This document shows, piece after piece, positions 1 to 64,000 of a DNA stretch of 64,000 nucleotides. The DNA is from Massilia frigida (GTDB lineage Bacteria > Pseudomonadota > Gammaproteobacteria > Burkholderiales > Burkholderiaceae_D), in the NCBI RefSeq assembly GCF_011682175.1, contig NZ_WHJG01000009.1, forward strand, positions 124,001 to 188,000. The letters run 5' to 3'. Under the pieces are notes generated by a model. It saw nothing but the letters and a program-made list of their open reading frames with translations. It was not told where the DNA came from and did no database searches. The position numbers and the translations under genes are program-made. Each line of letters starts with the position of its first letter. The stretch's first letter is position 1.

Positions 1-47
1 TCGCTGCCGTGCGCATCGGCCCGCTGGCGCTGGAATTCTTCACTCAT
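1..47 (-). CDS. 5' end of an unidentified gene, cut by the window edge
   Basis: An ATG on the minus strand at 47 opens a frame reading MSEEFQRQRADAHGS, which runs off the left edge. Codon use fits the neighbourhood. Fifteen residues are too few to name a family, and the upstream bases show no clear Shine-Dalgarno sequence. It would be divergent from nothing in the window: the next gene (139-3031) is on the same strand and ends 91 bp upstream of this start. Confidence 0.35.
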   Translation of the reverse strand, partial: MSEEFQRQRADAHGS

Positions 48-138
48 GGTGGGTCGCTTGGCTCTAAAATGGCTGTCAGCCGAGGATGATAGTCTATTTT
101 TGAACAAAGATGTCGATCTGACCACAGCAACCAGCACG

Positions 139-3031
139 CTATGACATTTCGGCCGCCGCCCGCTGCTCCCCGGCCATCGCCGGCGCCAGGCTGGCGCGCT
201 CGCGCAGCAGTGCCTCAAAGGCCGGCGCGGCCAGCGGACGGCTGAAAAAGTAGCCCTGCATTTCGTCGCAGCCATGGCGCCGCAGGTAGTCGAGCTGCTC
301 GGCCGTCTCCACCCCTTCGGCAATCACCGACAGCTTCAGGTTATGCGCCAGCGCGATGATCGAGGCCACGATCGCGGCATCGTTGGCGTCGCGCGTGATG
401 TCGGACACGAACGAGCGGTCGATCTTGAGCACGTCGATCGGAAAACGCGACAGATACGACAGGCTCGAATACCCCGTGCCGAAGTCGTCGATCGACAGGT
501 TCACGCCGAGCGACTTCATGCTGTGCAGCAGTTCGACCGCGAGCGTGACGTCGCTCATGAACAGGCTTTCGGTCAGTTCGATCTCCAGCAGCGCCGGCGC
601 CAGCCCGGTCTGGGCCAGCACGTCGCGGATCTCGGCCAGCAGGTCGGGGGCGCCGAACTGGCGCGCCGACAGGTTCACGGCCACCCGCAGCATGCCCAGC
701 CCGGCATCCTGCCAGGCTTTGTTCTGGGCGCAGGCGGTGCGCATCACCCAGGCGCCGATCGGCACGATCAGCCCGGTTTCCTCGGCCACCGAAATAAAGC
801 GGTTGGGCGCCACCACGCCCAGTTCGGGATGCTGCCAGCGGATCAGCGCTTCCATGCCGACGATCTGGCCGCTGGCCAGGTTGACCTGGGGCTGGTAGTG
901 CAGCACGAATTCCTTGCGTTCCAGCGCGCTGCGCAGCGCGCTTTCGATGCGTACCCGTTCTTGCGCTTCCTCGTTCATGGCCGGGGTGTAGAACTGGAAG
1001 TTGTTGCGGCCCAGTTTCTTGGCGCGGTACATGGCGATGTCGGCGTGTTCGATCAGGCTGTCGGCCGGGGTGCCGTCGGTGGGGAACACGGCCACGCCGA
1101 TGCTGCAGGTGACGAAAAATTCCTTGGTCCCGAGCGGCACCGGCTGCGCCACCGCGTCCATCAGGCGCTGTACCACGTCGGCTTGCAGGCGTTCGTCGGC
1201 GTGTTCGGTGAGGATGGCGACGAATTCGTCGCCCGACAGGCGCGCCACGGTGTCGGTGTCGCGCAGGGCCGCGCGCAGGCGCGCCGCGATCGTCATCAGC
1301 AGCACGTCGCCGGCCTTGTGGCCCATGCTGTCGTTGACGAATTTGAAACGGTCCAGGTCGATCAGCAAGACCCACACCGGCCGCTCGCAGCGCTGCGAAT
1401 ACGCCACCGCCTGGCCCAGGCGGTCCTGCAGCAGGCTGCGGTTGGGCAGGCCGGTGAGCACGTCGTGCTGGGCGATGTGCCGGATACGTTGCTCGGTCAG
1501 CTTGCGGGCGGTGATGTCGGTGCCGGTGCCGCGGTAGCCGCGGAATACGCCGCCGGCGTCGAACACCGGTTCGCCGTTGATGCTGAACCAGCGCGTCTCG
1601 CCGTGTTCGTCGACGGTTTCGTAGGCGAGGTCGGTGAACGCTTCGCGCGCCAGCAGTTGCGCCATGTGGGCCTTGCCCCAGTCGCTCTCTTGCATGCCGG
1701 TCACGGTTTCCCAGCGCGTGCGGCCGATCAGGCGCCCGGCCGCGACCCCGCCTTTTTCGCCGAGCCCGCCGGTGATGTCGATAAAGCGCAGGTCGGCGTC
1801 CTGTTCCCAGTACCAGTCGGAGGACATGGTGACCAGCTGGCGGAAGCGCTGTTCGCTTTCCTGCAGCGCCGCTTCGGTGCGGCGCCGCGCCAGCACGTCG
1901 TCGATCAGGCGCTGGTTGGACAGTTTCAGGTCGGCGGTGCGTTCGTCGACCAGCAACTGGACGCGGCGCGAGCGCTGCACCAGGGTTTGCACGAAGGCGG
2001 CCATCAGCAAGGTAAACAGCAGGCCGCCGGCCAGGGTGAATGCCCAGCCGGGATGGTTGTGCAAGACCGGGCGCGGGGTGGCGCTGACCACCACGGTCCA
2101 GGGCTGGCCGGCGACGTCGAGCGCGGCGCTGTGGCGTTCGCGGTGGCGCGCGGTGGCCCAGCGGCGCAGCGGGCCGAGGGCGGCGTGCTCGCGCATGGCC
2201 ACGTCCAGCCCGACGCTGGCGTACACCAGGTGGGCCGGGTCGGTGCCGGCAGTGGCGTAGACCGCCAGGTGCACGCCCTGGTCGGCGTGCAGGTCGGCGC
2301 CGCGCAGGATCTTGTCGACCAGGTCGCGCGCGCGGATGATGGCGGCGGTGTCGCCGATCAGGGCGGCGCGCCGTTGGTCGGCGCTGCCGAGCGCGGCGCC
2401 GGGCCGGTACACCGGCATGATGACTTCGAAGCCGCCTTGCGGGCGCTTGTCTTGCGCCAGGCTGAGCAGGCCGGTGGCGGCGGCGCGTCCGCTGGCGGTG
2501 GCCTGGTCGAGCGCGTTCATGACTTGCGCATTCGGGCTGACGGACAGGCCGAAGGCCGCTTCGTTGCCTTGCATCGGTTCCAGGTAGTCGACCACGCTGT
2601 AGCGCGCGCGGCGGCGCCAGGTGGCGTCCCTGCGGCCCCATTTCGGTGATGCGGGTGCCCGGCACCACCTGCCCCAGCTCGGCCTCGGCCGCTTCGCGTT
2701 CGGCGCCGCTGACCAGCCGGTGAAAGTTGAAGGCCTGGATGAAGGGGTAGCGCTGCAGCAGCGGTTGGGTGAAGTCGTGGAATTGGCGGCGCGTGACCGG
2801 GTGCACCGTGGCAAACAGCTGGTTGGTGACGGTGACCACTTCGACCGCTTCGTCGAGCCCCTGGCGGATGGCGGCCACGCGCACCGTGGCGCGCTGCTGG
2901 AAGGCGAGCGCGTGTTTGTCGTCTTCGAGCCGGGCCACGGCCAGCGCCAGCAGCGCGGTGGCGCCCAGGCCAGCGCCGAGGGTGAGCGCCGCCGCGACGG
3001 AGAGCGAGAACGGCAAGCGACGACGCAACAT
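139..3031 (-). pseudogene. CHASE-PAS-GGDEF-EAL c-di-GMP enzyme gene with an internal frameshift
   Basis: Two overlapping minus-strand frames make up one protein. The frame starting at 3031 gives an N-terminal membrane segment and the first half of a CHASE-type sensor domain (through GTRITEMGPQGR). The second frame then carries on with YSVVDYLEPMQGNEAAFG, a second membrane segment, a PAS domain, a GGDEF domain with SGDEF, and a complete EAL domain (EALIRW, TESLFM, DDFGTGYSSL). The frame change lies at about 2590-2645 in a GC-rich run and corresponds to one extra base (or two missing). Apart from this the gene is complete and every catalytic motif is readable. Intact, it would be an inner-membrane sensor that makes or degrades c-di-GMP. 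The frameshift may be real decay or an assembly error in a homopolymer-rich stretch; the sequence alone cannot tell. Confidence 0.85.
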
Positions 3032-3168
3032 TTCCTGTTTCCTAATAGAAGACGGCGGCGCCCGCGCGCCGCTCCGATTGCGGCTTTAGTTTGTCACAAA
3101 ATGATGAAAATCGGTAACGCGATTGATCGGTAGCAACAAAAAAGCGAGGTGGCGCGCCGGGGCGGCAT

Positions 3169-3981
3169 TCATTTGGAGGGCTTGAATGGATGTTGCAGCC
3201 ATGCCACGACGGCGCGCGCCAGCAGGCGGTTGAGCAGGCTGCTGCCCAGGCCCTGGCGCCGCGCCACCCAGCGCTGCAGGCGCAGGGCGCGCGGCAGCGG
3301 CTGGGCGGGATCGAGCCGGGCCGGGGCCTTGACGGCGAACAGGATGCGGTTGTTGCCGGCGCTGCGCTCGAACCAGCAGACGCGCTCGTTGAACATCAGG
3401 CGCAGGCGCGCCAGCATGCCGGCGTAGCGCGGGTCGTAGCTGAAGATATTGGCCACCAGCACGCCGCCATCGCGCAGGGCGGCGCGGCAGTCGCCGTAGA
3501 AGCGGGCCGTGCCCAGCGCCGGCGGCAGGCCGGCGGTGTCGAAGCCGTCGATCAGCAGCACGTCGGCGCAGGCCGGCGCGGCGGCCAGCCAGTCGACCGC
3601 GTCGGCATGGACCACGCTGAAGCGCGCATCGTCGGGCGGCACGCAGAATTGTTCGCGCAGGGCGATCACGTCGGCGCGCAGCTCGATCACGGTGATGCGC
3701 GCCTGCGGAAAGTGGCGGTAGCAGAATTTGGCCAGCGAGCCGCCGCCCAGCCCGACCATGACGATGGCGCGCGGGCGCGGCACGAACAGGGCGAAGCACA
3801 TGATGGCGCGGCAGTAGGCCAGCACCAGCGCTTCCGGACGCGAGAGGCGCATTTCGGACTGCACGTCGCCGGGCAGGAATTCGAGGGTGCGGCGGTCGCC
3901 GCAGGTCTGCACCAGGGGTGCGCCGCGCGCCGGGGCGGAGGCGGGCGACGGCGGCAGTGGTTGGTCGGTCAGTGGCGGCAT
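3169..3981 (-). CDS. Spermidine-synthase-like SAM-fold protein
   Basis: 270 aa with a Rossmann methyltransferase-like core typical of the polyamine aminopropyltransferase (SpeE) superfamily: a glycine-rich MVGLGGGSLAKF loop, the acidic strand ITVIELRADV, then HADAVDWLA and DVLLIDGFD. The protein is single-domain, with no signal peptide or membrane segment, so it should be cytosolic. Many Massilia-type genomes carry such SpeE-like proteins without a polyamine operon, and none is present here; the substrate is therefore unknown. It is separated by 137 bp from the upstream minus-strand start region and is divergent from the small gene at 4152. Confidence 0.75.
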   Translation of the reverse strand: MPPLTDQPLPPSPASAPARGAPLVQTCGDRRTLEFLPGDVQSEMRLSRPEALVLAYCRAIMCFALFVPRPRAIVMVGLGGGSLAKFCYRHFPQARITVIELRADVIALREQFCVPPDDARFSVVHADAVDWLAAAPACADVLLIDGFDTAGLPPALGTARFYGDCRAALRDGGVLVANIFSYDPRYAGMLARLRLMFNERVCWFERSAGNNRILFAVKAPARLDPAQPLPRALRLQRWVARRQGLGSSLLNRLLARAVVAWLQHPFKPSK

Positions 3982-4151
3982 GGCGGTCCGGGGCAGGCTG
4001 GGCTGGCGCCAGTATAGCGGAGCGCGGCGCCGGCGCGCGCTCCCGCGCGCCCCTGTTGCGCCCCATCGGTTTCTGATAAGCTGATCCTGCCCCGGCTGTG
4101 TGTGGCCGGCTTCAAGCGGCCGGCCTGCGGCGCGGCCAACCCGGAGAGACT

Positions 4152-4427
4152 ATGTTTTTAGACCACCCCACCATCACCGCGACCAACAGCTTCACCGAGC
4201 CGGACCGCATCGAGCGGCTGACCCGGGTGTACGGCTATGTGGTGGCGCTGGCCGATCTTGCCGGTGTCGAGGGCTTCATCGAGAAGTTCACCCAGATCCA
4301 CGACCACAAGGGCACCCTGATCGTGTTCTGGAACGACTTGCCCAATGAGATAGAAAAGCAATTCTTCGCGCAAGCCTGGGCCAGCAAGATCGGCGACGGC
4401 AGCAGCAACGTCGAGCACGAAATCTGA
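4152..4427 (+). CDS. Small conserved hypothetical protein
   Basis: 91 aa starting MFLDHPTITATNSF. The start at 4152 is chosen over an upstream in-frame one because a GGAGAG ribosome site sits at 4143-4148 with ideal spacing. It is soluble, mildly acidic and has no signal peptide. The gene ends 17 bp before the GGDEF gene at 4445 and probably shares its transcript. I do not recognise a characterised family. The pattern (NRIERLTRVYGYVVALADL-like helix, then IHDHKGTLIVFW) suggests a small alpha/beta regulator, but that is only a guess. Confidence 0.7.
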   Translation: MFLDHPTITATNSFTEPDRIERLTRVYGYVVALADLAGVEGFIEKFTQIHDHKGTLIVFWNDLPNEIEKQFFAQAWASKIGDGSSNVEHEI

Positions 4428-4444
4428 CGCCCCCAGGCGCGGCG

Positions 4445-5686
4445 ATGGACATCACCACGATGTTGTTTGCGCTCGCGCTGGGCAACCTGAGCCTGGCGGC
4501 GACGCTGTTTTTCTACGAACACGAACGCGGCAAGCCGCTCAGCTGGTCGACCTGGGCCATCGCCAAGCAGTGCCAGGCGGTGGCGTGGCTGCTGTTGTAT
4601 TTCAACGGTAGCGGCGTGATGCCCGATGCGGTGTCGGTCCCGGCCGGCTACGCGGTGCTGTTTGCCGGGGTCGGCCTGGAAGCGGGCGCGCTGTGGGAAG
4701 CGGCCGGGCGCCTGGCGTGGCGCCGCGTCGCCTATCCCGTCATCGCCGTCTCGGTGGCGCTGTTCCTGGCGTGCTATGTGATCGACGAAGCCGGCATGCG
4801 GGTGGTGGCCGGGGCGCTGATCCTGGGCGTTCTGCACCTGGCCAGCGCGGCGGCCCTGGCGCGCGGCTGGCGCGGCGGCACCATGCTGCACCGCTTCCTG
4901 GTGATCGCCATCGCCGCGCTGGCGCTGCTGGTGGCGGCGCGCGGCATCCTGGTGCTGACCATGCCGGGCGGCTGGGGCTGGCTGAGCAAGGGCTTGCTGC
5001 AGGTGCTGACCTCGGGCGCGCTGTACTTGCTGATGCTGTTCAACGGTTACGGCTTCCTGCTGCTGGCGCGCGAGCAGCAGCGGCTCGAACTGGAGCGTCT
5101 GGCGCTGGTCGATCCGCTCACCGACCTGCCCAACCGGCGCAGCTTTTTCGCCGCCCTGGCGCCGTGGATGGCGCTGGCGCGCCGGCCCGGCCAGCCGAGC
5201 GCGCTGGTGATGCTTGACTTCGACCAGTTCAAGCGGGTCAATGACAGTTATGGCCATCCGGCCGGCGACACGGTGCTGCGCAGCGTGGCCGAGGTGTGCA
5301 AGCGCCAGTTGCGCGACAGCGACCAGCTGGGCCGCCTGGTGGGGGTGGAATTCGCCCTGCTGCTGCCGCGCACCGGCCTGGACGAGGCGCTGATGGTGGC
5401 CGAGCGCATCCGCGCGGCGGTCGAGGCCAGTCCGGTCAAGACCGAACGGGCGATGATTTCGATGACCGCCAGTTTCGGCGTGACCGTGATCCGCCCGGAC
5501 GACAGCACGGTGAGCCTGTTCAAGCGCGCCGACGAAGCCCTGCGCGCGGCCAAGCAGGGCGGGCGCAACAAGGTGGCGGCCGCGCCCATAGGGGACCCGC
5601 CCGGCGTGGATTCGCCCGGCGTGGATGCGCCCCGCGTGGATGCGCCCGGCGTGGATGCGCCCGGCGTGGACTCGCCGCCCGTGTAG
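4445..5686 (+). CDS. Membrane GGDEF-domain protein with degenerate active site and intact I-site
   Basis: 413 aa. Residues about 5-205 form six or seven hydrophobic segments (an unclassified membrane sensor). Residues about 215-380 form a GGDEF domain with the usual VDPLTDLPNRRSF and MLDFDQFKRVNDSYGH motifs. The signature reads V-G-V-E-F at residues 299-303 instead of G-G-D/E-E-F, losing the first glycine and the metal-binding acidic residue. The inhibitory site RDSD (290-293) is kept, exactly five residues upstream. From the family, cyclase activity is expected to be lost while c-di-GMP binding may remain. The C-terminus is a low-complexity tail of about five GVDAP/GVDSP repeats. It is probably co-transcribed with the small gene at 4152. 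Confidence 0.88.
   Translation: MDITTMLFALALGNLSLAATLFFYEHERGKPLSWSTWAIAKQCQAVAWLLLYFNGSGVMPDAVSVPAGYAVLFAGVGLEAGALWEAAGRLAWRRVAYPVIAVSVALFLACYVIDEAGMRVVAGALILGVLHLASAAALARGWRGGTMLHRFLVIAIAALALLVAARGILVLTMPGGWGWLSKGLLQVLTSGALYLLMLFNGYGFLLLAREQQRLELERLALVDPLTDLPNRRSFFAALAPWMALARRPGQPSALVMLDFDQFKRVNDSYGHPAGDTVLRSVAEVCKRQLRDSDQLGRLVGVEFALLLPRTGLDEALMVAERIRAAVEASPVKTERAMISMTASFGVTVIRPDDSTVSLFKRADEALRAAKQGGRNKVAAAPIGDPPGVDSPGVDAPRVDAPGVDAPGVDSPPV
5600..5677 (+). repeat. 15-bp tandem repeat encoding a GVDAP/GVDSP tail
   Basis: About five imperfect copies of a 15-bp unit (ccggcgtggatgcgc and variants) lie at the 3' end of the GGDEF gene. They are in frame and give a Pro/Gly/Val/Asp-rich C-terminal tail. 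Copy number may vary between strains by slippage. Confidence 0.8.
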
Positions 5687-5807
5687 CGCGCGGCAACACA
5701 AGGATGGCGGCCCGGTCCGCCGTCATGAGCACGTCATAAAACTCCGTTACCGTGACTGGTTTTGCAGCGGGTGAGCCTGGATGACAACAATACAGAAAGA
5801 GGCTTCG

Positions 5808-7265
5808 ATGTACGCTGCCGTAGATTTGGGTTCCAACAGTTTTCGCCTGCATATCGGCAAGCACGATGGCGATGCGATCCGCGTGTTAAAGAGCGTGCGC
5901 GAGCCGATCCGCCTGGCCGCCGGGCTCGACGCCAAGGGCAATCTGACCGAGGCGGCCATGCAGTCGGCCCTGGCCTGCCTGCGCAATTTCCAGGCGGTGC
6001 TGGCCGGCTACCGGCTCGACGCGGTGCGCGTGGTGGCCACGTCCACCCTGCGCGTGGCGCGCAACGGCGCGGCATTCCTGCCGGCCGCCGAGCAAGCCAT
6101 CGGCTATCCGATCGAGATCATCTCGGGCGAGGAAGAGGGGCGCCTGATCTACATGGGCGTGGCCAGCACCCTGCCTGACGCCGCCGAGCGGCGCCTGGTG
6201 ATCGACATCGGCGGCGGTTCCACCGAAATCATTCTCGGGCACGGCCCGGACATCGAGCGGGTCGAGTCGTTCAGCATCGGCACGGTCAAGCAAAGCCTGT
6301 CGTTTTTCGTCGGCGGGCGGATCGACGCGGTCTCGTTCGAGGCGGCCATCCTGTCGGCGCGCAGCCACTTCGAGGATGCCGCGCCACCCTATCATCCGCA
6401 GTTCTGGAAGCAGGCCTACGGCTCCTCGGGCACGATCCGGGCGATTGCCGACATCATCGCCAAGAACAATCTGGGCGACGGCAAACTGTCCGCCGCCGGA
6501 CTCGATGCGCTCAAGCTGCGCTTCATCGACTTCGGCCAGGTGGCGCGCATCGACATGCCGGGCCTGCGCCCGGACCGCGCCGGCACCATCATCGGCGGCC
6601 TGGCGATCCTGATCGCGCTGGTGCGCGAACTCGATATCGAGGTCATGCAGTCGATCGAGGCGGGCCTGCGCATGGGCGTCATGTGGGACCTGTACCTGCG
6701 CTCGATGCAGCGCGACCGGCGCGAGGAATCGGTGGTGGCGCTGGCGCGCAAATTCCATGTCGACGATGAACGCGCAGGGCGCGTGGCGGCGCTGGCGGGC
6801 GCCCTGTACACCCAGCTCAAGCCGGCCGGCGACGGCTGCGCCAAGCTGCTGCGCTGGAGCGCGCTGCTGCACGAAATGGGGATGGTGGTGTCGCAGACCG
6901 GTTACCACAAGCATGCGGCCTACATGATCGAGAACGCCGACCTGCCCGGGTTCACCACGCGCGAGCAGCGCGTGATGGGCAAACTGATCCTGGCGCAGAA
7001 GGGCAACCTGCGCAAGGTGGCCGATGCGCTCACCGACCTTGACTTCGCCAAGGCGGTGCTGGCGCTGCGCGTGGCGATCCTGCTGATGCATGCGCGCATC
7101 GACGCCGACGCCGGTGAACTCAAGCTGCGCATGAAGAACCGCATCGACCTCGAGATCCGGCGCGAGTGGGTGGGCAGCCACCCGACCGTGTCGTACTGGA
7201 TCGAAAAAGAGCAGGAATGGTGGGACGAGGTGGGCACCGATTTCAGCGTGCGCAGCGTGGCTTAG
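5808..7265 (+). CDS. ppx: Exopolyphosphatase / Ppx-GppA family phosphatase
   Basis: 485 aa from the ATG at 5808, chosen because AAAGAGG (5796-5802) lies 5 nt upstream; an in-frame ATG at 5781 would add nine residues. The actin-like ATPase fold is clear: AAVDLGSNSFRLHIG (phosphate 1 loop), TSTLRVARNG, SGEEEGRLIYMGV and VIDIGGGSTEIILG (phosphate 2 loop). A C-terminal HD-like helical region includes LLHEMGMVV and HKHAAYMI. The family hydrolyses inorganic polyphosphate from its ends and/or pppGpp, linking phosphate storage to the stringent response. Length is normal. No ppk lies in the window, so polyphosphatase versus pppGpp preference cannot be decided. Confidence 0.93.
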   Translation: MYAAVDLGSNSFRLHIGKHDGDAIRVLKSVREPIRLAAGLDAKGNLTEAAMQSALACLRNFQAVLAGYRLDAVRVVATSTLRVARNGAAFLPAAEQAIGYPIEIISGEEEGRLIYMGVASTLPDAAERRLVIDIGGGSTEIILGHGPDIERVESFSIGTVKQSLSFFVGGRIDAVSFEAAILSARSHFEDAAPPYHPQFWKQAYGSSGTIRAIADIIAKNNLGDGKLSAAGLDALKLRFIDFGQVARIDMPGLRPDRAGTIIGGLAILIALVRELDIEVMQSIEAGLRMGVMWDLYLRSMQRDRREESVVALARKFHVDDERAGRVAALAGALYTQLKPAGDGCAKLLRWSALLHEMGMVVSQTGYHKHAAYMIENADLPGFTTREQRVMGKLILAQKGNLRKVADALTDLDFAKAVLALRVAILLMHARIDADAGELKLRMKNRIDLEIRREWVGSHPTVSYWIEKEQEWWDEVGTDFSVRSVA

Positions 7266-7381
7266 CGGGCACGGCGGGGCGCCCGGCGCTTGATTTTTGT
7301 ATCAAACGACCATCAGTAGTGGCATAATTGCCAACGCCTGAACGGAGAACGGCGTTTGTACGACAAAAACAAGAGGTGACC

Positions 7382-10300
7382 TTGACCCAGGCCCCGGACG
7401 GATACACCGTGATCGATACCCTGCGCGCGGACCAGCAGCTGGTCCTGTTGCGCGCGATGCGCGACGCCGACCGCTTGCCGGTGCTGCTGCTGCTGGCGGC
7501 GCACGGCGCGGCCCCCCATTCCAGCGCCTTCCTTGAGCACGAATACGCCTTGCGCGAGCTGCTCGACGGCGCCTGGGCCGCCACCCCGCTGGCGCTGCTG
7601 CCCGGCGCCGGCGGCGCCACCCTGGTGCTGGCCGACAGCGGCGGCGCGCCGCTTGACCTGTCCGCCAGTCCCCTCGACCTGCCCGATTTCCTGGCACAGG
7701 CGGCCGCGATCACGCTGGCAGTGTCGTATGCGCACCACAGTCGCCTGGTCCACCGCGACCTCGCCGCCCGGCATATCCTGTTCGATCCGGCCACCGCCGG
7801 CGTGCGCCTGACCGGCTTCGGCATGGCCACGCCGCTGAACGGTCCGGACGACCCCCAGGCCGACCTGGTTCGCCTCGGCCTGGTCCTGTATCACATGCTG
7901 TGCGGCGCAGAGGCGCAGGGCGGCGAGGCGGGCGCGCCCGAGCCGCTGGCGCCGCACCGGCGCCGTCCGGGCGTGGACCGCATCTGTTCTTCCATCGTCG
8001 CGCGGCTGCTGGCCGCCGACCCGGGGCAGCGCTACCAGAGCGCGGCCGGACTGTACGCCGACCTGCAGCACTGCCGCTCGATGCTCGAAGCGCAGGGCCG
8101 GGTCGAACCCTTCGTACTGGGCTGCCACGACGGCGCCCTGCGCGTGCGCATTCCGGGCTCGCTGGTCGGGCGCGCGCCGCAACTGGCGCTGCTCGACGAT
8201 GCCCTGCGCCACGCGGCCGCCGGCGGCGCGCCGCAACTGGTGCTGGTGTCGGGGCGTGCCGGCACCGGAAAGTCGGCCCTGGTGGCGGCGCTGCGCCGCT
8301 CTGAAACGGCGCTGGGCGCGACCATCATCGCCGGCAAATTCGACCAGCGCCAGCGCGACATCCCGTACGCCACGCTGGCCCAGGCTTTCCAGGGGCTGGT
8401 GCGCGAGCGCCTGCGCGAGGAGCCGGCCGCGCTGGCCGCCTGGCGCGCCGACCTGCAGGAGGCGCTCGGTCCCAACGCGCGCCTGATGCTCGACCTCATT
8501 CCCGAGCTGGCGCTGGTGATCGGCGAGCACGCCAGCCCGGCGCCGCTGGCGCCGCCGGAAGCGCAGAGCCGCTTCGATGGCGTGTTCCGGCGCTTCCTGC
8601 AAGCTTGCCGCCGTCCCGGCACGGCGCTGCTGGTGTGCCTCGACGACGTCCAGTGGATCGATCCGGCCAGCCTGAAACTGCTGTCGCACCTGCTGACCCA
8701 CCGTGGCATGGACCACATGCTGGCGATCTGTGCCTGGCGCACGCGCGAGGAGAGCGGTGCGCATCCGATGGCGCTGCCGCGCGACGCCATGCTGGCCAGC
8801 GGCGCCCAGGTGCGCGAGGTGGTGCTCGAAGCGCTCGACCGCGCCCAGGCCTGCGAGCTGGTGGCCGCGGCGCTCGATTGCGCCAGCGCCGAAGCGGCCC
8901 CGCTGGCGGCGCTGGTGTTCCCCAAGACGGCCGGCAATCCGTTTTTTACCTTGCAGTTCCTGACCCGGCTGGGCGAAAACCGCCTGCTGCGCTTCAACGA
9001 CGACGCCGCGTGCTGGGAGTGGGATGCGCAGGCGATCCAGGCCAGGGAGTTTTCCGACAACGTGGTCGAGCTGATGGTAAAGCGCCTGGGCCAGCTGCCC
9101 GGCTGCACCCTGGACCTGGTCAAGCTGCTCGCTTGCCTGGGGCCCGATTGCGGGCTCGATACGATCGCGCTGGTGTCGGGCATGTCGCTGCTGGAAACCG
9201 ACGAATACCTGTGGCCGGCCGCGCGCCTCGGGTTGATCGTGCGCGAGCCGGGCAATTACCGCTTCGCCCACGACCGCGTGCAGGAGGGCGCGTATTCGAT
9301 GATCGCCGGGTCCTCGCTGCCCGAGCGCCACCTGCATATCGGGCGCCTGCTGCTGGAAAACGTGGCGCCCGGATCGCTCGACAAGCATGTCTTCGACATC
9401 GTGCACCACCTGAACCGCGCGCGCGCGGCCATGCGCGACACGGCCGAACTGCGCGAGCTGGCGCGCCTGAACGCGCTGGCCGGCACGCGCGCGCGCAACG
9501 CGATCGCCTATGATTCGGCGCGCAATTATTTCTCGCTGGCGGCCGCGCTGACGCCGGCACGGGCATGGAAAGATGACCTCGACGCCACGTACGCCATGTA
9601 CGCGGCGCTGGCCGAATGCGAATACCTGTGCGGCCACCTGGAGCGCGCCGGGCGCCTGTTCGAGCTGCTGGTCGAGCAGTCCCGTTCGCGCATCGACCTG
9701 GCGCGCGTGGCGCTGCTGCGGGTGGCCGTGTACCAGCTGCGCGAACGCTTCGACCAGGCGGTGGCGGTGGCCCTCGACGCGCTGGCCCTGTTCGGCGTGA
9801 CCTTTCCGGCCACGCGCGCCGAAATCGACTGGGCCTTGCGCGAAGAACGCAGCGCCATCGACGCGCGCATGGCCGGGCGCAGCATCGACAGCCTGCGCGC
9901 CCTGCCGGCGAGCACCGACCCGGAAGTGGCGATCGTGGCCGAACTGCTGTCCGATATCGGTTCGCCCGTGTTCGCGGTGCGTCCGGAACTGTATTTCCTG
10001 CTGGCCGCCAAGGCGCTCAATTACACACTCACGCACGGACGCACCGAGTCGAGCTGCATGATCTATTCGCGCTACGCGATCCTGCTGGTGTCGCTGGGCG
10101 CGATCGAGGATGCGTTTGCGTTTTCGGCGCTGGCCATCGAACAGGTGCAGTTCAATGCACCGCCGTCCAAGCGCATCGGGCGCCTGCGCTTCGTGCATGC
10201 GGCCTACATTCACCCGTGGCGCGACCCGATCGCCGCCAGCGTGGCGTCGCTGGAGCTGGCCTTTGCCAGCTGCGAACGGGCCGGCGACCTGCCGCACGCC

Positions 10301-11095
10301 GGTTATTCGGCCCACGTCGCCACCTGGAATGCGTTCGAGGCGGGACTGCCGCTGGCGAACGTGCGCCAGATGGCGGAGCACTACCAGGGCTTCGCGCGGC
10401 GCCACGGCAACCACGCGCTGGTGCGCCTGCTGCGCGGCTATGAACAATTGGCGCTGACCCTGATGGGCGAGGATGGCCACGGCGACGATGGCGCGGCCGG
10501 CGCCATCGACGGTTTCGGCCAGGGCAGTTTTGGCGCGGCGCGCGCACGCTATCTGCTGATGCAGCAGGTGCTGGCGTTCACCTTCGGGCGCTACGACGAG
10601 GCGCTGGCCGCTTCCGAAGCGGCGGCCAACAACCTGCATTTCTTCCTGGCCTCGCTCAACGAGACCACGCACCATTTTTACCATGCGCTGGCGATGACGG
10701 CGGTGTACCGCACGGCATCGCCGGCGCGGCGCCGGCGCCTGCTCGAAGCGGTGTGCGACAAGCACGCGCTGCTGGGAAGCTGGGCCGCGTCGTGCCCCGT
10801 CAATTTCGCCAACCGCTATTTGCTGGTCGGCGCCGAGCTGGCGCGCATCGACGGCAATCCGGACGGCGCCATGCGCGGCTACGAGGATGCGATCGCGGCC
10901 GCCATGGAGGGCGGCTTCGTGCAGAACGCGGCGCTGGCCTGCGAACTGGCGGCGGCCTGCTGCCGCGAACGCGGGGCCGCCGTCCTTGCCATCGACTACG
11001 GCCGGCGCGCGCTGCACGCCTGGGATGCCTGGGGCGCCCAGGCCAAGGTGCGCGACCTGCTGCGGCGCTTTCCGGAACTGGCGGCGGACGCATGA
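7382..11095 (+). CDS. Large pseudokinase-AAA ATPase-TPR-like signalling protein
   Basis: 1237 aa from TTG at 7382, preceded by AAGAGGTG (7371-7378). The N-terminal region (1-260) is a Ser/Thr-kinase-like domain with LVHRDLAARHIL (HRD at 124-126). The DFG position reads GFG (145-147), and no glycine-rich loop or clear VAIK lysine is visible, so kinase activity is doubtful. A STAND-type ATPase follows, with Walker A GRAGTGKS (291-298) and Walker B LLVCLDDVQWID. A long helical, TPR-like C-terminal half comes after it. Relatives usually continue into GAF and histidine-kinase domains (about 1700-1900 aa); this one stops after the helical region. It probably acts as an ATP-dependent signalling scaffold. 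A 1234-aa open frame on the opposite strand is a shadow. Confidence 0.85.
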   Translation: MTQAPDGYTVIDTLRADQQLVLLRAMRDADRLPVLLLLAAHGAAPHSSAFLEHEYALRELLDGAWAATPLALLPGAGGATLVLADSGGAPLDLSASPLDLPDFLAQAAAITLAVSYAHHSRLVHRDLAARHILFDPATAGVRLTGFGMATPLNGPDDPQADLVRLGLVLYHMLCGAEAQGGEAGAPEPLAPHRRRPGVDRICSSIVARLLAADPGQRYQSAAGLYADLQHCRSMLEAQGRVEPFVLGCHDGALRVRIPGSLVGRAPQLALLDDALRHAAAGGAPQLVLVSGRAGTGKSALVAALRRSETALGATIIAGKFDQRQRDIPYATLAQAFQGLVRERLREEPAALAAWRADLQEALGPNARLMLDLIPELALVIGEHASPAPLAPPEAQSRFDGVFRRFLQACRRPGTALLVCLDDVQWIDPASLKLLSHLLTHRGMDHMLAICAWRTREESGAHPMALPRDAMLASGAQVREVVLEALDRAQACELVAAALDCASAEAAPLAALVFPKTAGNPFFTLQFLTRLGENRLLRFNDDAACWEWDAQAIQAREFSDNVVELMVKRLGQLPGCTLDLVKLLACLGPDCGLDTIALVSGMSLLETDEYLWPAARLGLIVREPGNYRFAHDRVQEGAYSMIAGSSLPERHLHIGRLLLENVAPGSLDKHVFDIVHHLNRARAAMRDTAELRELARLNALAGTRARNAIAYDSARNYFSLAAALTPARAWKDDLDATYAMYAALAECEYLCGHLERAGRLFELLVEQSRSRIDLARVALLRVAVYQLRERFDQAVAVALDALALFGVTFPATRAEIDWALREERSAIDARMAGRSIDSLRALPASTDPEVAIVAELLSDIGSPVFAVRPELYFLLAAKALNYTLTHGRTESSCMIYSRYAILLVSLGAIEDAFAFSALAIEQVQFNAPPSKRIGRLRFVHAAYIHPWRDPIAASVASLELAFASCERAGDLPHAGYSAHVATWNAFEAGLPLANVRQMAEHYQGFARRHGNHALVRLLRGYEQLALTLMGEDGHGDDGAAGAIDGFGQGSFGAARARYLLMQQVLAFTFGRYDEALAASEAAANNLHFFLASLNETTHHFYHALAMTAVYRTASPARRRRLLEAVCDKHALLGSWAASCPVNFANRYLLVGAELARIDGNPDGAMRGYEDAIAAAMEGGFVQNAALACELAAACCRERGAAVLAIDYGRRALHAWDAWGAQAKVRDLLRRFPELAADA

Positions 11096-11282
11096 GTTGG
11101 CGAAACGCCATGCGGGCGCGTGGCGAATCTGACGTCAACGCGCAAATATTTCCGTATGGAATGTGATCCACCTCAATATCCGGGGCTTGGCGCGGCCGCT
11201 GGTGCGATATTCGCTGCCAAGTTGCCGTAAGGTTGTACGAACTCAAGAAAAGTGCTGCGCGTCGGCAATTGAGTAAATCGTA

Positions 11283-11288
11283 TATACT
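11283..11288 (+). promoter_or_regulatory. Probable -10 box for the H1-like gene
   Basis: TATACT sits 31 nt upstream of the ATG at 11320 in a short AT-rich stretch (11271-11305) that stands out from GC-rich surroundings. No good -35 match is seen at 17 bp. Confidence 0.4.
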
Positions 11289-11319
11289 GTTTAAATCGAT
11301 ATCAAGACGGAGTTACTCA

Positions 11320-12015
11320 ATGGCCAAGACTGCAAGCGAAAAAACCAACGGACACACGATCGCGGAACTGAAAACTGCCGCATCGGCAACGCGCGCTGCC
11401 AAGGCGGCGCCGAAAAAGACAACTGGCGCCGCTGCGAAGAAGGCGGTACCGGCCAAGGCCGCGCTCAAGCCAGCCGTGCGCAAGAGCGCGGCGGCCAGCG
11501 CGCCAAAGGAGACGGTCAAGGCGATCGCGCCGGTGCGCGCCAAGGCGGCACCGAAGGCGACACCGAAGGCGGCACCCAAGGCGGCACCGAAGGCGGTAGC
11601 GAAAGCCGCACCAGCGGCGGCACCGAAGATCGCAATGAAGGCGCCAGCGGCTGCGCCGGCAAAAGCGCTGGCCAAGCCGGCCGCCAAGCCGGTAGCGAAA
11701 AGCGGCACCGGCAAAGCGGCCAAGCCGGCGCCCAAGCTGGCAGCGCCCGCCACGCCGGACAGCGATGCCGACAGCGGCACGCGCGACAAGGCGCGCAAGG
11801 CCAAGCTGGTGCGCGACAGCTTCACCATGCCGGAGCAGGAATACGCGGTGCTCGGCCAGGTCAAGAAAGCCTGCCTGAAAGCCGGCTTCGAGATCAAGAA
11901 AAGCGAATTGCTGCGCATCGGCGTGGCGCTGATCAGCGACCTCGATATCGCCACCCTGCAAAAGGTGTTGTCCAGCCTTCCGCAGCTGAAAACCGGCCGC
12001 CCGAAAAGCGAATAA
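11320..12015 (+). CDS. Histone H1-like Ala/Lys/Pro-rich protein with conserved C-terminal domain
   Basis: 231 aa from ATG 11320, with GGAG at 11309-11312. Residues 1-150 are low complexity, dominated by Ala, Lys and Pro with KAAPKA-type repeats like bacterial histone H1 tails. Residues about 160-231 are a separate folded module: DSFTMPEQEYAVLGQVKKA, then an IKKSELLRIGVALISDL helix and a short basic GRPKSE end. The strand-helix-helix order and the KKSELLR motif resemble ribbon-helix-helix DNA-binding domains (my inference). The protein is likely nucleoid-associated, with a DNA-condensing basic tail and a dimerising or DNA-reading C-terminus. A longer in-frame start at 11233 lacks a ribosome site and is rejected. 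Confidence 0.8.
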   Translation: MAKTASEKTNGHTIAELKTAASATRAAKAAPKKTTGAAAKKAVPAKAALKPAVRKSAAASAPKETVKAIAPVRAKAAPKATPKAAPKAAPKAVAKAAPAAAPKIAMKAPAAAPAKALAKPAAKPVAKSGTGKAAKPAPKLAAPATPDSDADSGTRDKARKAKLVRDSFTMPEQEYAVLGQVKKACLKAGFEIKKSELLRIGVALISDLDIATLQKVLSSLPQLKTGRPKSE

Positions 12016-12022
12016 GCCGTAC

Positions 12023-12050
12023 GCCGCGTGTCATCCGGATGACACGCGGC
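12023..12050 (+). terminator. Perfect 14-bp palindrome after the H1-like gene
   Basis: GCCGCGTGTCATCC is followed at once by its reverse complement. It lies 8 bp after the stop at 12015. There is no T-run, so it may be a stabilising or factor-assisted 3' hairpin, or an operator for the next gene. Confidence 0.5.
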
Positions 12051-12112
12051 TGTCACTGGCCTGACAAATTACGCAGTTAGGCTGTGCTTCGTCGCCACTG
12101 AAAGGACGAAGC

Positions 12113-12868
12113 ATGCAAAACCTCCATCCCTGCCTGGATACGAAACCGGCCGCGCCGCGGCTGGTCCTGAGCCTGGCGTCGACGCCGGCCGACGTGCGCG
12201 AAGTGCAGCGCCTGCGCTACAAGGTGTTCATCGAAACGATGGGCTTGTCCGCGCTGGCCAATGCCGAGCGGCTCGACCGCGACGAATTCGACGAGCACTG
12301 CGAGCACCTGATCGTGCGCGACGCCTCCACCCTCAAGGTGGTGGGCACCTACCGCGTACTGAGTCCATCGCGGGCGCGCCGGACCGGCCGCCTGTATGCC
12401 GACAAGGAATTCGACCTGGGCCGCCTGAATCACCTGCGCCAGCGCATCATCGAAGCGGGGCGCGCCTGCATCCATCCCAAATACCGCGGCGGCAGCGTGA
12501 TCATGCTGCTGTGGGCCGGCCTGGCCGAGTGCATGCGGCGCGAGCGCTGCGATTTCCTGGCCGGCTGCGCCAGCATGAGCGTGGCCGACGGCGGCCATCA
12601 CGCGGCCGCCGTGTACCGCGCGCTGATCGGCAAGCACGCCGCGCCGGCCGAATACCGGGTTACGCCGCACCTGCCGTTTCCGGTGGGCACGCTGGAAGCG
12701 TCCGCCAAGGTGCAGGTGCCGGCGCTGGTCAAGGGCTATGTGCGCTCGGGCGCGTGGCTGTGCGGCGAGCCGGCCTGGGATCCTGATTTCGAGTGTGCGG
12801 ATTTGTTCCTGCTGCTGCCGCTGGCGAACCTGGACAGCCGCTACGCGAAGCACTACGGGATGGAGTAG
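12113..12868 (+). CDS. olsB: OlsB-like GNAT N-acyltransferase
   Basis: 251 aa. The sequence LRYKVFIETMGL, RLDRDEFDEHCEHLIVRD, VVGTYRVL and IIEAGRACIHPKYRGGSVIMLLWAGL matches the hemolysin-like/OlsB acyltransferase family (PF13444 type), which adds a 3-hydroxyacyl chain from acyl-ACP to ornithine as the first step in ornithine-lipid synthesis. The start at 12113 has GAAAGGA about 8 nt upstream. No olsA (second acyltransferase) is adjacent, so the substrate is inferred from family only. It is cytosolic or peripherally membrane-bound, and the length is normal for the family. Transcribed alone: H1-like gene upstream, opposite-strand HTH gene downstream. Confidence 0.8.
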   Translation: MQNLHPCLDTKPAAPRLVLSLASTPADVREVQRLRYKVFIETMGLSALANAERLDRDEFDEHCEHLIVRDASTLKVVGTYRVLSPSRARRTGRLYADKEFDLGRLNHLRQRIIEAGRACIHPKYRGGSVIMLLWAGLAECMRRERCDFLAGCASMSVADGGHHAAAVYRALIGKHAAPAEYRVTPHLPFPVGTLEASAKVQVPALVKGYVRSGAWLCGEPAWDPDFECADLFLLLPLANLDSRYAKHYGME

Positions 12869-13017
12869 CTGGCGTCCGCACGGGGGTTCGGTGAGGATGC
12901 AGCTGGACTGCGGAAGGTGAAGCCTTGCCCGGTATCGACATCTGCGCCATGCGGCACGCAGCGGTACGACGGGCGCCGGACATGCGCTGCCGGCGCCAGG
13001 CAGCTGTGCAGAACTGC

Positions 13018-13305
13018 CTAGTGCATTGACGCGTTGGACAAATCCTTCAAGTCGCGGATACTCATATCCGACTTTTCGTGCATGCGCAGCAGAATCGTTG
13101 CACCCACGGCCAGTTTTCGATGGCGGATCTTGCTGATGATTGGCGGCTGGACTTCCAGCACGCGGCACAACTCCGCATCGTTCTTGAGGTTCATCTTTTC
13201 GATCAAGGTGTCGAGCAGCTTGTTCGGCACAAAGCTCGATGGTTCGAGCGCTCGAGCGCGGTTCATCGCCTCGATCATTTCCAGTTTCTTTTGCCGTACG
13301 TTCAT
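13018..13305 (-). CDS. Small HTH-like (lambda-repressor-type) protein
   Basis: 95 aa. A strong GGAGGAG ribosome site precedes the ATG. The core KNDAELCRVLEVQPPIISKI followed by RHRKLAVGATILLRMHE has the spacing of a Cro/CI-type helix-turn-helix (helix, turn at LEVQPP, recognition helix ISKIRHRKL). I recall similar small proteins of unknown function in Massilia-type genomes. It probably binds DNA; the target is unknown. The AT-rich upstream region (13306-13470) shows it is transcribed on its own. It is not adjacent to a toxin gene, so an antitoxin role has no support. Confidence 0.65.
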   Translation of the reverse strand: MNVRQKKLEMIEAMNRARALEPSSFVPNKLLDTLIEKMNLKNDAELCRVLEVQPPIISKIRHRKLAVGATILLRMHEKSDMSIRDLKDLSNASMH

Positions 13306-13480
13306 CGTACTCCTCCAAAGATTATTTTTTCATTGATGGGGGACTGATCGACTGTTGGTCAACTTCAACCCGTTTGTTACATTCTGATATATTTCATGCA
13401 CGTCGGGTTTGTTCCGATGATACTACCGAAAGAATATACTCGCAGCAAAGTTGATAAATTAAACGATGGAAATGCGGCTT

Positions 13481-14137
13481 TTAGCGCACATCTTGCACAA
13501 TTTGCAATCCCGAGCGGGTCAAAATGAGGGTTTTGTCGGCTTGCGCGGCCGCCGCGTGAGAATGTGTGACCATTATTGCACTGGCGCCGCTCGCTTTTAC
13601 TTCGTCCCGGAGCAAGGCCAAAATGCTGTCGGCGGTCTCCGGATCGAGGTTTCCGGTCGGTTCATCGGCCAGCACCAGGGCCGGGCGGTGCACCAGCGCG
13701 CGCGCGATCGCCACGCGCTGCATTTCGCCGCCGGACAGCTGGCGTGGAAAATCGCCGCCCCGGCCACCGAGGCCGACCGCCGCCAGCATGGCGCCGGCGC
13801 GTTCCTGGCTCTGGCCATTCAATAGCAGGGGCAGGGCCACGTTCTGCTCCAGGGTCAGGTGCGGCAGCACGTGGAAGGCCTGGAAGATGAAACCCATGCG
13901 GGTGCGGCGCAGGCTGGTGGCGGCATTGTCGTCGAGCGCCGACATGGGCTGGCCGTCGATCACGATGTCGCCGCTGTCGGGCGCATCGAGGCCGGCGATG
14001 AGGTTCAGCAGGGTCGACTTGCCGACCCCCGATTCGCCCATGATGGCGACGAATTCGCCGGCCTTGAATTGGTACGAGAGGCGGTTGAGCACCGGACGGC
14101 CGTTGTAGTTTTTGGCGAGATCGCGCAGTTCGAGCAT
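13481..14137 (-). CDS. ABC transporter ATPase of the LolD/MacB type
   Basis: 218 aa from ATG 14137 (an in-frame upstream start at 14218 would run through the end of the permease gene and is rejected). Walker A is GESGVGKST, the Q-loop region is FIFQAFHVLPHLTLEQNV, the signature is QLSGGEMQR, Walker B is ALVLADEPTGNLD and the H-loop is MVTHSH. This is the LolD/FtsE/MacB subfamily, not PhnC. It is the last gene of the PhnD-C-E-E operon (40 bp after permease 2), giving that operon two ATPases of different subfamilies. No partner FtsX/MacB-like permease is present, so it may serve the same importer or a distant partner. Confidence 0.88.
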   Translation of the reverse strand: MLELRDLAKNYNGRPVLNRLSYQFKAGEFVAIMGESGVGKSTLLNLIAGLDAPDSGDIVIDGQPMSALDDNAATSLRRTRMGFIFQAFHVLPHLTLEQNVALPLLLNGQSQERAGAMLAAVGLGGRGGDFPRQLSGGEMQRVAIARALVHRPALVLADEPTGNLDPETADSILALLRDEVKASGASAIMVTHSHAAAAQADKTLILTRSGLQIVQDVR

Positions 14138-14177
14138 GAGGAGTACCTGGTGATGGAGGTGGGGCTGGCCCGGGGGC

Positions 14178-14972
14178 CTAGCGGGTAAGGGCGCGCCGCA
14201 GCGCAAAGCTGGCGGCATCGACCAGGGCGACCAGCAGCAGCATGGCGATGATGACGGTGGCCGCGTTTTGCATCTGGAATAGCGACAGGTGGAACTTGAG
14301 CATCTGGCCGAGTCCGCCGGCGCCGACCACCCCGAGCACCGCGGCGGCGCGGATATTGTTCTCCCAGCGGTACAGGGTGTACGACAGCATCTGGGGCAGC
14401 GTTTGCGGCATGGTGGCGTACAAAAAGGCCGCCGCCGGGGCGGCGCCGTTGGTGAGCAGGGTGGTTTCGGGATGCGGGTCGGCGTTTTCGAGGGCGTCGG
14501 CGAACAGGCGTCCGAGCACGCCGCTGGTGTGCGCGGCCAGCGCCAGGGTGCCGGCGAACGGCCCCAGGCCGGCCGCCACCAGCAGCAGCGAGGCCCACAC
14601 CAGTTCCGGAATCGAGCGCAGCACGTTGAGCAGGCCGCGCGCGAGGGCGCGCTGCACTTTGCCCAGGCGCCCGGCGCCGGCCATGGCCAGCGCCATGCCG
14701 CCGGCCACCGCCAGCAAGGTGCCGATGGCCGACATCGAGAGCGTCTCGGCGGCGGCCAGCGCGGTCTTGCGCAGGAAGGCCGGAGAAGTTTCGGGCGGGG
14801 TGAAGCCGGCCAAAAATTCGCTGGTCACCGCGACCGCGTCGGGCGAGAAGAAGGCCGACCATTGCAGCGGCAGCGAGGCGAAGCTGGCGACGATGAGCGC
14901 CACGATGGCCGCCGCCAGCAGCCAGGTGGAGAGGCGGCGCGGTGGCGCGGCCGGCAGCTCGCGCGCGCTCAT
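14178..14972 (-). CDS. PhnE-type ABC permease (second of two)
   Basis: 264 aa from ATG 14972, which overlaps the stop of the upstream permease as ATGA (14969-14972), implying translational coupling. About six hydrophobic segments are visible. The cytoplasmic coupling loop reads NNIRAAAVLGVVGAGGLGQML, the EAA-type motif of phosphonate-family permeases. It is predicted to pair with the permease at 14969-15799 to form the membrane channel of the importer. The N-terminal extension in the longer open frame is the tail of the upstream gene read in another frame. Confidence 0.9.
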   Translation of the reverse strand: MSARELPAAPPRRLSTWLLAAAIVALIVASFASLPLQWSAFFSPDAVAVTSEFLAGFTPPETSPAFLRKTALAAAETLSMSAIGTLLAVAGGMALAMAGAGRLGKVQRALARGLLNVLRSIPELVWASLLLVAAGLGPFAGTLALAAHTSGVLGRLFADALENADPHPETTLLTNGAAPAAAFLYATMPQTLPQMLSYTLYRWENNIRAAAVLGVVGAGGLGQMLKFHLSLFQMQNAATVIIAMLLLVALVDAASFALRRALTR

Positions 14973-15799
14973 CCGAGCCGCCGGCGCAGCAGCTTGGACA
15001 CCGCATCGGCCAGCGCGACCAGCAGCACGAACATGATCAGCATGGTGCACACTTCGCCGCCGGCCATCATGCGGGTCGATTCATCCATGCGCTGGCCGAG
15101 CCCGCCGGCGCCGACAAAGCCGATCACCGCCGAGCCGCGGATGGCGCATTCCCAGCGGTAGACGGTGTACGAGACCAGTTCGGAGGCCGATTCGGGCAGC
15201 GCCCCATACAGGAGCGCGGCCAGGCGCGAACTGCCGTTGGCCAGCAGCGCGCCGGTGGCATGGGCGTCGGTCGATTCGAGGATTTCCGCGTACACCTTGC
15301 CCAGCATGCCGCTGTAGGTGAGCGCAATGGCCAGCACGCCGGCGGTCGGACCGAGGCCGGCCACGCGCACGAACAGGATGGCCCACACCAGTTCGGGCAC
15401 GCTGCGCAGCAGCACCAGCACCCAGCGCACCAGCTGGCGCAGCAGGCGGGCGGCCCAGTGCATGCGCCGCGTGCCCAGGCGCGAGATGGACAGGCGTTCG
15501 GTGATGATCAGGGTGGCTGGTATGGCGCCGAGCAGGGCCAGGGTCAGGCCGGCGGTGGCGATGGCCACCGTCTGCCAGGTTTCGCGCAGCACCATCGCCA
15601 GGAACTCGGGCGCGTGGGCGGGTTTCAGGAAGCCGGCCAGGAACTGGCTGGCCGCGCCCAGGCTTTGCAGGTCGAACAGGATCCAGGGCTTGAATTCGCT
15701 GAACACCAGGGCTGGCCACAGCAGGGCCGCGCCGATGGCGAGGATCGCCAGGCGCGCGCGCCAGGCCGGGTCGGGATGGTGGACGGTTGCCGCTGGCAT
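14969..15799 (-). CDS. PhnE-type ABC permease (first of two)
   Basis: 276 aa with about six membrane segments and the coupling motif IRGSAVIGFVGAGGLGQRM. It is homologous to its downstream neighbour (both carry RSIPELVWA/RSVPELVWA and GLGP.AG). It starts 3 bp after the PhnC-like ATPase stop. Together with 14178-14972 it forms a heterodimeric inner-membrane permease. Substrate specificity comes from the binding protein at 16633-17517. Confidence 0.9.
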   Translation of the reverse strand: MPAATVHHPDPAWRARLAILAIGAALLWPALVFSEFKPWILFDLQSLGAASQFLAGFLKPAHAPEFLAMVLRETWQTVAIATAGLTLALLGAIPATLIITERLSISRLGTRRMHWAARLLRQLVRWVLVLLRSVPELVWAILFVRVAGLGPTAGVLAIALTYSGMLGKVYAEILESTDAHATGALLANGSSRLAALLYGALPESASELVSYTVYRWECAIRGSAVIGFVGAGGLGQRMDESTRMMAGGEVCTMLIMFVLLVALADAVSKLLRRRLG

Positions 15800-15802
15800 G
15801 CG

Positions 15803-16618
15803 TCAGAAGCAGGCGCCGACGGCCAGCCGTTCGGGCGTTTCGTGCGCCTCGGGCGTGTGCTGCACCATGGCTTCATTCTGGTAGAGCGCCGCGATCATCT
15901 CGTCGCTGACGTCCTCGCGGGCGGCGTCGAACACGATGCGCCCGTCGCGCAGGCCGACGATGCGCGGAAAATGGGCGCGCGCCATGTCGACCTGGTGCAG
16001 GCTGCATATCAGCGTGGCGTTGCGGCGCACCGCTTCCTGCTGCAGGGTGGCCAGGGTCATCTGCGACAGCGCCGGGTCGAGCGCGGAGAGCGGCTCGTCG
16101 ACCAGGAACACGCGGGCCGACGAGAGCAGCAGGCGCGCCAGGCCGCAGCGCTGGCGCTCGCCGCCGGAGAGGCGGTCGACGCGCGCGTACAGTTTGTCGC
16201 CCAGGCCGAAGCGCACCAGCGCCGCGTGGGCGGCGTCGGGATCGGCCGGCTTGAACAGGGAGGCGAGCGCCTGGCCCAGGGTCCATTCGGGCAGGCGCGC
16301 CGCCAGCACCGCCGTGACCACGCGCTGGCGCGGCGGCAGGGGCGGCGTTTGCGGCGCCAGGAACAGGCTGGCGCGCAGCTTGTGGCGCGCCGCGCCGGGC
16401 AGGGTCCACGGATCCTGGCCGAGCACGCGCAGGGTGCCGCCGGTCGGCGCGTGGGCGCAGGCGAGGGTGGCCAGCAAGGTGGTCTTGCCGGCCCCGGACG
16501 GGCCGATCACGGCCAGCTGCTCGCCCTGCGCCACCGCCAGGTCGATCTCGTGCAAGGCGCTCGCCTGCGCGCCGGCCAGGTGACGCACGGTGAGCTTGCC
16601 GAGGCGGTAGGAGTCCAT
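15803..16618 (-). CDS. PhnC-type ABC importer ATPase
   Basis: 271 aa from ATG 16618. Motifs: GPSGAGKTT (Walker A), APQTPPLP Q-loop area, RLSGGERQR (signature), VFLVDEPLSALDP (Walker B) and CSLHQVDMARAHF (H-loop, typical of PhnC). The longer frame reaching 16909 only overlaps the binding-protein gene and has no ribosome site. The gene lies 14 bp after the binding-protein stop and 3 bp before the first permease. It powers import by the adjacent permease pair. Confidence 0.92.
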   Translation of the reverse strand: MDSYRLGKLTVRHLAGAQASALHEIDLAVAQGEQLAVIGPSGAGKTTLLATLACAHAPTGGTLRVLGQDPWTLPGAARHKLRASLFLAPQTPPLPPRQRVVTAVLAARLPEWTLGQALASLFKPADPDAAHAALVRFGLGDKLYARVDRLSGGERQRCGLARLLLSSARVFLVDEPLSALDPALSQMTLATLQQEAVRRNATLICSLHQVDMARAHFPRIVGLRDGRIVFDAAREDVSDEMIAALYQNEAMVQHTPEAHETPERLAVGACF

Positions 16619-16632
16619 GCGCGCGTACCTGC

Positions 16633-17517
16633 TTACTTGAGCAGCTTGGCGCTGCGCGCGGCCGCTTCGATGGCGCTGTAGTTTTCCGGCTTGGTCGGCA
16701 CGAACTTGCTGGCTTTTTGCAAGTCGAGGATTTCCTTGCCTTCCGGGGTGGACTTGTCGAGGGCGAGGAAAGCGTCGGTCAGCTTTTTCTTCATTGGCGC
16801 CGGCATGTCGGCGCGCACGGTCCAGTTGTAATCGAAGTAACCCGGGGTGGTGTAGAACACGCGCACGGCGGCCGGATCGACCTTCTTCTCGGCGACCAGT
16901 TTTTCCCATACCGAGATATTCAGTGCGCCGGCATCGACCTTGCCGCCGGCGACAGCGGCCACGGTGGCGTCGTGCGCGCCGGAGTAGGCCACGCGCTTGA
17001 GATCCGCGTCCGGATCGATTTTCGCGGCCAGCAGGTAGGAACGCGGCATCAGGTGGCCCGACGTGGACGACTCGGAGCCGAAGCTGAGGGTCTTGCCCTT
17101 GAGGTCATCGAGCTTGTTGATATCGGCCTTGGTGGTGACGAACACCGAGCGGAAGGCGGTGTCTTCCTGGCGCTGCACGAGCGGGGTGACCTGGCCCTTG
17201 CTGCGCACATTGGCCTGCACAAAGGTAAAGCCGCCGAACCAGACCAGGTCGAGGCGCTTGTTGACCAGTCCCTCGACCGCGGCCGGGTAATCGGTCACCG
17301 GCGTGAATTCGACTTTCAGGCCGGTGGCCTTGGCCAGGTAGTCGCCCAGCGGCTTGAACTTGCGCTGCAACTCGGTCGGTGCTTCGTCGGGAATGGCCGA
17401 TACGCGCAGCACGCCCGGCGTGACCTGGGCGATGGCGCTGCTGGCCAGCAGTGCGGTGGCGGCCAATGATGCAGCCAGCATGGACTTGAGGGTGCGCGGC
17501 GCGGAGAAGTGGGTCAT
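16633..17517 (-). CDS. Periplasmic binding protein of a PhnD-like importer (putative selenate/oxyanion type)
   Basis: 294 aa from ATG 17517 with AAGG five nt upstream. The signal peptide is MTHFSAPRTLKSMLAASLAA followed by a cleavage site near SSAIAQ. The mature protein has the PhnD-type two-lobe pattern (IPDEAPTELQRKFKPLGDYL, YPAAVEGLVNKRLDLVWFGG, TLSFGSESSTSGHLMPRSYL). From memory, the IPDEAPTEL/FGGFTFVQA pattern matches a PhnD-like group that databases label putative selenate ABC transporter binding protein, a name based on genomic context; phosphonate or phosphite remain alternatives. It is the first gene of a five-gene operon and is divergent from egtD. The window also encodes SelD and SenAB, which favours selenium. 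Confidence 0.85.
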   Translation of the reverse strand: MTHFSAPRTLKSMLAASLAATALLASSAIAQVTPGVLRVSAIPDEAPTELQRKFKPLGDYLAKATGLKVEFTPVTDYPAAVEGLVNKRLDLVWFGGFTFVQANVRSKGQVTPLVQRQEDTAFRSVFVTTKADINKLDDLKGKTLSFGSESSTSGHLMPRSYLLAAKIDPDADLKRVAYSGAHDATVAAVAGGKVDAGALNISVWEKLVAEKKVDPAAVRVFYTTPGYFDYNWTVRADMPAPMKKKLTDAFLALDKSTPEGKEILDLQKASKFVPTKPENYSAIEAAARSAKLLK

Positions 17518-17649
17518 GGTAGCCTTGTAGGGAGGTCGGGATGGATGCCGGCCAGCGAGCACGCTTGAACGCCGGGCGGACCGTTTAATACGGGATATTC
17601 AGCTATGATAACAAAAACACCTACGCAGCGATTTCGATTGAGTACTCCT

Positions 17650-18615
17650 ATGCCCACTTCCAGCTTTGCCGACGCGCGCGATGGGCGCGCCAGTGGCGCC
17701 ATCGTGTCCGAACTGACTGCCGGCCTGCTCGGCGGGAGCGCGGCCATCTCGCCCAAGTTCCTCTACGACGCGCTCGGTTCCCGGCTGTTCGAGGCGATTT
17801 GCGAGTTGCCCGAATATTATCCCACCCGCACCGAAGCGGCGATCGTGGCGCGCCACGGCGCCGACATCGCGCGCGCCGTGGGCGTGGGCAGCACGCTGAT
17901 CGACCTGGGTGCGGGTAATTGCGCCAAGGCGGCGCGCCTGTTCCCGCTGCTGCATCCGGCCCAGTATGTGGCGGTCGACATTTCCTACGATTTCCTGCGC
18001 GAATCCATCGAACGCTTGCAGCAGCGCTTTCCGCATATCGAGATGACCGGGCTGGGACTGGATTTTTCGGCGCATCTCGATTTGCCGGGTGTGGTACGGC
18101 CCGGCAAGCGCCTGTTCTTTTACCCGGGTTCGTCGATCGGCAATTACACGCCGGACCAGGCACGCGCCTTTCTCGGCCGCGTGCGCGACGAGTGCGACGA
18201 CGATGGCGCGCTGCTGATCGGGATCGACCTGGTCAAGGATGCCGCCACGCTCGACGCGGCCTATGACGACGCCATCGGCGTCACGGCCGCCTTCAACCTG
18301 AATCTCCTGCGCCATGTGAACCAGTTGCTGGGCGCCGACTTCAACGTGGCGCAGTGGCGCCACCGCGGCTTTTTCAACGCCGATGAAAGCCGGGTCGAGA
18401 TGCACCTGGAAGCGCGCGCAGCGCTCACCGTGCGCTGGCCGGGCGGGGAACGCCGTTTCGCGGCGGGCGAGCGGATTCATACCGAGAACAGCTACAAGTA
18501 CCGCCAGAGCGCGGCGGTGGGCTTGCTGGAACAATCGGGCTTTCAGAGCGTGCATGTGTGGACCGATCCGGACCAGTGGTTCGCGGTCATCTACGCGCGC
18601 GCCATTGCCCGATGA
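17650..18615 (+). CDS. egtD: L-histidine N-alpha-methyltransferase (hercynine synthase)
   Basis: 321 aa from ATG 17650. This start gives the usual ~35-residue lead to SPKFLYDALGSRLFEAIC; an upstream in-frame ATG at 17605 overlaps a possible -10 (TATGAT, 17604-17609). EgtD hallmarks: LPEYYPTRTEAAI, DLGAGNCAKAARLF (SAM loop), YPGSSIGNYTP, LIGIDLVKDAATL and AAFNLNLL. The enzyme trimethylates histidine to hercynine, the common precursor of ergothioneine and selenoneine. It overlaps egtB by 4 bp (ATGA), so the two are translationally coupled. It is divergent from the ABC importer across 132 bp. Confidence 0.95.
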   Translation: MPTSSFADARDGRASGAIVSELTAGLLGGSAAISPKFLYDALGSRLFEAICELPEYYPTRTEAAIVARHGADIARAVGVGSTLIDLGAGNCAKAARLFPLLHPAQYVAVDISYDFLRESIERLQQRFPHIEMTGLGLDFSAHLDLPGVVRPGKRLFFYPGSSIGNYTPDQARAFLGRVRDECDDDGALLIGIDLVKDAATLDAAYDDAIGVTAAFNLNLLRHVNQLLGADFNVAQWRHRGFFNADESRVEMHLEARAALTVRWPGGERRFAAGERIHTENSYKYRQSAAVGLLEQSGFQSVHVWTDPDQWFAVIYARAIAR

Positions 18616-19823
18616 GCATGCGCGACCTTTATGACGGCGTGCGCAAGCGTTCGCTGATGCTGGCCGAACCGCTGTCGGACGAAGACTGCGGCGCGCAGTC
18701 GATGCCCGACGCCAGTCCCATCAAATGGCACCTGGCGCATACCACCTGGTTTTTCGAGACGTTTATCCTGGAACGCTTCGAGGAAGGCTTCGCGCCGTTT
18801 CATCCGGCCTTCCGGGTGCTGTTCAACTCCTATTACAACGGCATTGGCGAGCGCCATCCGCGCGCCCAGCGTGGCGCCCTGACGCGTCCCGCCATGCGCG
18901 AGGTGCGTGCCTACCGCGCCAATGTCGATGCGCGCATGGGGCGCCTGCTGGCGCAGCAGGGCGGCGACGAGCTCCTCGGGTTGCTGGAACTGGGCTTGCA
19001 GCATGAGCAGCAGCACCAGGAATTGATGCTTACCGATGTCAAGCACCTGCTGGCGCAAAACGCCATGTGGCCCGCCTATATGGATAGTGCGCTGCCGCGC
19101 GCGCAGGGCGGCGCGGCGCTGGCGTGGATTGGTTTCGACGGCGGCCTGGCCGAGATCGGCCATGGGGATGACAGCTTCGGTTTCGACAACGAGCTGCCAC
19201 GCCATCGCCAGTATGTGGCGCCGTTCGCGCTGGCGTCGCGCCTGGTGAGCAATGGCGAGTACCTGGCGTTCATCGAGGCGGGCGGTTATCGCGAACCGTC
19301 TTTGTGGCTGTCGGAGGGCTGGGACCGGGTGGGCGAGCTGAAACTGGCGCATCCGCTGTACTGGCAGCGCGACGCGCACGGGCAGTGGCACGAATTTACC
19401 TTGCACGGCTTGCAGATGCTCGATGCGGCGCGGCCGGTGACGCATCTGTCGCTGTACGAGGCGGACGCGTTCGCGCGCTGGATGGATGCGCGCCTGCCGA
19501 CCGAGGCGGAGTGGGAAGTGGCCGCCGCCGGCATCGCGACCGCGTCTGGCGGCCTGCATCCGGCCGCCGCGCCGCAGGGCGGGGGGCTGACGCAAATGTT
19601 CGGGGAGTGCTGGCAGTGGACCAGCAGCAGCTACGCGCCGTATCCCGGCTATGCCTGCGCGCCCGGCGCGCTGGGCGAATACAACGGAAAATTCATGTTA
19701 AACCAGTATGTTCTGCGCGGTTCCTCGTGCGCCACGCCGCCCGGCCATGCGCGCGCCAGCTACCGCAACTTCTTCCCGGCCGGCGCGCGCTGGCAGTTCA
19801 CCGGCATCAGGCTGGCGCGATGA
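18612..19823 (+). CDS. egtB: Ergothioneine synthase EgtB (hercynine sulfoxide-forming iron enzyme)
   Basis: 403 aa from ATG 18612, overlapping the egtD stop. The N-terminal DinB-like part has the metal site HLAHTTWFFE and LQHEQQHQELML (H-x3-H-x-E), and a C-terminal FGE-sulfatase domain (LVSNGEYLAF, RLPTEAEWEVAA, VLRGSSCATPPGHARASYRN) follows. EgtB couples hercynine to cysteine or gamma-glutamylcysteine with O2. Which thiol is used cannot be read here. No egtA, egtC or egtE (C-S lyase) is in the window, so the last step must be encoded elsewhere. It is coupled (ATGA) to the yihY-like gene downstream. Confidence 0.93.
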   Translation: MSMRDLYDGVRKRSLMLAEPLSDEDCGAQSMPDASPIKWHLAHTTWFFETFILERFEEGFAPFHPAFRVLFNSYYNGIGERHPRAQRGALTRPAMREVRAYRANVDARMGRLLAQQGGDELLGLLELGLQHEQQHQELMLTDVKHLLAQNAMWPAYMDSALPRAQGGAALAWIGFDGGLAEIGHGDDSFGFDNELPRHRQYVAPFALASRLVSNGEYLAFIEAGGYREPSLWLSEGWDRVGELKLAHPLYWQRDAHGQWHEFTLHGLQMLDAARPVTHLSLYEADAFARWMDARLPTEAEWEVAAAGIATASGGLHPAAAPQGGGLTQMFGECWQWTSSSYAPYPGYACAPGALGEYNGKFMLNQYVLRGSSCATPPGHARASYRNFFPAGARWQFTGIRLAR

Positions 19824-20755
19824 AAGGGACGAAGGGTCTGCGCTTGCGTATCTTGAACCGCCGCGCCAACGCGTACGTGCTTGGTCATCCACTCGCCTTT
19901 GCGTGGCAGACGCTCAAGGGCTTCAAGGCCAACCAGGGCTTGCTGCTGGCGGGCGCGGTGGCGTATTACGCGCTGCTGTCGATCGTGCCGTTCCTGATGC
20001 TGGTGGTGGTGGCGCTGTCGCACTTCATCGACCAGGCCGAGCTGCTGTCGACGCTGGGGCGCTATCTGGAGTGGCTGGTGCCGGGGCAGTCCACGGCCAT
20101 CGTGAAAGAACTGTCGCACTTCATGGACGACCGTGACCTGGTCACCTGGGTGCTGTTCGCCAGCATGCTGTTTTTCAGTTCGCTCGCGTTCACGGCGCTG
20201 GAAAATGCGATGAGCGTGATCTTTCATCACCGGGTGGCGATCCGGCGCCGGCACTTTTTGATCTCGGCGATCCTGCCTTACTGTTATATCCTGGCGCTCG
20301 GCGCGGGCATCATGATCGTTACCCTGGTGGCGGGCACGCTGCAAGTGATGGGCGAGGAGAGCGTGGTTTTCCTGGGGTATGAGTGGTCGCTCAACGGCGT
20401 TTCCGGCGTGCTGCTGTATTGCCTGGGGTTGACCGGCGAGATCCTGGTGCTCAGCTCCATCTATCTGGTGATGCCGGTGGGGCGGCTGTCGCTGTCGCAC
20501 GCGCTCATTGGCGGGGTGACGGCGGCGCTGCTGTGGGAAATCGCGCGCCATGTGCTGGTCTGGTACTTTTCGACCTTGTCGCAGGTGAATATGGTGTACG
20601 GCTCGATGACCACCGCCATCGTGGTCATGTTCAGCCTGGAGATCGGCGCGACCTTGCTGCTGTTCGGCGCGCAGGTGATTTCCGAATATGAACGGGCAGG
20701 GCGCAATGAGCAGCACAAGGAACCGACCCCGCTGACCACACGCCCGGCGCAATAA
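19820..20755 (+). CDS. YihY/BrkB family inner-membrane protein
   Basis: 311 aa from ATG 19820, overlapping the egtB stop by 4 bp. Six predicted membrane helices follow an N-terminal amphipathic part; the family core is GLLLAGAVAYYALLSIVPFL and AGVTAALLWE-like segments (GGVTAALLWEIARHVLVWYF). The family was once called ribonuclease BN by mistake; its function is unknown. Placement as the third gene of an egtD-egtB operon is notable and could suggest membrane passage of the product, but this is only inference. Confidence 0.88.
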   Translation: MKGTKGLRLRILNRRANAYVLGHPLAFAWQTLKGFKANQGLLLAGAVAYYALLSIVPFLMLVVVALSHFIDQAELLSTLGRYLEWLVPGQSTAIVKELSHFMDDRDLVTWVLFASMLFFSSLAFTALENAMSVIFHHRVAIRRRHFLISAILPYCYILALGAGIMIVTLVAGTLQVMGEESVVFLGYEWSLNGVSGVLLYCLGLTGEILVLSSIYLVMPVGRLSLSHALIGGVTAALLWEIARHVLVWYFSTLSQVNMVYGSMTTAIVVMFSLEIGATLLLFGAQVISEYERAGRNEQHKEPTPLTTRPAQ

Positions 20756-20766
20756 TGCGATAAAGT

Positions 20767-20796
20767 TTGCTGCATCGCACAAACATGTGCTACACT
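20767..20796 (+). promoter_or_regulatory. Promoter of candidate small RNA, copy A
   Basis: TTGCTG at 20767-20772 and TACACT at 20791-20796 are separated by 18 bp. Both boxes are kept in copy B while the spacer has changed, as expected if the boxes are under selection. Confidence 0.6.
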
Positions 20797-20802
20797 ACGT
20801 TC

Positions 20803-21026
20803 AGTGGTGAGGTTCAAACGAACCGAAACCCTATCCAGAGCCTGCACCGCCGCGCAATATGTGTAATGTCGCAAAGGTAGATGGTTGCAACAGCCTGGAT
20901 TTGTAATTCCGAATACGGTAGTCGATTTACACGTCAGGGCACCACGCAGATAGCATGGGCGCCTGGGACACGATTAAAGCATTGGTAATACATTGGATTA
21001 GAGCTCGCTTCGGCGGGCTTTTTTTT
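20803..21026 (+). ncRNA. Candidate structured small RNA, copy A
   Basis: About 222 nt between a sigma70-like promoter and an intrinsic terminator, with no conserved ORF. Structure readable by eye: a 5' hairpin GGTTC-AAAC-GAACC, a long-range stem GTGTAA/TTACAC enclosing a CCG-AATA-CGG hairpin, and the terminal hairpin. I do not recognise an RNA family. A tRNA-like look around GGATTTGTAATTCC was considered and rejected because no acceptor stem or T-arm can be drawn. Confidence 0.6.
21002..21026 (+). terminator. Intrinsic terminator, copy A
   Basis: A seven-bp stem AGCTCGC/GCGGGCT (one G-T pair) is closed by a TTCG tetraloop and followed by seven T. Confidence 0.9.
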
Positions 21027-21064
21027 CGTCTGTGCGGCGCTATTGAATGAAAAGAGAATTCCGA

Positions 21065-21325
21065 ATGAACCCAGACGCCGGATCTGACGTCACATTGACG
21101 GAGCAAGTCGTCTGTCGCCAGTGCTTTCAAACGGCGTCGATCACACTTGGCTATGGCGATGTCAACGGCGCGTTGCGAAGCTGGGAGTCGTTCTTTTGCC
21201 CCCACTGCCGTTTGACATGGGAAAGCGACGATATCGGTTTCCTTCAACCGGAGCCACGTACCCGGATGCTGGAGGCGCACGGCGAGTGGACCGTCAGGAT
21301 AGGGGGGCGCAAAGTCGGCGTTTAA
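21065..21325 (+). CDS. Small zinc-ribbon-like protein between the repeats
   Basis: 86 aa from ATG 21065 (AAAGAG eight nt upstream; an ATG at 21047 is possible). Two CxxC pairs, CRQC and CPHC, lie about 26 residues apart, which suggests a zinc ribbon. The rest is soluble with no signal peptide. It begins 33 bp after the end of repeat copy A and is unique to the inter-repeat space. No family is recognised. It could be cargo duplicated or trapped with the repeat unit. Confidence 0.55.
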   Translation: MNPDAGSDVTLTEQVVCRQCFQTASITLGYGDVNGALRSWESFFCPHCRLTWESDDIGFLQPEPRTRMLEAHGEWTVRIGGRKVGV

Positions 21326-21362
21326 TGCCGTCAAGGTCCTACGCAATGCGCTTGACCTCGAT

Positions 21363-21524
21363 ATGATGACGGCATATGCCGCGCTCAAGCATGAATCGGG
21401 CATCGTGTTGACCGGCACCGTGCACGAATGCCTGTGGCTCAAGCGATTACTGGAGAGGGCTGGCGAGAGCCCGGTCATGACCTGCGTTGCCGGCGCCGGC
21501 GGCGCGCTTCCCGGATCACGGTGA
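21363..21524 (+). CDS. Possible 53-aa ORF
   Basis: ATG at 21363 opens a frame MMTAYAALKHESGIVLTG through LWLKRLLERAGESPVM and ends 53 codons on, with the stop touching repeat copy B. Third-position G/C bias is coding-like, but there is no good ribosome site. It might be the remnant of a longer gene. Unidentified. Confidence 0.3.
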   Translation: MMTAYAALKHESGIVLTGTVHECLWLKRLLERAGESPVMTCVAGAGGALPGSR

Positions 21525-21530
21525 TAATGT

Positions 21531-21560
21531 TTGCTGCGCCGCACAATCCTGTGTTACACT
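21531..21560 (+). promoter_or_regulatory. Promoter of candidate small RNA, copy B
   Basis: TTGCTG at 21531-21536 and TACACT at 21555-21560, 18-bp spacer, the same arrangement as copy A. Confidence 0.6.
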
Positions 21561-21566
21561 ACGTTC

Positions 21567-21790
21567 AGTGGTGAGGTTCAAACGAACCGAAACCCTGTCC
21601 AAGGCCTGCACCGCCGCGCAATATGTGTAATGTCGCAAAGGTAAATGGTAGCAACAGCATGGATTTGTAATTCCGAATACGGTAGTCGATTTACACGTCA
21701 GGGCACCACGCAGATAGCATGGGCGCCTGGGACACGATTAAAGCATTGGTAATACATTGGATTAGAGCTCGCTTCGGCGGGCTTTTTTTT
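21567..21790 (+). ncRNA. Candidate structured small RNA, copy B
   Basis: About 222 nt, nearly identical to copy A. The 5' hairpin, the GTGTAA/TTACAC stem and the terminator are all unchanged. Substitutions fall in stretches I read as single-stranded. Confidence 0.6.
21766..21790 (+). terminator. Intrinsic terminator, copy B
   Basis: Same seven-bp TTCG-capped stem and T7 tract as copy A. Confidence 0.9.
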
Positions 21791-21796
21791 CGTCTG

Positions 21797-22028
21797 CATT
21801 TTCTTTCCCCATGGTGATCAAGGAAAACGATGCCAGCACGCGCGACGGTGAAGAGCGCTTCAGCAACGACATGATGCTGATACCGGGCGGGCGGTCCAGG
21901 CTGATGGCCGATCCGGTGGACGTGCTGGCGGCGAAGCAGCTGCCTGATCCCGACGCCGGCCGAACAGGGGCCCGTGCGCGCAAGCGCCGGGCCCCTGTTG
22001 TCTGCGCCGGCAGGGCCAGCGCTTGCCG
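21797..22028. other. Gap with a coding-like fragment and a strong hairpin
   Basis: The plus strand from 21811 reads MVIKENDASTRDGEERF and onward for about 57 residues with coding-like codon use, but without a ribosome site; it may be a gene fragment. A 12-bp perfect stem AACAGGGGCCCG (21963-21974) pairs with 21988-21999. It lies 30 bp beyond the stop of the minus-strand propeller gene and probably terminates it, although no T-run follows. Confidence 0.4.
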
Positions 22029-22922
22029 CTACGCGTCGGGCTGGTTGGTGACGAGGTAAGTCGCGTACAGTTGCGAACTGGACGAGCCGGAATAGACCAT
22101 GCACAACTGGGTATCGGTGGCGGCGAGCGCGGGGACTGAGGTTTCCTGATCAGGAATTTGCTGGGCAGCACTCCAACCGGTGCCGTCGGAGAAGGTGCTG
22201 CCCCACAATCGCGAACTATTGGTATCGGAATACACCATGTACAGACAGTCCTGGAAGCAAGCCAGCGCCGGAATGGACGTGAATTGTCCATCAATGGGTT
22301 GTGCGTCGCTCCAGTTCAGCCCGTCAGTCGACGTGGCCCAGTACAACTGTGAGCCGTCAGAACTGGAGTACACCATGTACAGCGTGTCGCCCATGGCAGC
22401 GAGCGCCGGCACCGAAGTGTACTGGTTGGGGATTTGCACCGCTTGTGTCCAGGTGATCCCATCGGGCGAGGTGCTGGCCCAGAGCTGGGAGCTGTTCGCA
22501 TCGGAGTACACCATGCACAGCGTTTCCCCGAGTGTTGCGATCGCCGGGATCGAGGTTTGTTGTCCGATCTGATTTGCTTGAGTCCAGTTGGTGCCGTCCA
22601 GGGACTGCGTTTGATACAGCTGCGGAAAGTCGTCGCCGAAGCCGGCATACATCATGCACAGGGTGTCGCCCAGCAGGGCCAGCGCCGGCACATTCGTCTG
22701 CTGGCCGATTTCCGTGGCCTGTGACCAGTTGACCCCGTCTGCCGACAGCGTGGTCCAGATCTGCCCGTCACCGCTGGCGTCGCTGTAAGCCATGCAAAAG
22801 CCGCCTTGCGGCGCCGCCGACAGCGCGGGAATCGAGGTAAATTGGCCGGGAATGGCGACCGGGTTGGTAAACTGGATGACATTGTTGGCGCTGCGTTGTG
22901 GAATTTTCTCAGGCTTGTTCAT
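22029..22922 (-). CDS. Asp-box repeat (beta-propeller-like) protein
   Basis: 297 aa made of six units of about 45 residues. Five carry an Asp-box-like S-x-D-G-x-x-W (SADGVNW, SLDGTNW, SPDGITW, STDGLNW, FSDGTGW). Each is followed by an IPxQxTSVPALA-LGDTLCMVYS strand pair, and the last unit is shortened. This predicts a six-bladed beta-propeller as in sialidase/lectin folds. No sialidase catalytic residues, signal peptide or membrane segment is visible. The codon use looks less GC-biased than in neighbours. It lies 91 bp downstream of the unknown gene at 23014 on the same strand. Possible carbohydrate-binding role; unproven. Confidence 0.8.
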   Translation of the reverse strand: MNKPEKIPQRSANNVIQFTNPVAIPGQFTSIPALSAAPQGGFCMAYSDASGDGQIWTTLSADGVNWSQATEIGQQTNVPALALLGDTLCMMYAGFGDDFPQLYQTQSLDGTNWTQANQIGQQTSIPAIATLGETLCMVYSDANSSQLWASTSPDGITWTQAVQIPNQYTSVPALAAMGDTLYMVYSSSDGSQLYWATSTDGLNWSDAQPIDGQFTSIPALACFQDCLYMVYSDTNSSRLWGSTFSDGTGWSAAQQIPDQETSVPALAATDTQLCMVYSGSSSSQLYATYLVTNQPDA

Positions 22923-23013
22923 GGCGATTCTCCGGTTGGTTGTGACACAGTGGTGCTACGTAAGTGCGCCAGCTGGCGCTTGGCCCTTGCGAAGGGCAAA
23001 TTCGTGGTCGGCT

Positions 23014-24075
23014 TCATGACCGGGAAAGCGGGACCGGCTCGCCTCCAGCCGGACCCCACACCACCAGCGAAAAATCCTGGCGCGTGGGAGTCAGCTGCGA
23101 CAGGGGCAGCACGTTGCGGTCGCTCGCATACACGGTCACCGTGTCGGGCGAGGTAATGGCGAGCCCCTTGCCCCATCGAAAACTGCTATTCATATAGGTT
23201 TCCGCAAGCGCCCACAGGATCAGGACAATCGCATTGGCCAGCGGCGTCTGGTTGTTCAGCATGTAGCTCAGCAAGTCGGTCAGCGACTGGCTCACGCCCG
23301 GCACCGGCATGATGCGATGACCCACCCTGGACAAGGGCAAGCCGGCTGCCAGGTCGATGCTGTACAGGCACATGAGGTTGTTGCTGCCGTCGTCATCGGC
23401 GTTCAGGGTGAACATGAACATGCGGCCATCCGTCTGGGTGACCAGCGCCAGGCCGGCACCGGACTCGGCAAACTCGCATGTGTGATAGACCGGGTCGAAC
23501 AGAATCTGTCCTTGCTGCAGGGTATCGCTGCGGGAGCGGTACAGGGTCAGGCTGTTGCCATTGACGCCAGCGACGATGTAGCGCCCGCCGGGCCCCGCTT
23601 CCTTGGTCATGCCCACGCCATTGATGCCTTCGGTGCGCGCGATGCTGCCCAGAACCCGCATCGGCTCGTTGCGCAGGGTCGCTTGCAGGTCGCATATCTG
23701 GATCATGGACTGGTCGCCGCTGGTCTCGGTCGGCTGGATGCCCATGGCCATGAAGCTGCCGCAGGCCTGGGACGAGCAGGGATGGCACCAGCCTTTCTCG
23801 TCGGTGTCGTAGGTGGCGGCGATCGTGCCCTCGGCGCCGGCACTGAGGCGGTCTGCGATCAGGTATCTGCCGCTGGTCGCCCCGGCTTCCAGGTCGGTGT
23901 GGGTGAAAATGAGCTTGTCGGCGTAGGCGGCAATGCCCTTGAAATGCGAGAGCACCATGCCCCCGGGTGAGGTGGGATCGACCGGGCAGGCGTAGTAGTT
24001 GCGCGTGGCGGCGTCGGGAACTGCATGGAAGGCCGCCAGCACATCATGCATTTCGAGATTGGACGGGATGATCAT
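23014..24075 (-). CDS. Unknown 353-aa protein
   Basis: The ATG at 24075 is preceded by AGGAGAGC. No signal peptide. The sequence is beta-rich with many short strand-like stretches (GRYLIADRLSAG, GRYIVAGVNGNSLTLYRS, GRMFMFTLNADDDG), which suggests another propeller. A cysteine pair CHPCSSQAC lies near residue 97. One hydrophobic stretch (LANAIVLILWALAETYM, near residue 280) may be a membrane segment or buried helix. I do not recognise a family. It is probably co-transcribed with the Asp-box protein gene downstream. Confidence 0.75.
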   Translation of the reverse strand: MIIPSNLEMHDVLAAFHAVPDAATRNYYACPVDPTSPGGMVLSHFKGIAAYADKLIFTHTDLEAGATSGRYLIADRLSAGAEGTIAATYDTDEKGWCHPCSSQACGSFMAMGIQPTETSGDQSMIQICDLQATLRNEPMRVLGSIARTEGINGVGMTKEAGPGGRYIVAGVNGNSLTLYRSRSDTLQQGQILFDPVYHTCEFAESGAGLALVTQTDGRMFMFTLNADDDGSNNLMCLYSIDLAAGLPLSRVGHRIMPVPGVSQSLTDLLSYMLNNQTPLANAIVLILWALAETYMNSSFRWGKGLAITSPDTVTVYASDRNVLPLSQLTPTRQDFSLVVWGPAGGEPVPLSRS

Positions 24076-24189
24076 GCTGCTCTCCTGGTGGTGGGCATTG
24101 GGTGCTCGGTCGTGAGCGGATGTATCCAGTGTGGCCGTCTCTTGTCTGCGCGATAAGTATCTTTACCGTTACAGTGGCCTTGCTACGGT

Positions 24190-24493
24190 AACTGGCCAGC
24201 ACCGTCGACATGCTGACGCGCGCCCGAGCAGATCTCGGCCGCCAGCAGCTCCTGCAGGGCGCTCGACCAGGGTTCGCAGAAGTCGAATTGACGCGACCAG
24301 ACAATGCTTGCGGCTGCGCTATGCCCGCGTCGACCGGAATGACGTCCTCGGTCAGGTCATGGCGGGCTTGCAAACCGTGAACCATGCGTTGGGTGAGCGC
24401 TACGCGATCTCGCGTATACTGTTTGTTCCTTCCGATGCGCCGTCACCGTCCGTCTATGCATTGCTCACTGTTGGACGGACGGGAGGAAAACGG
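24190..24493 (+). pseudogene. Possible frameshifted gene remnant upstream of the SUKH-3 gene
   Basis: Coding-like sequence runs in two frames. The first reads LTRARADLGRQQLLQGARPG and FAEVELTRPDNAC. The second takes over near 24305 with LRLRYARVDRNDVLGQVMAG and HALGERYAISRILFVPSDAP. The joined product would be about 100 aa. It has no recognisable family. It sits where a toxin or another immunity gene might be expected, just before a SUKH-3 protein. The call rests on codon look only. Confidence 0.3.
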
Positions 24494-24494
24494 G

Positions 24495-24956
24495 TTGTCG
24501 AACATGAATATGAGATTTGAAAAACCGACCTTTGATTTGCTGAGAAAAATGGGATGGACTGAGCATCGCGCAGTCGACCCGGCGCCTTTTCTCGCATGCC
24601 TGCTCGCGGATGGCTATGAACCTTTTCCGAAGATAAAGCCGTTTTTACAGCGTTTTGGCGGACTCAGTGGCGATATGCCTGCCTACCGGGTCGCGGGTGC
24701 GTTCGATCGCATCGATTTTCACCCCGCGCACGCGATCAGCTGCACATGCCGCGAACAGGTGACAGCGTATGAAGCGCGCGTGCACGAAAAATTGCTTCCG
24801 GTCGGAATGGCTTATAACCGGTACATGACCCTGCTCCTGTCCCAGACGGGGCGCTTGTTCGGCGGCTACGACGATTTTCTCTGCCTCATCGGAAACGATG
24901 TGCAGGAGGCGATGAGCAATCTGTTCGAGCGGCGCGACATGCCCGAAGTGTCGTAG
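24495..24956 (+). CDS. SUKH-3 domain (immunity-protein family) protein
   Basis: 153 aa from TTG 24495, chosen because GGGAGG (24481-24486) lies eight nt upstream; ATG 24504 is the alternative. The pattern FDLLRKMGWTEHRAVD, FLQRFGGLSGDMPAY, LLPVGMAYNRYMTLLLSQTG RLFGGYDDF is typical of SUKH-3, a family that neutralises polymorphic toxins of contact-dependent systems. No toxin, Rhs or secretion gene is nearby; this makes it an orphan immunity gene, or one with a decayed partner upstream. Confidence 0.75.
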   Translation: MSNMNMRFEKPTFDLLRKMGWTEHRAVDPAPFLACLLADGYEPFPKIKPFLQRFGGLSGDMPAYRVAGAFDRIDFHPAHAISCTCREQVTAYEARVHEKLLPVGMAYNRYMTLLLSQTGRLFGGYDDFLCLIGNDVQEAMSNLFERRDMPEVS

Positions 24957-25055
24957 CCGGTAGCGCGGCTGCTCGATTCGAACCACCGCGTTTGTCGCGT
25001 ACGTGTGGATTTTTCTCCGAAAATGCTACATTGACGCTACAGACGAGGAGCGCCC

Positions 25056-25736
25056 ATGCAAAAAATCCATGCCATTATCTTTGACCTGTACGGTACCTTG
25101 TACGATGTGCACTCGGTGGCGCACGCCTGCGAGGAAGCCTATCCCGGCCACGGCACCGCCATCACCCATCTATGGCGCCAGACCCAGATGGACTACACCT
25201 GGCTGCGCAGCCTGATGGAGCGCTACGCCGATTTCGAGACGGTCACCGGAGACGCCTTGCGCTTCACCTGCGCTAAGCTGGGCCTGCCACTGCTGCCCGG
25301 CACCGCGCGCCAGCTGTGCGACCATTACCTGCGGCTGGACCCGCATCCCGACACGCCCGCCACCCTGCGCCGCCTGCGCGACGCTGGCGTGCCCCTGCTG
25401 ATCGCCTCGAACGGCTCGCGCCACACCATCAACCAGGTGGTGTCGAACTCGGGCATGAAATGGGCCTTCGACCAGATTGTCAGCGTCGACGACGTCGAGG
25501 TCTTCAAGCCGCACCGCAAGATTTACCTGCTGGCCGAGCAGCGCGCCGGCCACCCGCGCGAACACATCCTGTACGTCTCCGCCAGCGGCTGGGACGCGAG
25601 TGCGGCCAGTTTGTTCGGCTTTCCGGTATGCTGGGTCAACCGCGATGGCGCGCCATTCGACGAACTCGGCGCCACACCCGCCGTGGTCGTGCCGGACCTG
25701 GGCGCGATGGCCGACTGGATGCTCGCACGGCGCTGA
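25056..25736 (+). CDS. Haloacid dehalogenase type II (HAD superfamily)
   Basis: 226 aa. HAD motif I is IIFDLYGTLYD (nucleophile Asp in DLYGT), motif II is LLIASNGSRHT, motif III Lys is in VEVFKPHRKIY and motif IV is SASGWDASAASLFGFPVCWVNR. The last motif (WD.. in place of DD) and the FGFPVCWVNR tail are typical of L-2-haloacid dehalogenases, which hydrolyse L-2-haloacids. A start with AGGAGCG seven nt upstream supports 25056. It is cytosolic and apparently monocistronic. The physiological substrate may be another phosphorylated or halogenated acid. Confidence 0.88.
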   Translation: MQKIHAIIFDLYGTLYDVHSVAHACEEAYPGHGTAITHLWRQTQMDYTWLRSLMERYADFETVTGDALRFTCAKLGLPLLPGTARQLCDHYLRLDPHPDTPATLRRLRDAGVPLLIASNGSRHTINQVVSNSGMKWAFDQIVSVDDVEVFKPHRKIYLLAEQRAGHPREHILYVSASGWDASAASLFGFPVCWVNRDGAPFDELGATPAVVVPDLGAMADWMLARR

Positions 25737-25836
25737 TACGCGCCTTGTCCGTGCAACTGGAAGGCGGCGTGAAACTTGCGTATGATGCGGTTTCTGTTTC
25801 GCGCCACCACTTTTTACTTATTCCAGACAACACGCT

Positions 25837-26301
25837 ATGCGCGAAAGCCTGCTCACTCCGTCGCTCTCGCCCTCCCGGGCGCCTGCGGCGATCCTGTATT
25901 CGGTGGAATCGAGCTTCCTGCTGGCATTTTTCGGCGGGCCGTTTGCCATCATCCTGTATTCAGCGCTCAATTCGTGGAAGCTCAGGCGCCCGCTCGATGG
26001 GCTGGTCTATCTGGCCGCGCTGCTGCTCAGCGTTGCTTTCATCGTCGCCGTCAAGACGCGCTATGCGCCCCTTGCCGGACTGATGCTTGCTATTGGCGCC
26101 AGTGCCGCCGAGCTGTTATGGCGCGCGCTGTCGATGGTGCTGTTCGCGCTGTTTTACCTCATGCACCGCAAGCAGCACCGCTCCGCCGTCCTGTTCGGCG
26201 CGAAGGCGCCGTCGCCCTGGATTCCCGCTATTGCCTTCGCGGTGCTGGCCCACGGCATGAAGTTGGGTGTGCTGTATTACGCTAAGGCTTATCTGGTATG
26301 A
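25837..26301 (+). CDS. Small four-helix membrane protein, first gene of membrane-TPR-AAA operon
   Basis: 154 aa with about four hydrophobic segments (SFLLAFFGGPFAIILYSAL, LVYLAALLLSVAFIVAV, ALSMVLFALFYLMH, IPAIAFAVLAHGM). No family recognised. Its stop overlaps the start of the TPR gene by 4 bp (26298-26301), so the two are coupled. In context it may be the membrane partner of the downstream AAA+ ATPase. Confidence 0.75.
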   Translation: MRESLLTPSLSPSRAPAAILYSVESSFLLAFFGGPFAIILYSALNSWKLRRPLDGLVYLAALLLSVAFIVAVKTRYAPLAGLMLAIGASAAELLWRALSMVLFALFYLMHRKQHRSAVLFGAKAPSPWIPAIAFAVLAHGMKLGVLYYAKAYLV

Positions 26302-27191
26302 ACGACCATGTCGTGTTGACGGCGCGCGAATTGAGCGCGCGCCTGCTTGGGCTGATCGAACGCAAACGGTATGCCCAGGCGCGCGATGTGCTGGCCGAGG
26401 CCCTGGCCCAGTATCCGGACGATAGCGATCTGTTGTACGGCTCGGCCCTGCTCGATTACCTGACGGACCGGCGCGATGCCGCGCGCGCCACCCTCCACAG
26501 CGTGCTCGGTAGTTCCCCCGGCCATGTCGCGGCGCGCTCGCTGCTCGCCACCTTATACCAAGACAGCGAGGAACTGCCCGCAGCTGAAGCGATGCTGCTC
26601 GACCTGCTCAAGGAGTATCCCGAGTCCGGCCATCTGTACGCGCGCTATGCCATGCTGATGTACCGCACCATGCACCTCGACAAGGCGCAAGCGCTCGCGC
26701 ACGAGGCGCTGCGCCTCGAACCGGACGATGAGCTCGCGCTGATCGCTTGCATGATGGGCGACCTGATCGAAGGACGCCGCAGTGCCGGGCAGGAACGGCT
26801 GTCGGTGATGATGAGCCGCCATCCGGAAAGCCTGAGCACGGCCCGCATGCTGATCACGCACCTGGTCCAGCGCGGCAAGTACCGCGCCGCCAAGCGCATC
26901 GCCATCGAACTGCTCAAGCAGCATCCGGATTCGCACGAGATCCTCACGCTGGTGGTGGAACTCGATGCGCTGAGCCACTGGAGCATGTTGCCGCTGTGGC
27001 CGCTTAACCGCTGGGGCTGGGGCGCCACGATCGGCCTGTGGGTGCTGACCGTGATCGTGATCAATGGCGCCGGCCGGGTCGCCCCGCATGCGGTCGGCCC
27101 GCTCAGTGCCGGACTGATCGGTTATTGTGTGTACTCCTGGATTTTTCCCTCTTTGCTCAAGCGCTGGCTGAAACGCCGCGCAGGAATTTGA
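26298..27191 (+). CDS. TPR protein with C-terminal membrane anchor
   Basis: 297 aa. Residues about 10-220 are TPR-like helix pairs (YAQARDVLAEALAQYPDD, LPAAEAMLLDLLKEYPES, YRAAKRIAIELLKQHPDS). Two membrane helices follow near the C-terminus (ATIGLWVLTVIVINGA and SAGLIGYCVYSWIF) with a basic KRWLKRRAGI end. The TPR part is predicted to face the cytoplasm. Start and stop overlap both neighbours (ATGA, then TGATG), a tight three-gene operon. Confidence 0.85.
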   Translation: MNDHVVLTARELSARLLGLIERKRYAQARDVLAEALAQYPDDSDLLYGSALLDYLTDRRDAARATLHSVLGSSPGHVAARSLLATLYQDSEELPAAEAMLLDLLKEYPESGHLYARYAMLMYRTMHLDKAQALAHEALRLEPDDELALIACMMGDLIEGRRSAGQERLSVMMSRHPESLSTARMLITHLVQRGKYRAAKRIAIELLKQHPDSHEILTLVVELDALSHWSMLPLWPLNRWGWGATIGLWVLTVIVINGAGRVAPHAVGPLSAGLIGYCVYSWIFPSLLKRWLKRRAGI

Positions 27192-28423
27192 TGACCATGA
27201 CAATGTCGCGTGAACAATACGAAGCCTCGCTGGTAAGCGATCCCTTTAATAGTGCCACCCGGCTCGGTTATGCCCGGCTGCTGCTGGAAGAAAACGATGC
27301 CGCCGCCGCGCTGGTACAATTCGAGCTGGCGGAGCGGCAGTCGCCCGGCGCGGCGGCGCTGAGCGGCAAGGCGCAGGCCTTGCTGGCGCTGGAGCGCAAC
27401 AGCGATGCGCTGGCCGCGTACGGCCGCGCGCGCCAGCAGGATGGCTTTGCGCCGGTGCCTGCGCTGGAGCAGTTGCAGCAGAGTGCGCGGCCGGCGTCCG
27501 GCCCGGCGCTGTCGCTGGTGGGGCAGAGCGCCAACGTTGTGCCGCTCAAGCCGCAGGCGCCCGACCTGGTGCGTTTTTCCGATGTGGGCGGCATGGAAGA
27601 GCTGAAGAAGATGCTGCGCCTGCATATCATCGAGCCTTTCCTGCGGCCTTCGCTGTTCGCCAAATTCAAGAAGCAGGGCGGCGGCGGGATTTTGCTGTAC
27701 GGTCCGCCGGGCTGCGGCAAGACCATGATCGCGCGCGCGATTGCCAACGAGTGCAATGCGTCGTTCGTGTCGGTCGGCATCAGCGAAGTGCTGAATATGT
27801 GGATGGGCGAAAGCGAGCGCAACTTGGCGCAATTGTTCGAGAAGGCGAGGGCGCAAAAGCCCTGCGTGCTGTTTTTCGACGAGCTCGATGCGCTGGCGTT
27901 TTCGCGTTCCAAGGCGCAGAGCGAGCACAGCCGCACAATCGTCAATGAATTCCTGTCGCAGCTCGATGGCTTCGAGCGCGACAACCGCGACGTGCTGTTC
28001 CTGGCGGCGACCAATATGCCGTGGGATGTGGACCAGGCCATGAAGCGCACCGGGCGCTTCGCGCGCCAGTTGTTCGTGCCGCCGCCGGATGCGGAAGCGC
28101 GCAAGCACATCATCAACATCAAGCTGCGCGATGTGCCGGTGGAGGGTGTGGATGTGGATGCGCTGGTGGCGGCGACGCCGCATTTTTCCGGCGCCGATAT
28201 CGATGGGGTGATCGACCTGGCCAAGGAAAGCGCGATTCACGACATTCTGGCCGGGAACCCGGAGCGGCCGATCGGGCCGGGCGATATTGCGTATGCGCTC
28301 GACACGATGCAGCCATCGACGGTGGAGTGGCTCAAAACGGCCCGCAATCTGGTGCGCTATGCCGGCAGCGATGACAGTTATCGCGATGTGGAGAAGTATT
28401 TGAAGAAGACCAAGTTTATTTGA
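27191..28423 (+). CDS. AAA+ ATPase (Vps4/FtsH-like AAA module) with N-terminal TPR
   Basis: 410 aa. Residues 1-100 are TPR-like (GYARLLLEENDAAAAL, SDALAAYGRARQQ). A classic AAA domain follows: FSDVGGMEELKKML, Walker A GPPGCGKT (171-178), pore-loop region SEVLNMWMGESERN, Walker B FFDE (228-231), sensor AATN and arginine-finger stretch TGRFARQ, then a small C-terminal helical domain (FSGADIDGVIDLAKESAI). No protease domain is present, so it is a remodelling ATPase. The start shares one base with the upstream stop. The operon suggests an AAA motor recruited to the membrane through TPR contacts; the substrate is unknown. Confidence 0.9.
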   Translation: MTMTMSREQYEASLVSDPFNSATRLGYARLLLEENDAAAALVQFELAERQSPGAAALSGKAQALLALERNSDALAAYGRARQQDGFAPVPALEQLQQSARPASGPALSLVGQSANVVPLKPQAPDLVRFSDVGGMEELKKMLRLHIIEPFLRPSLFAKFKKQGGGGILLYGPPGCGKTMIARAIANECNASFVSVGISEVLNMWMGESERNLAQLFEKARAQKPCVLFFDELDALAFSRSKAQSEHSRTIVNEFLSQLDGFERDNRDVLFLAATNMPWDVDQAMKRTGRFARQLFVPPPDAEARKHIINIKLRDVPVEGVDVDALVAATPHFSGADIDGVIDLAKESAIHDILAGNPERPIGPGDIAYALDTMQPSTVEWLKTARNLVRYAGSDDSYRDVEKYLKKTKFI

Positions 28424-28470
28424 TCCCGCCCCTCGTCGTTTCTGGCAGTGCCAGGAACGACGAAGCGGGA
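28424..28470. terminator. Hairpin between convergent genes
   Basis: A long interrupted inverted repeat, TCCCGC...TCGTCGTT.CTGGCA paired with TGCCAG.AACGACGA.GCGGGA, begins right after the AAA gene stop. It probably terminates both convergent transcripts, though no T-run follows. Confidence 0.6.
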
Positions 28471-28504
28471 AGTTTGCGGGGGCGACGGTGAAGCATGCGT
28501 CGGT

Positions 28505-30196
28505 TTAGCCCGGCACTGCCACCGCCACTTCCCGCTCCGTCCTCACCAGTTGCCGGTTCACCGCGCTCAGCACCGCCTTGAACGAGGCCGTCACGATATT
28601 GCTGTCAATCCCGGCCCCAAACATGGTCGGGCCATTCGCCAGCCGCAACTCCACATAACACGCCGCCTTGGCATTCGCGCCTGAGCCAATCGCATGCTCG
28701 TGGTAATCCATCAGCTTGATATCCAGTCCCAGCGCGTTCACGAACGCATCGATCGGCCCATTCCCGCCACCCTGCAAGCTCAGGCTCGCCTGGCGGTGCG
28801 CCAGGGTGATGTCGATCTGCACCGGCTCATCGCTGCTGCTATCCTCCACCATCTTGTGCGCGCTGTACGCGTACGGGCTGGTCTGGTCGAAATATTCGCT
28901 GCAGAAAATCGCATGAATCTCTTTCGCGGCAATCTCGCGGCCGCTGGCATCGGCCACCGCCTGCACCGCGCGGCTGAACTCGATCTGCAAGCGGCGCGGC
29001 AAGCTCAAGCCGAATTCCTGTTCCAGCAAATACGCCATCCCGCCCTTGCCGGACTGGCTGTTGACGCGAATCACCGCATCGTAGCTGCGTCCCAGGTCGG
29101 CCGGGTCGATCGGCAAATACGGCACTTCCCACAAGCTATTCGGCTTTTGCTGGGCAAATCCTTTTTTGATCGCATCCTGGTGCGAACCGGAAAACGCCGT
29201 AAACACCAGATCGCCCGCATACGGATGACGCGGATGCACCGGCAACTGGTTGCATTCCACCACCACTTGGCGCACGGCATCGATGTCGGAGAAATCCAGC
29301 CCCGGATGCACGCCCTGGGTGTACAAATTCATCGCCAGGGTCACCAGGTCGACATTGCCGGTGCGCTCGCCGTTGCCGAACAGGCAGCCTTCAACCCGGT
29401 CGGCGCCCGCCATGATGGCCAGCTCGGCCGAGGCCACCGCCGTGCCGCGGTCATTGTGCGGGTGCACGCTGATGATCAGCGAGTCGCGCCGTGCCAGCTT
29501 GCGCGACATCCATTCGATCTGGTCGGCATACACATTCGGCGTGCTGCATTCAACGGTGGATGGCAGGTTGACGATCATCTTGTTATGCGGGGTCGGCTGC
29601 CAGACCTCGCTGACGGCGTCGCAGATATGCTTGGAGAAATCGAGTTCCGTGGTCGAGAACGATTCCGGCGTGTACTCGAATGCCCATTCCGTCTGCGGAT
29701 GCTGCTTGACCAGCTGCTTGACCAGTTTGGTGCCGCTGACGGCAATCTCGGTGATTTGCTCGCGCGTCATGCCGAACACCACCTTGCGGAACACGGGAGC
29801 GACCGAGTTGTACAGGTGTACGATGGCGCGCCGCGCACCCACGCAAGAGTCGACCGTACGGCGTATCAGTTCCTCGCGCGACTGGGTCAGCACGATGATG
29901 GTGACGTCGGCGGGGATGCGGTCTTCGTCGATCAGCTTGCGCACGAAATCGAAGTCGGTCTGCGAGGCGGATGGAAAGCCGACTTCGATTTCCTTGAGGC
30001 CAATCTGGACCAGCATCTCGAAAAAGCGCAGCTTTTTGTCGTGGCTCATCGGCTCGATCAAGGCCTGGTTGCCGTCGCGCAGGTCGGTGCTCATCCAGAT
30101 CGGCGGATGGGTAATGGCGCGGTCCGGCCACTGGCGGTCGGACAAATTGACTGGAGGGAAGGCGCGGTATTTCGACGACGGGTTTTGCAACATCAT
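28505..30196 (-). CDS. leuA: 2-isopropylmalate synthase
   Basis: 563 aa (the start could be the second ATG, 30193). It catalyses acetyl-CoA + 2-ketoisovalerate to 2-isopropylmalate, the first committed step of leucine synthesis. Motifs: [15 protein letters not shown] (catalytic/metal site), [27 protein letters not shown] (metal His pair) and [13 protein letters not shown], then a C-terminal leucine-responsive regulatory domain ([18 protein letters not shown]). The length fits the long LeuA type 2. Regulation: a strong promoter and a leucine-rich leader peptide lie upstream. The rest of the leu genes are not in the window. Confidence 0.96.
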
Positions 30197-30273
30197 GGTG
30201 TTCTCCTGGGACTACAGCGGATCGGGGGCCGGGCGGCGGTGTGGCGACAGGCTGCCGGGCGGCCACGAATACG

Positions 30274-30339
30274 CTAGGCCAGGCAACCGATCGGTAGCTT
30301 TAGCAGTAGGAACAAGATGATGGAGACGGGTGCGAACAT
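30274..30339 (-). CDS. Leucine-rich leader peptide of leuA
   Basis: 21 codons: MFAPVSIILFLLLKLPIGCLA then TAG. AGGAAAG lies about eight nt before the ATG. Six of 21 residues are Leu with three in a row (LFLLLKL), the mark of ribosome-mediated attenuation by leucyl-tRNA. It ends 77 nt before the leuA start. Between them GTGGC/GCCAC and other GC-rich stems can form, but I see no U-run terminator, so control could act on translation or Rho access. Confidence 0.7.
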   Translation of the reverse strand: MFAPVSIILFLLLKLPIGCLA

Positions 30340-30502
30340 CGGGTCGGACTTTCCTGGGGTTTTACTGGCTTACAAACGCCGGCGAGGAGCCGGGCGGCGC
30401 ACTGCGGGTGGATTACGCGCGTGCAGCTAGTAGCGTCGCTAGCGATAGCGCGCCAGCGAGCAGGGGGAAAGACGACAGATGCAGGGAGGAAGACATGAGT
30501 TC

Positions 30503-30532
30503 ACTGTACGTCAGGCCGCTCCGGCTTGTCAA
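30503..30532 (-). promoter_or_regulatory. Promoter of leader-leuA
   Basis: Consensus TTGACA (minus strand, 30532-30527), 18-bp spacer, TACAGT (30508-30503). The 5' UTR would be about 300 nt and include the leader peptide. Nothing else is seen in 30340-30500. Confidence 0.7.
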
Positions 30533-30581
30533 GCGCTGATGTGCAACGCTTGCGAGCCGCCTCCGCAATGCCGTGACGACG

Positions 30582-30941
30582 CTACAGATCGAGGAACATG
30601 TCGAAACCGCCGTAAATCATGCGCTTGCCGTCGAAGGGCATGTCGGTCCCTTTCATGAAGTCGGCCATGCGCGGGTCTTTCATGACCTTGTCGTTGACTT
30701 CGTCGCGGTGGGCGCGCGATGCGTACACGATCCAGGAAAACACCACCGTCTCGCCGGGCTGCAAGTTGACGCTTTGGGGAAAAGAGGTGAGTTTACCGGG
30801 CTTGACGTCATCGGCGATGCATTCGCGGTATTGCAGCGCGCCGTGTTCGCGCCAGATGGCGCCGCAGGTCGTTGCCATGGCGCGATAACTTTCGATGTTG
30901 CTGGTAGGGAGGGGAAGGACGAAACCGTCGACATACGCCAT
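30582..30941 (-). CDS. DUF1428 family protein (YbaA-like)
   Basis: 119 aa from ATG 30941 (a second ATG directly before it, at 30944, is equally possible; AGGAGA lies upstream). MAYVDGFVLPLPTSNIESYR, ECIADDVKPGKLTSF, VVFSWIVYASRAHRDEVN and MPFDGKRMIYGGFDMFL match DUF1428, a dimeric ferredoxin-like fold of unknown function. Length is typical. It stands alone upstream of the leuA leader region. Confidence 0.9.
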   Translation of the reverse strand: MAYVDGFVLPLPTSNIESYRAMATTCGAIWREHGALQYRECIADDVKPGKLTSFPQSVNLQPGETVVFSWIVYASRAHRDEVNDKVMKDPRMADFMKGTDMPFDGKRMIYGGFDMFLDL

Positions 30942-31238
30942 CATGTTCTCCTGGAGATGCACAAGGTGGAACCGCACAATTGATCATACCCGTCCCGTAT
31001 TCGCAGGCCCGCACCATACCCAAATTATATTACCTGTGTTGCATTTCACCCATGAATGCAGGCTTCGCGCTGAATCGGATTGCCTTTCTGATGCCAGCAG
31101 TGCAGTAAATATCTTGTTGTTTGAATAAATACGTGCGGAAATCTTGTAAAATTGCACGTTATTTACTCACGCCCCGCCGATCTGCCGCAGGGGCGCGGGT
31201 TGGCCAAGGCGGCGCTTTTAATCAATCAAGGAATGTTT

Positions 31239-31964
31239 ATGCGTTTTGTAACTATTGCAACGGCTTTAACGATGGCGGGCGCGCTCGCTTGCGCCGCCCC
31301 GGCAAGCGCCGGCACGGCCGCATTGGGCCAGAATCTGATCGTCAATGGCGACGCTGAAGCGGGCGCGGGCTCGACCGATGGCGGCACGGTGCCGGTACCC
31401 GGCTGGAATGTCACGGGTGGCTTGACCTCGGTCCAGTACGGTGCCAGCGGCGGCTTCCCGTCGCCAAGCGACGCCGGTCCGCAAAACCGCGGCAAGAATT
31501 TCTTTGGCGGTGGCGTCAATACGGCGGCCTCGCGCGCGGTCCAGGTGATCGACCTGAGCGCGTTGAGCGGTGCCATCAATGCCGGACAGTCGCAATTCGA
31601 CCTGTCCGGCTGGCTGGGCGGCTATGCCACCCAGAACGATAACGCGACCCTGACCGCCGTCTTCCGCGACAGCACCGGCCAAAGCCTGTTCAGCACCAGC
31701 CTGGCGCCGGTCAGCGCGAGCGAGCGTGGCGGCCTGACCGGCTTCGCGTATCGCGACAGCCATGGCCTCATTCCGGTCGGCACCGCACTGGTCGACATCG
31801 TGCTCGACATGCGCCGCGTCGAAGGCAGCTATAACGATGGCTACGCCGACAACCTGTCGTTCTCGGTCACCGCCGTGCCGGAACCAGGTAGCTGGGCCAT
31901 GCTGAGCGCCGGCCTGGTCATGCTGGGCTTCGCGGCGCGCAAGCGCCGTGCCTCGGCCGCCTGA
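31239..31964 (+). CDS. PEP-CTERM sorted exported protein
   Basis: 241 aa from ATG 31239 (AAGGA seven nt upstream; ATG 31233 is too close to it). N-terminal signal peptide MRFVTIATALTMAGALACAA, Ala-x-Ala cut near PASAG. The C-terminus has the PEP-CTERM signal: VPEPGSWAMLSAG, a hydrophobic helix, then ARKRRASAA. The family is handled by exosortase/archaeosortase and ends at the cell surface or exopolysaccharide. The middle (LIVNGDAEAG, VPVPGWNVTGG, DLSALSGAINAGQSQFDLSG) is a carbohydrate-binding-like beta-sandwich with a DUF642-type look. No exosortase is in the window. The 260 bp before it hold only promoter-like AT-rich sequence. Confidence 0.92.
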   Translation: MRFVTIATALTMAGALACAAPASAGTAALGQNLIVNGDAEAGAGSTDGGTVPVPGWNVTGGLTSVQYGASGGFPSPSDAGPQNRGKNFFGGGVNTAASRAVQVIDLSALSGAINAGQSQFDLSGWLGGYATQNDNATLTAVFRDSTGQSLFSTSLAPVSASERGGLTGFAYRDSHGLIPVGTALVDIVLDMRRVEGSYNDGYADNLSFSVTAVPEPGSWAMLSAGLVMLGFAARKRRASAA

Positions 31965-32002
31965 TGCCTTACCGAGGCTGCCCGGGCCGCGCCCGGGCAG
32001 CC

Positions 32003-33061
32003 TTATTGAGCGACCTGGACGCGCGGCGCGCCCGCCGTCATCTCGCCGATGACGGCGGCGCTCTCGAAACCTTCGCGCGCGAATAGCGCCAGGATCTCGT
32101 CCACGCTGCCCGGATCGCATGATACCAGCAGCCCGCCCGAGGTTTGCGGATCGGTCAGCAGCATGTGCTGCGCCTTGCTGATGCCCGGCGAGAGCGTGAC
32201 ATCCTTGCCGTAGGCATCCCAGTTGCGGCCCGACGCGCCGGTAAAATAACCGTCGTGCGCCAGCTGTTCCACGCCCGGCAGCAGCGGAATCTGCGACATG
32301 CTCAGCTGCGCCGTCAATTGCGAGCCGCGCGCCAGTTCCAGCAGGTGGCCCAGCAGGCCGAAGCCGGTGACGTCGGTCAGCGCATGCACCCCTTCCATCT
32401 CCGACAGCGCCTTGCCCGGCTTATTCAGTTTGGTGGTATTGGCGATCATGGCGGCGTAGCCTTCGGGTCCGAGCACGTCTTTTTTCAGCGCGGCCGAGAG
32501 TACGCCCACGCCCAGCGGCTTGCCGAGAATGAGCACATCGCCGGCACGCGCGTCGGCATTGCGCTTGACCTTGGACGGATGCACGAGGCCCAGCACCACC
32601 AGCCCGTAGATCGGCTCGACCGAATCGATCGTGTGGCCGCCGGCGATCGGAATGCCCGCTTCGGCGCACATGGTTTCACCGCCGCGGATGATCTGGCCGA
32701 TGGTTTCCAGCGGCAGTTTATTGATCGGCATGCCCACCAGCGCCAGTGCCATGATCGGCGTGCCGCCCATCGCATACACGTCCGAAATCGCATTGGTGGC
32801 GGCGATGCGGCCGAAATCGAAGGGATCGTCGACGATCGGCATGAAGAAATCGGTGGTGGCGATCAGCGCCTGTTCGTCATTGAGCTTGTAGACGGCGGCG
32901 TCGTCGGCGGTTTCGATACCGACCATCAATTCCTTGGGGACCGGGAAGCCGGTCGAGTTCTTGAGGATCTCGGACAGCACGCCGGGCGCGATTTTGCAGC
33001 CGCAGCCGCCGCCATGCGAGAACGAGGTGAGTTTGATGGGCGTTTCTGGGGCATTGCTCAT
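32003..33061 (-). CDS. selD: Selenide, water dikinase (selenophosphate synthetase); SenC of the selenoneine locus
   Basis: 352 aa. Makes selenophosphate from selenide and ATP. The catalytic segment FSHGGGCGCKIAPGVL places Cys20 and Lys23 at the positions of E. coli Cys17 and Lys20 (Cys form, not Sec). Others: TTDFFMPIVDDPFDFGRIAA, AMGGTPIMALALVGMPINKL, AGGHTIDSVEPIYGL, LTDVTGFGLLGHL and LTDPQTSGGLLVS. The gene starts 29 bp after senB in the same direction. No selA, selB or selU is nearby; the local use of selenophosphate is therefore the selenosugar made by SenB. It may also serve Sec or selenouridine synthesis encoded elsewhere. Confidence 0.97.
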   Translation of the reverse strand: MSNAPETPIKLTSFSHGGGCGCKIAPGVLSEILKNSTGFPVPKELMVGIETADDAAVYKLNDEQALIATTDFFMPIVDDPFDFGRIAATNAISDVYAMGGTPIMALALVGMPINKLPLETIGQIIRGGETMCAEAGIPIAGGHTIDSVEPIYGLVVLGLVHPSKVKRNADARAGDVLILGKPLGVGVLSAALKKDVLGPEGYAAMIANTTKLNKPGKALSEMEGVHALTDVTGFGLLGHLLELARGSQLTAQLSMSQIPLLPGVEQLAHDGYFTGASGRNWDAYGKDVTLSPGISKAQHMLLTDPQTSGGLLVSCDPGSVDEILALFAREGFESAAVIGEMTAGAPRVQVAQ

Positions 33062-33090
33062 GGTCGGTGTCCGTTTCGGTAAAAGGCAGG

Positions 33091-34053
33091 TCAGAGCAGA
33101 TTATCCACCAAGTCGCGCACACTGGCACGCTCGTGCTCTGGCGCGAACAAGGGGGCGCGCGCGTCGCACTGGCGCCGCAGCAGCGCATGGAAGGAAGCGT
33201 CGCCGATGCAGCGCTCGATCAGGCGCGCCAGCGCCGGCGCGTCGCCGGGCGCGAAATAGCCCGCGTAGCCGTCGCCCAGCATGCCGCGGTTGCCGCTGAT
33301 ATCGCTGGCCAGCACCGGCACGCCGCAGGTGAGCGCTTCGATAATGACGTTGGCGCCGCCTTCCATGTGCGAGGCGATCACCATGGCGTGGCTGCGCCGC
33401 AGGCGCTGGCGCGTGGCGGCATGCGGCATGGCGCCCAGCCAGCGATAACGCGGGGTGGCGGCCTGGGTGGCCACGGCAAGCTCGCCCAGGATGGGGTCGA
33501 GCGCGCCGCCGATATGCAGCAGGCGCGCCTTGGGGGCCGTCACCAGCGCCGCCGCGCCCATGAAGGTGCGCGGATCTTTTTCTTCGCGCAGATGGCCGAT
33601 CATGACGATGTCGATGAAGCGCCGCGCCGCCGCATGGCGGAAGGGCGTGAGCGAGGGCGCCGACTGGTGGATCACGCAGGCCCTGGCGCGCGCATCGGGC
33701 GCCAGCAGGGCCAGCCCGTCGGCCTGCAGCAGCACCAGCCTGCGGGCGTGGGCCAGCGATGCCTGGGCTGCGGCATCGGTGGCGATGTCGCGATACAGGT
33801 CGGTGCCGGTCAGTACCAGCACGCGCGCACGGTCGGGGAAAGCGGCGGCAAAAGCGGCCAGGGGGGCCGCCGAGCGGCGCGCATGCAGGGCGATCATCAG
33901 GTCGGGCGGGGGCGCGCTGGCGTCCCAGCCGGGGGCGATCGTCACGCGCCAGCGCGCGCGCAGGAAATGCGCCCAGCGGCTGGCGGTTTGCCAGTTGCCG
34001 TTGTTCTCCCGCTGCGATGCGGGGCTGACGATCAGCACGCGTGGTCGCTGCAC
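33091..34053 (-). CDS. senB: Selenosugar synthase SenB (GT-B glycosyltransferase-like)
   Basis: 320 aa from GTG 34053 with AAGGAG six nt upstream. N-terminal GT-B half: RVLIVSPASQRENNGNWQTA. C-terminal half: VIEALTCGVPVLASDISGNR and GYAGYFAPGDAPALARLIE, a GT4-like nucleotide-sugar site. Flanked by selD and senA, it fits SenB, which joins selenophosphate to a UDP-N-acetylhexosamine to give a selenosugar. It overlaps no gene; only 36 bp separate it from the divergent senA start, so the two share a control region. Without this context I would have called it a generic glycosyltransferase. Confidence 0.9.
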   Translation of the reverse strand: MQRPRVLIVSPASQRENNGNWQTASRWAHFLRARWRVTIAPGWDASAPPPDLMIALHARRSAAPLAAFAAAFPDRARVLVLTGTDLYRDIATDAAAQASLAHARRLVLLQADGLALLAPDARARACVIHQSAPSLTPFRHAAARRFIDIVMIGHLREEKDPRTFMGAAALVTAPKARLLHIGGALDPILGELAVATQAATPRYRWLGAMPHAATRQRLRRSHAMVIASHMEGGANVIIEALTCGVPVLASDISGNRGMLGDGYAGYFAPGDAPALARLIERCIGDASFHALLRRQCDARAPLFAPEHERASVRDLVDNLL

Positions 34054-34089
34054 CGCGGCTCCTTGAAAAAGTCGTTACAATTGGCTGCT

Positions 34090-35286
34090 ATGAGTTCAAT
34101 CACCGCATCCTTCCGGCACGCCAAGCCGCAGCAATTGGCCGAGGCGCTGCAAAGTGCGCGCCATTATACGCTCAGCCTGTTCGACTGCTTTGCCGGCATG
34201 GGCTTCGACAGCCTGTCGCGCGTGCCCCATATTGCCACGATCAACCCGCCGCTGTGGGAACTGGGGCATACGGCGTGGTTCGCCGAATGGTTCATCCTGC
34301 GCGAGGCGGCGTCCAGCCATCCGGCCGATGCCCAGCGCGGCTCGCTGCTCACGCGCGGCGACGACTGGTTCGATTCCAGCCTGGTGCCGCACCGCTCGCG
34401 CTGGACGCTCGACCTGCCCAGCCCCGGCGCGCTCAAGACCTACTGCCATGAAGTGCTGGACCGAACCCTCGACAAGCTGTCGCGCGAGGCGGGCACGGAC
34501 GAGGCCCTGTACCCGTACCGGCTGGCGCTGGCGCACGAGGACATGCACGGCGAAGCCTATCTGTATTCGATGCAGACCCTGGGCGTGGCGGCGCCCGCGC
34601 AGCTCACGCGCGACGCGGCGGTGCATTCGCAGGGAGCGCAGATCGCCTATCCCGGCGGGACCATCGTGCTGGGGGGAGGGCGGGAGGGTGGCTTCGTGTT
34701 CGACAACGAGAAAGCGGCGCACCCGGTCTACGTGGCGCCGTTTCGCATCGATGCGGGATTGGTGACGAATGCGCAGTTTGCCGACTTCGTGGCCGATGGC
34801 GGTTACCAGAACCGCCAGTACTGGAGCGCGGCCGGCAGCGCGTGGCTGATGCGCCAGGAGCGCTCGTCGCCGCGCTACTGGCAGCGCGACGCCGACCAGT
34901 GGCGCACGGTGCGCTTCGGGCGCCTGGCGACGCTGTCGCCGTCCGAGCCGGTGCGCCATGTGTGCCTGTTCGAGGCCCAGGCGTATTGCGCGTGGGCGCA
35001 GCGGCGCTTGCCCAGCGAAGCGGAATGGGAGTACGCGGCGCTGTCGGGGCAGGCGGGGTTCCGCTGGGGCCAGCTATGGGAGTGGACGGCCACGCCGTTC
35101 GAGCCGTATCCGGGGTTCGCGCCGGAGCGCTACCGCGAGTATTCGCAGCCGTGGTTCATGACCCATCAAGTGCTGCGCGGGGCCTCGTTCGCCACGCCGT
35201 CGCGCTTTGGCTCGGCGCGCTTCCGCAATTTCTTCATGCCCGAGCGGGATGATATTTTCTGCGGATTGCGTACCTGCGCCTATTGA
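34090..35286 (+). CDS. senA: Selenoneine synthase SenA (EgtB-like iron enzyme)
   Basis: 398 aa from ATG 34090. Same architecture as EgtB: DinB-like metal part with ELGHTAWFAEWFILRE and LAHEDMHGEAYLYS (H-x3-H-x-E), then an FGE-sulfatase domain (LVTNAQFADFVADGGY, RLPSEAEWEYAA, VLRGASFATPSRFGSARFRN). SenA couples hercynine to a selenosugar through a C-Se bond, leading to selenoneine. It differs from the EgtB at 18612 throughout, and its neighbours are senB and selD, which decides the call. Hercynine would come from the EgtD at 17650. Its 3' end overlaps the convergent DUF2867 gene by 7 bp. A longer frame upstream is antisense to senB. Confidence 0.92.
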   Translation: MSSITASFRHAKPQQLAEALQSARHYTLSLFDCFAGMGFDSLSRVPHIATINPPLWELGHTAWFAEWFILREAASSHPADAQRGSLLTRGDDWFDSSLVPHRSRWTLDLPSPGALKTYCHEVLDRTLDKLSREAGTDEALYPYRLALAHEDMHGEAYLYSMQTLGVAAPAQLTRDAAVHSQGAQIAYPGGTIVLGGGREGGFVFDNEKAAHPVYVAPFRIDAGLVTNAQFADFVADGGYQNRQYWSAAGSAWLMRQERSSPRYWQRDADQWRTVRFGRLATLSPSEPVRHVCLFEAQAYCAWAQRRLPSEAEWEYAALSGQAGFRWGQLWEWTATPFEPYPGFAPERYREYSQPWFMTHQVLRGASFATPSRFGSARFRNFFMPERDDIFCGLRTCAY

Positions 35287-35828
35287 TGCGCGCCAGCCTC
35301 GGGCCATCCGGCGCGCGCCGCGCTGCGCAAACTGGCTTTGACGACGGCGCGGTGAAAGGGCGCAATGACGCGCAGGTAGGTTCGTCCCAGCAGGTTGTGG
35401 CAGTGAACCACCGTTGTCATGGTCAGCTCGCGCCTGTTGTCCGGCGCTGGTCCGCCCGCGCACAGGATCGAGATCCGGAAATCGAGGTGCTTGTCGTCTT
35501 CCCCGACCACGATCTCGCTCTCGTTCGTGCTGTAGACTTTGAAGATGCCAACCCGGGAAGGCTCCGTTTCACTGGCGATTTTCGCCAGTTGCGTGGCCGT
35601 TTTCAGGCCCAGGCCGACGACGATCATGTCGCGCACACGCAGGAGGTGTCCGATCCACGCAGGCTGGTGCGCAAAGATGAAACGGGCCAGCACATCCGGG
35701 TCGGCCGATGCGCCCGGCGGCAGCCGGATCGCAAATGCATCCGCCAGGTTCACCGATGCAAAGACGTTGTTGACGCCGCAGTGCGCGGGGAGCGCAACGG
35801 CAGTTGCGAGCGTGAATTCATTCGGCAT
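35280..35828 (-). CDS. DUF2867 domain protein
   Basis: 182 aa from ATG 35828 with GGGAG eight nt upstream; the longer frame to 36071 has no ribosome site. FIFAHQPAWIGHLLRVRDMI, GIFKVYSTNESEIVVGEDDK and RTYLRVIAPFHRAVVKASL match DUF2867, a START-like family of unknown role. Cytosolic. Convergent with senA with a 7-bp overlap. No obvious link to selenium. Confidence 0.85.
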   Translation of the reverse strand: MPNEFTLATAVALPAHCGVNNVFASVNLADAFAIRLPPGASADPDVLARFIFAHQPAWIGHLLRVRDMIVVGLGLKTATQLAKIASETEPSRVGIFKVYSTNESEIVVGEDDKHLDFRISILCAGGPAPDNRRELTMTTVVHCHNLLGRTYLRVIAPFHRAVVKASLRSAARAGWPEAGAHQ

Positions 35829-36030
35829 TCGGATACTCCCGTGGTTGAACGCGTTAACTAAACATCCAGGTTGACGTTTTGTCCAGGCAAGTGTACCGCG
35901 TTTACGTGATTCGGGTGCTATGCCGCGCCGCGCTCCCTGCACGCCGCGTCTCGTTCGTCCTCGCTGCTGCGAGGTCCGCAACATCGATACCACGGCCACC
36001 AACGGCGTGCGTCGACTGGGCTGTGCGCTG

Positions 36031-38541
36031 TCATTCGATCGCCATGAACTGGCGGAAGGCATCGCGCACATTATCGCGCAGCAGGTTGTTGTCCCACGGC
36101 TTGGTATAAAAACGAAAAATCGCGCCGCAGTTGACTGCCTTCATGATCGATTCCAGATCGGTTTGTCCGGACAGGACGATGCGAAACGTCTTCGGATAGA
36201 GTTCCTTGACCTTGTCCAGGAACTCCGTTCCACTCATGGCCGGCATGCACTGGTCGCACAAGATCACCTGCACCTCGTTCAAGGCCAGGACGTCGAAGCC
36301 TTCGGCCGCCGAGCGCGCGGACAGGATGTGGTAGCCGTCGCGGCCGAACAGATTGACCAGTACGTCGAGCATGAATGGGTCGTCGTCAATGATCAGCAAG
36401 CTCTTTTGGGCTTGCTCGCTGCCCTCCGGCGGCGGCAGGCCTTGGTCTTGCAGCAGCATCTCGGCGACCTGATCGGCGGGCAGGGGACGGCTGAAGTAAA
36501 AGCCCTGGATCTGGTCGCAATGGTGGCGCCGCAGATAATTGAGCTGGGCGGCAGTCTCGACGCCTTCGGCAATCACGTCGAGCTTGAGACTGTGGGCCAT
36601 GCTGATGATGGCCAGCACGATGGCGGCGTCATCGGGATTGGTGGTGACGTCGCGGATGAAGGCGATGTCGATCTTCAGTTTATCGATCGGAAAGCGGCGC
36701 AGGTAAGCCAGGCTCGAATAGCCGGTGCCGAAATCGTCGATGGAAATCTGCACCCCGTGCTGTTTGAGCCTGTGCAAGATATCGGTGGTGCGCTCGGTAT
36801 TGGCCATCAGCGAGGTTTCGGTCAGCTCCAGGTCGAGCAGGTCGGCCGGGATGCCGTGCCGGGCCAGCCCCTTGATGATATCTCCGTCCAGGTCGCCTTC
36901 CGCAAATTGCCTCCCCGAGACGTTGACCGACACCTGGATCGGGCCCACCGGCGAGCGCAGCCACAAGCCGATCTGCCGGCACGCCTCTGCCACCACCCAA
37001 CTGCCCACTTGCACGATCATCCCCGTCTCTTCCAGCACTGAAATGAATTCATTCGGCGCGACCATGCCATGGCCGGGGCGGTGCCAGCGCAGCAGCGCTT
37101 CCAGACCCGCGATGCGCCCGCTGTTGAGATGCGCCTTGGGCTGGTAATCCAGCACGAATTCTTCGTTTTCAATCGCCTTGCGCAATGCCGTCTCGAGGGC
37201 CAGGCGGGCCAGCACGTTGGCGTTCATCTGGGCGGTGAAGAAGCGGTAAGTGTCGCGCCCGGCGTGCTTGGCCTGGTACATCGCCGTATCGGCGTACTTG
37301 ATCAAGGTGTCCGGATCGGAGGCGTCGTCCGGATGGACCGTGATGCCGATGCTGGCGGTGATAGTGACTTCGTGCCCGCGCAGGATAAACGGTGCGCGCA
37401 AGACGGCGCGGATCTTTTCGGCGATCAGTACCGCGCCCTGCTGGCCATCCTGCATGATCAGGATCAGGGCGAATTCGTCGCCGCCCAGGCGGCCGACCGT
37501 GTCGCGCATGCGCACGCATTGCACCAGGCGGTTGCTGAACTGCAGCAGCAGCTCGTCGCCGATCGCGTGCCCCAGGGTGTCGTTGATACTCTTGAAATTG
37601 TCGAGGTCGAGGAACATGACCGCGACCAGCGCGCCGTTCCCGCGCGCCAGCGCCAGGGTGCGCTGCAAGGTATCATAAAACAGTGTCCGGTTGGGCAGGC
37701 CCGTCAGGGGATCGTGATGGGCCAGGTGGGTCAGGCGCGTTTCCGCTTGCTTGCGCTCGGTAATGTCGCGCACCACCACCACAATGGTCCAGTCGGTACC
37801 GGAGCGCATCGCCTGGCTGTGCATTTCCACCTGCACGGTCGCGCCATCCTTGCACGTCATCTTTGTTTCCCGCTGGTCGCGGCTGGCGCCGTCGACGATG
37901 AGCGCGTCATACAGGTATTCCAGCGTGGCGCGGCTCGCCTGGACCAGCTCGGTAGGGCCCATGCCCAGCATGTCCGCGCGCGTGTAGCCGAGCAAAGTGC
38001 AAGCGGTCTCATTGACCTCGGTAAACCGCATGCTGTTGCGGCTGATCAGCATGATGGCATCGGCGGTGGCATCCATCGCCGTGCGAAAGCGCTGCAGGTC
38101 GACCGTGCGCGCCAGTACCTGGCGTTCCAGCTTGGCACTGTGGTCCTGCAGGTCGCCGTACGCTTTCAGGCGCAGCAGGTTGCGCACCCTTAACCATAGT
38201 TCGGCGCGGTCGACCGGTTTGGTCAGGAAGTCTTCGGCCCCGGCATCGAGGCCGGCCAGGCGCGCGGTGCGCTCCATGTGCGCGGTGACCATGATGATGG
38301 GAATGTTGGCGGTGGCCGGATCGGCCTTGAGGATGCTGGCGACCCGATAGCCATCCATGCCCGGCATGGTAATGTCGAGCAGGATCAGGTCCGGTGCCGA
38401 CGCGCCGATGGCGGCCAGCGCTTCCTCGCCGCTGGCCGCAGCGCGGGTGCTGTAGCCCTCGGGCTGCAACAGGACCGCCAGCAGGCGCCGGTTCTGTGCT
38501 TCGTCGTCGACGATCAGGATGGTGGGTGCGCGCAGCGTCAT
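36031..38541 (-). CDS. REC-PAS-GGDEF-EAL-REC c-di-GMP signalling protein
   Basis: 836 aa from ATG 38541, overlapping the stop of the upstream response regulator by 4 bp. Order: REC (ILIVDDEAQNRRLL, LILLDITMPGMDG), linker, PAS, GGDEF (LGGDEFALIL, intact), EAL (LEALLRWHRP, ELTETSLM, DDFGTGYSSLAYL, intact), and a second REC (LLIIDDDPFMLDVL, VILCDQCMPAMSG) of the type seen in RpfG-like proteins. Soluble. Having REC domains at both ends is unusual and suggests two phospho-inputs, probably from the hybrid kinase at 38928. Net cyclase or phosphodiesterase output cannot be judged. Confidence 0.93.
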   Translation of the reverse strand: MTLRAPTILIVDDEAQNRRLLAVLLQPEGYSTRAAASGEEALAAIGASAPDLILLDITMPGMDGYRVASILKADPATANIPIIMVTAHMERTARLAGLDAGAEDFLTKPVDRAELWLRVRNLLRLKAYGDLQDHSAKLERQVLARTVDLQRFRTAMDATADAIMLISRNSMRFTEVNETACTLLGYTRADMLGMGPTELVQASRATLEYLYDALIVDGASRDQRETKMTCKDGATVQVEMHSQAMRSGTDWTIVVVVRDITERKQAETRLTHLAHHDPLTGLPNRTLFYDTLQRTLALARGNGALVAVMFLDLDNFKSINDTLGHAIGDELLLQFSNRLVQCVRMRDTVGRLGGDEFALILIMQDGQQGAVLIAEKIRAVLRAPFILRGHEVTITASIGITVHPDDASDPDTLIKYADTAMYQAKHAGRDTYRFFTAQMNANVLARLALETALRKAIENEEFVLDYQPKAHLNSGRIAGLEALLRWHRPGHGMVAPNEFISVLEETGMIVQVGSWVVAEACRQIGLWLRSPVGPIQVSVNVSGRQFAEGDLDGDIIKGLARHGIPADLLDLELTETSLMANTERTTDILHRLKQHGVQISIDDFGTGYSSLAYLRRFPIDKLKIDIAFIRDVTTNPDDAAIVLAIISMAHSLKLDVIAEGVETAAQLNYLRRHHCDQIQGFYFSRPLPADQVAEMLLQDQGLPPPEGSEQAQKSLLIIDDDPFMLDVLVNLFGRDGYHILSARSAAEGFDVLALNEVQVILCDQCMPAMSGTEFLDKVKELYPKTFRIVLSGQTDLESIMKAVNCGAIFRFYTKPWDNNLLRDNVRDAFRQFMAIE

Positions 38542-38915
38542 GTGACTTCTCCGGGGGGCAGCAAGGCGTTGATCGCCGCATACAATTCCTGATGGCGCAG
38601 CGGCTTGGCGATATACGCATCGCAGCCGGCGCTTTCGCTTTTTGCCCGGTCTTCCTTCATCGCCATCGCGGTCAGGGCGATCACGGGAATGGCGCCGGTG
38701 CCGGCATCCTGTTTCAGCAGGGCGGTCGCCGCCAGTCCATCCATGCCGGGCAATTGCACGTCCATCAGGATCAGGTCGGGTCTTTCGGTACGCGCCATCG
38801 TCAAGCCGCTTTCGGCGTCGGGGGCGCACAACACCGCATGCCCGGCATGGCCCAGCAGCAGCGATGCCAGCTTCATGTTGGCCGCGTTGTCTTCAATGAT
38901 GAGGATCCTTGCCAT
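38538..38915 (-). CDS. Single-domain response regulator
   Basis: 125 aa, REC only. Acidic pocket in ILIIEDNAANMKL, phospho-Asp in LILMDVQLPGMDG, Thr/Ala in VIALTAMAM, Lys in AYIAKPLRH. DivK-like, with no output domain. It begins 12 bp after the hybrid kinase gene and overlaps the REC-PAS-GGDEF-EAL-REC gene (ATGA), so the three form one phosphorelay operon: kinase, free receiver, c-di-GMP enzyme. Confidence 0.93.
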   Translation of the reverse strand: MARILIIEDNAANMKLASLLLGHAGHAVLCAPDAESGLTMARTERPDLILMDVQLPGMDGLAATALLKQDAGTGAIPVIALTAMAMKEDRAKSESAGCDAYIAKPLRHQELYAAINALLPPGEVT

Positions 38916-38927
38916 GACCGGTCCTCT

Positions 38928-41840
38928 TTACTGCGAAAGCAGCGCGCGCCGCACTTCGACGACGAAGCGGGCCTGGTCGAGGCCGCGCTTTTCGGCGCGC
39001 GGCGGCTCGCCTGCCTGCGCCGCCGCGCCGACCAGGATCGGAATGCGCGCCGTGGCCGGATCGCGCTGCAGCGCCTCGGCCACATCGACCCCGCTCATAT
39101 CCGGCAGCATCAGGTCAAGCAGGATCAGGTCCGGACGCATATGCCGGGCCAGGAAAATGGCCTCGCTCCCGGTGTAAGCGCGCACGATCGCATACGCGGG
39201 ACTGGGCAGCAAGCCGGCGATGGCTTCGACCGCCCTGGGGTCGTGCTCGGCCACCAGCACGGTGTGGGTCCGTTCCAGCGATGGCTGCAAGCCCAGGCCG
39301 CTCAGCGAGGCTTGCAACTGGGCACGGTTGACCGGCTTTTGCAACATGGCGGCGGCGCCCCCGGACAGGGCCAGGCTGGTATCGGCGATACCGGAAATGA
39401 CCACCACCGGCACCCGCGCCAGCGCCGGGTTCTCGCGCAGGCGCTGGAGCAACTGCCAGCCATCCATGCCCGGCAAGCCGATGTCGAGCGTGATCAGGCT
39501 CAGCACCTGGCGTGGCGCCAGCTCCAGCGCTTGCTCGGCGCTCGCCGCGCACAGCACGGTAAAGCCTTCCGCTTCGAGCAGCAGGCGCGCCAGCGCCGCG
39601 GCCTGGTCGTTGTCTTCGACCACCAGGGCGACCCGTTCTGCCTGGAGCGGCGGCGCGGCCGGGATGCTCGCTGGCGGGGCGGCGCCGCCGTGCAGCGCAG
39701 GGCGCGCTCCCGGCACCAGCGCGCGCAGCGGCAACCAGACGGCGAAGCGCGATCCTTCTCCCGCGCAGCTGGCGACCGCTACCGTGCCGCCCTGCAGCTC
39801 GGCCAGCTGCCTGACCATCGCCAGGCCGAGGCCGGTACCTTCGAATTTGCGCGCCAGGCTGCTGTCGATCTGGCTGAAGGCCTGGAACAGGGTCGCCATG
39901 TCCGGCTCCGAGATGCCGATGCCGCTGTCGCTGACGCACAGTTCCAGAAAGTCCTTGTACTCGTTGTCGGCAAGGGGGAAGCTGTGCACCGGCCAGCGCC
40001 CGGCAAGCTGGCCGACCGCACGGCGCGGCACGCGGCGCGCGTGCAAGGTGACGGCGCCGCCATGGGCGCTGAATTTGACGGCATTCGAGAGCAGGTTGTA
40101 GACAATCTGCTTGGTCTTGCGGATGTCCAGTTGCGGCATGCCCAGGTCGGCGCCGACCTCCAGGCTCAGCGCGATGTTCTGGGCCGCCGCTTTTTCGCGT
40201 ACGATGGTCAGGCTGTCCGGCAGGAGGGCGTGCAGGTCGACGGCATCGAGTTCGAGCGCCATCATGCCGGCTTCGACTTTCGACAAGTCCAGGATGTCGT
40301 TGATCAGCGAAAGCAAGTGCAGGCCGCTGCTGAAAATATCGCCGGCGCATTCGTGTTGCAGTGCGCTGGTCTGGCCCAGGAACCCGTCCTTGAGTGCTTC
40401 GGAAAAGCCGATGATGGCGTTGAGCGGCGTACGCAACTCGTGCGACATGGTGGCCAGGAATTCGGACTTCATGCGGCTGGCCCGTTCCAGCTGAATATTT
40501 TTCACTTCCAGCGTGTGCTCGAAGCGCTTGCGCTCGGTGACGTCGCGCGCGGCGGCGAACACGCCTTGCAGCTTGCGGTCGCGGTCGTGGAAGGTGGCGG
40601 CGTTGTACGACACCACGGTTTCGACCCCGTTGAGGGCGCGCACGGTGAGCTCGTAATCGGTCACCTTGTTTTCCTGGAGTACGCGCTTGATGGCCGCGTC
40701 GGCCTGGGTCTGGTCGGTAAAGAACTTCTTGCTGGGAGCGCCGATCAGCTCGTCGCGGGTGCGCCCGGTGAGGGCGACCATCTGCTGGTTCACGTCCGAA
40801 ATGATGCCTTGCGGGTCGGTCATCATCAGGGCGTCGAGATTGGACTCGATCAGTGAGCGGGTGTAGAACTGCTGGTCGCGCAGGCGCTGGTCGAGCAGCG
40901 CCTGCGCAGCTTCGACTTGCTTGCGGGCAGTATTGTCGGTACCGATCAGCAGGTAGCCGATGATATCGTCGTGCGCATCGCGCAGGGCGGTGACCGAGAC
41001 GATGGCCGGAAAGCGGCTGCCATCCTTGCGCACATAGGTGAGCTCGTAAATATCTTCAATGCCGCGCGAGGCCTTGAACACCAGCGCTTCAAAGCCCGGC
41101 GTGATCGGCGTCTCCAGTTCCAGGCTGAGCGCCTTGGCGCGCGCGATCACTTCCTGGGGATCGGAAATATCGGCCGGCGTGATGGTGTTCATCACTTCCA
41201 GCGCCGTGTAGCCCAGCATGCGCTGGGCGCCGACATTGAAGATCTGGATCACTCCCTTGGCATCGGTGGCGATGCTCGAAAAATTGGCGCTGTTGAAAAT
41301 CGCGCTTTGCAGCGCGCCGGCCTTGAGCAGCGCTTCTTCGGCCCGCTTGCGCGCGGTATTGTCGGTGCCGATGAGCAGATAACCGATGATGGCGTTGTGA
41401 TCGTCGCGTAGCGCCGTCACCGAGACCACCGCCGGAAAACGGCTGCCATCCTTGCGGAAGTAGGTCAGTTCATAGATATCTTCGATGCCGCGCGAAGCCT
41501 TGAAGACCAGCGCCTCGAAGCCCGGCGTGATGGGCGTGTCCAGTTCCTCGCTGAGGGCCTTGGCGCGCGCGATCACTTCCAGCGGATCGGAAATGTCGGC
41601 CGGGGTGATCCGGTTGACGACGTCCAGCGCCGCATAGCCCAGCATGCGCTCGGCGCCCACGTTGAAAATCTGGATCACCCCCTTTTCATCGGTGGCAATA
41701 CTGGAGAAATAGGCGCTGTTGAAAATGGCATTCTGTAAAGCGCCCGTCTTGAGCAAGCTTTCCTGGCGCCGGAATTCAATATTGCCTTCTGTGATTAATT
41801 TGTGCTCGATCGTGCCAATCTCAAACCCTGGCGTATGCAT
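38928..41840 (-). CDS. Soluble multi-PAS hybrid histidine kinase
   Basis: 970 aa. Three PAS domains; the first two (residues about 29-168 and 169-304) are nearly identical. Then HisKA with phospho-His in FLATMSHELRTPLNAIIGF, HATPase (IVYNLLSNAVKFS, DSGIGIS, GTGLGLAMVRQL) and two receiver domains (LITLDIGLPGMDG and LILLDLMLPDMSG). No membrane segments, so it senses an internal cue, possibly redox or a ligand bound by PAS. It is first in the operon with the receiver at 38538 and the c-di-GMP enzyme at 36031. The upstream 41841-42090 holds a -10-like TATACT (minus, about 41967) and nothing else obvious. Confidence 0.94.
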   Translation of the reverse strand: MHTPGFEIGTIEHKLITEGNIEFRRQESLLKTGALQNAIFNSAYFSSIATDEKGVIQIFNVGAERMLGYAALDVVNRITPADISDPLEVIARAKALSEELDTPITPGFEALVFKASRGIEDIYELTYFRKDGSRFPAVVSVTALRDDHNAIIGYLLIGTDNTARKRAEEALLKAGALQSAIFNSANFSSIATDAKGVIQIFNVGAQRMLGYTALEVMNTITPADISDPQEVIARAKALSLELETPITPGFEALVFKASRGIEDIYELTYVRKDGSRFPAIVSVTALRDAHDDIIGYLLIGTDNTARKQVEAAQALLDQRLRDQQFYTRSLIESNLDALMMTDPQGIISDVNQQMVALTGRTRDELIGAPSKKFFTDQTQADAAIKRVLQENKVTDYELTVRALNGVETVVSYNAATFHDRDRKLQGVFAAARDVTERKRFEHTLEVKNIQLERASRMKSEFLATMSHELRTPLNAIIGFSEALKDGFLGQTSALQHECAGDIFSSGLHLLSLINDILDLSKVEAGMMALELDAVDLHALLPDSLTIVREKAAAQNIALSLEVGADLGMPQLDIRKTKQIVYNLLSNAVKFSAHGGAVTLHARRVPRRAVGQLAGRWPVHSFPLADNEYKDFLELCVSDSGIGISEPDMATLFQAFSQIDSSLARKFEGTGLGLAMVRQLAELQGGTVAVASCAGEGSRFAVWLPLRALVPGARPALHGGAAPPASIPAAPPLQAERVALVVEDNDQAAALARLLLEAEGFTVLCAASAEQALELAPRQVLSLITLDIGLPGMDGWQLLQRLRENPALARVPVVVISGIADTSLALSGGAAAMLQKPVNRAQLQASLSGLGLQPSLERTHTVLVAEHDPRAVEAIAGLLPSPAYAIVRAYTGSEAIFLARHMRPDLILLDLMLPDMSGVDVAEALQRDPATARIPILVGAAAQAGEPPRAEKRGLDQARFVVEVRRALLSQ

Positions 41841-42090
41841 ATGCGCTTTCGCGTGAACGACTTTTGCTCAGTCTGTGGCACGAAATGGCGCACTCGCAAC
41901 TGCGAAACAGGCTTGCCGAAGGGCTGAGGAAGGAGCTTGCCAGCACGGCGAGAAATGTACGTACAGTAAAAGTATAGCAGTAACCTATCGTCACACTCAT
42001 CAAAGTTCTAGCTGAGTAGCAATATAGAAAAAGTTTCGTTGCGTCGCCAGCTATCAGGTCCGGATGCCGGAGAGGGGCGTTTTGACGCCG

Positions 42091-42128
42091 CTGAAAAAAC
42101 AACAGCCTCCGCGAGCGGAGGCTGTTGT
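42091..42128 (-). terminator. Intrinsic terminator of the DEAD-box helicase gene
   Basis: Perfect 14-bp stem ACAACAGCCTCCGC/GCGGAGGCTGTTGT with a two-base loop (42099-42128). On the minus strand it is followed by a T-run. It lies 80 nt past the stop at 42208. Confidence 0.9.
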
Positions 42129-42207
42129 GTGCGACTGTCCGGCCTGGCCGGCATCGACAAGGGCGGACGCTGCTTACCCGGGGGCTACACGCCGCCCGGG
42201 CCGGCCA

Positions 42208-43614
42208 TTAACGGTCGCCATACGAGCTGCGGGTGCGCTCGGAAGCGGGACGCGGGTTGGAACCCTTGTAGCCGCCGCCGGTGGCGCCTTCCTTGCGGGG
42301 TGCTGCGCCCGGCTTGCTGAAGGTGCGCTGGCCTGGCTTGGCGCCGCCGCGGTTGTCGCCTGGTTTCCAGCTGCCTGGACGGGCTGCCGAACGTGGCGCC
42401 GACGCGGTTTTCTTCGGCTCGAAGCCTTCGATCACGTTGACCGGAATGAGCTGCTTGGTGAAGCGCTCGATGCGCTTGACGTTCATGCCTTCGGCATGGT
42501 TCACCAGCGAGATCGCCAGGCCATTGCGGCCGGCACGGCCGGTACGGCCGATACGGTGCACATAGTCTTCAGGGAACTTCGGCAAGTCGTAGTTGAACAC
42601 GTGGGTGATGTTCGGGACATCGATACCACGGGCGGCAACGTCGGTCGCGACCAGCACGCGGACCTGGCCGCGGCGCAGGCCGTCCAGGGTGCGGTTACGC
42701 GCGCCCTGGTGCATGTCGCCATGCAGTGCGGCTGCCGAGAAACCGGCGATGTTGAGGCGGTCGGCGATGGTGTCGGCGTCACGCTTGGTGGCGGTAAACA
42801 CAACGGCCTGGTCCAGCGTTTCGTCGCGCAGCAGATGGTCGAGCAGGCGGTTCTTGTGCGACAGGTCATCCACGAAGTGCACGCGCTGCACGATGTTTTC
42901 GTGCTTCGATGCCGAACCGGCGATCTGGATGATCATCGGGTCGGTCGTGATGCGGCGCGCCATGTTGCCGACCATGCCATCGAGCGTGGCCGAGAACAGC
43001 ATCGTCTGTCGGTTGGCCGGGGTGGCGGCAATGATTTTTTCGATGTCGTCGATGAAACCCATGTCCAGCATGCGGTCGGCTTCGTCCAGCACCAGGATTT
43101 CGAGTTCCGAGAAATCGATCTTGCCCGATTCCATATGGTCGATCAGACGGCCGGGGGTGGCGACCAGGATTTCCGGGTTGCGGGCCAGCAATTGCATCTG
43201 TTTAGGATAAGGCATGCCGCCCAGGATCGAGACGGCCTTGATACGGCGGATCTGGGTGCCGTATTTTTCGGTCGCGCTGGTCACTTGCAGTGCCAGTTCG
43301 CGGGTCGGGGTCAGCACCAGCATTTTAGGCTGTGCAGCTTTGAAACGTGGACGCTCGCCGCGGGCACGCGCATTTTGCGCTTCCTGGGCTGCGTTCTTGG
43401 ACGCCTGCGATTGCTCGGCAACGGCGAATTTGTGGAGTGCTGGCAGCATGAATGCTGCGGTCTTGCCGGAACCGGTCTGCGACGATACCAGCAGGTCGCG
43501 GCCGCTGATGGCGGCAGGAACAGCCTGCTCTTGAACTGGGGTCGGAACGGTGTAACCGGCATCGGTTACTGCTTTTACGATAGACGCGTGGAGGCCTAAT
43601 GCTTCAAAACTCAT
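42208..43614 (-). CDS. rhlE: DEAD-box RNA helicase, RhlE type
   Basis: 468 aa. Q-motif and motif I are in YTVPTPVQEQAVPAA and SSQTGSGKTAAF, motif Ia is PTRELALQV, motif II is VLDEADRMLDMGF, motif III is LFSATL, and motifs V/VI are DVAARGIDVPN and HRIGRTGRAGR. A Gln/Ala/Arg-rich insert lies between motifs I and Ia, and the C-terminus is a basic Gly/Arg/Pro-rich tail for RNA binding. It unwinds RNA in ribosome assembly and decay, often cold-induced. The long upstream region (43615-43900) with a dyad fits post-transcriptional or repressor control. Confidence 0.95.
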   Translation of the reverse strand: MSFEALGLHASIVKAVTDAGYTVPTPVQEQAVPAAISGRDLLVSSQTGSGKTAAFMLPALHKFAVAEQSQASKNAAQEAQNARARGERPRFKAAQPKMLVLTPTRELALQVTSATEKYGTQIRRIKAVSILGGMPYPKQMQLLARNPEILVATPGRLIDHMESGKIDFSELEILVLDEADRMLDMGFIDDIEKIIAATPANRQTMLFSATLDGMVGNMARRITTDPMIIQIAGSASKHENIVQRVHFVDDLSHKNRLLDHLLRDETLDQAVVFTATKRDADTIADRLNIAGFSAAALHGDMHQGARNRTLDGLRRGQVRVLVATDVAARGIDVPNITHVFNYDLPKFPEDYVHRIGRTGRAGRNGLAISLVNHAEGMNVKRIERFTKQLIPVNVIEGFEPKKTASAPRSAARPGSWKPGDNRGGAKPGQRTFSKPGAAPRKEGATGGGYKGSNPRPASERTRSSYGDR

Positions 43615-43898
43615 TATGTTCTTTTCTTTCGGTATAGATCAGCGCCCGAGCACATGCTCCGAGCGCAAAATAGCAACGCCAACCAACACAACGAAATGAC
43701 TCAGGATGAAAGAAATTTCGGCACAAAAGCTTTGCGCCGGGACGGTGTCAGGTGCGACACACAAGGCGGGAGGGCTTTATTGAGGGTATCCGTGGGATAC
43801 GCCTAGGCTTGCGAAGCTGCTAGTTTTACTTCTTTGTTACTGCCAAGGGCCATCGCTTCAGACTGATTGCGAGAAACGTATTGCAGCGCACAAACAAC

Positions 43899-43929
43899 AC
43901 TATACAGTAGTTTCACTGTAGTTGTATAG
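43899..43929 (-). promoter_or_regulatory. Promoter/operator region of the helicase gene
   Basis: TATAGT on the minus strand (43904-43899) is a good -10. It is embedded in nested dyads: TACAGT-N6-ACTGTA (43903-43920) and CTATAC (43900-43905) with GTATAG (43924-43929). This implies a repressor site over the promoter. Transcript start near 43893 gives a 5' UTR of about 280 nt; a GTATCC-CAC-GGATAC hairpin lies in it. The rest of 43615-44029 shows nothing more. Confidence 0.5.
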
Positions 43930-43996
43930 GTAAATCCGAATAGTGTGTATCAAAACGCTGGATTTACCGGGGAAGTCTTGGTAGATAAACCGGCAT

Positions 43997-44021
43997 GGCG
44001 GGCGCACCACAGGCGCCCGCC
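43997..44021. terminator. Hairpin downstream of the lytic transglycosylase gene
   Basis: Perfect nine-bp stem GGCGGGCGC/GCGCCCGCC with a 7-nt loop, just beyond the stop at 44030. No T-run. Confidence 0.5.
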
Positions 44022-44029
44022 AGTGCGGC

Positions 44030-45397
44030 TCAGCCGCCGCGCCGTTTGTAGCGCGGGGTGTCGTTGGCTGCGCTCTTGGCGTTGCGGCCGGAGACGCGCG
44101 TTTTCAGTTCGGCGACCTTGCCCTTGAGGCGCTGGGCGTTGGTCTGCTTTTCGGCGTGGCCGGCGCGGCGGCCGGCGCGTTCGGCTTCAAAGGCCATCAC
44201 CGCGTTGTCGACGACGTGCTCGGCGATATCGGACTGCACCGAGGTCGAGATTTTCGGCACCAGGATGGTGGAACCGGCCTTCAGGCGGGTTGCCGCCGGA
44301 ATATTGTTAGCCTGGCGAATCACTTCCGGCGTGGTGCCGAAGCGCGAGGCCAGCGACGCGATGCTGTCCTTGGCGCCGGTAATCTTGTGCGTGGTCCAGG
44401 TCGACAGGGCGCGGCCCCATTGCGCCAGGTTCAGATGGAATTTTTCCGCATTCTCCTGTGGCAACAGAATCTTGGTCTGCTCGCCGCCGGTGATGACCGG
44501 ACGGTTGAATTGCGGATTGAGCGCCTTGAATTCCTCGACCGACAGTTCGGCCAGCTGGGCCGCGATGGTCAGGTCGATGTCGCTGGTCTTGTCGACCGTC
44601 GTGAAGTAGGGCGTGTTGTTGATGATCGGCAGCGATACGTGGTACTGGGCTGGATTGGCGATGATGTTCTTGACCGCCTGCAGTTTCGGCACGTATTCGC
44701 GCGTTTCGGCCGGCATGTGTTCGTACAGGCTTTCGTAGTCGGTCGGCTTGCCGAGTGCCTGGTTCTTCTTGATGGCGCGCTGGACATTGCCTTCGCCCCA
44801 GTTGTAGGCGGCCAGGGCCAGCGGCCAGTCGCCGAACATGCCGTACAGGCGCTGCAGATAGCTCAGCGCGGCATCGGTCGAGGCCAGCACGCCGCGCCGC
44901 TCATCCTTGAACATGTCTTGCTTGAGATTGAAATCCTTGCCGGTACCGGGCACGAACTGCCACATGCCGGCGGCGTTGGCCTTGGAATACGCTTGCGGAT
45001 TGAAGGCCGATTCGATAATCGGCAGCAAGGCCAGCTCGGTCGGCATATTGCGCTTCTCGAGTTCCTGGACCACGTGGAACAGGTAGCGCGAGGCGCGCGC
45101 CGAGGTGCGGGCAATATAGTCGGGACGGGTGCTGTACCACTTGACGTGCTTGCTTACCAGCTCGTTTTCGATGTCGGGAATGGCGTAGCCGGTGCGGATA
45201 CGGCCCCAGACGTCGGCTTCCTTGTATTCATCTGCCTTGACGGCGGGGAAGGGCTGGAGCGGGGCTGGCGCGGGCTTGACCGTCGGCGCGAGCGGCGCAA
45301 CGTTGCTTGAGACGGAGTCGGCCGCGTAGCTGAGCGCAGGCGCGAGCATCAGAACGAGGGTGGCAAGTGAAGCGGTATTGCGTATCGTTTTTTGCAT
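44030..45397 (-). CDS. mltD: LysM-containing membrane-bound lytic transglycosylase, MltD type
   Basis: 455 aa from ATG 45397 (GGAA five nt upstream; longer frame rejected). Signal peptide MQKTIRNTASLATLVLMLAP, cut near SYAA; no lipobox. SLT catalytic domain: ELALLPIIESAFNPQAYS (catalytic Glu), ANAAGMWQFVPGTGKDF, ALAAYNWGEGNV. C-terminal LysM-like motif HKITGAKDSIASLASRFG with a basic tail KTRVSGRN. Cleaves peptidoglycan glycan strands in the periplasm. Usual for MltD in length and order, with LysM reduced to one clear copy. Confidence 0.93.
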   Translation of the reverse strand: MQKTIRNTASLATLVLMLAPALSYAADSVSSNVAPLAPTVKPAPAPLQPFPAVKADEYKEADVWGRIRTGYAIPDIENELVSKHVKWYSTRPDYIARTSARASRYLFHVVQELEKRNMPTELALLPIIESAFNPQAYSKANAAGMWQFVPGTGKDFNLKQDMFKDERRGVLASTDAALSYLQRLYGMFGDWPLALAAYNWGEGNVQRAIKKNQALGKPTDYESLYEHMPAETREYVPKLQAVKNIIANPAQYHVSLPIINNTPYFTTVDKTSDIDLTIAAQLAELSVEEFKALNPQFNRPVITGGEQTKILLPQENAEKFHLNLAQWGRALSTWTTHKITGAKDSIASLASRFGTTPEVIRQANNIPAATRLKAGSTILVPKISTSVQSDIAEHVVDNAVMAFEAERAGRRAGHAEKQTNAQRLKGKVAELKTRVSGRNAKSAANDTPRYKRRGG

Positions 45398-45451
45398 AGC
45401 GTTCCATTGTTGGGTCCGAAAACAGCCGGACAGACGAATAGATAAGGTCGG

Positions 45452-45481
45452 AGTGTACGTACCACTTATCGTTTGAGTCAA
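45452..45481 (-). promoter_or_regulatory. Promoter of the mltD-like gene
   Basis: Minus strand TTGACT (45481-45476), 18-bp spacer, TACACT (45457-45452); start about 50 nt before the ATG. The remaining 45482-45868 separates divergent genes and shows no other convincing signal. Confidence 0.6.
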
Positions 45482-45868
45482 GTCAAATGTCTGTGTGCGC
45501 GGCAAATATCTTGATAACACTTTCGGCCAATATTGTTGCATCGGAAAAGACCAATTGCCGGGAGTATGCCTTGAAAGTGCCAGGATGCCATCAGTGTATG
45601 GACGGGTTTGCTTCAGGTACTCCCCGGGGGTATGCATGATTTTCTCCTATGGCAGGGATACGCCGGAGAGCGCCGCGCGCGGCCGGCAGGGGCGGGCGCG
45701 ACGGGCGCGGGAACAATACCAAAACCGGGGCGCTGCCGGCGTGGGCCGCGTTCCTTGTGCCGGCCTCTAAACTACGCCCGCGCGCGGGCGCAGCTATGAG
45801 GTGGCGCAAAGAGTGCGTACAATTTGGGTTTCGCGTTCCGCGTTTCTTCTATTAGTGAAAGCATCACC

Positions 45869-46438
45869 ATGAGCACCCCCAATCTGAACGCCGACGATGA
45901 GCAGATCATTGCCGCTACCCAAAAATGGCTGGAAAAAGCGGTCATCGGGCTCAATCTGTGCCCGTTCGCCAAGGCCGTTCATGTGAAAAAGCAAGTACGC
46001 TACGTCGTGTCGAGCGCGACCACGCCGGAAGTCTTGCTCGAAACCCTGATGAATGAATTGCAACTGCTGTCCGATACCGACCCGGAAGAGGTCGACACCA
46101 CCCTGCTGATCCATCCCTTCGTGCTGGGCGATTTCCTCGACTACAACGAATTTCTCGACGTCGCCGATGCCGCGCTGGAAGACATGCAGCTCGACGGCGA
46201 ATTGCAGGTGGCCAGTTTCCATCCGCAATACCAGTTCGCGGACACCGATATCAACGATATCAGCAACTTTACCAACCGCGCACCCTATCCCATCCTGCAC
46301 CTGCTGCGCGAAGACAGTATCGAACGGGCGGTCGAGGCTTTCCCGGAAGCATCTGAGATCTTCGACAAGAATATTGAAACCATGGAAAAACTCGGCCATG
46401 ACGGCTGGGATGCGCTCGATGTCGGCCCCGCCAAGTGA
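45869..46438 (+). CDS. DUF1415 family protein
   Basis: 189 aa starting MSTPNLNADDEQIIAATQKW. The motif VIGLNLCPFAKAVHVKKQVR and FLDYNEFLDVADAALEDM, FHPQYQFADTDINDISNFTN identify DUF1415, a conserved proteobacterial family of unknown function. Soluble. The C-terminal ETMEKLGHDGWDAL is typical. Eight bp separate it from the DUF1289 gene; the two are often neighbours. Confidence 0.93.
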   Translation: MSTPNLNADDEQIIAATQKWLEKAVIGLNLCPFAKAVHVKKQVRYVVSSATTPEVLLETLMNELQLLSDTDPEEVDTTLLIHPFVLGDFLDYNEFLDVADAALEDMQLDGELQVASFHPQYQFADTDINDISNFTNRAPYPILHLLREDSIERAVEAFPEASEIFDKNIETMEKLGHDGWDALDVGPAK

Positions 46439-46445
46439 GGATGCC

Positions 46446-46631
46446 ATGAAGCCGCCTGAACGGCCGGACACGCCCTGTGTCGCGGTCTGCTCGACCACCT
46501 TCGACGAGATTTGCCGCGGCTGCGGACGCAGCGTGGTGGAAGTGGCGCACTGGGTGTCGATGAGCGACGCCGACAAGGAAGTGGTGTGGGTCCGCATCCT
46601 GGCGCAAGGCTACCCGCGCCGCAATACCTGA
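46446..46631 (+). CDS. DUF1289 small Cys-rich protein
   Basis: 61 aa from ATG 46446 (GAGG six nt upstream, inside the end of the previous gene). TPCVAVCSTTFDEICRGCGR carries four cysteines (C-x3-C-x8-C-x2-C), then VVEVAHWVSMSDADKEVVW. DUF1289 is a putative Fe-S or zinc-binding family of unknown role. It was hidden in a longer shadow frame. Same operon as the DUF1415 gene. Confidence 0.9.
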   Translation: MKPPERPDTPCVAVCSTTFDEICRGCGRSVVEVAHWVSMSDADKEVVWVRILAQGYPRRNT

Positions 46632-46690
46632 TCGCTGCCGGGTCGGGGAGCCGCGCGGCTCCCCTTGCTGCATATATATATGTACGCGGC

Positions 46691-47197
46691 TTAAAACGCG
46701 CCGATGAAATCCTTCTTGCCCACTTCCACGCCGTTATGGCGCAGGATCGCGTAGGCGGTGGTGGCGTGGAAATAGAAGTGCGGCAGCGCGTAGTGCACCA
46801 GGTAGACCTGGCCCTTGAACTGCTTGGCGTTGGCGCCGCTGCTGGTGCTGATGTCGCGCTGCGCGCTCGCTTCGATGCCGTCCTGCGGCAAGCCGTTGAT
46901 GAATGCCAGCGTCTTGGCGATGCGTTCCTTCAGTTCGGCGAACGTCTGCTCGGTATCTTCATAGCGCGGCACGTCCACGCCGGCCAGGCGGGCGCAGCAG
47001 CCCTTGGCGAAGTCGGCGGCGACCTGGACCTGGCGCAGGAAGGGGAACATGTCCGGATACAGGCGTGCTTGCAGCAGGGCGGCCGGTTCGATTTTCTTTT
47101 CGGTGGCGTGGGCTTCGGCCTTGTCGATGATGGCCGACAGGCTGGTCAGGATCTGCTTGAAAACGGGTACCGAGGCGTCGTACATGGAAAAAGTCAT
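46691..47197 (-). CDS. DUF1993 (DinB-like) protein
   Basis: 168 aa. MYDASVPVFKQILTSLSAII, LYPDMFPFLRQVQVAADFAK and HYALPHFYFHATTAYAILRH match DUF1993, a four-helix DinB-like family of unknown role. His residues in the last motif may bind metal. Monocistronic; 47198-47417 upstream shows no other gene. Confidence 0.92.
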   Translation of the reverse strand: MTFSMYDASVPVFKQILTSLSAIIDKAEAHATEKKIEPAALLQARLYPDMFPFLRQVQVAADFAKGCCARLAGVDVPRYEDTEQTFAELKERIAKTLAFINGLPQDGIEASAQRDISTSSGANAKQFKGQVYLVHYALPHFYFHATTAYAILRHNGVEVGKKDFIGAF

Positions 47198-47417
47198 TGG
47201 GAATCCCTTTTAGAAAAGTGCTGCGATGATAGCAAGTTGGCGGGATTCGCGCTGGGCAGGCTGGTAAAGCGTCGCTGGCGCATTGGCTGCCACGGCCGGA
47301 ATGGACGCGCATACCCGGCTCAGGAATCATTCGGTGGGATTGCATTGACGAATCGGCACATGGCGGTCGCTTCAGCGAGGCGGACTTCGCGGAGCAGGAC
47401 TCGCCAACATCCGCCGC

Positions 47418-47624
47418 TCAGTCAGGCTTCAGTTCGGCAACCCGTCCCTGTGCCACCGCGCGCTCAATGTCCTTCGCTGTGCGCGGCTTGCTGACCTTCA
47501 GCGTCGATAGCGCAAACACGGGCTTCGCCGATATGGCGGCCCGGCCGGACTTTGGGGAGACTTCTGGAGCGCTACCCGAACCCGCGACGCCCTTGCTTGC
47601 ATTACTTTTCAGATTTGGTTTCAT
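47418..47624 (-). CDS. Small basic hypothetical protein
   Basis: 68 aa, Ala/Lys/Ser/Pro-rich, with a C-terminal part STLKVSKPRTAKDIERAVAQ. Its start overlaps the stop of the gene at 47621 by 4 bp, so it is translated with it. No family recognised. The small basic partner could be a binding partner of the larger product. Confidence 0.6.
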   Translation of the reverse strand: MKPNLKSNASKGVAGSGSAPEVSPKSGRAAISAKPVFALSTLKVSKPRTAKDIERAVAQGRVAELKPD

Positions 47625-48307
47625 GGCATTAATCCCCGCTTAACGCAGTATTGATGTAGTGTAGCCCAAGCTGCGCTACCCGGCGTCAAATCGAACGTCA
47701 TATCCCAGCCATCGCCTTTTTCCTTCCACCATGGAAGGTCGGCCTGGATTATTTGGGACACGCGCGTCATGCCGTGCAGATGAGGCTCAGTCTCGATGAG
47801 CTGCAGGATTGCAGGTTGAAGCAAGGCGTCAAAGCCCAGCCGCGGCCAGGCTTCATAACCCCAGAATTCTTCCGTCCAACGATTGCCTTTGACGCCGCTG
47901 CCTCCAGCAGCCAGCAGTTCGATGTTCAAAAAACCCAGGTGTCGGGCTTCGTGCGCCATCCTGAGAAGGACAACTGCGCCGAAATTTTTCGGGCACGTCT
48001 CGGCAAACCGGATATAGTCCAGATACAAACTCATCCCTTCTTGCTTGCGGCGAATCTCGACATAATTTGCGTTTCGCCAATCATTTACAATCAACTCCTT
48101 GTGGCGGCTTTCCAAATAGATCGCCTCGTCGTCTTGGGCGGCGAATATCTCGCCGTCCCCCGGGCAGCCGGCGAGACGCTGGATCGCTGCGTCGGATAGT
48201 ATGGTGCCATTGATGGCTAGCTGCATCTTTGAATGCACTGTCGCCGGATCTAAAAAATAGGAGTCCAAAGCGGTTGCTGGTACTTGCTTGTCCGTTATGG
48301 GTTTCAT
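47621..48307 (-). CDS. Hypothetical protein, possibly GNAT-like
   Basis: 228 aa if started at ATG 48307 (MKPITDKQVPATALD); the frame remains open to 48382. Soluble. The segment MAHEARHLGFLNIELLAAGG followed by EFWGYEAWPRLGFD recalls the second half of GNAT-like folds, but I cannot place it in a family. Codon use is less GC-biased than flanks, hinting at transfer. Coupled to the 68-aa gene downstream. Confidence 0.6.
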   Translation of the reverse strand: MKPITDKQVPATALDSYFLDPATVHSKMQLAINGTILSDAAIQRLAGCPGDGEIFAAQDDEAIYLESRHKELIVNDWRNANYVEIRRKQEGMSLYLDYIRFAETCPKNFGAVVLLRMAHEARHLGFLNIELLAAGGSGVKGNRWTEEFWGYEAWPRLGFDALLQPAILQLIETEPHLHGMTRVSQIIQADLPWWKEKGDGWDMTFDLTPGSAAWATLHQYCVKRGLMP

Positions 48308-48552
48308 GTAGTCATCCAATGAGTGGCCGCTTGCGCGTCGGTGTGTGAAGCCTCGCGTTGGTGAAGCTTGACGCACTTGCATCTAGGCGCAAGCAATAAC
48401 GTCAACTGTTTTCATCCGCCGTCTGTAAAACGCCTCATCCTCCCGTGCTGTTGATGACTTGGCGAGGGCTTCCGTGCATAATTCCGTGTAGAAAACATTT
48501 ATTATCTAACTTGTCATTCAGACATCTTTCCGTATGCTTTCAGACTCGCTGC

Positions 48553-51500
48553 ATGCTTAGCACGGCCTACCAACGTTTCCGTACCAAGCTGAGCCAGCTG
48601 TACGGACTGTCGATCTATGGCGCGCTGATACTGGTCGTTGTCGGCGGACTGGTCATTCCCGCCATCATCGGCAGCTACGTGCTGATCGGGGTGCAGGAGC
48701 GGGCGGCGGCCAAGGCGGTGCTCAACGAATCGCTGCGCCGCAATGCCGACATCCTTGCCCTCGGCATGCAGGAGTCGCTCTGGAACATGAATGCCGAGTC
48801 GGCCCAGTCGCTGGTCGAATCGGTGATGCGCGATCCGTCGGTGCTGCACATCCAGGTGATCGGCCAGTCCGACGCCCAGTTCATGAACGTCCACTCGGCC
48901 CAGCGTCCGGTGGGCCATATCTACCGCGCCGAGCGCGACATCCTGGTGCGCGGCGAGCGCATTGGCGTGGTGGTGGTCGAGATGGACGACGCCCGCAGCC
49001 AGCAGGAATTGCGCAGCAAGCAGTCCAACTATGCCTTCGTGCTGGCGTTCCAGCTGGCCGTGTCGCTGGCCCTGATCGTCCTGTTCCTCAACAAGCGCCT
49101 GCTGGTGCCGCTGCGCCAGCTGATGAAGTTTTCCGACCGCCTCTCGCACGGCGACTTCGAGACGCGCCTGGACCTCGAAGGCAGCGATGAACTGGGCCGC
49201 TTGGCCAAGCAGATGGAGCAGATGCGGGTCGCCATCAAGCACCTGTTCGAGGACATCGGCCGGCGCGAGGAGCGCTTTCGCACCATCGTCACCCAGGTTC
49301 CCGGTGCGGTGTTCCGGGTGCGTCCGGGCGGCTCGGTCGATTTTGTCAGCGACGCCATCGAAGACATTTCCGGCTACCCGGCGGCGCTGTTCATGCGCGG
49401 CACGACCGACGCCTGGTCGGACCTGATCTGCCCCGAAGACCGGCGCATGCAAAGCCGCACCGTACGCGAAGCGATGAGCAGCGGACGCCCGTACGACATC
49501 GAATACCGCATCAGCGACGCCAGCGGCATCGAGCGCTGGGTGTCCGAGAACGGCCAGCCGCAAGCGGGCGCCGTGCCCGAAAAATCGTGGGTGGACGGGA
49601 TCATTTCGGACATCAGCGAACGCAAACACAACGAGATGCGCATCGAGGCGCTGCTGACCGAGCAAAGCGCGATCCTCGACAACGTCATGTTCGGCGTGAT
49701 GTTCGTGCGCGAACGCCGCATCGTGTCGGCCAACCGCCGCTGCGAAGACCTGTTCGGCTACGCCAGCGGCGAGATGACGGGCAAGCTGGCCGACATCCTG
49801 TACCCGAGCCACGACGAATTCGTGCGCGCCGGCGAGCAGCAATACCCGGCCCTGGCCGAGGGCAAGGACTACAACGAAGAACGCCAGTACGTGAAGCAAG
49901 ACGGTACCCTGTTCTGGTGCCGCGTGAGCGGCTGCGCGCTCGACCCGGCGCGCCCCAACGGCGGCAGCATCTGGGTCTATGCCGACATTACCGAGCGGCG
50001 CGAGGCCGAGGAAAAACTGCGCCTGTCGGCCACGGTGCTCGAACACATCGCCGATGCCGTCATGGTGATCGACGTCGACCTGGCCATCGTCGCCGTCAAT
50101 CCGGCCTTCAGCCGGATCACCGGCTTCAGCGAGCGCGACGCGGTCGGCAAGGATGTGCGCCTGACCCGTTCGCCCACCGAGAACGCTGCCGTGTACCAGC
50201 AGATGTGGGCCGAACTGGGCGAGGCGGGTTTCTGGCGCGGCGAGCGCTGGGACACGCGCAAGAATGGCGAAACCTATTTGCAGTGGCTCACCGTGTCGGC
50301 GGTGCGCGACGATCAAGGCGTCACGACGCACTATGTGGCCGTGTTCAGCGACATCACCAAGGTCAAGGAATCGCAGGAGCAGCTCGATCACATGGCGCAC
50401 CACGATTCGCTCACGGCGCTGCCCAACCGCCTGCTGTTCCACGACCGCCTGCTGCACGCGCTCAAGCGCGCCGCGCGCGACGGCCAGCAGCTGGCGGTGC
50501 TGTTCATCGACCTGGATCGCTTCAAGAACGTCAACGACACGCTCGGCCACCACGTCGGCGACGAGCTGCTCAAGCAGGTCGCTGCGGCCTTGCAGGGCAA
50601 GCTGCGCGAAGGCGACACCCTGGCGCGCCTGGGCGGCGACGAATTCATCGTCCTGCTCGAAAACATCAGCGGCCAGGCCGGGGCCGGCCTGGTGGCCGAA
50701 AAACTGATGGCCATGTTCGAGCAGCCCTTCATCGTGTCCGATTACGAGTTGTTCGTTACCGGCAGCGTCGGCATCAGCGTGTTCCCGGACGACGCGGCCG
50801 ACCTGAATATGTTGATCCGCAATGCCGACGTGGCCATGTACCAGGCCAAGGCGCGCGGGCGCAATGGCTACCAGTTCTATGCGCCGTCGATGACGGGCGA
50901 GGGCGTCGAGCGCCTGCGCCTGGAAGCGATGCTGCGCCGCTCGATCGACAGGAACGAGATCTTCCTCAATTACCAGCCGCAGGTGGAAATCGATACGGGC
51001 CGCCTGATCGGGGTCGAGGCGCTGGTGCGCTGGAATAATCCGGAACTGGGCAACGTGCCGCCGGTGCGCTTCATTCCGCTGGCCGAGGACACCGGTTTCA
51101 TCAACCAGCTCGGCAAGTGGGTGCTGGACGAAGCCTGCCGCCAGATGATCCGCTGGGAAGCGGCCGGCCTGCACGTGCCGAAAATCGCGGTCAACCTGTC
51201 AGTCAAGCAGTTCGAGCGCGGCAGCATCGTCAACATGGTGGCCGATATCCTCAAGGAGACCGGCCTGGCGCCCCAGCGCCTGCAGCTCGAAGTGACCGAG
51301 TCGGTGATCATGAATACCGGCGACGCGCTGGTCTTCATCAACGACCTGCATTCGATCGGCGTGGGACTGGCGATCGACGATTTCGGCACCGGCTATTCGT
51401 CGCTGGCCTACCTCAAGCAGTTGCCGGTGCAGACGCTCAAAATCGACCGCAGCTTCATCAAGGATATCTCGACCGACGTGAACGACGAGGCGATCGCGAT

Positions 51501-51681
51501 CGCCATCATCCAGCTTGGCAAGAGCATGAACCTGTCGGTGATTGCCGAGGGCGTCGAGACCGAGGAGCAGGCCGCCTTCTTGCTGCGCCATGGCTGCAAC
51601 CAGGCGCAGGGTTACCTGTACAGCCGCCCCGAGCTGCCCGAGACGATCCTGGCGCGCTGGCCGGCGCGCCTGCCGCCGTAA
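48553..51681 (+). CDS. Membrane HAMP-PAS-GGDEF-EAL c-di-GMP enzyme
   Basis: 1042 aa from ATG 48553 (weak ribosome site; longer frame from GTG 48445 less likely). TM1 at about 20-45 (YGALILVVVGGLVIPAIIG), a periplasmic sensor loop of about 125 residues, TM2 (AFVLAFQLAVSLALIVLFL), HAMP (LLVPLRQLMKFSDRLSHGDF), three PAS domains, GGDEF with LGGDEFIVLL and EAL with GVEALVRWNNP, EVTESVIM, DDFGTGYSSLAYL. Both catalytic domains look intact. It senses a periplasmic signal. Transcribed alone; next gene 69 bp downstream. Confidence 0.94.
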   Translation: MLSTAYQRFRTKLSQLYGLSIYGALILVVVGGLVIPAIIGSYVLIGVQERAAAKAVLNESLRRNADILALGMQESLWNMNAESAQSLVESVMRDPSVLHIQVIGQSDAQFMNVHSAQRPVGHIYRAERDILVRGERIGVVVVEMDDARSQQELRSKQSNYAFVLAFQLAVSLALIVLFLNKRLLVPLRQLMKFSDRLSHGDFETRLDLEGSDELGRLAKQMEQMRVAIKHLFEDIGRREERFRTIVTQVPGAVFRVRPGGSVDFVSDAIEDISGYPAALFMRGTTDAWSDLICPEDRRMQSRTVREAMSSGRPYDIEYRISDASGIERWVSENGQPQAGAVPEKSWVDGIISDISERKHNEMRIEALLTEQSAILDNVMFGVMFVRERRIVSANRRCEDLFGYASGEMTGKLADILYPSHDEFVRAGEQQYPALAEGKDYNEERQYVKQDGTLFWCRVSGCALDPARPNGGSIWVYADITERREAEEKLRLSATVLEHIADAVMVIDVDLAIVAVNPAFSRITGFSERDAVGKDVRLTRSPTENAAVYQQMWAELGEAGFWRGERWDTRKNGETYLQWLTVSAVRDDQGVTTHYVAVFSDITKVKESQEQLDHMAHHDSLTALPNRLLFHDRLLHALKRAARDGQQLAVLFIDLDRFKNVNDTLGHHVGDELLKQVAAALQGKLREGDTLARLGGDEFIVLLENISGQAGAGLVAEKLMAMFEQPFIVSDYELFVTGSVGISVFPDDAADLNMLIRNADVAMYQAKARGRNGYQFYAPSMTGEGVERLRLEAMLRRSIDRNEIFLNYQPQVEIDTGRLIGVEALVRWNNPELGNVPPVRFIPLAEDTGFINQLGKWVLDEACRQMIRWEAAGLHVPKIAVNLSVKQFERGSIVNMVADILKETGLAPQRLQLEVTESVIMNTGDALVFINDLHSIGVGLAIDDFGTGYSSLAYLKQLPVQTLKIDRSFIKDISTDVNDEAIAIAIIQLGKSMNLSVIAEGVETEEQAAFLLRHGCNQAQGYLYSRPELPETILARWPARLPP

Positions 51682-51750
51682 ACACGCGCCGCCCGCGCCG
51701 GGCGGGCGGCATGCTACAGTGCCATTCCCCGCGCACGCCATGAGAATGCA

Positions 51751-54045
51751 ATGACCCAGAGCACACCCAAGAACAAGAACCGCCGCCGTTTCCTGCTTGG
51801 CGGCCTCGCTGCCGGCGGCGCCCTGGTGGTGGGCTGGGGCATCCAGCCGCCGCGCCAGCGCCTGCACACGGCGCAGCCCTTGCCGGTATCCGGCGGCGCC
51901 GTGGCCCTGAACGGCTGGGTGGCGATCGCACCCGACGGCACGGTGTCGGTGGTGGTGCCGCGCTGCGAAATGGGGCAGGGCGTGAACACCGCGCTGCCGA
52001 TGCTGCTGGCCGAGGAGCTCGACGTGCCGCTGGCGCAGGTGCGCATCACCCAGGCGCCGATCGACAAGATCTTCAGCAATCTCGAAGTGCTGCGCGAGAA
52101 CCTGCCGTTCCATCCCGACGATCGCGGCAGCCTCAAGGAAGGCGCGCAATGGATGCTATCCAAAGTTGCGCGCGAGCTGGGGATCATGATGACCGGCGGG
52201 TCGAGCAGCATCAAGGATGCCTGGCTGCCGATGCGCGAAGCGGGCGCCGTCGCGCGCGCGATGCTGATCGCCGCGGCGGCACAGGAATGGGGCGTGCCGG
52301 CCGCGCAGTGCAAGGGCAAGGGCGGCTTCGTGGTCCACCCGGGCGGCAAGCGCGCCTCGTACGGCAGCCTGGCCGCGAAGGCGGCGGCGGCCGGCCTGGA
52401 TATCGCCGCGTCCGACGTGCGCCTCAAGGAAGCCGGCGAATTCACCCTGATCGGCACGCCCCAGGCGCGCCGCGATTCGCCGGCCAAGGTCAATGGCAGC
52501 GCCATGTTCGGGATCGACGCGCGCCCGCCCGGCATGCTGTATGCGGCGCTGACGATGTCGCCGGTGGTGGGCGGCACGCTTGCCTCGTTCGATGCCGCCA
52601 AGGCGAAGGCGATGCCGGGCGTGGTGGGCGTGGTCGATGTGTCGTCCGCGCTGTCTGGCAAAACCGGCGCCGGCGCGGGCGTGGCGGTGATCGCCAGCTC
52701 GTACTGGCGCGCGCGCCAGGCCCTGGGCGCGCTGGGCGTCAAGTGGAACGAGGGCGCCAATGCCGGTTTGTCGAGCGCCGATATTTTCAGGCAGTTCGCC
52801 AGCGCGCTCGATACCGAGTCGGGTTTCACCTATTACTCGAATGGCGACGTGGCGTTGGCCAAGGGCGCGGTCAAGACCAAGGTCGAGACCATCCACGCCG
52901 AATACCGCGCGCCGTTCCTCGCGCATGCGACCATGGAGCCGATGAACTGCACCGCGCAGGTCGCGGGCGGCAAGGTGATGCTGTGGGCCTCGACCCAGGT
53001 GCCGAGCATCTGCGTCGACGTGGCGGCCAAGGTGGCGGGCGTGAACCGCGCCGACGTGTCGATCGATGTGCTGCTGCTGGGCGGCGGCTTCGGGCGCCGG
53101 CTGGAGGTGGACATGGTGGCGCAGGCCGTGGCCATCGCCATGGCGGCCGGCGGCAAGCCGGTGCAGCTGGTCTGGTCGCGCGAGGATGACATGACGCACG
53201 ATGTGTACCGTCCGGCCGCGCTGGCGCGTTTCACCGGCAGCGTGGATGCCAGGGGCGGCATCGTCAGCTACGACAACAAGTCGGTCAGCGGCTCGATCGG
53301 CCACCAGTATTTCCCGCGCAACCTGGGCTTGCCCGGCATCGGTCCGGACAAGACCACGGCCGAAGGCGAGTACGACATGCAGTACGAGATCGACAACCAG
53401 CGCGTGGTGCACGTGATCGTCGACAGCCAGGTGCCGCTCGGCTACTGGCGCTCGGTCGGCCACTCGCACAATGCGTTTTTCAAGGAGAGCTTCATCGACG
53501 AACTGGCGCATGCCGCCGGCCAGGATGGGGCGCCGTTCCGGCGCGCGCTGCTGGCACGTCATCCGCGCCATCTGGCGGTGCTCGATGCCGCCCTGGCCAA
53601 GGCCGGCACGGCGCCGGCAGGCCGCGCGCACGGCGTGGCGCTGCACCAGTCGTTCGGCAGCATCGTGGCGCAGGTGGCCGAGGTGTCGGTGACGGACAAG
53701 CAGATCCGCGTGCACCGCGTGGTGTGTGCGATCGATTGCGGCCTGGCGGTCAATCCGAACATCATCGCGCAGCAGATGGAGTCGGCGGTGGTGTTTGGCT
53801 TGTCGGCCGCGCTGGGAGGGGAGATCACGCTCAAGAACGGGCGCGTCGAGCAAAGCAATTTTGGCGACTATCCGGTGCTGCGGATCGACAGCGCGCCCGA
53901 GGTGGAGACGGTGATCATCAAGAGTGCCGAGCCGCCCGAGGGCGTGGGCGAGCCGGGTACGCCGCCGATCGCGCCGGCTGTGGCCAATGCGCTGTTCAAA
54001 CTGACCGGGCAGCGCTTGCGCAGCCTGCCGCTGCGCCTGGCGTAA
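51751..54045 (+). CDS. Isoquinoline 1-oxidoreductase beta-like molybdopterin subunit (xanthine dehydrogenase family)
   Basis: 764 aa. Twin-arginine signal NRRRFLLGGLAAGGALVVGW for export of the folded enzyme. Molybdenum cofactor domains: VVPRCEMGQGVNTALPMLLA, EYRAPFLAHATMEPMNC, LLLGGGFGRRLEVDMV, and the catalytic Glu in GVGEPGTPPIAPAVANA. Members (IorB) oxidise N-heterocycles or aldehydes with a [2Fe-2S] partner (IorA) and a cytochrome. No small subunit is next to it: a GGDEF-EAL gene lies upstream and a 119-bp gap then a minus-strand gene downstream. The partner must be elsewhere. Confidence 0.92.
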   Translation: MTQSTPKNKNRRRFLLGGLAAGGALVVGWGIQPPRQRLHTAQPLPVSGGAVALNGWVAIAPDGTVSVVVPRCEMGQGVNTALPMLLAEELDVPLAQVRITQAPIDKIFSNLEVLRENLPFHPDDRGSLKEGAQWMLSKVARELGIMMTGGSSSIKDAWLPMREAGAVARAMLIAAAAQEWGVPAAQCKGKGGFVVHPGGKRASYGSLAAKAAAAGLDIAASDVRLKEAGEFTLIGTPQARRDSPAKVNGSAMFGIDARPPGMLYAALTMSPVVGGTLASFDAAKAKAMPGVVGVVDVSSALSGKTGAGAGVAVIASSYWRARQALGALGVKWNEGANAGLSSADIFRQFASALDTESGFTYYSNGDVALAKGAVKTKVETIHAEYRAPFLAHATMEPMNCTAQVAGGKVMLWASTQVPSICVDVAAKVAGVNRADVSIDVLLLGGGFGRRLEVDMVAQAVAIAMAAGGKPVQLVWSREDDMTHDVYRPAALARFTGSVDARGGIVSYDNKSVSGSIGHQYFPRNLGLPGIGPDKTTAEGEYDMQYEIDNQRVVHVIVDSQVPLGYWRSVGHSHNAFFKESFIDELAHAAGQDGAPFRRALLARHPRHLAVLDAALAKAGTAPAGRAHGVALHQSFGSIVAQVAEVSVTDKQIRVHRVVCAIDCGLAVNPNIIAQQMESAVVFGLSAALGGEITLKNGRVEQSNFGDYPVLRIDSAPEVETVIIKSAEPPEGVGEPGTPPIAPAVANALFKLTGQRLRSLPLRLA

Positions 54046-54164
54046 CGGCGGCCCGCGTTTAGTTGGTGCGCGCCGGCTTGCGCGCCCGGCGCGCTATCCG
54101 AGCATCCTGGCCAGGGCGATGAGGCACGCCTATGCGGCTTTGACTACGGGCGTGCGCACCATGC

Positions 54165-55133
54165 TCATTTTTTTGCGGCTGCTTTGCCTGCCCTGGCGGC
54201 TTTGCGCGGCGCGTCGTCGCTGTCGGCGTTGGCGAGCTGCTTGAACGCGTCGCTCGACTGCACCGCGGCGCTCATGCGCGCCATCAGTTCGGCGTCGGCC
54301 AACCCGATCCTGATCCGCTGCGCTACGCGCGCGGGATTGTTGTGCTCCTCGCTCAGGGCGGCGATCTCCGCCTCGCTCAATTCGCCGGCGATCATGCGCG
54401 CCTCGATGGCGGCGATTTCTTCGAACTTGATCTCGTTGCGGATCGCTTTGGAGAAGCGCCGCAGCTCCTCGCCGATGCCGGCGGTCGCCTCATCGTTGAA
54501 CGCGGCCGCCATTTCCAGTCCGCGCGTTTCGATGTCGGCCATGTTCTTGTCGAAGTCATCGCGCGCGCGCGGCCAGCCGAGCATCATGGCCAGGGCCTGC
54601 GCCTCTTTCGAGCCGGCTGGCGGCTGGGGCGGCACGACAGGAGACGGCACACTGCCATCCTTGCGTTCCCTGATTTCTTCGATGCGCTTGGCCATATAGG
54701 CCGCTACCACGGGCGGCTGTTTCAGCAGCGCCGGCGTGACTTTGTTGATGATCGTCTGGCCGAGCGGGCTGTGCGCCTGCGCGATCAGTTCCTGCACATC
54801 GGACTCCTGCAAGTGTTTTTGGTAGCTCTCGATGGCGACCGGTTCGATCTTGTCCCAGGCAACCTGCTGGCGGACGAAGGCGCTGGTGCGCTCGAAGCGG
54901 GCCTTGAGTTTTGCCTTTTCCTTGGGATCGCTCTCGCCCTGCCACTCCCTCGCTTCGATCTCCAGCATCGCGTCGGTTGCGGCGACGACCATGCGCGCCG
55001 AGTTGGCCATCTCGAAATAGCGGCGCAGGGTTTCTTCGGTGGCTGGCGCGGCATGGGCGCCATGCGCCAGGGCCAGCAAGACAATACATGCCTGCGCGAG
55101 CGCGCGCGCGGCGTTGATGAACGGTGTATGCAA
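54165..55133 (-). CDS. Exported DUF2059-like protein, paralogue 1
   Basis: 322 aa. Signal peptide ending AHGAHA before APATEETLRRYFEMANS. The segment YQKHLQESDVQELIAQAHSP LGQTIINKV fits DUF2059 (helical domain, YLQESDV..SP.GQ). The C-terminal half is alpha-helical and Lys/Ala-rich at the end (RKAARAGKAAAKK). It shares layout with the next two genes. Periplasmic, function unknown. Confidence 0.75.
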   Translation of the reverse strand: MHTPFINAARALAQACIVLLALAHGAHAAPATEETLRRYFEMANSARMVVAATDAMLEIEAREWQGESDPKEKAKLKARFERTSAFVRQQVAWDKIEPVAIESYQKHLQESDVQELIAQAHSPLGQTIINKVTPALLKQPPVVAAYMAKRIEEIRERKDGSVPSPVVPPQPPAGSKEAQALAMMLGWPRARDDFDKNMADIETRGLEMAAAFNDEATAGIGEELRRFSKAIRNEIKFEEIAAIEARMIAGELSEAEIAALSEEHNNPARVAQRIRIGLADAELMARMSAAVQSSDAFKQLANADSDDAPRKAARAGKAAAKK

Positions 55134-55211
55134 AACGTGGTTTCCGGGGTGTCGGTACTGTTGAAAGGCGGCCCCCCGCTGAAAGCGAGGCCGCCGCTGT
55201 GCGCATGCCTG

Positions 55212-56171
55212 TTATTTGCTGGCGGCCTTCTTGCCTGCCTTGGCCGGTTTGGCCGCGGCTTGTTCGCCCGCGAGCTGTTTCTTCAGCTCTTCCGACTTCA
55301 GGGCGGCGCCCGCGCGGCCCATCAGTTCCGCTTCGATCTGCTCGATATTGTGGCGTTGCGCGAAGCGCGCCGGATTCTTGTTTTCGGCCGTGAGCGCGAC
55401 GATGTCCGCTTCGCTCATTTCCTCGGCGATCATGCGCGCCTGGGCGGCTGCCACCTCTTCAAACCTGAATTCGGTGCGGACCGCCGTGGCGAAGCGGCGC
55501 ACGCGCTTGGCCAGGTCGGTATTGCCCTGGCTCTCGAACGATGCCGCCTGTTCCAGCGACTTGTCGGCCACCTGCGCCATGCCCTTGGTGAACTGCGCGC
55601 GCGCGCCTGGCCATTCGAGCATCATGGCCTGGGCCAGGGCTTCCTTCGAGCCGGCCGCCGGCTGCGGCAGCGCGACGGGCGGCGGCACGGTGTCGTCCGT
55701 GCGCGCTTTCATTTCCTGCATGCGCTTGGACACATAGCCATCGATCACCGCCGGTTGCATCTGCAGTACCGGGTTGATCTTCTCGAGGAAGGTTTGACCG
55801 AACGGGCTTTGCGCCATGACGATCATGTCTTTCACATCCGACTCCTGCAAGTATTGCTGATAGTCGGCGATGGCCTTCGGTCCGAACACGGTCGCGACGA
55901 CATGCTTGCGCACGATCCCGTACAGGCGCTCGTAGCGCGCGGTCAGCTTGGCCTTTTCCCTGGCGTCGTTCTCGGCCTGCAAGGCGCCGCCCTCCTTGCG
56001 CAGCATGGCTTTGGCCGCCGTGTCGGCGATGCGCTCGGATTTGGCGACCTCGAAATAGCGCTGCAGGCTTTCCTTGGTGGCCGGTTCGGCGTGGGCTGCC
56101 TGCGACAGGGCCAGGGTGACGATGCATGCTTGCGCGAGCGAACGCGCGATGGTGGTGAACAGTGGTTGCAA
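55212..56171 (-). CDS. Exported DUF2059-like protein, paralogue 2
   Basis: 319 aa with signal peptide (SQAAHA before EPATKESLQRYFEVAKS). Same plan as paralogue 1: YQQYLQESDVKDMIVMAQSP FGQTFLEKI, a PPPVALPQPAAGSKEALAQA linker and a helical C-terminus ending in Lys/Ala. It clearly descends from the same ancestor (PPQPPAGSKEAQALAMML in paralogue 1). 78 bp from the next gene. Confidence 0.75.
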   Translation of the reverse strand: MQPLFTTIARSLAQACIVTLALSQAAHAEPATKESLQRYFEVAKSERIADTAAKAMLRKEGGALQAENDAREKAKLTARYERLYGIVRKHVVATVFGPKAIADYQQYLQESDVKDMIVMAQSPFGQTFLEKINPVLQMQPAVIDGYVSKRMQEMKARTDDTVPPPVALPQPAAGSKEALAQAMMLEWPGARAQFTKGMAQVADKSLEQAASFESQGNTDLAKRVRRFATAVRTEFRFEEVAAAQARMIAEEMSEADIVALTAENKNPARFAQRHNIEQIEAELMGRAGAALKSEELKKQLAGEQAAAKPAKAGKKAASK

Positions 56172-56234
56172 GATAGGCTTTCGTGAGGGTTGAAATAAGG
56201 TGAATCGATGGGCGATGCCGCCGCCGTGCCGCGC

Positions 56235-57092
56235 TTACATGGCGCCCATCATGCGGCCCTGGAATTCCTGCTCGGCCTGGCGCACCTTGCGCAACTGTGC
56301 CTGGCGTTCAGGGCGGCGGTTGTCTTCGATCAGCAAGTTGATCTCGTCGGCGCTGAGCGCATTGCCGAGCATGCGCGCCTTGAGGGCGGTGACGTTGTCG
56401 AAGGAGAGGCGCTTTTTCACGCTGGCCACTGCGCGTGCGATCCGGGCCCGGCTTTTGGCGGTTTCGTTCCTGGTGAGGGCGCTGGCCATCATGTCCACGG
56501 TCGGCGCGATGCGCCCCTCGAACTCTTCCTTTTCGCCAGGAATGGCGCGCAGGAAGGTTTGTAGCAGCGCATCGTTCGGTCCGGGCGCCGGCATGGCGGG
56601 AAGGGGTTTGGGCGGCCCTTTGCGGTTGGTGAGCTCGGACAGCACCGCCGTCATGTATTGCTGGATTGCCGGCAGCTGTGCCAGCAGCGCCGGAATCATT
56701 TTCTGGTTGCTCACTTTCCCGGCCGGGCTGTTGGCGTGCGCGATCATTTCCTGCACATCGCTGTCGCTCAGCTCTTGCAGATAGCTCTCGACGGCGAGCG
56801 GCTCCAGCTTTTCCCACGTCATTTTCGTGCTGACCACCTCGTTGAAGTGGTCCATGACCATTTTCTTGCTGGCCTTTTGCACCGGATCGCTTTCCTTGCG
56901 CCAGTCCTCCTCGTAGCCTTTCTTGAACGCCTCGGTCGAAATGCTCAAGTGACGTTCGGTGCCGGCGAGCCGGAAATACTCGCGTAGGCCCGCTTCGGTG
57001 GCCGGCGCCGCCTGGGCGGCCTGGCACAGCACCAGGCTGGCGAGGGCAAGGTGGGTGACGAAGCGGACTGCTGAAGATAAAGGTGTGCGCAT
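56235..57092 (-). CDS. Exported DUF2059-like protein, paralogue 3
   Basis: 285 aa from ATG 57092. Signal peptide MRTPLSSAVRFVTHLALASL with cut after QAAQA. YLQELSDSDVQEMIAHANSP AGKVSNQKM matches the same repeat domain; the C-terminus lacks the Lys/Ala tail. The most divergent of the three. 31 bp after the multi-TM gene. Confidence 0.75.
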   Translation of the reverse strand: MRTPLSSAVRFVTHLALASLVLCQAAQAAPATEAGLREYFRLAGTERHLSISTEAFKKGYEEDWRKESDPVQKASKKMVMDHFNEVVSTKMTWEKLEPLAVESYLQELSDSDVQEMIAHANSPAGKVSNQKMIPALLAQLPAIQQYMTAVLSELTNRKGPPKPLPAMPAPGPNDALLQTFLRAIPGEKEEFEGRIAPTVDMMASALTRNETAKSRARIARAVASVKKRLSFDNVTALKARMLGNALSADEINLLIEDNRRPERQAQLRKVRQAEQEFQGRMMGAM

Positions 57093-57123
57093 GAAGGTTC
57101 TTTTGCAGGTAGTGGTGCGTGGA

Positions 57124-58176
57124 TTACGGCCGGCGCGCCAGCGCGGTGTCGCGCAGCCACCGGTTGGAGGCGGGAACGAACAGCAGGACCGTCCCGGCCA
57201 GCACGATGAACTGGCTCGTGACCGACAGCGAGCCGTACAGGGTTGACACCGCGAACGCCGTCTTGAAGGCATTGAGGGAATTAATGAAGCCGATGACGAC
57301 CAGCACCAGCCAGATCCAGCGTGCCACGTTCGAGGCGCGCGCGATAAAGTACATCAGCAGCAGCATGATGAGGGTGCCGATGACGAGGCTGGCGTACACG
57401 AAGCTCGTCATCAAGCCCGAGGCGAGCGACACGCTCTGGGCGGCCAGTACCTCGGGCATGTAGATCACCGAGAGGACCATGCCGGCCAGCGAGGCGGCCA
57501 CGCACAGCGCCAGGCCTACCGTCGCGGCAACGGGACGTGGCGGCAGCGCCATTGCCACAGGCGCCGCCTGCGGCAAGGCGCCCGGCGGCGCGTAGGGATG
57601 GTAGGCCTGGCCGCCGGCCAGGGCGGCGCCTTGGTTGGCCGGCGCCGTTGCCGCCTGTTGGCGCGGATTGTTGCGCAGCTCCTTGAGGCGGCGGAACCAC
57701 GCATTGCTCGACGGCGCGAACAGCAGGCAGGTGAGCACGGCAAACACCAGGTACAGGGCGAATTTGCCCATGGCCGCGTCCGGCGCGTAGTCGAACATCG
57801 CGGCCTCCCACATCAGCGCCATCCCGCTGCCGGCCAGCATGCATACCAGCAACCACACCCAGCGCGCCCAGCCGCGCCCGAAGGCGATCAGCGCCAGCAC
57901 GCCGCCCATCAGCGCCGCGATGAACAGGATGGTGTTCATGTCGCTGGCGCGCAGGGCTTCGTAGGGAGCTGTCGTTTCCTCGGCCACACTGAGCGTGTAG
58001 TTCACCCGGTCCGACAGGAAGGCGAGGTCGATCGCGGCGGCCAGCACGATGCACAGGGCGATCAGCATCAGCGTCACCAGCAGCAAGCGCGGGCGCGGCG
58101 CGGCAACGCCATAGTTGGCCGCGGCCGCGAACAAGCCGCCGGCGGGAATGAGGTCTGGGGAAGACTGCGTGTTCAT
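57124..58176 (-). CDS. Multi-spanning membrane protein
   Basis: 350 aa from ATG 58176. Two related halves of about four helices each: LLLVTLMLIALCIVLAAAI... and, after a Pro/Ala/Gln-rich linker (QQAATAPANQGAALAGGQAY), VGLALCVAASLAGMVLSVIY.... Both halves end with a LLFAPSSNAWFRRL / LLFVPASNRWLRDT signature, so it arose by internal duplication. No named family. It sits in the exported-protein run. Confidence 0.8.
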   Translation of the reverse strand: MNTQSSPDLIPAGGLFAAAANYGVAAPRPRLLLVTLMLIALCIVLAAAIDLAFLSDRVNYTLSVAEETTAPYEALRASDMNTILFIAALMGGVLALIAFGRGWARWVWLLVCMLAGSGMALMWEAAMFDYAPDAAMGKFALYLVFAVLTCLLFAPSSNAWFRRLKELRNNPRQQAATAPANQGAALAGGQAYHPYAPPGALPQAAPVAMALPPRPVAATVGLALCVAASLAGMVLSVIYMPEVLAAQSVSLASGLMTSFVYASLVIGTLIMLLLMYFIARASNVARWIWLVLVVIGFINSLNAFKTAFAVSTLYGSLSVTSQFIVLAGTVLLFVPASNRWLRDTALARRP

Positions 58177-58333
58177 GGCGTTCTCGTCGAGAAGGTTGGG
58201 GCGGGCACCGGCATCGAAACCGGTGCAACGCCTGGGGGTGCTGCCCGGGACTGGGCCATGACGAAAATGTACACACATCCGCGCCCCAGGTCCATCGGCA
58301 CCCGCGTGCGCCGGGCGGCGGATGCGCGGAAGA

Positions 58334-59494
58334 TTATTTCAGGAACGTCGCCAGCGGCAGCCGGGTGTCGCACGCCTGTTTCGCGGCCTTGGCCTTGGCC
58401 TTGGCCAGCCACAGCGCCGCTTCGTCGGCATTGGCGGCCACGCCTTCGCCATGGCGCAGCGCGCGCGCGTAGCGGCACTGGCCAGGTGCGTGCGCCGCTT
58501 CGGCGGCCTGCTGGTACAGCGCCACCGCCTTGTCGCGGTCGGCAGCGGCGCCGTGGCCCACGAACAGCATGTCGCCCAGGTTCACCGTGCCGTCCAGGTT
58601 GCCGCCCTCGTGGGCGCGCCCGAAATAGTCGAGCGCTTTCTTCACGTCTTTCGGCAAGACCTTGCCGTTCTTGTAGAAGGTGCCCAGGTTGTTGAGCGAG
58701 GCCGGATTGCCCTGGCGCGCGGCGCGTTCGTACCAGGCTACCGCCTTGCGCTGGTCGGCCGGGCCGCCGCGGCCGAACTGGTACATCACGCCCAAGTGGT
58801 GCTGGGCCTGGCTTTCTTCGCCGGCCGCGGCCAGCGACAGCCACAGGCGCGCCTTGGCGTAGTCGCGCGGCACGCCTTCCTCGCCGGTCAGGTAGATCAT
58901 GCCGAGGATCGACTGGGCGCGCACGCTGGGTGTATCGGCCTGGGCCGCCTGCAGCAGCAGCTTGAGGCCGCCGGGGCCGTCGCGCGCCACGTCCAGGCCG
59001 AAGAACAGGGCCTGGCCGGCGTAGAAGGCGCTGTTGGCGTCGCCCAGCGCGGCGCCCTGGCGCCACAGGCGCAGCGCTTCGGCCGGGTCCTTGGCCACGC
59101 CGCTGCCGTTGGCGTGGCGCACGCCCAGCGCCAGGTAGGCGTCCGGATAGTTGGCGGCGGCCGCCTTGCGCGTCCATTCGAGCGACTTGGCGGCGTCGGC
59201 CGGCACGCCCAGGCCGTCGCGCAGCATCAGGCCCAGGTTGAACTGCGATTCGCTGTGGCCCTGTTCGGCCAGCGGCAGCCACTGGGTGTAGGCGGCGGCG
59301 TGGCGTCCGGCGGTCGAGTGTTCGAGGCCCAGGTCGCGCCGCAGTTCGCCATCTTCGGTCAGCTTGCCGTTCTGGACCAGCACGCCGTATTGGGGCGTGC
59401 TCTTGGCGGCATCCGTGGCCGGCGCGCTGGCGCAGCCGGACAAAAAGAGGGCGACAGCCACGCTGGCGAGGAGGGGGCGGAGGGCGATGTTCAT
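58334..59494 (-). CDS. Sel1-repeat lipoprotein
   Basis: 386 aa. Lipobox LSGC at residues 18-21 (FLSGCASAP), so the protein is a lipoprotein. Then about eight Sel1-like repeats (AAAYTQWLPLAEQGHSESQF, KSLEWTRKAAAANYPDAYLA, KAVAWYERAARQGNPASL), a helical scaffold for protein-protein contacts in the periplasm. Typical length. 157 bp from the membrane gene downstream. Confidence 0.9.
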   Translation of the reverse strand: MNIALRPLLASVAVALFLSGCASAPATDAAKSTPQYGVLVQNGKLTEDGELRRDLGLEHSTAGRHAAAYTQWLPLAEQGHSESQFNLGLMLRDGLGVPADAAKSLEWTRKAAAANYPDAYLALGVRHANGSGVAKDPAEALRLWRQGAALGDANSAFYAGQALFFGLDVARDGPGGLKLLLQAAQADTPSVRAQSILGMIYLTGEEGVPRDYAKARLWLSLAAAGEESQAQHHLGVMYQFGRGGPADQRKAVAWYERAARQGNPASLNNLGTFYKNGKVLPKDVKKALDYFGRAHEGGNLDGTVNLGDMLFVGHGAAADRDKAVALYQQAAEAAHAPGQCRYARALRHGEGVAANADEAALWLAKAKAKAAKQACDTRLPLATFLK

Positions 59495-59526
59495 GGGGTG
59501 GGCGTCTGCTGGTAAAAGAGGGTGGG

Positions 59527-60591
59527 TTACTTGCCGAGGCTATCGGCGGCGGCGCGGTCGAGCTTGCGCAGGCGCTCGAGCGCCTTGCGCCGTGCCGGCT
59601 GGTCCTGGCGCAGGGTGTGCAGCACCACCAGGCTGGTCCAGGCGTTGGCCGAGCCCGGATCGAGGGCGACCGATTTGTTCAGGGCGATCAGCGCCTTGGC
59701 AAAATTACGCTTTTGCAGGTAGCGCACGCCCAGCCCGTGCCAGGCGGCGGCGTAGGTGGGATCGAGGCGGATCGCGCGCCGGCTGGCGTTGACGGCGTCA
59801 TCGATGCGTCCGATCGAGGCCATCGAATTGCTCATGCCGTGCCAGACGGCCGGGTCGTCGGCGCGCTGCCGCACGGCGGTGCGGTAGACCTGCAGCGCGT
59901 AGGCGTACTTGCCTTGCGCATGCAGCAGCGAGGCGAGCGCGACGGCGGTATTTTCGCGCGCCGGCGCCAGTTCCAGCGCCTTGCGGTAATCCTGTTCGGC
60001 TTCCGGCATCTGGCCGAGTTTTTCGTGCACGGTGCCGAGCGTGTGCCAGGCGAAGCTGCTGGCCGGATCGAGTTCGATGGCGTTCAGCAAGGCGGCGCGG
60101 GCCGGCTCGTACTTGCCGGAGGCGGCCAGCACCGCGCCGAGGTTCTCGGCCACGGCCGGCAGGGTCGGGTCGGCCTTGTGGGCGCGCTCGTAGTAGCTGA
60201 TGGCCGCCTCGCGCTTGTCGCGGCTGTTGGCGATGATGCCCAGCTCGTTGAGGGTCTGGGCGTCGTCCGGCGCCAGGGTCAGGGCGCGCTTGAGCGAGGT
60301 TTCGGCCTCGGCCGTCTTGTCGAGGTGGTGCAGGGCCTTGCCGAGGTAGTACCAGGCGCGCGCCGAGCCCGGATTGCTGCGGGTCCAGGCGCGCGCCAGC
60401 GGCAGCACCTCGGTCCAGCGCTGCTCGACGACCAGGGCGGCGATGGTGCTGTCGCCCAGGCTGTCGATCCGGGCGCGCACGGTGTCGTCCGCGGGCGGCT
60501 GCGGCGCGGCGCCGTGGGCGGCCAGCGACATGGCCAGGCAGGCGGCGGCGATAGCGGTTTTCATCAGGGCGGTGCGGGCGGAAAGGAGCAT
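59527..60591 (-). CDS. Exported TPR protein
   Basis: 354 aa with signal peptide MKTAIAAACLAMSLAAHGA (the first ATG, 60591, or the internal ATG at 60564 may be used). Seven or so TPR units (ARAWYYLGKALHHLDKTAEA, AQTLNELGIIANSRDKREAA, AAAWHGLGVRYLQKRNFAKA). Periplasmic scaffold. 32 bp upstream of the Sel1 gene. Confidence 0.88.
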   Translation of the reverse strand: MLLSARTALMKTAIAAACLAMSLAAHGAAPQPPADDTVRARIDSLGDSTIAALVVEQRWTEVLPLARAWTRSNPGSARAWYYLGKALHHLDKTAEAETSLKRALTLAPDDAQTLNELGIIANSRDKREAAISYYERAHKADPTLPAVAENLGAVLAASGKYEPARAALLNAIELDPASSFAWHTLGTVHEKLGQMPEAEQDYRKALELAPARENTAVALASLLHAQGKYAYALQVYRTAVRQRADDPAVWHGMSNSMASIGRIDDAVNASRRAIRLDPTYAAAWHGLGVRYLQKRNFAKALIALNKSVALDPGSANAWTSLVVLHTLRQDQPARRKALERLRKLDRAAADSLGK

Positions 60592-60617
60592 GGTGTCGGC
60601 GGTCAGGTGGATGAAGC

Positions 60618-61403
60618 TCAGGTCGATTCTTCGTTGTCGGAAGTGTTCCTGGAAGCGTTTTTGCGATCCTTCTTGAATTCCTTCTTGAAATTCAGGTAAG
60701 CGGGCGTCTTCATGATCTTGGCAAACTGCGGATCTTCGTCAAGCGCCAGCTGGCGCGCGTCGGCCCGTACCAGCGTATCGAACAGTTGCTGCTGGTATTT
60801 GTTTTTGGTCACCGTATTGGCTTTGAGATACACCGTGGCGCGCGTTTCGTAAAAATTGTCGAGCACCGAGGCGTCTTCGATCGGCGAGACGGTCTTGAAG
60901 CACTGTTCGATCTGGGCGATGGCTTCTTCGTGCTGGGCGACGCTGGTGGCCACTGCGCTTTGTTCGTAGGCCAGCATGTTGTGGCAGGCGCGGCGCGCGG
61001 CGCGCACCACGTTGAACTCGGCCAGGTAGGGCCAGTCGTTGGAGCCGAGCACGTCGACGCTCTGGCGGCAGGTGGCCACCGCCGCTTCCTGCTCGCCCAT
61101 TTCGTACAGGACGAAGCGCTTGAAGTCGAGCACGTAGGCCCATTGCGATTTCTCGTCGTAGGCCGGGTCGACCCGGGTCAATGCTTTTTCGAGCTCCTGC
61201 ACCACTTCCCTGACGCTGGCGTAGCGCTTCTCGCTCATGGCTTTCTGCGCTACTTTCATGCGGGCGTCGAAGTAGTCGTCGAAGCCGGCGCCGCTTTGGG
61301 CGAGCTTGGCATCGGCCTTGGCGGCCGCAGGCGCGCCGGCGGCCAAGGTGTGGCCGCTCAGGGCGGCGGTCAGGATCAGGCAGAAGAGTCGTTTAGTGTT
61401 CAT
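60618..61403 (-). CDS. Exported hypothetical protein, helical
   Basis: 261 aa from ATG 61403. Signal peptide MNTKRLFCLILTAALSGHTLAA, then helical repeats with weak TPR character (KRYASVREVVQELEKALTRV, DFKRFVLYEMGEQEAAVATC) and a highly charged C-terminus (FKKEFKKDRKNASRNTSDNE). No family. First gene of the run down to 54165. Confidence 0.75.
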   Translation of the reverse strand: MNTKRLFCLILTAALSGHTLAAGAPAAAKADAKLAQSGAGFDDYFDARMKVAQKAMSEKRYASVREVVQELEKALTRVDPAYDEKSQWAYVLDFKRFVLYEMGEQEAAVATCRQSVDVLGSNDWPYLAEFNVVRAARRACHNMLAYEQSAVATSVAQHEEAIAQIEQCFKTVSPIEDASVLDNFYETRATVYLKANTVTKNKYQQQLFDTLVRADARQLALDEDPQFAKIMKTPAYLNFKKEFKKDRKNASRNTSDNEEST

Positions 61404-61605
61404 TCGGGCGCGCGGTGATCCAATCCGGCAGCGGTGTTGCGCGCCGGCAGGCTGTGGCCGGCGTCGCTCCCGATGTCGTTTTAGAAGAGTTTCAATAATT
61501 ACACGAGGTCGACAGAATACCAGTAAATGGTGCTCTAAGGACAATATTCGTGCAAGTGCAATGTGATACGAGGTCGGGAAGAAGGCCGGGTGCGGCCCTT
61601 GGGCG

Positions 61606-61630
61606 TAAAAAATCCCCGGCTCGCGGGGAT
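61606..61630 (-). terminator. Intrinsic terminator
   Basis: Minus strand ATCCCCG-CGAG-CCGGGGAT followed by T6. Ends the coiled-coil gene at 61659. The remaining 61404-61600 is the upstream region of the TPR-protein run and shows no clear promoter. Confidence 0.85.
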
Positions 61631-61658
61631 GGGGCAGACGGTTCGAGTGGTGGGCCGG

Positions 61659-62000
61659 TTAGTTGAAAAATTTTGCAGCGGCGAAGGCGAGGCCTGCCAT
61701 GGCGACGGAGAGTCCTGCCAGCGCGATGCCAGTCCTGACGAACCATTTGAGCATGGTTGCCTCAAGTGCCGCTATCGATGCTTTCAGCGAGGATTCCACC
61801 GTCGCTATCGATACTTTCAGCGAGGATTCCAGCGTCGCTATCGATACTCGCAGCGAGGCTTCCACCGCCGCCAGGTCTGCCTTGGTGACGTAATTGGAAC
61901 GAATCACGGCAACATCGCGCTCAACGTTATCAAGACGTTCGAGAATTTTTTCTGTCACCGCCTCAAGTTTGACAATGCGGGCTTCCATGTGGTCCATCAT
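61659..62000 (-). CDS. Coiled-coil protein with C-terminal membrane anchor (DUF1640-like)
   Basis: 113 aa from ATG 62000 (AAGG six nt upstream). Order: coiled coil KLEAVTEKILERLDNVERDV, then 11-residue repeats (VEASLRVSIAT, LESSLKVSIAT, VESSLKASIAA) and one membrane helix VRTGIALAGLSVAMAGLAFA near the C-terminus. The layout recalls DUF1640/CCDC90-type proteins. Function unknown. Confidence 0.8.
   Translation of the reverse strand: MMDHMEARIVKLEAVTEKILERLDNVERDVAVIRSNYVTKADLAAVEASLRVSIATLESSLKVSIATVESSLKASIAALEATMLKWFVRTGIALAGLSVAMAGLAFAAAKFFN
61768..61866 (-). repeat. 33-bp tandem repeat, three copies
   Basis: Three units of 33 bp (61768-61800, 61801-61833, 61834-61866), each encoding an 11-residue coiled-coil step. 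High DNA identity indicates recent expansion; copy number may vary between strains. Confidence 0.9.
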
Positions 62001-62103
62001 CTGCGCCTTCAAAAAAGTTGTCAACCAAGCTATGCCATGGTCGGCTATCCCTCTTCCGGAGCGGTTGACTTGACTCAAACGAGCGCACTTTGTTTCTTGT
62101 GTT

Positions 62104-62535
62104 TCAGGCGCGCCGCAGCAGCGTGCGCAGGTTGCATTGCTGCTGCCACAGGAGGCGCTCGTCACTGCTGCGCGCCTGGGTAGCCAGTTCTTCGTCCGAT
62201 TGGGCTACCTGGGCCTGGATCAGCCGTTCGGCCAGGGCCGGGTCGGGCAGCATGGTGCCGAAGAAAGTCACCATGTCATGGCGCTGGATCAGCAGGGTAG
62301 GGAAGTTGTCGACATCGAGATCGCCCACCACCTCGGCCTGGTCTTCGATATCGATCCAGACGAAGTGCTTGTCCGGGTGGCGCGCGGCCAGGCCCTCGAA
62401 AGCGGCGCGGTACGACGCGCACGTGCCGCACCACGCGGCGCACAGGCAGGCGACGATCCAACGCTCGCCGCCCAGCGCTTGCGCAATGCTGTCGCGGTTG
62501 TCGGAGTTGAGTGTGTGGCTGTGCATGAGCGGCAT
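62104..62535 (-). CDS. Thioredoxin-like protein with CGTC active site
   Basis: 143 aa from ATG 62535 (GAGG upstream). IVACLCAAWCGTCASYRAAF holds the WCGTC redox motif, with the cis-Pro in DVDNFPTLLIQR. No signal peptide, so cytosolic. The C-terminal LRTLLRRA is basic. The CGTC dipeptide (not CGPC) suggests a disulfide role different from the main thioredoxin. Divergent from tsaB. Confidence 0.9.
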   Translation of the reverse strand: MPLMHSHTLNSDNRDSIAQALGGERWIVACLCAAWCGTCASYRAAFEGLAARHPDKHFVWIDIEDQAEVVGDLDVDNFPTLLIQRHDMVTFFGTMLPDPALAERLIQAQVAQSDEELATQARSSDERLLWQQQCNLRTLLRRA

Positions 62536-62604
62536 TCTACCTCGCCCGACGATGGCCCGCTTGCTAAAGCGCCAAGGCGGCGCAGCGCCGGGTTAAAATA
62601 CGGC

Positions 62605-63312
62605 ATGTCTATTATTCTCGCTATTGAAACCTCCTCCGAGATGGCGTCCTGCGCCTTGCTGCGCGGTGATACCGTCCTGTTCCGTGAATCGTCCGGCGTG
62701 CGCACCCACTCGCAAGCCATCCTGCCGATGGTGCAGGAACTGCTGGCCGAAGCCGGCATCGCGCTCAAGGAATGCGACGCGATCGCCTTTGGCGCCGGTC
62801 CCGGTTCGTTTACCGGCGTGCGCACCGCCTGCGGCATCGCCCAGGGCCTGGCCTATGGCGCCGGCTTGCCGGTGCTATCCCTGATGACCCTCGAAGCGAT
62901 GGCCGTGGCGTGCCGCCAGCAGCATGGCGCCAACGATGTCGTGGCCGTGCTCGACGCCCGCATGGGCGAAGTCTACTGGGCCCAGTACCGCTACGACGCT
63001 GGCGCCGCGCGCTGGAACGTGCTGGTTGCGCCAACGCTGTGCGCGCCCGGCGCCGTGGCGCCGCTGCCGGTGGACGGCCAGCTGGCGGCCTGCGGCAATG
63101 GCCTGGCGGCCTATCCGGACGCCTTCGGGTTCGCCCAAGCCTATCCGGAGATCATGCCCCACGCCGCCCAGATGGCCCTGCTCGGACGCGGCGCGCTGGC
63201 TGCAGGGGAAGCGCTTGGCGCGGCCCAGGCCCAGCCGCTGTACCTGCGCAACAAGATCGCCTACACCAGCGCGGAACGCAGCGTGATCAACGCCGCCAAG
63301 GCTGCCGCATGA
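62605..63312 (+). CDS. tsaB: tRNA threonylcarbamoyladenosine biosynthesis protein TsaB
   Basis: 235 aa. Motifs ILAIETSSEMASCALL, HSQAILPMVQELL, AFGAGPGSFTGVRTACGIAQ GLAYG and DARMGEVYW. Partner of TsaD and TsaE in making t6A37 of tRNA. Its stop overlaps rimI (ATGA). Order tsaB-rimI-uracil glycosylase is common in related genomes. Confidence 0.96.
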   Translation: MSIILAIETSSEMASCALLRGDTVLFRESSGVRTHSQAILPMVQELLAEAGIALKECDAIAFGAGPGSFTGVRTACGIAQGLAYGAGLPVLSLMTLEAMAVACRQQHGANDVVAVLDARMGEVYWAQYRYDAGAARWNVLVAPTLCAPGAVAPLPVDGQLAACGNGLAAYPDAFGFAQAYPEIMPHAAQMALLGRGALAAGEALGAAQAQPLYLRNKIAYTSAERSVINAAKAAA

Positions 63313-63779
63313 GCGCGGTGCGCGACGACGATCACCTGTTTTACGCGCCGATGGTGGCGGCCGATATCGACGAGGTGTTCGCACTCGAAAAGCAGGTGTA
63401 TCCGCATCCCTGGACGCGCGGTAATTTCGCCGACTCGCTCGGCAGCGGCTACAACGCCTGGGTGCTGCGCGACCGCGACGGCGCGCTGCTCGGCTACTAT
63501 CTGCTGATGGCGGTGGTGGACGAAGCGCATCTGCTCAACGTGGCTGTGGCCGCCGGGCGCCAGGGGGAAGGGCTGGGCCGCTACCTGCTCGACAAGGTCG
63601 CCGCCTGTGCGCGCGGGCTGTCGATGGACTCGATCTTGCTCGAAGTGCGTCCGTCCAACCTGCGCGCGCTGGCGGTCTATGAAAAATATGGCTACGCCGA
63701 AATCGGCCGCCGCCGAGGCTACTACCCCGCGCATGACGGCAAGCGCGAGGATGCCATCGTCATGAGGTTCGTCTTATGA
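63309..63779 (+). CDS. rimI: Ribosomal protein bS18-alanine N-acetyltransferase
   Basis: 156 aa GNAT protein: VFALEKQVYPHPWTRGNFAD, LLNVAVAAGRQGEGLGRYLL (acetyl-CoA site QGEGLG), LEVRPSNLRALAVYEKYGYA EIGRRRGYY. Acetylates the N-terminus of ribosomal protein S18. Coupled to tsaB upstream and to the glycosylase gene (ATGA, 63776) downstream. Confidence 0.94.
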   Translation: MSAVRDDDHLFYAPMVAADIDEVFALEKQVYPHPWTRGNFADSLGSGYNAWVLRDRDGALLGYYLLMAVVDEAHLLNVAVAAGRQGEGLGRYLLDKVAACARGLSMDSILLEVRPSNLRALAVYEKYGYAEIGRRRGYYPAHDGKREDAIVMRFVL

Positions 63780-64000
63780 GTATCAGCGCGCGCGACAACG
63801 CGTTTTTGCAGGAAATGGGCATCGGCCCGCTATGGACCCTGCGCGATGCCATGCCGGACGAGGCTTTGCCCGACGAGCTGGCAGCACCCGTGCAGGAAGC
63901 CGCGCCGCAGGCAGCTTCCGTGCCTGTTGCGGCGCCTGCCGCCGTGCCTGCCGCAGTGCCTACCGCCGTGCCTACCGCCGTGGCCATGCCCGCCCCGCCA
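63776..64000 (+). CDS. 5' end of a uracil-DNA glycosylase gene (partial)
   Basis: 75 codons from ATG 63776, which overlaps the rimI stop. MSISARDNAFLQEMGIGPLW TLRD, then an Ala/Pro/Val-rich linker. The start and place after rimI fit the family 4 uracil-DNA glycosylases of this group, which carry such low-complexity N-termini. The catalytic domain lies beyond the window, so the name rests on context. Confidence 0.6.
   Translation, partial: MSISARDNAFLQEMGIGPLWTLRDAMPDEALPDELAAPVQEAAPQAASVPVAAPAAVPAAVPTAVPTAVAMPAPP

Follow-up and report, generated by a model that had tools for sequence, protein, structure and literature searches.

The senABC genes for selenoneine synthesis in Variovorax paradoxus were reportedly described by Kayrouz et al. 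in 2022. The three enzyme steps are known for that organism (PMC9814287), and two further sources also deal with the chemistry of the pathway (PMC10702425, PMC10903977). The window (the whole 64-kb stretch of DNA analyzed here) carries the same three gene families, and its selenoneine genes are a new instance of this already known pathway. Two other described enzyme types resemble the SenA of the window. EgtB, of the C. thermophilum and M. thermoresistibile types, belongs to the fold family of SenA and has the iron ligands and the FDNE motif in common with it, and OvsA of the ovoselenol pathway (PDB 8UX5) is a selenoxide synthase too.

Gene content and predicted pathway

Three ORFs were found where the first-pass annotation had placed selD/senC, senB, and a divergent senA (Table 1), and its assignment of the set to senABC holds, with each product exceeding the cut-off of a curated family model. 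SenA scored 531.7 bits against NF041186 (cut-off, 420) and 94 bits against the TIGR04373 signature (cut-off, 71), SenB scored 400.9 bits against TIGR04348 (cut-off, 300), and SelD scored 548.1 bits against NF002098 (cut-off, 299) and 438.5 bits against TIGR00476 (cut-off, 125). A hercynine source is present in EgtD (376.3 bits against TIGR03438; cut-off, 290.9), and EgtB reached 554.8 bits against TIGR03440 (cut-off, 360), matching PDB entry 8qf6 at 431 bits versus 120 bits for 4x8b. Since all five proteins lie above NCBIfam cut-offs, the match is far beyond chance, and the gene equipment for both ergothioneine and selenoneine, as previously proposed, is in place. EgtD and a separate EgtB had been correctly recognized, as had the end of egtB; the start given for egtD, 17650, proved to be a later in-frame ATG of the ORF that begins at 17605. 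The senA ORF is nested in a longer open frame beginning at 33067, and the senB stop lies 29 bp from the start of selD on the same strand. No Rfam family reached its gathering score across the 64-kb window.

Table 1. Coordinates of the sen, egt, and importer genes and associated features in the window
Feature	Position	Strand	Remarks
selD/senC	32003-33061	-	352 aa; selenophosphate synthetase; Cys20 and Lys23
senB	33091-34053	-	320 aa; selenosugar synthase; GTG start; AAGGAG 5 nt upstream
senB-senA intergenic gap	34054-34089		36 bp; divergent genes on either side
-10-like box TACAAT	34076-34081	+	8 nt 5′ of the senA ATG
senA	34090-35286	+	398 aa from ATG 34090; selenoneine synthase; Fe ligands H60, H149, H153; Y348, Y351
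egtD	17605-18615	+	histidine N-alpha-methyltransferase; hercynine supply; later start at 17650 possible
egtB	18612-19823	+	ergothioneine; nearest to C. thermophilum-type EgtB; start in ORF list, 18558
Importer substrate-binding protein	16633-17562	-	divergent from egtD; ATG 17517 possible start
Importer ATPase	15803-16588	-	PhnC-like
Importer first permease	14969-15799	-	PhnE-like
Importer second permease	14178-14972	-	PhnE-like

Judged from these gene products, the locus very probably specifies selenoneine synthesis by the known senABC route, and the precursor genes lie nearby. EgtD would trimethylate histidine to hercynine, SelD/SenC would form selenophosphate from selenide and ATP, and SenB would transfer the selenium onto a UDP-sugar. 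The non-haem iron enzyme SenA would then couple the selenosugar to hercynine with O2, and the selenoxide would break down and be reduced to selenoneine. The same hercynine would serve EgtB for ergothioneine.

SenA, SenB, and their occurrence in the family

The best PDB matches of SenA were the SenA entries 8ryz and 8k5i (321 bits), the former presumably from V. paradoxus. The first-pass annotation had suggested a phylogeny against SenA and EgtB references, and its claim survived this test. In the 53-row tree built here, 8RYZ and 35 more SenA rows grouped with the SenA of the window, while its EgtB fell among other EgtB rows, the split between the two being supported at 100/100 and recovered in 100% of 200 bootstrap trees. 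The three Fe-ligand histidines were kept in 37/37, 36/37, and 36/37 SenA rows, and the SenA-specific D388 and C396 in all 37. Compared with 13 EgtB rows, SenA differs at 54 nearly fixed positions.

Were 34090-35286 instead a sulfoxide synthase of the EgtB or OvoA type, its product would be a second ergothioneine or ovothiol. The retained iron ligands and common superfamily fit such an enzyme, and 14 of the 145 genomes in the family sample have a SenA above the cut-off without any SenB, so that some members may not use a selenosugar. For the same reason, a match to the SenA model alone is no proof of selenoneine synthesis; the window does have SenB. Against this reading, the protein falls below the EgtB cut-off (290.8 bits versus 360 for TIGR03440) and far below that of OvoA (104.3 versus 400), the tree agrees with neither identity, and the gene adjoins senB divergently in most senB genomes (see below). 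Among the matches listed, SenA scores ranged from 448 to 501 bits in SenA-only genomes and from 490 to 543 bits in SenB genomes with a whole match, compared with 531 bits in the window. An EgtB- or OvoA-type function is thus very unlikely. An OvsA-type selenoxide synthase with an ovoselenol-like product is likewise very unlikely: OvsA is the next-best solved structure, shares S96, R386, D388, and C396 with SenA, and is separated by a weak branch (95/47, at which the window protein lies with 8RYZ) in a tree with long branches, but it matches at 204.8 bits and 37.3% identity, versus 321 bits and 44.6% for 8RYZ, and the cut-off of the SenA equivalog model is passed.

Returning to the selenoneine assignment, SenB was most similar to PDB entries 8k5u (283.9 bits) and 8jjn (272 bits, the score to the V. 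paradoxus chains). The V. paradoxus residues K158, N20, T23, E231, and E239 are all kept; the equivalent of K158 is K159 in the SenB of the window and was present in 41/41 loci, while N20, E231, and E239 were each found in 40/41, with one gap each. In contrast, three donor-pocket residues of the V. paradoxus enzyme, R22, V157, and H235, are replaced by Q22, E158, and N235, which occur in 39/41, 40/41, and 39/41 related loci, respectively, and the motif EGGAHV reads EGGANV here. V157 is described as contacting the donor sugar at its N-acetyl group (PMC10891094). Given the change at this contact, the donor preference of SenB in the clade of the window may differ from that in V. paradoxus.

SenB was identified in 59 of the 145 family genomes and SenA above the cut-off in 70; three genomes with SenB lacked SenA (G016, G100, and G146). 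The divergent senA/senB layout is common in the family, with senA divergent from and adjoining senB in 52 of the 59 senB genomes and selD behind senB in 55. The 52 include G096, which has the same sequence as locus L048 and a SenA divergent beside senB, its model match being split or unlisted.

The box upstream of senA

The 36-bp gap between senB and senA had been described as a shared control region. The distance is correct, and the control role is borne out in part, on the senA side, by a conserved -10-like box. TACAAT or TAGAAT (TA[CG]AAT) was located 5 to 8 nt before the senA start in all 31 loci tested, L050, in which a start codon could not be located, and L051, where the spacing was too wide, having been left out, compared with 0.51 expected from mononucleotide shuffles. 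A control on other genes of the same loci, which applied further filters (29 senA rows), found the box before none of them (senB, 0/40; selD, 0/39; leuA, 0/23; egtB, 0/7). A sigma-70 consensus scan, which needs a -35 element, predicted no promoter at the senA box, and no -10-like box was seen ahead of senB. From the position of the box so close to the ATG, the senA mRNA is probably nearly leaderless.

Selenium supply and the putative importer divergent from egtD

Cys20 and Lys23 of SelD are as first annotated; aligned to the solved SelD 3u0o (334 bits), they fall on its GCGCK motif. The whole genome holds one SelD above the cut-off and one MnmH. As the only SelD found, it would have to supply both selenoneine synthesis and MnmH for tRNA selenouridine. 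A selenocysteine role for SelD was rejected, since no SelA was found in the genome; the best tRNA-Sec candidate scored 45.5 against a gathering score of 47 among the 150 of 1155 first-look candidates scored. An MnmH fusion in an 801-aa open frame was likewise discarded, as MnmH begins at an internal Met and is of ordinary length.

The window also carries ABC importer genes at 14178-17562, which were absent from the first-pass annotation. The binding protein scored 394.7 bits (cut-off, 250) against TIGR04553, a curated model named "putative selenate ABC transporter". The ATPase (183 bits) and first permease (186 bits) fall under their PhnC and PhnE cut-offs of 266 and 217, respectively, and the second permease (234 bits) exceeds the latter. 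In all 30 relatives read, the ATPase gene adjoins that of the binding protein. Reviews of 2022 and 2026 report that a high-affinity selenium transporter has not yet been identified and name no dedicated bacterial system.

The nearest solved relatives of the binding protein are phosphonate/phosphite proteins. It is 39.1% identical over 256 positions to Pm_PhnD (5LQ5) of the PtxABC/marine PhnDCE systems, which is described as a phosphite-binding protein with eight named pocket residues, including a tyrosine cap (PMC5700983). All eight (D59, Y92, S166, T167, S168, H197, D244, and Y245) are identical in the window and 30/30 relatives, the STS-H motif (S166, T167, S168, and H197) and tyrosine cap (Y245) among them. 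The importer differs from those systems in having two permease genes, in occurring with selD, mnmH, egtD, and senB, and in passing the selenate-transporter model. With three oxygens, a size close to that of phosphite, and a lone pair in place of the P-H bond, the selenite anion could fit beneath the conserved cap, while four-oxygen selenate should be excluded, as phosphate is. The phosphite-type pocket therefore points to selenite rather than selenate as the substrate, or to phosphite itself.

TIGR04553 was above the cut-off in 76 of the 145 genomes, all 76 of which encode SelD and MnmH, versus 53 and 55, respectively, of the other 69. The gene lies directly behind selD on the same strand in 23 of the 76 (five genera) and the importer lies behind senB-selD in G032 and G065; in 14 of 30 loci read, it is divergent from egtD. 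No link to SelA was found (28/76 versus 20/69; P = 0.38) by Fisher tests, which ignore kinship in all the importer co-occurrence comparisons. Counts of egtB adjoining the importer in the family sample are lower bounds, to be read as "at least". No importer genes were found within 5 kb of the set of SenB loci examined, and no common words of ≥8 bases were found between the egtD/importer and senA/senB gaps.

The importer would most likely carry in a selenium oxyanion, and 14178-17562 may encode a dedicated high-affinity selenite importer whose phosphite-type binding protein has been adopted for selenium. That it imports phosphite (or phosphonate), outside selenium metabolism, is a possibility of some weight, if a doubtful one. 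The identical pocket and nearest solved proteins speak for it, as does genome G104, which lacks SelD and MnmH and has a partial TIGR04553 match of 238 bits, slightly below the cut-off. The co-occurrence with SelD and MnmH, the positions behind selD and beside egtD, and the name of the model argue against it.

This Massilia-group genome has the genes for making ergothioneine as well as selenoneine, and a named selenium-importer candidate adjoins a selenium-using pathway, its family occurring in genomes that all have SelD. The pocket of the binding protein gives a sharp prediction, selenite and not selenate. If the selenite importer reading is true, the importer genes together with egtD, egtB, senA, senB, and selD would make the window a supply line for selenium that runs from its uptake through to selenoneine.

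Family assignment of the sen genes

An ORF check of the window bore out the positions that the first-pass annotation had given to the three sen genes, and the ORF coordinates agree with the 36 bp it reported between the divergent senB and senA. With NCBIfam models, SelD scored 548.1 bits (cut-off, 299), SenB 400.9 bits (TIGR04348; cut-off, 300), and SenA 531.7 bits (NF041186; cut-off, 420), the last also carrying the TIGR04373 signature (94 bits; cut-off, 71). SenA stayed under the EgtB cut-off (290.8 versus 360 bits), and the EgtB of the window gave the reverse pattern (554.8 bits with the EgtB model and 381.6 with the SenA model, under 420). The top solved match of SenA was SenA (8ryz/8k5i; 321 bits), with OvsA, the ovoselenol-pathway selenoxide synthase, at 204.8 bits and EgtB at 180.3 and 154.7 bits; those of SenB were SenB 8k5u (283.9 bits) and 8jjn (272 bits). 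We know of no selenium role for the neighboring DUF2867, DUF1428, and PEP-CTERM proteins. Judged from its sequence, the sen locus belongs to a known pathway, of which it is a sound and ordinary example.

Features in and around the sen and importer loci
Feature	Position	Strand	Remark
LolD/FtsE-like ATPase gene	13481-14137	-	directly behind second permease of importer
Putative selenium ABC importer (TIGR04553)	14178-17562	-	phosphite-type pocket; divergent from egtD; overlooked by first-pass annotation
DUF1428 protein	30582-30977	-	neighbor of sen genes
PEP-CTERM protein	31152-31964	+	neighbor of sen genes
selD/senC	32003-33061	-	
senB	33091-34053	-	
senA	34090-35286	+	
DUF2867 protein	35280-36071	-	neighbor of sen genes

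A SenA/EgtB tree of 53 rows (IQ-TREE, LG+C20), in which the tool flagged long branches, placed 37 SenA rows and 14 EgtB rows on opposite sides of a 100/100 split that was recovered in all 200 bootstrap trees (100%). This split, together with the SenA cut-off passed, puts the senA product on the SenA side, apart from the window EgtB, as first proposed. Type I EgtB 4X8B and OvsA also fell on the SenA side, the branch between OvsA and SenA being weak (95/47). By alignment, H60, H149, and H153 are the counterparts of the three iron-ligand histidines of EgtB and were conserved in 37/37, 36/37, and 36/37 SenA rows, with Y348 and Y351 in 37/37. D388 and C396 are common to SenA and OvsA, whereas EgtB lacks both markers. 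In Noviherbaspirillum autotrophicum, a second SenA (L069; G009:C17:1632140-1633306), about 2.3 kb from an EgtB, has both paired iron-ligand histidines replaced (Tyr and Arg) and is probably not an active oxygenase.

SenB K158, given in PMC10891094 as required for Se-P cleavage, was present in 41/41 loci, and N20, E231, and E239 were each found in 40 of 41, with a single gap each. V. paradoxus SenB has R22, V157, and H235, whereas the window SenB has Q, E, and N there, as do 39, 40, and 39 of the 41 loci; on this alignment, the change is clade-wide and lies in the donor pocket.

Layout, distribution, and senA control region

The genome from which the window comes (7.79 Mb; completeness estimated at 100%) has one SelD over cut-off and one MnmH; a genome search found no SelA, and no tRNA-Sec reached the gathering score (best, 45.5 versus 47). 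With one SelD, MnmH, and a sen locus, SelD would therefore supply two or more pathways, those to tRNA selenouridine and to selenoneine among them.

Across the 145-genome family sample, SenB occurred in 59 genomes and SenA over cut-off, as tallied by the search tool, in 70. Among the SenB genomes, a divergent senA adjoined senB in 52, selD followed senB in 55, SelD and MnmH were present in all 59, and SelA in 18; SenA over cut-off was not found in three (G016, G100, and G146). Fourteen of the 145 carried SenA without SenB (e.g., G017, G055, and G134; 448 to 501 bits), pointing either to another selenium donor or to a SenA model that calls too widely. The named SenB relatives (44 loci, 42 with a sen-type match, L013-L054) were mostly Massilia, Duganella, and Telluria, and SelD identity was 95 to 97% in M. 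rubra, M. mucilaginosa, M. atriviolacea, and M. aquatica. In 32/42 loci senA adjoined senB divergently; it was not seen there in 10/42, including L031, where the end of the contig accounts for its absence. Nine named genomes had no senA at senB, with SenA elsewhere in four and none over cut-off in five. These five, all Massilia genomes (G001 and G003-G006; L016, L020, L025, L026, and L027), carried senB-selD with ordinary EgtB only. Their EgtBs were interspersed in the tree with those of SenA-bearing genomes.

The motif TACAAT (TAGAAT in two loci) lay 5 to 8 nt upstream of the senA ATG in 31/31 sequences (window and 30 relatives); when the 25 bases were shuffled as mononucleotides, the expectation was 0.51. 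The same search did not find it before senB (0/40), selD (0/39), leuA (0/23), or egtB (0/7). It can be read as a putative −10 box, with senA mRNA starting at or next to its own ATG. Counting against this reading, the 31 loci are related to each other and the start codon was taken as the nearest ATG; moreover, a σ70 scan named no promoter at the box because there is no recognizable −35.

A putative importer and its possible ligand

Downstream of the importer binding protein lie an ATPase resembling PhnC and two permeases resembling PhnE, and the ATPase and a permease were kept in 30/30 of the best importer loci. The binding protein was over cut-off in 76/145 genomes. SelD and MnmH occurred in 76/76 of these, whereas the remaining 69 genomes had SelD in 53 and MnmH in 55 (Fisher, 2.5e−6 and 1.4e−5); SenB was present in 40/76 versus 19/69 (Fisher, 0.0024), with no link to SelA (Fisher, 0.38; 76 versus 69 genomes), all tests ignoring kinship. 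G104, without SelD or MnmH, had a partial match slightly below cut-off (238 bits), and the copy in G107 had a stop within the match. In 23/76 genomes, from five genera, the importer followed selD in the same orientation at a match-to-match distance of 209 to 379 bp, and the order senB-selD-importer was found in G032 and G065 (L093 and L107). It was within 3 kb of egtB in at least 34 genomes from at least 10 genera, at least 31 of them with SenB and at least 33 with the two on opposite strands. Among the best 30 loci, the adjoining gene was divergent egtD in 14, selD in eight, and neither in eight.

The nearest solved proteins are phosphonate/phosphite binders. All pocket residues named for the phosphite-binding Pm_PhnD (D13, Y46, S126, T127, S128, H158, D205, and Y206; PMC5700983) are identical in the window protein and in 30/30 relatives. 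In proteins of this type, a tyrosine cap packs against the phosphite P-H, and phosphate binds 2 to 4 orders more weakly (PMC5700983). If the protein binds selenium, three-oxygen pyramidal selenite would suit the pocket better than selenate. The phrase "selenate ABC transporter" occurs in three papers of the literature searched (PMC3781023, PMC13077682, and PMC9426549); in passages of the last two it serves as an annotation only, with efflux assumed in one of them. Were phosphite the true ligand, the tie of the importer to selD would require another reason. The importer beside the sen locus is the part that deserves experiment.
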